Shown here in pieces: positions 1 through 32,723 of a stretch of DNA of 32,723 nt. The stretch spans positions 1-32,723 of the forward strand of contig BJGV01000015.1 of the NCBI GenBank assembly GCA_014190895.1, read 5' to 3'. How positions within the stretch are numbered: the first letter of the stretch is position 1; the number at the start of each line of letters is the position of its first letter. The notes under the pieces were generated by a model that made no database searches, was not told the origin of the DNA, and was given only the letters and a program-made list of their open reading frames with translations. Source of the stretch: Nitrosomonadaceae bacterium. GTDB lineage: Bacteria > Pseudomonadota > Gammaproteobacteria > Burkholderiales > Nitrosomonadaceae. Both the position numbers and the translations under genes were made by a program.

Positions 1-23
1 CCATAGCCACCAGCTCCTACCCC

Positions 24-230
24 TCACCCTACTCCTAACCCTACCCCTAACCCTAACCCATAACCATCATATCTACCGTAATACCCTCTTCCACCATAAC
101 CCCCATGTCCTCCACGATAACCACCCCCACCATAGTAATGACCACCCCCACCCCCACGTGCCCACAATGAATTATCAAGCATTAGTCCTAGTAAGCTAAT
201 GGCAAGGCACGTTAATTTAATTGTCTTCAT
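24..230 (-). CDS. Secreted glycine-rich protein, possibly interrupted
   Basis: The ORF encodes 68 residues. It opens with a signal-peptide-like N-terminus: Lys at 2 and 5, a hydrophobic core at about residues 6-18, and a likely cleavage after Ala24 in the LWA context. The remainder is almost wholly Gly with Tyr, Arg and His, and ends in alternating Gly-Leu/Gly-Val. The role is unknown; low-complexity Gly/Tyr proteins of this type are usually exported or surface-associated. The ribosome binding site is weak. The stop is a TGA at 24-26, but the same frame continues past it to the window edge with eight more codons of the same style (G-V-G-A-G-G-Y-G). The stop may therefore be a recent nonsense change from a GGA glycine codon, and the protein may originally have been longer. 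It is a plausible real gene, but composition alone cannot prove expression. Confidence 0.5.
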   Translation of the reverse strand: MKTIKLTCLAISLLGLMLDNSLWARGGGGGHYYGGGGYRGGHGGYGGRGYYGRYDGYGLGLGVGLGVG

Positions 231-1242
<1,012 letters not shown>

Positions 1243-1273
1243 TAGCATTTAAAATCCGAAGTGTTTTTTACTT

Positions 1274-1302
1274 ACTCATTCATGATTTTGGAATGGGTTT
1301 TT
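1274..1302 (+). terminator. Weak intrinsic terminator after adk
   Basis: The arms 1274-1281 and 1291-1298 can form an 8-bp stem (one G-U pair) with a 9-base loop, followed by a run of five T. It lies 32 bases past the adk stop and would partly separate adk from pfp. Confidence 0.45.
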
Positions 1303-1432
1303 ATGTTATCAATTGATAGCCTTGTTGTTTTTGGCAGATACCATTATAAATCGAGGTATCTTGATACAAAATGTGTGCCGCCATAAATGGTTAGTAGAAT
1401 TATAAAAATTTCGAATAAATAAAAAGGAAAAT

Positions 1433-2692
1433 ATGGTGGTAAAAAATGCATTTTATGCCCAATCTGGTGGAGTGACTGCTGTTATTAATGCATCCGCTGC
1501 CGGCGTTATTGAAACTGCACGTCGATACAAGGAAACAATTAATAAGGTTTACGCTGGTCGTAATGGAATTATTGGCGCACTAACCGAGGATTTAATTGAC
1601 ACGAGTAAAGATACCGTTTCAGCTATTAAATCTCTACGCTATGCTCCTTCTGGTGCTTTTGGTTCTTGTCGCTATAAACTCAAGACTCTCGAACAGAATC
1701 GACGCGAATATGAGCGCTTAATTGAAGTCTTTGAGGCTCATAATATAGGATATTTCTTTTATAATGGCGGGGGTGATTCTGCTGATACTTGTTTGAAAGT
1801 ATCGCAGTTAGCCAAGAAGTTGGGCTATTCTATTCAAGCAATTCATGTTCCAAAAACAGTAGATAACGATTTACCTATTACCGATTGTTGCCCCGGCTTT
1901 GGTTCGGTTGCCAAATATATTGCCGTATCCACGCGTGAAGCAAGTTTTGACGTAGCTAGTATGTCGAAGACATCAACGAAGGTATTTGTTTTAGAAGTGA
2001 TGGGCCGTCATGCTGGTTGGATTGCAGCGGCAGGTGGTTTAGCGTCGAGCAAGGATTGTGAAATTCCTGTTGTTATTTTGTTTCCAGAAATTACATTCGA
2101 CCGAAAAAAATTTACAGCAAAAGTAGATAGTTACGTTAAAAAATTTGGCTATTGCTCGGTAGTAGTATCCGAGGGCGTTAAGAGCGCGGACGGAGCTTTT
2201 CTTTCTGATCAAGGTTTGCGCGATGCCTTTGGTCATGCCCAATTAGGAGGTGTAGCACCCATAGTAGCAAATATTATCAAGGACGACTTGGGTCTTAAAT
2301 ATCACTGGAGTGTGGCTGATTATTTGCAGCGCGCTGCTCGTCATATTGCATCTAAGACGGATGTTGATCAAGCTTATGCAATGGGCAAGGCTGCGGTAGA
2401 ATTTGCTATTAAGGGATATAGTGCGGTAATGCCCACAATAGACCGTCTGTCCAACAATCCTTACAAATGGAAAGTTGGCATGGCCCAATTACTTAAAGTC
2501 GCCAACGTAGAAAAAATGATGCCTAGTAATTTTATTAGTAAGGATGGCTTTGGTATTACTGAGAAATGTCGTGAGTATCTTGTGCCACTCATTAGGGGCG
2601 AAGATTACCCACCTTATAAGAACGGTCTACCTAATTACGTGCGTTTGAAAAATATAGCTGTTAAGAAAAAATTGAGTGATTTCAAGATTTAA
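1433..2692 (+). CDS. pfp: Pyrophosphate-dependent 6-phosphofructokinase
   Basis: The 419-residue product belongs to the PfkA family and phosphorylates fructose 6-phosphate using pyrophosphate, reversibly. It begins with the family N-terminus AQSGGVTAVIN and carries NGGGDSADT, the PKTVDND catalytic segment and EVMGRHAGW for substrate binding. The Asp after the glycine run and the Lys in PKTVDND are the replacements that distinguish PPi-users from ATP-users, where Gly occupies these places. The ATG at 1433 has an AGGA Shine-Dalgarno 5-6 bases upstream. The gene sits between adk and a membrane pyrophosphatase, a neighbourhood seen in nitrosomonads and betaproteobacterial methylotrophs. This suggests a PPi-linked carbon metabolism in which the enzyme can run in both glycolytic and gluconeogenic directions. 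Confidence 0.93.
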   Translation: MVVKNAFYAQSGGVTAVINASAAGVIETARRYKETINKVYAGRNGIIGALTEDLIDTSKDTVSAIKSLRYAPSGAFGSCRYKLKTLEQNRREYERLIEVFEAHNIGYFFYNGGGDSADTCLKVSQLAKKLGYSIQAIHVPKTVDNDLPITDCCPGFGSVAKYIAVSTREASFDVASMSKTSTKVFVLEVMGRHAGWIAAAGGLASSKDCEIPVVILFPEITFDRKKFTAKVDSYVKKFGYCSVVVSEGVKSADGAFLSDQGLRDAFGHAQLGGVAPIVANIIKDDLGLKYHWSVADYLQRAARHIASKTDVDQAYAMGKAAVEFAIKGYSAVMPTIDRLSNNPYKWKVGMAQLLKVANVEKMMPSNFISKDGFGITEKCREYLVPLIRGEDYPPYKNGLPNYVRLKNIAVKKKLSDFKI

Positions 2693-2794
2693 ATTATCTT
2701 ATTTATCAAACAATAGGCAGGTTTTTAATGTAAAATTGCCGGGTCAATATTTCATGTAAGTTCTTAAACGGTCTGACTTTAACTGGAGATTTAA

Positions 2795-4831
2795 ATGGGT
2801 GCTGGTTTAATTATTGCCATTGTTTGTGCGATGGCGGCGTTGCTGTATGGGGCGTTATCAATCAAATGGATTGTGGCCTTGCCAAGTGGTAACGAGCGTA
2901 TGCGTGAAATTGCTACGGCAATCCAGCAGGGCGCATCCGCTTACCTTAATCGACAATATGCCACCATCGGCATCGTTGGTTTAATTTTATTAGTAGCTAT
3001 TTTTGCCGCATTAGGTTGGCAAACCGCTGTTGGCTTTGCTCTTGGAGCTTTTTTGTCTGGTCTTGCTGGTTATGTGGGCATGAATGTTTCTGTTCGTGCC
3101 AATGTGCGCACAGCAGAAGCAGCCAAAAATGGTCTAGGTGCGGCGCTGGATGTTGCTTTTAGAGGTGGTGCAATTACTGGTATGTTAGTGGTTGGTTTGG
3201 GTCTGTTAGGCGTAGCGGGTTACTATGCATTTCTTACCACTGGTTTGAATGTTCCCGTAACAAAAGCAACTCATGCTTTAGTCGGACTAGCCTTCGGTAG
3301 CTCACTGATCTCTATTTTTGCTCGCCTTGGTGGGGGTATTTTTACTAAGGGTGCAGATGTAGGCGCGGATTTGGTGGGCAAAGTTGAAGCCGGTATTCCT
3401 GAGGATGATCCGCGTAATCCAGCGGTGATCGCTGATAATGTTGGCGATAATGTAGGCGATTGTGCTGGCATGGCTGCAGATTTATTTGAGACCTACGCCG
3501 TAACTATTATTGCTACTATGCTACTTGGCGGCTTGTTGATTGCCCCTGGCAATCCGAATGCGGTACTTTACCCCTTAGTTTTAGGTGGTTTTTCTATTAT
3601 CGCCTCAATTATTGGTTGTTATTTTGTCAAGGTTCGCGAGGGCGGCAAAATCATGAACGCACTTTATCGTGGACTAGCTGTTGCCGGTATTCTAGCGGCA
3701 ATCGCTTATTACCCTATTACTAGTGTAATGATGGGTGATGGAGTGATGATCAGTGGCCAATTAATCACCTCTATGAAACTGTATCTTGCAGGACTGGTTG
3801 GTCTAGTACTTACTGCAGCCATGGTCTGGATTACTGAATATTACACTTCTACTGAGTACGCACCGGTACAACATATTGCCGAGGCTTCTAGTACCGGTCA
3901 CGGTACTAACGTTATTGCTGGTCTGGGTGTATCAATGAAATCTACAGCCGCTCCGGTAATTGCTGTATGTCTTTCAATCTGGTGTGCACATGAATTAGCG
4001 GGTCTTTATGGCGTAGCTGTTGCTGCAACGTCAATGCTATCCATGGCTGGTATTATTGTAGCGCTCGATGCCTATGGACCAATTACCGATAATGCTGGCG
4101 GTATTGCGCAAATGGCCGATTTACCACAGGCAATTCGTGACATTACCGATCCTTTGGATGCCGTTGGCAACACTACCAAGGCAGTGACGAAAGGTTATGC
4201 TATCGGTTCTGCTGGTTTGGCTGCATTAGTTTTGTTTGCAGATTATACGCACGGACTCTCTGATGTTGGTAAAATCGTCACCTTTGATCTGTCCAACCAT
4301 ATGGTAATTATCGGTCTCTTTATAGGTGGTATGGTGCCTTATTTATTTGGGGCCATGGCAATGGAAGCTGTTGGTCGTGCCGCAGGTTCTGTGGTAGTAG
4401 AGGTCCGTCGTCAATTCCGAGAAATTAAAGGTATTATGGAGGGCACGGCTAAACCAGATTATTCCAAAGCCGTAGATATGGTAACTAAAGCGGCCATTAA
4501 AGAAATGGTCGTTCCGTCTCTATTACCTGTAGCGGTGCCGGTGATCGTTGGTTTAGTGCTTGGTCCAGTGGCTTTAGGTGGGGTACTAATCGGCGCCATT
4601 ATAACTGGTATTTTTGTAGCCATTTCTATGACCGCCGGTGGTGGTGCCTGGGATAATGCCAAGAAATATATCGAAGATGGTCACTATGGCGGGAAGGGTT
4701 CGGAGGCACACAAGGCCGCCGTGACTGGGGATACTGTTGGTGATCCTTATAAGGATACTGCTGGTCCAGCCATTAACCCACTTATTAAGATCATGAATAT
4801 TGTTGCGTTATTAATTGTTCCTTTGTTGTAA
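2795..4831 (+). CDS. hppA: K+-independent H+-translocating pyrophosphatase
   Basis: The product is 678 residues, very hydrophobic, and has the typical size and about 16 membrane spans of the M-PPase family. It hydrolyses pyrophosphate and pumps protons out of the cytoplasm. The PPi-binding signature [11 protein letters not shown] begins near residue 187 and is followed by the acidic [21 protein letters not shown] stretch and a second acidic motif [14 protein letters not shown] near the C-terminus. The GNTTKAVT motif has Lys (about 462) and Thr (about 465) at the positions that mark K+-independent enzymes; K+-dependent ones have Ala there. The start has the Shine-Dalgarno TGGAG 7 bases upstream. 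It follows pfp by about 100 bases. PPi made in biosynthesis could thus either drive proton pumping or feed phosphofructokinase. Confidence 0.95.
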
Positions 4832-4847
4832 ATATATTCAATTCTAT

Positions 4848-4881
4848 GAGGCGCGTCAGAAAGTGTGGCGCGTCTTTTTTT
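4848..4881 (+). terminator. Intrinsic terminator after hppA
   Basis: The arms 4848-4855 (GAGGCGCG) and 4869-4876 (CGCGTCTT) pair over 8 bp with two G-U pairs, around a 13-base loop. A run of seven T at 4875-4881 follows. It lies 17 bases past the hppA stop and closes the adk-pfp-hppA unit, just before a convergent gene. Confidence 0.75.
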
Positions 4882-4921
4882 GATGCAGGTTTATTTTCTA
4901 CCTGATTTCTGTTTACTCGTC

Positions 4922-5095
4922 CTATATAGTTTCTGGTGAGCTGTTATTTATCTCTATGAGATCTTGAGACGGATCTAGATCTTCATTAGGCTGTTTCTGA
5001 ACCTTATCTAGCTTGCGCTGTTTTTTCTCTTCTTGTTTCTTTTTCTTATTCAAATCTCTTTGGCGCTTTGCGTACTGAAAATTAGGTTGTGCCAA
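4922..5095 (-). CDS. Small Lys/Arg-rich protein, TTG start
   Basis: This unrecognised small gene encodes 57 residues. The N-terminal half is strongly basic: AQPNFQYAKRQRDLNKKKK, then QEEKKQRKLDK, probably one charged helix. The C-terminal third is acidic and polar (NEDLDPSQDLIE). No signal peptide or membrane segment is seen. The pattern PNF-Y-KRQRDL followed by Lys-rich helix resembles short conserved hypothetical proteins of betaproteobacteria; the function is unknown, and nucleic-acid or ribosome binding would be a guess. No ATG or GTG is available; TTG at 5095 is preceded by an AAAGGTGA Shine-Dalgarno five bases upstream. It is convergent with hppA, from which a terminator separates it, and lies downstream of the cysteine desulfurase on the same strand. 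Confidence 0.65.
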   Translation of the reverse strand: MAQPNFQYAKRQRDLNKKKKQEEKKQRKLDKVQKQPNEDLDPSQDLIEINNSSPETI

Positions 5096-5203
5096 TTTGT
5101 CACCTTTGAATAGATATTTCTCGGAAGATAGATTCGAAATATTTCTTTTATTGCCTTGTTTATTTTACGCTGAAATATGTAATTTATCTCAATCTTTAAA
5201 TCA

Positions 5204-6367
5204 TCAATTTGGCGCCACTAATGTATTTATGCTTCTTAGCATCTTTACTACACTATTTAATGCTATAAGAAAATCTTTGATCTCTGTAATTGTGTTGCCA
5301 CTTCCTAAGCTTACGCGCACGGCGCATCTAGCCAGTAGTGGTTCTACTCCCATAGCTTCTAGTACGTAGCTCTGACCAGGAGTTACACTGGAACATGCAG
5401 CGCCGCTGGCAACTGCGAATCCTGCTTTATCAAGACAGATAACTAAAGTTTCGCCTTCGATGTCAGGTAGTGCAAAATAACAGGTATTGGGTAGACGTGA
5501 CGCACTTAAACCAAAAATAATAGCACCCATGTTTAGCAATCTTTCTTCCAAATATTCGCGTATTGTTGAAATATGCACAGTCATTTCTGTTATACGATTC
5601 TGAGCTAATTGACAAGCTAAACCAAAACCCACAATAGCGGGAATATTCTCAGTGCCAGAACGAAATCCATTCTCATGACCGCCCCCAAAAATAAGAGGTT
5701 TGAGTAATAATTTCTTATCTATTACTAATGCTGCCGCACCTTTTGGGCCATAAATTTTATGGGATGATAATGTCATTGCATGCACTTTAAGTGAAATAAA
5801 ATCTAATGGAATTTTTCCAAACGCCTGTATTGCATCAGTATGTATCCAAGCACCAGTATTTCTAGCTTTTTCTGCAATTGTCGCCACATCCTGAATCACG
5901 CCAGTTTCGTTATTAGCTAACATCACAGATATTAAACTAGGCCGCTGTTCTGATATAGCTCTATCGGCGTCATCTAGATCTATTTGTCCAGATTTATTTA
6001 CCGCTAGCTTTCTTAAGCTCCACTTATTAACTGTCCCTCTTGTTAGTTCTTGAGTTGGACGCATAATGCAAGGGTGTTCAATTGCGCTAACAATAATCCG
6101 TGAGGGTTTTAGATACCCCGCTGTCCCCTGTATAAATAAATTATTAGCTTCAGATCCACCACTAGTAAAGATTACTTGTGAAGGTTGTGCGCCAACTGAG
6201 CTCGCTACTTGCTCACGCGCTCGGTTTACCGCTTGACGGGCAACAGTGCCAAGAGAGTGAGGACTAGAGGGATTGCCAAATTTTTCTTTGAAGTACGGCA
6301 TCATCGCATCGAATACTTCATTATCTATCGCAGTGGTAGCATTATGATCAAAATATGTTTTTTTCAT
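5204..6367 (-). CDS. Cysteine desulfurase, NifS/IscS type
   Basis: The 387-residue product is a PLP-dependent class V aminotransferase fold enzyme that takes sulfur from L-cysteine as a protein persulfide for Fe-S clusters and thio-modified tRNA. It starts at the family motif YFDHNATT and has His98 in IEHP, LANNETGVIQD, and the PLP-binding Lys204 in SSHKIYGPKG. The sulfur-carrying Cys325 lies in SGAACSS. It is somewhat shorter than classical IscS (about 404). No iscR, iscU or hscA neighbours are present. It is 46 bases downstream of trmJ on the same strand, an echo of the suhB-trmJ-isc arrangement of many proteobacteria. I leave the symbol open between nifS-like and iscS; the activity call is firm. 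Confidence 0.9.
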   Translation of the reverse strand: MKKTYFDHNATTAIDNEVFDAMMPYFKEKFGNPSSPHSLGTVARQAVNRAREQVASSVGAQPSQVIFTSGGSEANNLFIQGTAGYLKPSRIIVSAIEHPCIMRPTQELTRGTVNKWSLRKLAVNKSGQIDLDDADRAISEQRPSLISVMLANNETGVIQDVATIAEKARNTGAWIHTDAIQAFGKIPLDFISLKVHAMTLSSHKIYGPKGAAALVIDKKLLLKPLIFGGGHENGFRSGTENIPAIVGFGLACQLAQNRITEMTVHISTIREYLEERLLNMGAIIFGLSASRLPNTCYFALPDIEGETLVICLDKAGFAVASGAACSSVTPGQSYVLEAMGVEPLLARCAVRVSLGSGNTITEIKDFLIALNSVVKMLRSINTLVAPN

Positions 6368-6413
6368 TCCTTGGTCCGCATCTTATTTCTATGCAATTTA
6401 ATTTGTATTGTTT

Positions 6414-7154
6414 TCACTGGATTCTTTTTTTTATATTTTTTTCAATAGAATTAAGAATTCCACGTAATATATTTATCTCTTCTTTTTCTAATCGAGCACG
6501 GGAAAACAGGCGACGCATGCGCTGCATTAATCGTTTTGGTTCTCGAGGATCAAGAAAGTTGGTATCAATCATTATCTGCTCCAGATGACAGTAAAACAAC
6601 TCGATATCGTTGAAGTTAGCTAACGTACCTGATTCCTGTGATAGACAATTAGTTTTTGGTAACGCCATCTGTAATTCATAAGTCATAACTTGGACGGCGC
6701 TGGCAAGATTAAGAGAAAGGTAATTGGGATCGGTTGGAATATGCACAATAATCTGACATTTACTGACTTCTTCTGTAGTAAGACCAGACGCCTCTGCACC
6801 GAAAACTAACGCCACTGGACCTTTCTGGGCTTGATCAAGAAGTTTTTGGGCGCCTTGACGCGAGTCAAATGTGTCATGCGAAAGATTCCGTCGACGAGCA
6901 GTAATTGCCGCCACTAGGACAGTTTTGTTTAGAGCTTCATCAAGATTCGTACAGATTTTGGCTTTATTTAGGACGTCCCAAGCCCCAACAGATCGCGCTT
7001 CAGCCTCCTTATCGGGGAATATTTTTGGATTCACCAGATAGAGTGAGTTTATTCCCATTGTTTTCATGGCTCTCGCGGCGGCACCGATATTTCCTGGGTG
7101 ACTAGTATGACTTAATACTATACGGACATTATCAAGCGGCAATAAGAAATTCAT
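6414..7154 (-). CDS. trmJ: tRNA (cytidine/uridine-2'-O-)-methyltransferase TrmJ
   Basis: The 246-residue SPOUT-class (TrmH-like) methyltransferase is predicted to 2'-O-methylate position 32 of the tRNA anticodon loop, using S-adenosylmethionine. The knot motifs are present: HPGNIGAAARAMKTMG (motif 1), VFGAEASGLT (motif 2) and LSLNLASAVQ (motif 3). The C-terminal region after about residue 170 is the basic extension typical of TrmJ, rich in Arg. It begins 44 bases from divergent suhB, so the two share a short promoter region. Confidence 0.88.
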   Translation of the reverse strand: MNFLLPLDNVRIVLSHTSHPGNIGAAARAMKTMGINSLYLVNPKIFPDKEAEARSVGAWDVLNKAKICTNLDEALNKTVLVAAITARRRNLSHDTFDSRQGAQKLLDQAQKGPVALVFGAEASGLTTEEVSKCQIIVHIPTDPNYLSLNLASAVQVMTYELQMALPKTNCLSQESGTLANFNDIELFYCHLEQIMIDTNFLDPREPKRLMQRMRRLFSRARLEKEEINILRGILNSIEKNIKKRIQ

Positions 7155-7198
7155 ATTAAAATGCTACCTTCCTAAAAATATTTAAATTCGTTAAAAAT

Positions 7199-8005
7199 AT
7201 GCATCCCATGCTTAACATAGCAGTAAAAGCTGCTCGCCGTGCTGGTGGTATCATTAATCGGGCCGCCCAAAATCTAGATTCATTGCACATATCTCGTAAG
7301 GCGCATAATGATTTTGTTAGCGAGATAGATAGATTGTCCGAGGACACCATCATTAAGATACTATTAGATACTTATCCAGATCATTCAATTTTAGCAGAAG
7401 AAAGTGGCTCTAGAGGTGATCCAAGAAAGTCTGAATATCAGTGGATTATCGATCCACTAGATGGCACTACTAACTTTCTCCATGGCTTGCCTCAGTACTC
7501 GGTATCCGTTGCTTTAATGCATAAGAATATATTAACTCAAGCAGTAGTCTATAACCCACATGCTAATGAATTATTTACTGCCAGTCGTGGGAGAGGGGCT
7601 TATCTTAATGATCGCCGTTTACGTGTAAGTAAACGTACTAATCTCGGAGATTGTTTGATAGGAACCGGTTTTCCATTTCGTGAGTTTTCACATGTAGATT
7701 CTTATCTTGAGATGTTTAGAGATATCATGCCCATAACTGCGGGCATTCGTCGTCCTGGCTCCGCCGCCCTAGATTTAGCCTATGTAGCCGCTGGACGTTA
7801 CGATGGTTTCTGGGAATTAGGATTATCATCGTGGGACATTGCGGCCGGTTGTTTGCTTGTCACCGAAGCAGGTGGACTTGTGGGTGATTTAGAGGGAAAT
7901 GACACTTATCTGCAGAGTGGGCACATTGTTGCGGGTAATCCAAAAATATTTGGACAGTTATTGAAGGTAATTTCACCACACCTGACCAAGGAACTTAGAT
8001 TTTAA
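7199..8005 (+). CDS. suhB: Inositol-1-monophosphatase family protein SuhB
   Basis: The 268-residue product has the complete metal and phosphatase signature: Glu67-Glu68 in [20 protein letters not shown] with Asp85 and Asp88, and [15 protein letters not shown] near the C-terminus. In proteobacteria SuhB hydrolyses inositol phosphate in vitro. It also joins the Nus complex that prevents premature termination of rRNA transcription. The N-terminus [16 protein letters not shown] matches the family start. Its placement, divergent from trmJ, is conserved across proteobacteria. Confidence 0.92.
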
Positions 8006-8109
8006 GGGGGGGCAGTTATTGATTACGGTGCCAAGATAAACACAGTAAGAAATAATAGCCATAAGAAGGGCAACCGTATTTATTTTATTGATGGTCTCAG
8101 AAAATTATA

Positions 8110-8589
8110 TCAGTGCTCTTGATCATGTAAGCCATGAACATGGCCATGCGAGAGCTCCTCTTTGGTGGCTGGTCTTACATCAGTAACCGTACAATTGAAA
8201 CGTAGAGTCATTCCAGCGAGCTTATGATTCCCATCTACAATTACCTCATCTTTGGTAATGCTAGTGACAGTATAGATTAGGTTATTACTGGAACCCTCTT
8301 TGCCACCCTCAAATTGCATGCCAATTATGAGATCTGGAGGAAATGAGCTACGTAACTCTGATCGCACCAATTTTTTATTGTATTCGCCGAAAGTATTCTC
8401 GGGTTCCATAAGAATAGAGCAGGTATAGTCTTTTTCCATGTTATGTAATTTTTCTTCAACCATAGGGAAAATACCGTCGTAACCACCATGTAAATAACTG
8501 ATTGATGAGTCTGATTTTTCTAAGGTATTTCCAGACGAATCTAGTAGTTCATATATAATAGATACAACAGTATTTTTTTTAATTTGCAT
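8110..8589 (-). CDS. slyD: FKBP-type peptidyl-prolyl isomerase, SlyD-like
   Basis: The 159-residue cytoplasmic protein is a proline isomerase and chaperone. The N-terminal strand (KKNTVVSIIYELLDSSG), YLHGGYDGIFPMVEEKL and the VDGNHKLAGMTL segment form the split FKBP domain, with an insert-in-flap chaperone domain between them (about residues 70-125). The C-terminus is short and has several His (SHGHVHGLHDQEH), a reduced form of the metal-binding tail of E. coli SlyD. It converges with suhB. The spacer of about 100 bases between them shows no clear terminator. Confidence 0.85.
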   Translation of the reverse strand: MQIKKNTVVSIIYELLDSSGNTLEKSDSSISYLHGGYDGIFPMVEEKLHNMEKDYTCSILMEPENTFGEYNKKLVRSELRSSFPPDLIIGMQFEGGKEGSSNNLIYTVTSITKDEVIVDGNHKLAGMTLRFNCTVTDVRPATKEELSHGHVHGLHDQEH

Positions 8590-8767
8590 GCTATTTATTC
8601 CTTATTAAAGTCATCTTGACATTGTATATAATCAAAGTGTACTCATCTCCCAGTTTTCAGGATGCTCGGATACCTTTTTAATTTATCTTACAAAACGCAG
8701 GTCAATTATTTTTTATAATTTTGCTCTCAATATTTCAACTCAAACAGCTAATAAGTTAGGGCGATTA

Positions 8768-9364
8768 TTATAATTTATCAATCATCCTCTCTACAAGTTT
8801 TTTGACAGGCGAGAAACTGCGTCGATGCACTACTGATGGCCCATGTTTCTGCAGAGCTGAAATATGCCCCTTAGTCGGATACCCTTTATGTTGATCGAAT
8901 CCATAATTTGGGAAGCAGTGATGTAATCTAAGCATTTCAGCGTCACGTGCTGTCTTAGCCAGAATTGAAGCAGCAGAGATTTCTGGTACTAGGTTGTCCC
9001 CTCCAATAATAGTCTCAGTAGGAAAATCTAGACAAGGACTGCGATTTCCATCTACTAAGACCTTATTGGGAACAAAAGAGAGACTCTCAACTGCACGCTT
9101 CATGGCCAGTAAGCTAGCTTGTAGAATATTTAATTGATCTATCTCTTCAACTGAAGCAAAGGCAATTGCCCATGCAATTGAACGCGTTTTAATAATAAGC
9201 GTTAGATCATCTCGTTTTTTCTCACTCAATTTCTTTGAATCTGCTAACCCCGCTATTTTGTAATCCGGATCAAGGACTACACAGGCTGCAAATACTGGTC
9301 CTGCCAGAGGCCCTCTACCGGCCTCATCTACGCCACAAATCCATTCAAATTTCTTCACCAGCAT
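8768..9364 (-). CDS. rnhB: Ribonuclease HII
   Basis: The 198-residue enzyme removes ribonucleotides from DNA and RNA-DNA hybrids. It shows [14 protein letters not shown] near residue 11 with the catalytic Asp-Glu pair, [15 protein letters not shown] with the third acidic residue, and [12 protein letters not shown] with the fourth. The tail [18 protein letters not shown] is typical. In beta- and gammaproteobacteria rnhB normally directly follows lpxB; here the nearest upstream gene is fabZ, 271 bases away, and both lpxA and lpxB are absent. Confidence 0.95.
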
Positions 9365-9635
9365 CCCCTGTGTACTCTTAAATTTTTATGCATTGAATTA
9401 TAAGAAAAAATACCGAGGAAATGACTCTTAATATAAAGATTAATAATCTCTAATTTATCGTCAAATATTATTAAAATAAATAAATTTTTAATGTATTCTG
9501 CAATCTATAAAGAGACGTAAAAGTATGATTGCAAATCAGTTTATAAGATATCAATGTCAAGTAAGTTTTGTGACAAGACATCTCAACTTTTTATTGTTTT
9601 AATTCTTTAGTTTTTGTATTTATTTTGGAAAGGCA
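9365..9635. other. AT-rich spacer where lpxA-lpxB would be
   Basis: This 271-base gap between fabZ and rnhB is very AT-rich and holds no ORF of note on either strand. No recognisable hexapeptide-repeat (LpxA) or LpxB remnant was found by eye. It is unusually long for this otherwise tight cluster and is most simply the scar of deleted genes. Confidence 0.5.
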
Positions 9636-10079
9636 CTATACATTTCGCATTGTGCACATTAACTTGGCTTCTGTGACTAGTTGACCATCTACTTCCGCTT
9701 TGGCAGAGTATTTCCATACACCCTTTATCTGTCGCAGTATCTCTACTTTAAGCGTTAATTGATCTCCAGCTTGTACAGGTTTTTTAAAACGAGCTTCATC
9801 TATGCCAACAAAATAATAAATTGAATCGTTATTAGTCTTTGCATCCATAGTTTTGAGTGTCAGAATTCCTGCAGCCTGTGCTAGCGCCTCAATAATAAGT
9901 ACACCAGGCATGATTGGGTGATGAGGGAAGTGACCGACAAAAAAAGGCTCGTTAATAGTCACATTTTTTAGTGCAATAATATCTTTACCTGGCTGGCAAG
10001 AAAGCACTCTATCCACCAATAAAAAAGGGTAGCGGTGCGGTAGATATTTTAAAATTTCGTGGATGTCCATAGCATGCAA
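9636..10079 (-). CDS. fabZ: (3R)-hydroxyacyl-ACP dehydratase FabZ
   Basis: The 147-residue hot-dog-fold enzyme dehydrates 3-hydroxyacyl-ACP in fatty acid elongation. It has [13 protein letters not shown], catalytic His50 in [12 protein letters not shown] and catalytic Glu64 in EALAQAAG. Two starts are possible: TTG at 10079 (M-H-A-M-D-I-H) with AAGGG nine bases upstream, or ATG at 10070 (M-D-I-H-E-I-L) with no useful Shine-Dalgarno; I favour TTG. In relatives fabZ lies between lpxD and lpxA. Here both flanking lpx genes are missing, but fabZ, which all membrane lipid synthesis needs, remains intact. Confidence 0.95.
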
Positions 10080-10206
10080 GATTATTTACCCTTTGTATTT
10101 ATGAAAAATTTCTTCAAAAAAGACCGTTATTTGCTCGATAGTACTTTAAATAAATTGTTAGTCACACTCATGCATTAATTAAACCTTTTAACAATGATTA
10201 ATGAAT

Positions 10207-12489
10207 TTAGAATTGTTGTCCAAATTCAAATTGAAACGGTTGCATGTAATCACCGGGCTGTTTATTAAGCGGATAGCCAAGACTCACTTTAAGTGGGCCC
10301 ATTGGAGAGACCCATGAAACGGCAACTCCAGTAGAGTACCGCATACCTTCAGATTGTGGGTATATCCCACCAGGTCCCCATACCCCACCAGCATCTAGGA
10401 ATCCACTCACCCTTAGCGTTCTATCACTTTTCATACCAGGCATTGGAAATAAAAGCTCCGTACTTCCTATTAGACGTTTATTGCCACCTAGCGCTCTATT
10501 GCTGTCATCACGGGGACCCAATGAACTGATCATATAACCACGTACCGAGGTGTTACCACCAGCAAAAAAGTTCTTAAAGTAAGGCAAAGGTCTTCCATCG
10601 TAGCCATTACCATAGGATGCTTCTCCCCTCAACAGTAGGGTAAAATTATCTGTAATAGGCTGCCAATATTTACTCTCTAGATTTACTTTGTAATAGTTAA
10701 GATCAGCGCCTGGTAAACCTACTTCAACAAACACTCTCTGTGTTGTGCCAGAGGTGGTCCAGATAGCGCTATCTCGACCATCACGCGAAAATCTTATAGA
10801 TGCTGGCAAAGCGCTGGTTTGAACGCCAAATACCCTGACAAATTCTCTAGCGCGCGTCGGACTGAGGGAACTTAAATGTTGTTCTGTCATTTCGGCACCA
10901 AGACCAACCGTGATTATATCCTTCTCATTGATCGGCAGTCCGGAACGAATACCAACACCATAAGTGGTAGTGTTAATGTTAGCCACTGCATTTAGATTTT
11001 TGGTATTCAAGGCACGATAATAAATGTCACCCCCTGCGGTTATTCCATCAAGAGTAAAATAAGGGTCGGTGTAGGACAGCGAGTAAACTTTGTTAACAGC
11101 GCCTGTGGCAGCAGTCAACGCAAGAGTTTTACCAGTACCAAATAGATTCTCCTGCTGGATATTACCATTTAGCATGATGCCTTCTTGTTGAGAATAACCT
11201 ACTCCAAACATTACATTTCCAGTGGGTTTTTCAGTGACTTTAAATTTTATATCAATTTTATCATTGCTACCCTCAACTGCTGGCGTCTCTAAGTTCACGG
11301 CAGAAAAGTAGTTTGTTCTGTCTATGCGTTGCTTAGAGCGATTAATTTTGGCAGTTGAATACCAACCACCTTCGAGCTGACGTATTTCTCGACGTATTAC
11401 TGAGTCACGGGTACGAATGTTACCCTCTATGACAACGCGTCTGACATAAACGCGCAGACCAGGATCAATAGAGAAATGAAAACTTACCTCTTGTTTTTCT
11501 TTATTTAGTTCTGGCGTTGCATTGACACTGGCAAATGCATAACCGCTCTCTCCCAATCCATCGGTAATCATTTTAACGGATTCTGTTAGTTTTTTACGTG
11601 AAAATACATCGCCTGATTTAATCAGTATGAGTTTCTTTAAATCAGCTTCCGGCATGTCTGTTTTACCAGATTGTGTTACCTCAGAGACCTTATATTGAGC
11701 ACCTTCGCTTATATTGACTGTAATATAGATCTCCCGCATGTCAGGCGTGACTGATACTTGGGTGGAGTCGATATTAAATTCTAGATAACCGTTATCAAGA
11801 TAGTACGAGCGTAATGTTTCTAGATCAGCAGACAGTTTTTGTTTTGAGTACTGATCATTTTTTGTGAACCAAGAAATTAAATTAGGCGGTTTTAGTGCAA
11901 ATAGATCCGTTAGTTCTTTTTCCTTAAAAGCGTTAATCCCGATAAGATTTATTTTTCTAATTCTCGCAACCTCGCCTTCGTCAATAGAAAAATTAATTGC
12001 AACGCGATTACGCTCGAGCGGTGTAACTGTAGAAGTAATTTTTATAGAGTACCTGCCTCGACTAAGATACTGCTGCTTCAATTCAGTTTCTGCTTTATCT
12101 AGTACAACCCGATCAAATGTACGAGACATCGCTAAACCTGATTGCTGTATACTAGACTTTAACTTACCAGATTCAAACTCTTTGGCGCCAGTAATGGTAA
12201 TTTCTGAGATGGTGGGACGTTCTGTCAGTACTATGAGCAGGATGCCATTTTCAGACTCTAGTCGCACATTTTTAAAAAAACCTGTGGCATAAAGCGCCTT
12301 GATTGCGGCTTCAGCCTTATCGTCGTCCATCATGTCACCTACTTTTATTGGTAGATAACTAAACACCGTTCCTGGTTCTGTACGCTGCAATCCGTTTATC
12401 TGGATATCTTGAATTACAAAGGGTTCCTCCGCCTGCAAAATTGCAGGAAAAAAGAAAAAAATAAACATAACAAGATATCTAATTCCCAT
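10207..12489 (-). CDS. bamA: Outer membrane protein assembly factor BamA
   Basis: The 760-residue Omp85 protein is the core of the BAM complex, which inserts beta-barrels into the outer membrane. It has a signal peptide (hydrophobic core LVMFIFFFFPAIL, cleavage after QA, about residue 20), then five POTRA domains at about 21-420, and the 16-strand barrel from about 425. The VRGY motif of the loop 6 lock (GNTSVRGYM) and the C-terminal Phe signal (EFGQQF) are intact. It is three bases downstream of rseP. The genes that usually follow, skp and lpxD, are absent: the next gene is fabZ after a 127-base spacer. Confidence 0.96.
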   Translation of the reverse strand: MGIRYLVMFIFFFFPAILQAEEPFVIQDIQINGLQRTEPGTVFSYLPIKVGDMMDDDKAEAAIKALYATGFFKNVRLESENGILLIVLTERPTISEITITGAKEFESGKLKSSIQQSGLAMSRTFDRVVLDKAETELKQQYLSRGRYSIKITSTVTPLERNRVAINFSIDEGEVARIRKINLIGINAFKEKELTDLFALKPPNLISWFTKNDQYSKQKLSADLETLRSYYLDNGYLEFNIDSTQVSVTPDMREIYITVNISEGAQYKVSEVTQSGKTDMPEADLKKLILIKSGDVFSRKKLTESVKMITDGLGESGYAFASVNATPELNKEKQEVSFHFSIDPGLRVYVRRVVIEGNIRTRDSVIRREIRQLEGGWYSTAKINRSKQRIDRTNYFSAVNLETPAVEGSNDKIDIKFKVTEKPTGNVMFGVGYSQQEGIMLNGNIQQENLFGTGKTLALTAATGAVNKVYSLSYTDPYFTLDGITAGGDIYYRALNTKNLNAVANINTTTYGVGIRSGLPINEKDIITVGLGAEMTEQHLSSLSPTRAREFVRVFGVQTSALPASIRFSRDGRDSAIWTTSGTTQRVFVEVGLPGADLNYYKVNLESKYWQPITDNFTLLLRGEASYGNGYDGRPLPYFKNFFAGGNTSVRGYMISSLGPRDDSNRALGGNKRLIGSTELLFPMPGMKSDRTLRVSGFLDAGGVWGPGGIYPQSEGMRYSTGVAVSWVSPMGPLKVSLGYPLNKQPGDYMQPFQFEFGQQF

Positions 12490-12492
12490 GCT

Positions 12493-13860
12493 TTAGTTAG
12501 AGATAAATCGATTAATATCGTTATACATAGCAAGAATCATAAGAATAAATAACAGCATCATTCCTATTTGTTGACTAATGCCCATAATTTTTTCCGAAAG
12601 AGGACTACCTTTAATAATTTCAATAACATAATACATTAAATGCCCGCCATCTAATAATGGGATAGGCAGTAAATTTAAAACTCCCAAACTGATACTGATG
12701 AGCGCAAGAAATGCGCAGTAAGATGCAAGTCCAATTTGAGCCGACTTACCAGCGTAATCCGCAATCACTATAGGACCGCTTAAATTTTTCCACGATACAT
12801 TTCCCTCTACCATTCTCCATAGCATTTTTAGTGTAAAAACAGATATATCCCATGTTTTTTTTACCGCCATAACCGCAGCAGTGCTTGCTGGGTAATTAAT
12901 TTTGACTAACAGTTTTTCTAATTCAGAATGAATAATTTGTGGCTCAATCCCAATTCTGCCAATCGTTTTTCCATTTTGGATAATTGCGTCAGGGGTGATA
13001 TCTATTTTAATGAGAGCACTATTGCGTCGAATTTCCATTACCATGGATTGTTTGGGATTGTTTTGTATTTGGTATATCAATTCTTCCCATAAGGTAATTT
13101 TCTTTCCATTCACCATTAGAATTTCATCATTAACTAGCAATCCGGATCGACTAGCTGCAGTATTTTCAGACACCTTAGCAATGAAGGGTCTTACTGTTGG
13201 CTGATAATTATTTAAACCTAGTTTCTGTAGAAAATTGATTTCCAAATCATCAGCGCTTATACGACTTAAGTCCAACTCTCGCCAGCTAGCCTTACCATTT
13301 CGATCTAAAGATTCCACCTCGACAGAGGTAGACTTCTCTGTTACTTTTTTTAACAGTATCCAGCGAGCATCCTCCCAAGTAGCAATAGATTCAGTACCAA
13401 TTCTTAATATGGTGTCACCTTTCTCAAAGGCTGAAGATGCAGCAGGCGTGTCTGGAATAACCGTTCCAATAATTGGTTTCATCCCAGTTATTCCTAGCAT
13501 AAATACTGCCCAGTATAGTAAAATTGCTAGAAGAAAATTGGCAACTGGCCCGGCCACAACAATAGCAAAACGTTGTGTGACTGACTTACCATTAAATGAA
13601 TACATGAGATCTTTGGGAGCAACCTCTCCTTCGCGTTCATCCAACATTTTGACGTAACCACCGATAGGAAAGGCAGTTATGACCCATTCAGTCTGGTCTT
13701 TTCCCCAACGCTTCTTTAGCAAGGGCCGGCCAAAACCAATTGAGAAACGTAGCACTCTTACTCCGCACCAACGCGCTACCAAGTAGTGACCAAATTCATG
13801 AAATACAATTAGAATACCTAGGGCAATCAAGAAGGCGAGTATTGTGAAAAGGATTGTCAT
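12493..13860 (-). CDS. rseP: Site-2 zinc metalloprotease RseP
   Basis: The 455-residue inner membrane protease cuts anti-sigma factors and leftover signal peptides within the membrane. The zinc site HEFGH is at residues 21-25 in the first transmembrane helix, and the third ligand motif LLPIPLLDGGH is near the C-terminus. Two periplasmic PDZ domains lie between (about residues 125-200 and 205-290), and the protein ends in a transmembrane segment. Its ATG is followed by normal family sequence. It precedes bamA with almost no gap, consistent with an outer-membrane stress and assembly operon. A 208-base spacer separates it from dxr. Confidence 0.94.
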   Translation of the reverse strand: MTILFTILAFLIALGILIVFHEFGHYLVARWCGVRVLRFSIGFGRPLLKKRWGKDQTEWVITAFPIGGYVKMLDEREGEVAPKDLMYSFNGKSVTQRFAIVVAGPVANFLLAILLYWAVFMLGITGMKPIIGTVIPDTPAASSAFEKGDTILRIGTESIATWEDARWILLKKVTEKSTSVEVESLDRNGKASWRELDLSRISADDLEINFLQKLGLNNYQPTVRPFIAKVSENTAASRSGLLVNDEILMVNGKKITLWEELIYQIQNNPKQSMVMEIRRNSALIKIDITPDAIIQNGKTIGRIGIEPQIIHSELEKLLVKINYPASTAAVMAVKKTWDISVFTLKMLWRMVEGNVSWKNLSGPIVIADYAGKSAQIGLASYCAFLALISISLGVLNLLPIPLLDGGHLMYYVIEIIKGSPLSEKIMGISQQIGMMLLFILMILAMYNDINRFISN

Positions 13861-14068
13861 TTTTGTTGACTATCGGAAATGAAAGTAAGAATAATATGAT
13901 CCATAGGTCTTATCAAGAAATAAGATCGAACGTAAAAAAAGAACGAAACTGAGATCAGATGTAGCGCTCAGAAAATTCTTTTGTATCTTTGTCAGATACA
14001 ATTAGATGTGCAGTACACACAAAAATATAAGCATAGTGCGACAGTAATGTCACTATTTTTAAATTAAA
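13861..14068. other. Spacer dxr-rseP with two inverted repeats
   Basis: No gene is seen. A perfect 7-bp inverted repeat TTGTATC/GATACAA lies at 13981-13987 and 13995-14001. A second, TCTTAT/ATAAGA, lies at 13908-13913 and 13920-13925. Neither is followed by a strong T-tract on the minus strand. The spacer is longer than others in the cluster and may hold a separate promoter for rseP-bamA. Confidence 0.35.
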
Positions 14069-15265
14069 TTAATGTTTTGCACTAAATTCTAATAACCACT
14101 GATATGCGGTCGCACGTGCCATGCTGTCAACTTCCAAAATATCGTCAAGTGTGTTGATAGAAGTGCGATTAACTCTCTGCATTACTTCTTCAATCATAGA
14201 AGGGATTGTAGTAAATGATATGCGGCGCTCCAAAAATGATTCCACTGCTACTTCATTCGCAGCATTTAGTATTGCTGGGGCGCTGCCGCCAGAAGCAAGA
14301 GCTTCATAGGCTAATCTCAAACAGGGGAAGCGTGCAAAATCAGGTTTTTCAAAGTCTAATCTAGCAACTTTAAACATATCTAGAGGTGTTACGCCAGACT
14401 CGATCCGTTCTGGATAAGCCAACGCATGTGCAATTGGAGTACGCATATCTGGATTTCCTAATTGAGCCAACACCGACCCATCCACATATTCGACCATAGA
14501 ATGAATAATGCTTTGTGGATGAATGAGTACCTCGATCTTCTCGGGTGCAGCATCAAATAACCAATGAGCCTCGATTACTTCCAAACCTTTATTCATCATG
14601 GTAGCGGAATCTACAGAGATTTTGCGCCCCATTACCCAATTAGGGTGAGCACAAGCTTCTTCCGGCGTAACATTAGCTAATGAGGCTAACGATGATTGTC
14701 GAAATGGACCGCCGGATGCAGTTAGTAAAATACGACGCACCCCAGTTACAGTCAAATTTCTATTGAATCCTGTTGGAAGGGACTGAAGAATGGCGTTGTG
14801 CTCACTATCAATTGGCAGCAGAGTTGCATTATTTTGCTTGATTACATTTATAAAAATATGTCCAGCCATTACGAGAGCTTCTTTGTTGGCAAGCAATACA
14901 CGTTTACCAGCACGAGCGGCGGAGAATGTGGGCCGTATACCAGCGGCGCCTACAATAGCAGCCATAACAGTGTCCACTTCAGGCAGTGATGCCATTTTTT
15001 CCAGAGACTCAACACCGGATAATACCTCAGTATCGATTCCCATTTTATGGATGCCAGCTCGTAGTTTCTCGGCACCGGTTTGATCTAGCATCACCGCATA
15101 ACGGGGGCGAAAATAGCAACATTGCTCTAACATTTTTTTGAAATTATTGTTGGCTGTAAGTGCAATAATATGAAATCGATCTGGGTGTTTCGAAACCACA
15201 TCAAGTGTGCTTACGCCAACGCTGCCAGTAGAGCCGAGAATAGTAAGGTGACGAATAGTGGTCAT
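14069..15265 (-). CDS. dxr: 1-deoxy-D-xylulose 5-phosphate reductoisomerase
   Basis: The 398-residue enzyme makes 2-C-methyl-erythritol 4-phosphate, the committed step of the MEP isoprenoid pathway. It has the NADPH-binding GSTGSVG near residue 11, [12 protein letters not shown], the metal-binding PIDSEHNAI, and TASGGPF. The flexible-loop and substrate segment [23 protein letters not shown] is complete. It lies six bases after cdsA. Its product line leads to the undecaprenyl carrier made by UppS in the same cluster. Confidence 0.96.
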
Positions 15266-15271
15266 AATAAT

Positions 15272-16087
15272 TTAGACAGTAGAAATAAGTATCGTCAAAG
15301 TAGCAATAGGCAGGGTTGAAGTTAAGGCATCAATACGATCAAGTATACCACCGTGACCAGGCAAGATATTGCCGCTATTTTTAATTCCGGCATGACGTTT
15401 CATTAGTGATTCAAATAAATCACCAATAACGCCGAGTGCAGTTAGTGCCAATAATAGTGGGAGTAGTAAAATAGTTTGCTTTTCTTCCCCCAGCATATAG
15501 TTCCATATTAGAGCGTATATAGAGACCGCTATAAATCCTCCTGCTAATCCTTCCCATGTTTTACCTGGACTAATATCTTTTGCAAGTTTGTGTTTGCCAA
15601 ACGCTCGTCCAGTTAAGAATGCGGCGGTATCAGAGATCCAAATAGTCGCCATAAATCCTAACAACAAGGAAGGACTGATTATACGTAATTGGTACAGAGC
15701 AAGACAGGTTGGTAGCAGAATTAACCAGCCTATCAGAATAAGCAAAGTTAAGTTTTTAATTGGACGGTTTAATCTTAGAAGACTTGGTGCACCTATAATC
15801 CAAAATACTACAGATGCTACGTAAATCCAGAGAAATATGGTGGTAAATGAGTTAATCACAGAGGCTTTATTCAATGCAAATAGAAGCTCTCCCCCCAGCA
15901 AGGCAGTAATTATTAAGTAAGCAATAGAGCCAGTCATAGAGAACCTTGCCAGTTTGCTCCATTCCCATGAACCCATTACAGTTAGAGTAAGAAGTAATGC
16001 CATCCAAAAAATTTCTGATAGATAAAACAGTGCCGTTAAAAAAAGAAACAACACAATGACAGCCGTGATAATTCGAATTTTAAGCAT
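15272..16087 (-). CDS. cdsA: Phosphatidate cytidylyltransferase
   Basis: The 271-residue integral membrane enzyme makes CDP-diacylglycerol from phosphatidate and CTP, the precursor of all bacterial phospholipids. Several hydrophobic segments fill the first two thirds. The family signature is present near the C-terminus: SPGKTWEG, then GDLFESLMKRHAGIKNSG and LPGHGGILDRIDAL, which carries the catalytic and metal-binding acidic residues. It is 50 bases after uppS and six before dxr. Confidence 0.93.
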   Translation of the reverse strand: MLKIRIITAVIVLFLFLTALFYLSEIFWMALLLTLTVMGSWEWSKLARFSMTGSIAYLIITALLGGELLFALNKASVINSFTTIFLWIYVASVVFWIIGAPSLLRLNRPIKNLTLLILIGWLILLPTCLALYQLRIISPSLLLGFMATIWISDTAAFLTGRAFGKHKLAKDISPGKTWEGLAGGFIAVSIYALIWNYMLGEEKQTILLLPLLLALTALGVIGDLFESLMKRHAGIKNSGNILPGHGGILDRIDALTSTLPIATLTILISTV

Positions 16088-16137
16088 AAATAGAAGTGAA
16101 TCAGAAATAAATTATGTTTGCCGCAGGAATATAGAAG

Positions 16138-16899
16138 CTAACCCATTTTTTTAGATATTTTTTGAGTCATATCAGTGATCGATAGCTTAACCGGCGCATT
16201 AATTTTTCCAAAACGACGTTCTCGTTTAAAGTACGATTCAATAGCCAAATTGAAGGCGTCTTCTTTAAAATCAGGCCACAAAGTATCGGTGAAATAAAGT
16301 TCGGTGTAGATTAGGTTCCACAGAAGAAAATTGCTAATGCGCTGCTCGCCACCAGTGCGTATAAGTAAATCAGGTTCTGGCGCATAACTCATCATAAAAT
16401 GTTGAGCTAAATCTTTTTCCTCAAAATGGCCTATCAACTCCGGACGTTGTTCTAACATTTTGAGAGTTGCTTGTATAATATCCCAGCGTCCTCCGTAATT
16501 AGCTGCAATGGTGAGCGTAAGGCCTGTATTAGCAGCAGTCAAAGTTTCTCCATCATGAATAAGTTTAATTATTTTCGGGGAAAATTTTGACAAATCACCA
16601 ATCACCTTGAAGCGAATATTATTTTTGTGTAATTTAATTATTTCTTGCTCAAGCGTGATAGTAAAGAGTGCTATGAGGAGAGTAATTTCATTTAGCGGTC
16701 TGCTCCAATTTTCGCTACTAAAGGCAAATAATGTTAGATATTTTACGCCTTGTTCAATACAGGATTTAACAACAATTCTTACGACTTCTACCCCGCGTTT
16801 GTGTCCGGAGATTCGTGGTATAGAAAGATTATTTGCCCAGCGACCATTGCCATCCATAATAATGGCCACATGTTGAGGTATTTTTGTAGTTTCTGACAT
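16138..16899 (-). CDS. uppS: Undecaprenyl diphosphate synthase
   Basis: The 253-residue cis-prenyltransferase extends farnesyl diphosphate to the C55 carrier for peptidoglycan and other envelope polymers. The catalytic Asp16 lies in IIMDGNGRWAN. Further motifs are GHKRGVE, LTLFAFSSENWSRP and the C-terminal LLIRTGGEQRISNFLLW with its diphosphate-binding Arg and metal-site Glu. Its presence implies peptidoglycan synthesis continues. Confidence 0.95.
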   Translation of the reverse strand: MSETTKIPQHVAIIMDGNGRWANNLSIPRISGHKRGVEVVRIVVKSCIEQGVKYLTLFAFSSENWSRPLNEITLLIALFTITLEQEIIKLHKNNIRFKVIGDLSKFSPKIIKLIHDGETLTAANTGLTLTIAANYGGRWDIIQATLKMLEQRPELIGHFEEKDLAQHFMMSYAPEPDLLIRTGGEQRISNFLLWNLIYTELYFTDTLWPDFKEDAFNLAIESYFKRERRFGKINAPVKLSITDMTQKISKKMG

Positions 16900-16958
16900 T
16901 TTTTAATTGTATTGATAGTGAGAATCTTGGGCGATAAATTTTTCAACTAACGCCTTAA

Positions 16959-17516
16959 TCAGATCAGTATTAATTCTGCTTCTTTAATTTGTAGTATTTT
17001 ATCTACTTCAGAGATATAAGAATTTGTAATTTTTTGAATTTCATCTTGATTATAGCGCTCGTCATCCTCTGAGATTTCTTTATCTTTGAGCGAGGATTTT
17101 AAATTAGTATTTGCATCACGTCGGGTATTGCGCATTGCTATTCGTGTTGTTTCTGCTTCATTTCTCACTATTTTTATAAGATCTCTTCGCCGTTCCTCAG
17201 TTAGTGCGGGCATGGGTATACGAATTAGCTCACCCGTTGTCACAGGATTTAATCCAAGACCAGAGTCGCGTATTGTTCTCTCAATCGTACCTAGCATTTT
17301 TTTTTCCCAGGGTGAAACGCCAATAGTACGCGCGTCTAGAAGAGTAATGTTAGCTACTTGAGAAATGGGCATTAGTGTGTCGTAACAATCCACGGTGATG
17401 TGATCTAGTAAACCAGTATGAGCTCGTCCGGTACGAATTTTTCCAAAATTAGTTTTTAAAGCTTCTAGGCTTTTATGCATCTTTTGTTCGGTAAACTTCT
17501 TAATGTCGGTTGTCAT
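16959..17516 (-). CDS. frr: Ribosome recycling factor
   Basis: The 185-residue protein splits post-termination ribosomes together with EF-G, which is also encoded in this window. The full family length is present. Domain I helices and the RTGRAH and [15 protein letters not shown] segments are recognisable, as is the C-terminal helix ([17 protein letters not shown]). It follows pyrH by 97 bases in the conserved rpsB-tsf-pyrH-frr order. Confidence 0.95.
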
Positions 17517-17613
17517 AATTTATGCTGTATGTAACAGAAATGAGAAAAAAAGGCGGTAACCCTAATCTCACAATAAGATATTCTGGCTTACGCTAAGAAA
17601 AAAGCTGCTGAAT

Positions 17614-18330
17614 CTAAACTTGTATCATTGTTCCTTCATCTTTTCCCATTATTACTCTTTTCAGTGCTCCAATTTTGAATATATTAAATACATTAAGAGG
17701 TAGTTTGTGATCGCGACATAAAGTTAGCGCAGTGGCATCCATTACTTTTAAGTTTCTATTGATGGCTTCATCAAATGATAAATGTTGATAACGTTTGGCA
17801 TCTGAATTAGTTTTAGGGTCGCTGGTGTATACGCCATTAACTTTGGTGCCTTTGAGAACTATATCTACATTCATTTCCATGCCACGTAGCACGGCAGCAG
17901 TATCAGTGGTGAAGAACGGATTACCTGTGCCGGCAGCAAAGATGACCACCTTACCTTCTTCTAGATAGCGAATTGCTTTGTTACGAATATAGGGCCCTAC
18001 TACTTGATCAATCCGTAGCGCAGACTGTATTCGACTTACTAAATCGTTGCGACGCATTGTATCTTGCAACGCCAAGGCATTCATAACGGTAGCTAGCATG
18101 CCCATATAATCAGCTGTGGCCCGATCTAGTCCATTCTCGGTTGCTGTCATTCCACGGAAGATATTGCCACCACCAATTACAATTGCCACCTCAACATTAA
18201 GTTGAACTACCTCATGTATCTCAGCAACGATTCTTTCTATTACAACGCGGTTAATCCCATAAGTGTCCTCACCCATAAGAGCTTCGCCAGAGATTTTTAA
18301 TAAGATCCTTTTATAGACGGAGGTTTTCAT
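17614..18330 (-). CDS. pyrH: UMP kinase
   Basis: The 238-residue amino-acid-kinase-fold enzyme phosphorylates UMP to UDP. It shows [11 protein letters not shown] at the N-terminus, [11 protein letters not shown], and [17 protein letters not shown], which binds UMP and ATP, plus the [16 protein letters not shown] segment. It lies 25 bases after tsf. PyrF, also in the window, makes its substrate UMP, although the two genes are not linked. Confidence 0.96.
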
Positions 18331-18355
18331 GGGTAATTTAAGAGGATGATGTAGA

Positions 18356-19255
18356 TTAGTTTCCGTGAATTCCTTTTGCTTTACTAATTTGATTCATCAC
18401 CTCGACTGCGAAATCATCAGATTTTTTTTCAATGCCGTCGCCCACGACAAACATTGTGAAGCCGTTAATCTTGGCAGATTTTTTGGTGATTAACTTCTCC
18501 ACGGTCTGCTCCGGATCTTTAACAAAAGGTTGGCCTAGCAAGGTTATTTCGGCAAGGTATTTAGCAATGCGACCATTTACCATTTTCTCAATGATATCCG
18601 CAGATTTTCCACTTTCTGCTGCTTGCGCCGTGTAAATTAGGCGTTCACGTTCCAATAAATCTGCCGGTACTTGTTCTATAGAAACACACATTGGTTTATT
18701 AGCTGCGATATGCATGGCCAGGTCTTTTCCTAAAGCTTCATCACCACCTGTGTAGTCAATTATCACGCCAATTTTGCTACCATGTAGGTATAAAGCAAGG
18801 CGTCCTTGTGTTGTATGGCGGACACAACGACGCACACTAATATTTTCGCCTAATCTCATTACTAACTCTTTTCGAGATTCCTCCGTATTTCTACCATCAG
18901 ACAAAGTACTCTTTGTTATAACTTCTAGGTCTGTTATATTTTTTGTTGTTACTAACTGTGCAAGACTTTTGGCAAAGTTACCAAAGTCTTCATTTCTAGA
19001 AACAAAATCAGTCTCACAATTTACCTCTACCAGAGCTCCACTCTTTCCATCGGTTGCGATATGCGCCCCTATCATTCCTTCGGCCGCTATACGTCCAGAA
19101 GCTTTACTTGCTTTGATACCGCTCCTAATCCTTAGTAGCTCCTCCGCCGCTTTCATGTCGCCAGCCGTTTCAACTAATGCTCTTTTGCACTCCATCATGC
19201 CGAGTCCAGTTAAATCACGTAACTCCTTGACTGTACTTGCAATAATATCGATCAT
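18356..19255 (-). CDS. tsf: Elongation factor Ts
   Basis: The 299-residue guanine-nucleotide exchange factor for EF-Tu has an N-terminal UBA-like domain ([23 protein letters not shown], about residues 11-33). The signature [13 protein letters not shown] and the later HIAANKP region of the core follow. The start has a TGGAG Shine-Dalgarno. It lies 156 bases downstream of rpsB, a usual arrangement. Confidence 0.96.
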
Positions 19256-19411
19256 ATTTGCTCCAGATACAAGACTAGTTAAAATTTTCCAATGCCCATT
19301 ACTTTGATTTAAAGAGGCACTTTAAAAGAACCCATTCTCGAAATTTAATAAACAGCAAACGTGAAATATTTTAGGTAACTTTTATTTATTTGACAGGCAG
19401 TTCTATTACTA

Positions 19412-20137
19412 TTACGAATCAGTTTCTGCAAATTTATTTTTGACAATTTCATCAATAATTTCATTACGACCCTCTAAAATTGCGTCAGCTACACCACGAG
19501 CGTAAAGACGTATTGCTTGGCTAGAATCATCATTTCCAGGAATGATGTAGTCCACTCCTTCTGGACTATGATTGGTGTCTACCACAGCCACTACGGGAAT
19601 GCCAAGTTTATTAGCCTCGCTGATCGCACCTTTTTGATACCCTACGTCAATCACAAATATGGCGTCGGGGGGACCTTGCATTTCTTTAATTCCTCCCAGG
19701 CTACGATTAAGTTTCTCCAGTTCGCGCTGGGCATCCAACATTTCTTTTTTAGAAAGTTTGCTGAACGTGCTGTCTTGTGTTGCTATTTCCATGTCCTGTA
19801 GACGCTTGACCGACTGTTTGATTGTTTTGAAATTTGTCAACATTCCACCTAGCCAGCGTTGATCTACGTAAGGAGATTCACAACGAATTGCTTCTTCTCG
19901 CACAATGTCGCGAGCCTGACGTTTAGTGCCAATAAACAGTATTTTGCCTTTATTAGCCGATAATTGATGAATATATTTCATCGCATCTTGGTACATTACT
20001 GTGGTTTTTTCTAGATTAATAATATGTATTTTATTGCGATGACCAAAAATATATGGGGCCATTCTTGGGTTCCAAAAACGAGTTTGATGTCCGAAATGGA
20101 CACCAGCCTCTAACATTTGTTTCATAGTTACTGCCAT
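19412..20137 (-). CDS. rpsB: 30S ribosomal protein S2
   Basis: From the ATG at 20137 the product is 241 residues and begins [19 protein letters not shown], the family N-terminus. A longer frame runs 14 residues further upstream, but the AAGGAG Shine-Dalgarno eight bases before 20137 and homology decide for the shorter form. [23 protein letters not shown] and the [23 protein letters not shown] region are all typical of S2. It is the first gene of the long leftward cluster and has its own promoter and a structured leader of about 130 bases. Confidence 0.96.
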
Positions 20138-20266
20138 AAATTTCTCCTTTAGGGTTAGTCCTCCACTTGCCGTAGTCACTCACTAAGTGAGCACCCTTGG
20201 ATTGGCTAGTGTGTGTATTTAATAAGTATGCGCACTAGGAACGAATGCATTATTTAATTAAATTAA
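20138..20266 (-). promoter_or_regulatory. Structured 5' leader of rpsB
   Basis: Between the predicted transcription start and rpsB lie two inverted repeats: CTAGTG/CACTAG at 20206-20211 and 20233-20238, and CTCAC/GTGAG at 20179-20191 with a 3-base loop. S2 represses its own mRNA through a leader structure in gammaproteobacteria. Whether this leader does so is inference. Confidence 0.4.
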
Positions 20267-20272
20267 CTTTAA

Positions 20273-20302
20273 ATTATAACATTTTTATTAAAGAAAACTC
20301 AA
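20273..20302 (-). promoter_or_regulatory. Sigma-70 promoter of rpsB-tsf
   Basis: On the minus strand a -35 box TTGAGT (20302-20297) is followed after 18 bases by a perfect -10 box TATAAT (20278-20273). A TG one base upstream of the -10 forms an extended -10. It is well placed for the strong rpsB-tsf transcript, with a start near 20266. Confidence 0.7.
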
Positions 20303-20425
20303 GAAAAAATTAATAGAAACTAGGTAAATTTGGGCGTAGTAAAAAATTTATTAACTTATATTGTTATGAAATAATTTTGCGCCAAAATTAGAGAGGATTG
20401 TGAGTAACTTTTATCTTAGATTGAA

Positions 20426-20803
20426 TTAAATTAATGTAGGATTTTTGGTTACAGCAACCAATATGATGTATAGAAATACAATCTGTGCAGCGATCCAGGC
20501 AGCAATTTTTATTTTTCGAGTCTTGCCTAGTCGTAGTGCCACTAGGCCAAGAATTATATAGAGTAACAGTCCACCAATTTTAGCGCCAAGCCATGTATTT
20601 ATTTGCAAATACTGCGGTGTTAATAGGATCAGTGAGACAGCGCTTATTAGCAATATAGTGTCTATTATATGGGGTAAAATTTTTACCCATCGTTGCCGAG
20701 ATGTGGCGGAATCTCTCATCATCCACATCCCGCGTAACGTAAATAGTAGGTAGCTGAATAGTACGCTGATAACATGAATTATTTTTAGCGCTGCATAGCT
20801 CAT
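20426..20803 (-). CDS. SirB2-like four-helix membrane protein
   Basis: The 125-residue protein has four predicted membrane segments, at about 7-26, 46-63, 72-92 and 100-120. The N-terminal LKIIHVISVLFSYLLFTLRG and the WVKILPHIIDTILL segment, with conserved His in helices 1 and 2, resemble SirB2 (COG3094) proteins, widespread in beta/gammaproteobacteria. The molecular role is not established; the name comes from an effect on invasion gene expression in Salmonella. The paired His could suggest heme or metal binding, but that is a guess. It has an acceptable GGA ribosome site. Confidence 0.7.
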   Translation of the reverse strand: MSYAALKIIHVISVLFSYLLFTLRGMWMMRDSATSRQRWVKILPHIIDTILLISAVSLILLTPQYLQINTWLGAKIGGLLLYIILGLVALRLGKTRKIKIAAWIAAQIVFLYIILVAVTKNPTLI

Positions 20804-21004
20804 ATTTTATTTCCAGAAAAAGTATATATAACCGGAACAATTTTTTTCCTTGCCAGCCGGAAAGACGAGATTTGAATTCAATAATTTACAAGACATTCTT
20901 TGAGTTAATATAAAAATTTTAATAACTTTAAATGACGATACGGCATCAGTGTTGACTTAAACCCAATGAAACGTAGGTTTTTATTTTAAATTTTTACAGT
21001 GTTG

Positions 21005-21937
21005 TTAGGGGGTGCCTTTATGTGCGCGTGTCTGTGAGATACTGCTATTGGGTGGTACGCTATGCGTCAACCAGACATTACCGCCAATCGTTGAACCCTG
21101 ACCTATGGTAATTCGACCAAGAATGGTGGCATTTGCATAAATTACTACATCATCTTCAACAATGGGATGCCGTGCAATATTCTTTACTAGAGCACCATTT
21201 TCATCTGCTGGAAAACGTTTTGCGCCAAGGGTTACGGCTTGATAAAGTCGGACGTTTTTACCAATGATGCTGGTTTCTCCAATAACAACACCAGTACCAT
21301 GATCTATGAAAAAACTACTACCAATCTTTGCGCCAGGATGAATTTCAATACCGGTAGTTGAGTGAGCAATTTCAGAAATTATGCGAGCAATTAATGGAGC
21401 GTTTAAACAATACAACTCATGAGCGATTCGATAGTACATGATAGCAGTAATGCCCGGATAACAAATTAACACCTCGTCAACACTATGTGCTGCTGGATCG
21501 CCTTCGTAAGCAGCAGAGATATCCTCATCTAGTAACGTTCGAATACTTGGTAATTTTTCTGCAAAGGCCCGAATAATTGCAGTAGCCTGTTTATGAATCT
21601 TGACGTTATAAGCCTCTAGATTCGAAATATGATTCAACTCCCAATAAACTTGTGTCAACATTTCCTGCAGAGCTTCATTCAGTATTTTCTTGACATAATG
21701 ATCAGTGTTTTCGTTTATGAGCTTAGGTGAGCCCAAACGATTTGGAAACAGCACAGCGGTTAATTTTTCTATGACGCTCGTAAGTGCTCTAGGTGTAGGG
21801 AGTTTTAGAGATAAATTTTTTCGTTGTCTGTTTTCCAGTGATGCGGCACGCAGAGTGTGGAGTTTAGCAACGATGGAATCAATTTCTATCGGCGTTTCTT
21901 GCAAGGAGAGAGAAACTAATTCTACAGGGTTTTTCAT
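21005..21937 (-). CDS. cysE: Serine O-acetyltransferase, EpsC-type
   Basis: The 310-residue enzyme acetylates L-serine, the first step of cysteine synthesis. The length fits the long EpsC-type family. A helical N-terminal domain (about 1-180) precedes a left-handed beta-helix of hexapeptide repeats. Catalytic residues are visible in FFIDHGTGVVIGE (His with Asp) and ARHPIVEDDVVIYANATILG. The C-terminus ends in Pro after AHKGT, unlike the CysE tail ending in Ile that binds cysteine synthase. It could supply cysteine for the desulfurase encoded at 5204-6367. Confidence 0.88.
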   Translation of the reverse strand: MKNPVELVSLSLQETPIEIDSIVAKLHTLRAASLENRQRKNLSLKLPTPRALTSVIEKLTAVLFPNRLGSPKLINENTDHYVKKILNEALQEMLTQVYWELNHISNLEAYNVKIHKQATAIIRAFAEKLPSIRTLLDEDISAAYEGDPAAHSVDEVLICYPGITAIMYYRIAHELYCLNAPLIARIISEIAHSTTGIEIHPGAKIGSSFFIDHGTGVVIGETSIIGKNVRLYQAVTLGAKRFPADENGALVKNIARHPIVEDDVVIYANATILGRITIGQGSTIGGNVWLTHSVPPNSSISQTRAHKGTP

Positions 21938-22312
21938 GGTATTAGGATTCCTTGAATGCTAAATATATTTTTAGAGAGTTAATTCAAACAATGCTAGTGG
22001 GAGCATGGTAAAGCTCTAGTGATAAATTTTTCATATTTTTTGTAGTAACTACATTCAATGCATTACTAGTTCTAAGTAGCCTCTGCTGATGTTAACCAGT
22101 CAAGTAAAAAATTGCAATGTATCTAAAGTGCCGCCTGTCGTTGCTTGAGTGCTTTTCTAAAGAAGATGAGCTAACAAAAGCTAGTTATTATAAAATAATA
22201 TATTTCTTGTCAGATTTTTTTGATTACTTTGTGTACGCGTATAGAGTAATCACCACACAACGTTATGGTTTCTAGCAGAAAATAATTATTAAAATTAAAA
22301 GGAATTATCTAA
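21938..22312. other. Divergent spacer cysE / lipoprotein gene
   Basis: This 375-base region has no gene that I can support. It must carry the promoters of the leftward cysE and the rightward lipoprotein gene, but no close match to a sigma-70 promoter stands out. An 8-bp inverted repeat (TGATTACT/AGTAATCA, 22221-22228 and 22245-22252, 16-base spacer) lies 60 bases before the lipoprotein start and may be an operator or hairpin. Confidence 0.4.
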
Positions 22313-23707
22313 ATGAAATTGAACCGCAAAAATTTTGAGATTTCTTGGCCATATCTAATGCTTACCATTTTAATTCCGAGCCTTGTTGCTTGTGGTAATG
22401 CGAACGATAACCCAACTAATGGTAAAAAATTATTAGGTCCAACTACAGGAAGACTAATCGATGCGGGCGTTGGTGGCGTTTCTTATATCACATCTTCTAA
22501 AATAGAAGGAATCACGGATGAGAAGGGCACCTATAATTATAACCACGGGGACATGGTTGAATTTAAACTGGGTAGTTTATCAATTGGTAAAGTAACGGCG
22601 GCTGCAATTGTAACCCCAATAGACTTAGCCGGAGAAAGCATTGTTAGATTAGAGAATTTACTTGTTTTATTACAATCTTTAGATGGGGACGGCAACCCTG
22701 AAAATGGGATTATTATACCAATTAATGTTGCTGCAGCTGTTGATGCGTCAATTAATCTAGACAGTGATCCCGCTATATTTATATCTTCAGATGCATTACA
22801 AGTAATCAGGAGAATTACGGGGATTGTTGGGACGATCAAGTCCAGACTAGAGGCCAGAAATCATTTTCTTTCTCAAAGCATGAATCTTCTTAGCGCTGAT
22901 GTTTGGGTTAAGTATGATGACAAGACGGCTGTTATGATCCGTACTTCGGCAGATAAAGGGGGTGAGTATTTACAAGGAGAGGCTACGCCGGATGATGTAT
23001 GTGATGCCAATCGGGTATGTGGCACTAAGGTCAGCACAGCTGGGGTGGAATACGGTATAGCAACCATATCTGAGTTTGATACAAGAGGATTTAATATCAT
23101 TGGAAAACCGATAATTGATACCAATCTTAAAGCTGGTTTGTCTCATCCGCAAACAACCTCGCGTATTCGTACCGATGGCGTCGAATTGATTGTCACGGAA
23201 ATTGTAACGATACCAAGAGAGAGAAAACAGAACAGTATTTTCAGTGAATTATTTCATATCTCTGGCACAGGCGGAGGCACATTACAGGTTGCCGCCAATA
23301 AGGGCCCTCTTAAAACTAAGATTAAGGAAAGTCGTTTTTCTGGTATAGATAATGATCCAGAAAGTATTGTTGGGGGCTGGGTGCAGGACACAACGATACT
23401 CAAAACACCAACTTATTTATTCTTCCCTAACGGAAAATTTATGCTAGTCGATCCCATTGGGGATCCTGAACGCAATGGTCACAAGAGTTGTGGTAATCCA
23501 GGTGTAGAATTTGCTACTTATACCCACGATGTCAGTAGTAAGTTTCTCGGCATTAAAGGTTTTACTTATGACACCAATGGCTGCGCAGGTTTTTCTGGGA
23601 TCGATGAAGCTACACTTCAGTTTAGTGAAAATGGCAATGCAGTAGCATTGAAAACAAAGAAGGGTACTTTAATTACATTACATCGCATCTCTAAAAAAGG
23701 TTATTAG
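22313..23707 (+). CDS. Accessory lipoprotein of unknown function
   Basis: The 464-residue product has a lipoprotein signal peptide: basic N-terminus, hydrophobic stretch at 14-25, and lipobox L-V-A-C with Cys27. Residues about 40-105 (GRLIDAGVGGVSY, GITDEKGTYNYNHGDMVEFKLGSLSIG) resemble the beta-sandwich module in many proteobacterial surface lipoproteins. Next come PIDLAGESIVRLENLLVLLQSLDGDGNPENG-like sequence (about 105-140, written here as family resemblance) and a middle region with one CDANRVCG pair that could form a disulfide. A C-terminal domain (about 355-460) carries GGWVQDT, FFPNGKFMLVDPIGD and DTNGCAGFSG, reminiscent of lipocalin-like stress or adhesin domains. The start has an AAGGAA site. 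It stands alone between cysE and aroA, where tyrosine and serine biosynthesis genes usually lie. Function unknown. Confidence 0.75.
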   Translation: MKLNRKNFEISWPYLMLTILIPSLVACGNANDNPTNGKKLLGPTTGRLIDAGVGGVSYITSSKIEGITDEKGTYNYNHGDMVEFKLGSLSIGKVTAAAIVTPIDLAGESIVRLENLLVLLQSLDGDGNPENGIIIPINVAAAVDASINLDSDPAIFISSDALQVIRRITGIVGTIKSRLEARNHFLSQSMNLLSADVWVKYDDKTAVMIRTSADKGGEYLQGEATPDDVCDANRVCGTKVSTAGVEYGIATISEFDTRGFNIIGKPIIDTNLKAGLSHPQTTSRIRTDGVELIVTEIVTIPRERKQNSIFSELFHISGTGGGTLQVAANKGPLKTKIKESRFSGIDNDPESIVGGWVQDTTILKTPTYLFFPNGKFMLVDPIGDPERNGHKSCGNPGVEFATYTHDVSSKFLGIKGFTYDTNGCAGFSGIDEATLQFSENGNAVALKTKKGTLITLHRISKKGY

Positions 23708-23765
23708 TAGTTTCTTGGATGCAGAAATATTAAAGAAATAAGATATTTGTTGGTGAGGAGAATTG

Positions 23766-25070
23766 TTGAAAAATTCTATAAATTTCATGGATTTACCTGT
23801 TGTTAAAACTGCAAGGGGGATTCTGCAGTTACCCGGCTCAAAGAGTATTTCTAATCGCATATTGCTGCTCTCTGCATTAGCGCGGGGAGTGACCCATGTG
23901 CGCAATTTGCTCATTTCTGATGATACGTTACAAATGCTGAATGCACTTAAAGCGCTTGGCGTGCTGATTACAAAAACTAGTGAAAATGATTATCTTGTGC
24001 ATGGAGTAGATGGTCAATTTCCAGTACGCGAAGCAGATTTGTTTCTAGGAAACGCTGGTACAGCTTTTCGCCCCCTTACCGCTACATTAGCCTTAACCCA
24101 TGGACATTACCGTCTTTCCGGCGTACCGCGTATGCATCAACGTCCCATTGGAGATTTAGTGGATGCGTTACGACAACTTGGTGCAGACATTACTTACCTT
24201 GGCAATAATGGCTTTCCACCGCTAGAAATAAAAGCTGCTAATATTAACGTTGTTCCGATAACAGTGAGAGGTAATATTTCTAGTCAGTATCTGACCAGTT
24301 TGCTGATAGCCTCGCCATTGATTCGCGAGATGCTAACAATAGAAGTATTGGGAGGTATAATTTCACAGCCTTATATTAACTTGACGCTATCTTTAATGGA
24401 GCGTTTCAGCGTACAAATTGAGCGCAAGGAGTGGCGATACTTTACGTTTCATAACAAACATGGTTACAGCAGTCCTGGTGAAGTATTTGTTGAGGGAGAT
24501 GCATCATCTGCATCTTATTTTCTTGCCGCTGGTGCCATTGGTGGTGGTCCAGTTCGGGTGAATGGAGTTGGTCGTAATAGCCTTCAAGGAGACATATATT
24601 TTACTAAGGCACTTGAGGAAATGGGTGCACAAATTTCTTTAGGGGATGATTGGATTGAGGTACGCGCGCCAGAATCCGGACGTTTAAAAGCAATTAATAT
24701 TGATTGTAATCACATTCCCGATGCTGCCATGACACTTGCAATTGTTGCATTGTTTGCTGACGGCGCAACCACTCTTAAAAATATTGCCAGCTGGAGAGTA
24801 AAGGAAACGGATAGACTTGTAGCAATGGCAAAAGAGTTACGTAAATTAGGGGCTGAGGTAGGGGAGGGGGCAGATTTTCTCCGCATTACCCCACCCAGAA
24901 AAAGAGAATTGAGCCCACATATCGCAATAGATACCTACGATGATCACCGCATGGCAATGTGTTTTTCGTTAGTATCTTTGGGGACCCCAGTGCGTATTAT
25001 TAATCCAGATTGCGTGACTAAAACCTTCCCTAACTATTTTAGAGAGTTTGCATCAATAGTTGAACATTAA
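23766..25070 (+). CDS. aroA: 3-phosphoshikimate 1-carboxyvinyltransferase (EPSP synthase)
   Basis: The product of about 434 residues joins PEP to shikimate 3-phosphate in aromatic amino acid synthesis. It is a class I enzyme with [60 protein letters not shown] and [10 protein letters not shown] all intact. Glyphosate-sensitive enzymes carry the same GNAGTA motif. The start is uncertain: TTG at 23766 has GAGGAG five bases upstream (an adjacent TTG sits at 23763), while ATG at 23787 aligns better with some relatives but has no ribosome site. It is first in the aroA-cmk-rpsA-ihfB series; the usual pheA/hisC/tyrA neighbours are absent. Confidence 0.94.
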
Positions 25071-25112
25071 TCTAATGTTTTCTAAAAATATTGGAAATTT
25101 ATTGAGAGTTTT

Positions 25113-25790
25113 ATGTCTACTGAGGATGTTCCAGTTATCGCAATTGATGGCCCTTCTGCTTCCGGTAAAGGCACGGTTGCACAACGGGTTGCAGAAAAAT
25201 TAGATTTTCATTATTTAGATAGCGGCGCACTTTATCGTCTTGTGGCCCTAATAGCAATCAGATCAAGAGTCAATCTTGCCAACGAAATGAGATTAGCTAA
25301 CATTGCCAGAGACCTTAATATTAAGTTTCTAGGTCAAGAAATTAGATTGGAAAATGAGAATGTTACTGATTTAATTCGTGCTGAAATATGCGGTACTACA
25401 GCTTCTAAGATTGCCGCTTATCCGCAAGTTAGAAATGCACTTTTAGATCGCCAACGAGCATTTTGTCTTTATCCTGGGCTGGTAGCAGATGGTCGTGACA
25501 TGTGTTCCGTGGTATTTCCCAATGCTACTTTTAAAATATTTCTTACCGCCAGCATTGAGTCACGCGTACAACGTCGTTATAAACAGTTGATAGAGAAAGG
25601 AATAAATGTTAGAATCTCTGACATTTTGCGAAATATTTTAGATCGTGACGCATGTGACATGGATCGTAGCGTATCGCCCCTGCTACGAGATGCAGGCAGC
25701 GGGCTCTTGGACACAACTTTGCTTACCGTAACTGAGGTAATTGATGAAGTTATAAAAAGGTACACGGAGATTTCCACAAAAAATATTTGA
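25113..25790 (+). CDS. cmk: Cytidylate kinase
   Basis: The 225-residue enzyme phosphorylates CMP and dCMP. The P-loop DGPSASGKGT is at residues 12-21, followed by YLDSGALYR in the NMP-binding site. The segment DGRDMCSVVFP contains Cys-Ser where most relatives have Gly-Thr, an odd change next to the invariant Arg-Asp. The DRDACDMDRSVSPL region matches the family's D-R-D-x-x-D-x-x-R motif. It lies 42 bases after aroA and 137 before rpsA. Confidence 0.94.
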   Translation: MSTEDVPVIAIDGPSASGKGTVAQRVAEKLDFHYLDSGALYRLVALIAIRSRVNLANEMRLANIARDLNIKFLGQEIRLENENVTDLIRAEICGTTASKIAAYPQVRNALLDRQRAFCLYPGLVADGRDMCSVVFPNATFKIFLTASIESRVQRRYKQLIEKGINVRISDILRNILDRDACDMDRSVSPLLRDAGSGLLDTTLLTVTEVIDEVIKRYTEISTKNI

Positions 25791-25927
25791 TACCTAAATG
25801 TTGCTGCACTTGCGCTATTTTTTTTGTACCAAAAGAAGGATTATATTTTTTTACCCAAACAATTTTATTAACCAACCGGTCTTGCTGAATATCTTTTGGC
25901 TAAGATCTAAAATTAGGTATTTTTAAG

Positions 25928-27655
25928 ATGATTACTGCCCCTGCTGCGCCTACAGAAGAAAATCCCCCCCTTGAAAGTTTTGCCAAATTATTTGAAGAGA
26001 GTCTCTCTCGCCAGGAAATGCGCATTGGCGAACTAATTACTGCGGAGGTTATTCGTGTCGACTACAATATCGTAATCGTAAACGCGGGACTTAAATCTGA
26101 AAGTTTCATTCCCGCAGAAGAGTTTAAGAATGATCAAGGTGTGATTGAAGCTAAACCAGGCGACTTTGTGAGTGTCGCTATTGAAGCTCTCGAAGATGGG
26201 CATGGCGAGACACGTTTATCACGTGATAAAGCTAAACGTTTGACGGCATGGCATGATTTAGAAATAGCTATGGAGAAAGGTGCAATTGTGCGTGGTATGG
26301 TAAATGGAAAAGTTAAGGGCGGCTTAACTGCAATGGTTAATGGTATCCGTGCTTTTTTACCCGGTTCACTAGTAGATATTCGTCCAGTTAAGGACACAAC
26401 TCCGTATGAAAACAAAGAAATGGAGTTAAAAGTTATCAAGCTTGATCGTAAACGTAATAACGTAGTTGTGTCACGTCGAGCCGTGTTGGAAGCGAGTCAA
26501 GGTGCAGACCGTCAGTCATTAATAACGAATCTACAGGAAGGTGCGGTAGTCAAGGGGGTCGTCAAAAATATTACCGATTACGGTGCGTTCATAGATTTAG
26601 GCGGCATAGATGGTTTATTACATATTACAGATCTCGCATGGCGACGGGTAAAACATCCTTCCGAGATAATTAGCGTTGGTGATGAAATTATCGCAAAAAT
26701 TCTTAAATTTGATCAAGAAAAAAATCGCGTCTCATTGGGTATGAAGCAACTAAATGAAGATCCATGGGTGGGACTCTCTCGGCGTTACCCGCATGGCACA
26801 CGTCTTTTCGGTAAAGTAAGTAATTTAACTGATTACGGTGCGTTTGTTGAGATTGAGCAAGGTATTGAGGGATTGGTGCATGTTTCTGAGATGGATTGGA
26901 CCAATAAAAATATATATCCTTCAAAGATTGTACAGTTGGGTGATGAGGTTGAAATAATGATTCTCGAGGTAGACGAGGAGCGTCGACGTATTTCACTTGG
27001 GATGAAACAGTGTAAAGTTAATCCTTGGGAAGAGTTTGCTACCAATTACAAGAAGAATGATAAAGTGCAAGGGCAGATAAAATCTATTACTGACTTTGGG
27101 GTATTTATTGGACTTCAGGGAGGCATAGATGGACTGGTGCATTTATCAGACCTTTCTTGGATTCAGGCTGGCGAAGAAGCGGTACATAGTTACAAGAAAG
27201 GTGATGATATAGAGGCGATAGTGTTAGCTATTGATGTTGAGCGGGAACGTATTTCATTAGGGATTAAGCAGATGGAGGGCGATCCATTCAATAATTTTGT
27301 TTCGGTAAATGAAAAAAATAGCATTGTTAACGGTGTGATTAAATCTATTGATGCCAAGGGTGCGGTAATTTCACTGGGCGATAATGTGGAAGGCTATCTT
27401 CGGGCTTCCGAAATATCGGGCGATCGAGTTGAGAATACCAAAATTCATTTGAAAATAGGCGATAAAATTGAAGTGATTATTACTAATGTTGATCGCAAGA
27501 ATCGAGGCATTAATCTGTCTATTAAGGAAAGAGAGATATTAAAAGAATCTGTTACGACACAGAATATTCAAAATGATAATTCGACAAATGCTGGGACCAC
27601 TAACTTGGGCGCTTTACTTAAAGCTAAGATGAATACGAAGAATTCTGAACAGTGA
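25928..27655 (+). CDS. rpsA: 30S ribosomal protein S1
   Basis: The 575-residue product has six S1 (OB-fold) repeats, at about 33-102, 120-185, 206-275, 291-361, 378-448 and 465-532. The first two bind the ribosome; the rest bind mRNA. Repeats 3-5 show the DYGAF or DFGVF with GIxGLxH signature. The C-terminal tail of about 40 residues is Asn/Thr-rich. The ribosome site is weak (AGGT nine bases before ATG), as is common for rpsA. The cmk-rpsA-ihfB order is widely conserved. Confidence 0.96.
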
Positions 27656-27665
27656 GAGGATGTAT

Positions 27666-27947
27666 ATGACAAAATCAGAGTTTGTACTTAAGCTCGCAGA
27701 CCAGCATTCTCAGTTGGAGGTCAAAGATATTAAATCTGTCGTTAAGGTAATGCTCAACGCTATGGCTCAAAGTTTGTCACAAGGGCAACGTGTTGAAATT
27801 CGTGGATTTGGTAGTTTTGACTTGAATTATCGTTCGGCTCGTACGGCGCGAAATCCAAAATCCGGAGAAAAAGTTCAGATCGCCGGGAAATATGCCCTTC
27901 ATTTTAAGGCTGGAAAGAAAATGCGCGAGCAAGTAAATTACAAATAA
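27666..27947 (+). CDS. ihfB: Integration host factor beta subunit
   Basis: The 93-residue DNA-bending protein pairs with IHF alpha. It shows the HU/IHF core: MTKSEFVLKLADQ helix, EIRGFGSF and the DNA-intercalating arm RNPKSGEKVQ, then HFKAGKKMRE. The start at 27666 is preferred over an in-frame ATG at 27660, because AGAGGA lies five bases before 27666 and the family begins MTKSE. It is ten bases after rpsA and is closed by a terminator. Confidence 0.94.
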   Translation: MTKSEFVLKLADQHSQLEVKDIKSVVKVMLNAMAQSLSQGQRVEIRGFGSFDLNYRSARTARNPKSGEKVQIAGKYALHFKAGKKMREQVNYK

Positions 27948-27985
27948 CAAAAAATTACTGCTAAATCATAGAAGTAGATAAATAT

Positions 27986-28020
27986 AGTGGCGGTAAATCG
28001 AAAGATTGCGCCACTTTTTT
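27986..28020 (+). terminator. Intrinsic terminator after ihfB
   Basis: The perfect 7-bp stem AGTGGCG (27986-27992) / CGCCACT (28009-28015) contains a smaller AATC-GAAA-GATT hairpin and is followed by six T. It ends the aroA-ihfB unit 38 bases past the ihfB stop. Confidence 0.85.
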
Positions 28021-28112
28021 CTTGGATAATGATTTTAATGGGTTAGGGAAGCACAGAATTGGACCATGTTATTAAAATACACCGCCAATAGCTGATCTTA
28101 AGATTGAAAATC

Positions 28113-28379
28113 ATGAAATATTCAATAAGATTTATCGCTGTTTTGTTGTTGCTGTTTCTCTTAAGTTTTGCTGTAAAGAACACTGAAACGGTGTCGCTAC
28201 GATATTATTTTAATTATGAATGGAGGGCACCGTTAATATTAATGGTGCTACTTTTTTTCTTCACTGGCGTGATAGTTGGAATTCTATCTTGTCTTCGCAA
28301 AATTGTTAGACAGAGACGTGAAATTATTACTCTTAAAGAGGAGCGCTCAACCGTTGATACATATAATAAAATTTCTTGA
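28113..28379 (+). CDS. lapA: LapA-domain inner membrane protein (DUF1049)
   Basis: The 88-residue protein has two transmembrane helices (about 5-22 and 40-62) joined by a short periplasmic turn with KNTETVSLRYYF, and a basic cytoplasmic tail (RKIVRQRREIITLKEER). This is the layout of LapA, partner of LapB in control of LPS synthesis through LpxC proteolysis. The ATG at 28113 is preferred over a TTG at 28104. In relatives the TPR protein gene lapB follows directly; here 80 noncoding bases lead straight to pyrF. Confidence 0.8.
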   Translation: MKYSIRFIAVLLLLFLLSFAVKNTETVSLRYYFNYEWRAPLILMVLLFFFTGVIVGILSCLRKIVRQRREIITLKEERSTVDTYNKIS

Positions 28380-28459
28380 TTAAATCTCGTATAAATTTTT
28401 ATATATCCTAAGAGGTTAATCTTATTCAATTTATACCAATTGAACAGTGAAATAACTTT

Positions 28460-29152
28460 ATGAACGATCCCCGCATTATTGTTGCACTTGATTTTTCTAC
28501 CGCAAAACAAGCGTTAATGCTTGTAGATAGACTGGATAGGAAATTATGTCGAGTAAAAATAGGGAAAGAGCTTTTTACGGCTGCCGGCCCACAGTTAGTT
28601 GAAAAATTAATAAATAAAAATTTTGAGGTTTTTCTTGATTTAAAATTTCATGATATTCCAAATACTGTAGCAAATGCCTGTAAGGTAGCCTCAAATTTGG
28701 GGGTGTGGATGATAAACGTTCATGCGCTGGGCGGAAAAAAAATGCTTTCTGCGGCACGAGAAGCATTGCCTTTAGGTACAACCAAGCTCGTCGCCGTAAC
28801 TTTGCTTACGAGTCTAGGGAACGATGATTTAAGTATCATTGGTTTAAAAGAAGAGCCCGAGAGTTTAATACAAAAATTGTCTAATTTGGCAAGGAGTTGT
28901 GGTTTGGATGGCGTGGTATGTTCTGGATTAGAAACCGCGCAACTTAGGCAAACCATGGGTAAAGAATTTTGTTTAGTGACACCTGGAATTCGCCCAGTTA
29001 ATTTCTCTGCGAATGACCAACAGAGAGTGACGACACCAAGGCAGGCAATAGAGAGTGGGGCAGATTATATTGTAATAGGTAGACCTATTACGCAAGCAGC
29101 AGATCCATTAATGGTGTTATGGCAAGTAAGTGATGAAATAAGACGCGGTTAA
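28460..29152 (+). CDS. pyrF: Orotidine 5'-phosphate decarboxylase
   Basis: The 230-residue TIM-barrel enzyme makes UMP. The catalytic network is intact: Asp11 region IVALDF, Lys33 in VKIG, and the DLKFHDIPNTV signature with Asp60, Lys62 and Asp65. The phosphate-binding TPGIRP and IVIGRPIT segments lie near the C-terminus. It fits the group I short bacterial form. No clear terminator follows; only AT-rich palindromes occur at 29154-29205. Confidence 0.95.
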   Translation: MNDPRIIVALDFSTAKQALMLVDRLDRKLCRVKIGKELFTAAGPQLVEKLINKNFEVFLDLKFHDIPNTVANACKVASNLGVWMINVHALGGKKMLSAAREALPLGTTKLVAVTLLTSLGNDDLSIIGLKEEPESLIQKLSNLARSCGLDGVVCSGLETAQLRQTMGKEFCLVTPGIRPVNFSANDQQRVTTPRQAIESGADYIVIGRPITQAADPLMVLWQVSDEIRRG

Positions 29153-29310
29153 TATCAATTTGTAATTGATTATTAATTTAAATAGCATATATTATATTAA
29201 ATTAATTGAAAATTTTTACGCGCATGGAATATCGGTCACGCATCTTCTCTAAACATAGCGCTTCCCGATTTTAGATACTTCCCCAGCTTTAATTAATCAA
29301 AGGTTTGTGC

Positions 29311-29339
29311 TTGACATAAGGGCATGTATCCCATAAAAT
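29311..29339 (+). promoter_or_regulatory. Consensus sigma-70 promoter of the str operon
   Basis: A perfect -35 box TTGACA (29311-29316), a 17-base spacer and the -10 box TAAAAT (29334-29339) predict a start near 29346. It is the best promoter match seen in the window and fits the demand for rpsL-rpsG-fusA-tuf. Confidence 0.8.
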
Positions 29340-29428
29340 TAGCGACCTTTTAGTCGTTCCTCTACGTTAGCTAGTAACGATTGGTGCAATGAAGATATAA
29401 GACTTAATGAAATCTTTATATTCTCCTA

Positions 29429-29458
29429 TAGACGGCGGTATCGCCGTCTAAGTTTTTT
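29429..29458 (+). terminator. Terminator-like hairpin in the rpsL leader
   Basis: The perfect 9-bp stem TAGACGGCG (29429-29437) / CGCCGTCTA (29442-29450) with loop GTAT is followed by AG and six T. It lies after the str promoter and only 11 bases before the rpsL ATG, so it would act on the operon itself (attenuator) rather than on an upstream gene. The ribosome site AGGGA begins right after the T-run. Confidence 0.75.
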
Positions 29459-29469
29459 AGGGAACCGGA

Positions 29470-29847
29470 ATGCCGACAATCAGTCAGTTAGTACGCAAGC
29501 CTCGTGTAGCAAGGCGTGTAAAAAGTAAAGTCCCTGCACTGGGAAATAGTCCGCAAAAACGCGGGGTTTGTACTCGGGTGTACACTACTACGCCAAAAAA
29601 ACCAAATTCAGCTTTGCGAAAAGTAGCTAGGGTTCGTCTGACCAATGGTTTTGAGGTGTCTAGTTATATTGGAGGCGAAGGGCATAATTTACAAGAGCAT
29701 TCAGTGGTGCTGATTCGCGGAGGTCGTGTTAAAGATCTCCCCGGCGTCCGTTACCACACAGTTCGAGGTAGCTTAGACACTGCTGGAGTAAAAGATCGAA
29801 AACAAAGTCGCTCTAAATACGGTGCTAAGAGACCAAAAGTATCCTAA
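29470..29847 (+). CDS. rpsL: 30S ribosomal protein S12
   Basis: The 125-residue decoding-site protein has the canonical sequence: [16 protein letters not shown] around residue 43 and [13 protein letters not shown] around residue 88. Both have Lys at the positions where substitutions give streptomycin resistance, so a sensitive type is expected. It is the first gene of the str operon and has an AGGGA ribosome site directly after the leader hairpin. Confidence 0.97.
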
Positions 29848-29928
29848 GAATGATCTCAAGTTCTTGGTGTCAAATAAAAAAATAATCAAACATTTGAGCT
29901 AACGTATATTTAATATTGAGGTTGTAGA

Positions 29929-30399
29929 ATGCCAAGACGTAGAGAGGTTCCGAAACGTGAAATTTTGCCAGATCCAAAGTATCACAATATCGAAGTAGCA
30001 AAGTTTGTTAATGTTCTAATGACACGGGGCAAAAAATCCGTTGCAGAACGAATTATTTATGGCGCCATGGATCAGATTCAAAAGAAGACTGGAAAAAATC
30101 CAGTGGAAATTTTTACACAAGCATTGTCTAATGTGCGTCCGATGGTAGAAGTAAAAAGTCGTCGTGTCGGTGGTGCAAATTATCAGGTTCCGACAGAAGT
30201 AAGATCAATTCGACGTAATGCCCTAGCAATGCGTTGGTTGCGTGAAGCAGCTCGCAAACGTAGTGAAAAATCTATGGGTTCGCGCCTCGCTGGTGAATTA
30301 GCAGAGGCAGCAGAGGGACGCGGTGGTGCAGTTAAAAAAAGAGAGGAAGTTCATCGTATGGCGGAAGCTAACAAAGCATTTTCACATTTTCGTTTCTAA
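29929..30399 (+). CDS. rpsG: 30S ribosomal protein S7
   Basis: The 156-residue protein nucleates the 30S head on 16S rRNA. The N-terminus [17 protein letters not shown], the VMTRGKKS-type region ([14 protein letters not shown]), the [14 protein letters not shown] hairpin and the C-terminal [13 protein letters not shown] all match S7. A GAGG site precedes the ATG. It lies 81 bases after rpsL. Confidence 0.97.
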
Positions 30400-30493
30400 T
30401 AGCGATCCCTATAACTACGACAGATATCATGTTTTTTATAATTGAAAAATAAATCCAAATAAATCGGATTAAAAATATTAAGGTTTGAGTAAA

Positions 30494-32723
<2,230 letters not shown>

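Follow-up and report, generated by a model that had tools for sequence, protein, structure and literature searches.

LapB is known to control or place LpxC; in Escherichia coli, it is encoded in the lapA-lapB-pyrF (YciS/YciM) LpxC-control module. Deletion of lapA in this species causes only minor phenotypes, and the action of LapA on LapB is unclear (PMC12444477). In Caulobacter, LptC2, LptF2, and LptG2 have been proposed to be sphingolipid carriers; the same paper states that the route taken by bacterial sphingolipids to the outer membrane is otherwise unknown (PMC11324152). Within the Nitrosomonadaceae, lpxK is the only one of nine Kdo2-lipid A genes present in Nitrosomonas europaea (PMC3087551), while ceramide and phosphosphingolipid genes have been reported in N. 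eutropha (PMC9386255; PMC11324152), which carries ceramide/CPG2 genes (PMC11324152).

Here, we analyze a window of 32,723 nucleotides from a Nitrosomonadaceae bacterium, located on contig C15 of a 1.32-Mb genome that comprises 25 contigs and is rated 99.97% complete, by means of gene presence and absence, gene order, phylogeny, and selection. Like the E. coli module, this genome has lapA upstream of pyrF, as well as ftsH; unlike it, the genome lacks both lapB and the target LpxC. The relevant features of the window are the following:

8768..12489, - strand: bamA-fabZ-rnhB, from the ORF list, matching the BamA, FabZ, and RNase HII equivalogs
25928..27655, + strand: rpsA (30S ribosomal protein S1), conserved left flank (NF004954, E 1.8e-289, 960.7 bits)
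27660..27947, + strand: ihfB (integration host factor beta), conserved left flank, assigned from its sequence and the same position in the compared loci
28113..28379, + strand: lapA, 88 aa, under purifying selection (PF06305 LapA_dom, E 4.4e-13)
28380..28459, no strand: gap of 80 bp with no gene, the site of lapB in other families of the order by locus comparison
28460..29152, + strand: pyrF (orotidine 5'-phosphate decarboxylase), conserved right flank (PF00215 OMPdecase, E 3.8e-63)

The lapA gene is intact, with an ATG at 28113 and a stop at 28379, and its product scores 49.4 bits against PF06305, above the curated cut-off of 28. As read from the sequence and its alignment, LapA consists of two hydrophobic segments and a basic tail (RQRREIITLK...) predicted to be cytosolic. 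A sequence-only reading of this DNA had pointed out that just 80 noncoding bases separate lapA from pyrF and that lapB is usually encoded directly 3' of lapA. Both observations hold: lapB does not follow lapA in this genome, positions 28380-28459 are without any ORF of their own in the ORF list of the window, and almost all loci read outside the Nitrosomonadaceae carry lapB in this interval, which argues that its absence here is not due to chance. Elsewhere in the window, the product of 22313-23707, which is 464 aa long and begins like a lipoprotein, has no Pfam or NCBIfam match, and a pyrophosphate-dependent phosphofructokinase adjoins a membrane pyrophosphatase (1433-4831).

The sequence-only reading had also taken lapB to be absent, had proposed a genome search for lapB, ftsH, and lpxC, and had named a complete lapB elsewhere, together with lpxC, as the finding that would speak against it. 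We looked for both genes genome-wide and found neither: a profile search with NF008756 detected no LapB anywhere in the genome, and a whole-genome search returned no match for LpxC. A single intact copy of ftsH is present, so that FtsH is encoded in the absence of LpxC as its target. Two weak matches to NF008756 (E 3.3e-5 and 2.5e-4) are generic TPR proteins rather than LapB, and a candidate lapB on contig C13, the sole Zn_ribbon_LapB match, was judged from its sequence to be a RadA-like protein. Within the window, none of lpxD, lpxA, and lpxB is found between bamA, fabZ, and rnhB, which are separated by short gaps (9365-9635 and 10080-10206).

These absences are shared by the whole family. 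We surveyed 25 Nitrosomonadaceae genomes and 16 genomes from other families of the same order, and found LapB, LpxC, and the Kdo transferase KdtA each in 0 of the 25 family genomes versus 16 of the 16 outside it (for LapB, outside E values of 1e-26 to 1e-95); the LpxC and KdtA steps of the Raetz pathway are thus missing throughout the family. The gene order is rpsA-ihfB-lapA-lapB-pyrF in the named loci outside the Nitrosomonadaceae, where lapB usually abuts or overlaps the pyrF frame, and rpsA-ihfB-lapA-pyrF inside it, with the same order in Nitrosomonas and Nitrosospira loci. Single-contig family genomes of 3.1-3.7 Mb also lack lapB. The loss of lapB is therefore ancestral to the whole Nitrosomonadaceae and not particular to the window genome. 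An orphan LpxK is kept in all five Nitrosomonas-type genomes (G010, G013, G016, G019, and G022; E 1e-51 to 1e-73) and was not found in the other three Nitrosomonadaceae genera sampled, a restriction to one genus that agrees with the published lpxK-only result for N. europaea (PMC3087551). The proposal that this bacterium is without LPS is much strengthened by the family-wide pattern, from which Nitrosomonadaceae appear to make no LPS, and the loss of lapB was probably part of an ancestral LPS replacement, probably by sphingolipids.

Our survey of the Lpt exporter covered LptD, LptF, and LptG. The outer-membrane translocon LptD is encoded in all 25 Nitrosomonadaceae genomes, and LptF together with LptG in 23 of them, the two misses being genomes rated 72% and 89% complete. 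Since the Lpt bridge is kept without lipid A, another cargo is needed. E. coli BL21(DE3) has two LptF/LptG pairs, a housekeeping pair beside pepA and a second one beside spt. In trees that placed both paralogues together and included the E. coli controls, the LptF and LptG of the family are distant from their counterparts elsewhere in the order; its only pair, which, unlike the E. coli one, is not beside pepA, groups with the spt-linked pair of BL21 (support of 100/99 for LptF and 99/99 for LptG) and does not branch with the LPS-type housekeeping pair. The branches in these trees are long, yet support is high. BLAST scores for LptF are 187 bits to the spt type versus at most 122 to any other, and those for LptG are a near-tie, with 165 bits to the spt type versus 169 to another. 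Adjoining the family lptF/lptG is the gene for a 384-aa protein with 47% identity to YghO, a neighbor of the spt cluster in E. coli. In the window genome (L207:12057-15520), the genes that follow lptFG encode a glycosyltransferase of the GT2 type, a protein of 427 aa with no assigned family, and a cytidylyltransferase resembling KdsB, and the same gene order occurs at one end of L209.

The LptD proteins of the family form one clade nested within those of the order, with a stem-to-depth ratio of 0.51, compared with 0.2-0.71 for RpsA, PyrF, IhfB, and SurA, which indicates that LptD has been inherited vertically in the Nitrosomonadaceae. The simplest reading of these trees would be that the family exchanged its inner-membrane permease while holding on to the translocon of the outer membrane. 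The outer-membrane lipid exporter of the Nitrosomonadaceae probably carries sphingolipids now, although LptD could serve another lipid. On balance, we lean slightly toward the view that the family replaced LPS with sphingolipids by swapping LptFG only, re-using the inherited LptD as a sphingolipid translocon.

Almost all Nitrosomonadaceae genomes encode an additional SPT/BioF-type enzyme. The cut-off of the serine palmitoyltransferase (SPT) equivalog, NF047599, is 500 bits, and it was reached by six of six family genomes tested plus one (G000, G002, G006, G008, G010, G015, and G016), at 569-605 bits, including 593.7 bits for the window genome, and by none of 13 outside candidates, which all score 290 bits or less. 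Matches to NF047600 outside the family had looked SPT-like, and proved to have their best scores to BioF or glycine C-acetyltransferase. In the window genome, acpR-spt-cerR-aasR all run in one direction (L146), a YghO/CerS-type protein is encoded at L207, and BLAST of the sphingolipid genes to the E. coli BL21 cluster gives 41-53% identity. On the basis of published gene sets, the YghO-type protein is presumed to be a ceramide synthase, and we infer from the genes that sphingolipids fill the outer leaflet of Nitrosomonadaceae. We set aside the nearness of spt to lptD in the genus of the window (about 8 kb) because housekeeping genes, identified from their sequence as trx, rho, and lysS, intervene in the window genome. 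The interval between lptD and spt also holds a gene for the hopanoid-associated epimerase HpnA (L146:10630-11625; 488 bits, cut-off 368), which was not seen at this position in G006 or G002, and adjoining short frames at L146:11622-12288 resemble pieces of a broken copper-transporting ATPase.

The fate of LapA differs among the relatives of the window genome. Among seven readable loci of its genus, lapA is lost in four (G001, G002, G005, and G006) and kept in the window genome, G003, and G004; in the tree, the four congeners without lapA group as a single clade, the sister of which carries lapA. By locus comparison, lapA was not seen in Nitrosomonas sp. Nm132 either. In the congeners without lapA (L162, L163, L164, and L165), a terminator-like hairpin (GGCATGATATTGTTATCATGCC followed by a T-run) lies 3' of ihfB, which suggests that, in the genomes that have kept it, lapA is probably transcribed from a promoter of its own. 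In the Nitrosospira-type L024, L025, L026, L027, L032, and L033, one or two extra LapA_dom proteins of a different subtype are encoded at other loci.

Selection on lapA was compared as the sequence-only reading had suggested; with pS saturated in comparisons of the window to its congeners, only pN/pS with bootstrap ranges was used. Values are 0.31-0.42 (85 codons) when the window is compared with three relatives that carry lapA; these relatives compared with one another give 0.09-0.43, with 0.09 between two congeners, and other genera give 0.08-0.30, indicating purifying selection in all genera tested. In the window genome, lapA is under purifying selection and is not a pseudogene. As to the earlier suggestion that LapA may be decaying or have another role, the window genome gives no support for decay, but the gene has been lost in the clade of four congeners. 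Beyond the second hydrophobic segment, the tail is 34 residues long (median) in LapB-bearing genomes, 24.5 in Nitrosospira and two small-genome genera, and 7 in Nitrosomonas, where the cytosolic tail is gone. Control genomes contain LapA_dom proteins above the cut-off where the LapB model is not over its own, which argues that LapA needs no LapB and that the membrane part is its conserved portion, whereas the loss in four congeners argues that any role of LapA is dispensable. We infer that LapA is a dispensable protein with a LapB-independent role; here, it is possibly a small inner-membrane helper, at FtsH or Lpt.

Taken together, we find it likely that LPS was lost in the ancestor of the Nitrosomonadaceae, that lapB went with it, and that sphingolipids probably took its place. 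The gap between lapA and pyrF would then be one scar of this loss. The lipid A pathway would have been lost through lpxC and kdtA, plus lpxD/A/B in the window, and LapB would have disappeared along with LpxC, its gene cleanly deleted from between lapA and pyrF. Sphingolipids would probably make up the outer leaflet, produced by acpR-spt-cerR-aasR and the presumed YghO-type ceramide synthase, and export would proceed via a single Lpt bridge, combining sphingolipid-type LptF/LptG in the inner membrane with the inherited LptD in the outer membrane. That LapA survived the loss of LapB would be explained by a non-essential role of its membrane part that does not depend on LapB, perhaps still at FtsH or Lpt. 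If lapA were instead a neutral leftover persisting by inertia only, its loss from a clade of congeners and from Nitrosomonas sp. Nm132 and the eroded tail in Nitrosomonas would be accounted for; we nevertheless regard this as unlikely, since purifying selection acts on lapA in every genus tested, since the gene has been kept from before the family radiated, and since controls have LapA_dom proteins over the cut-off where LapB is not over its own. The small size of the window genome and the four congeners without lapA could also suggest that recent genome reduction in this 1.32-Mb genome alone removed lapB and that lapA is now decaying. The timing of such an event is already refuted by the absence of lapB from 25 of 25 family genomes, including the single-contig ones of 3.1-3.7 Mb, and the pN/pS of 0.31-0.42 for lapA runs against decay, making this account very improbable.

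Two further alternatives concern the cargo of the exporter. It is conceivable that LPS or a lipid A-like glycolipid is still made by an unknown route via Lpt and, in Nitrosomonas, LpxK, considering that LptD, LptF, and LptG are kept, that LpxK is kept in five of five genomes of one genus, and that a KdsB-like cytidylyltransferase (PF02348) lies close to lptFG. We judge this to be rather unlikely, given that LpxC and KdtA are missing from all 25 genomes and LpxK from the other three genera sampled, and that the only LptFG are of the spt-linked type. The glycosyltransferase gene near lptFG would fit the retention of Lpt for some other surface lipid or glycan, neither LPS nor sphingolipid, an idea to which we give little credence because the sphingolipid-type LptFG stand beside a YghO homologue and SPT is present in every family genome tested. 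A sphingolipid outer leaflet that arose with the ancestral loss of LPS stays our preferred explanation.

While the N. europaea lpxK-only result and the N. eutropha sphingolipid genes were known before, the family-wide co-loss, the fate of LapA, and the exporter swap are apparently new. The persistence of LapA without LapB, with a shrinking tail, is relevant to the question of what LapA does in E. coli. Moreover, a cultivable family without the lipid A pathway, with one spt-linked LptF/LptG pair and one LptD, would allow sphingolipid export to be tested without interference from LPS. The published survey of N. europaea (PMC3087551) concerns the same family and likewise found nearly all lpx genes missing, but it dealt with one genome and a note on N. 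multiformis, and LapB, LapA, Lpt, and SPT were not joined. With the LPS-less sphingolipid outer membrane of the Sphingomonas type, the Nitrosomonadaceae share a proteobacterial-type SPT and the loss of lipid A genes; in contrast, they are betaproteobacterial ammonia oxidizers that have kept LapA, and their sphingolipids are predicted from genes. The spt clusters of Caulobacter and E. coli BL21 (LptF2/G2) are similar in their homologous LptF/LptG, SPT, AcpR, CerR, AasR, and YghO, but there the second pair is additional to an LPS-type LptFG, whereas the Nitrosomonadaceae have no pair other than the spt-type LptFG and have lost the lipid A pathway.
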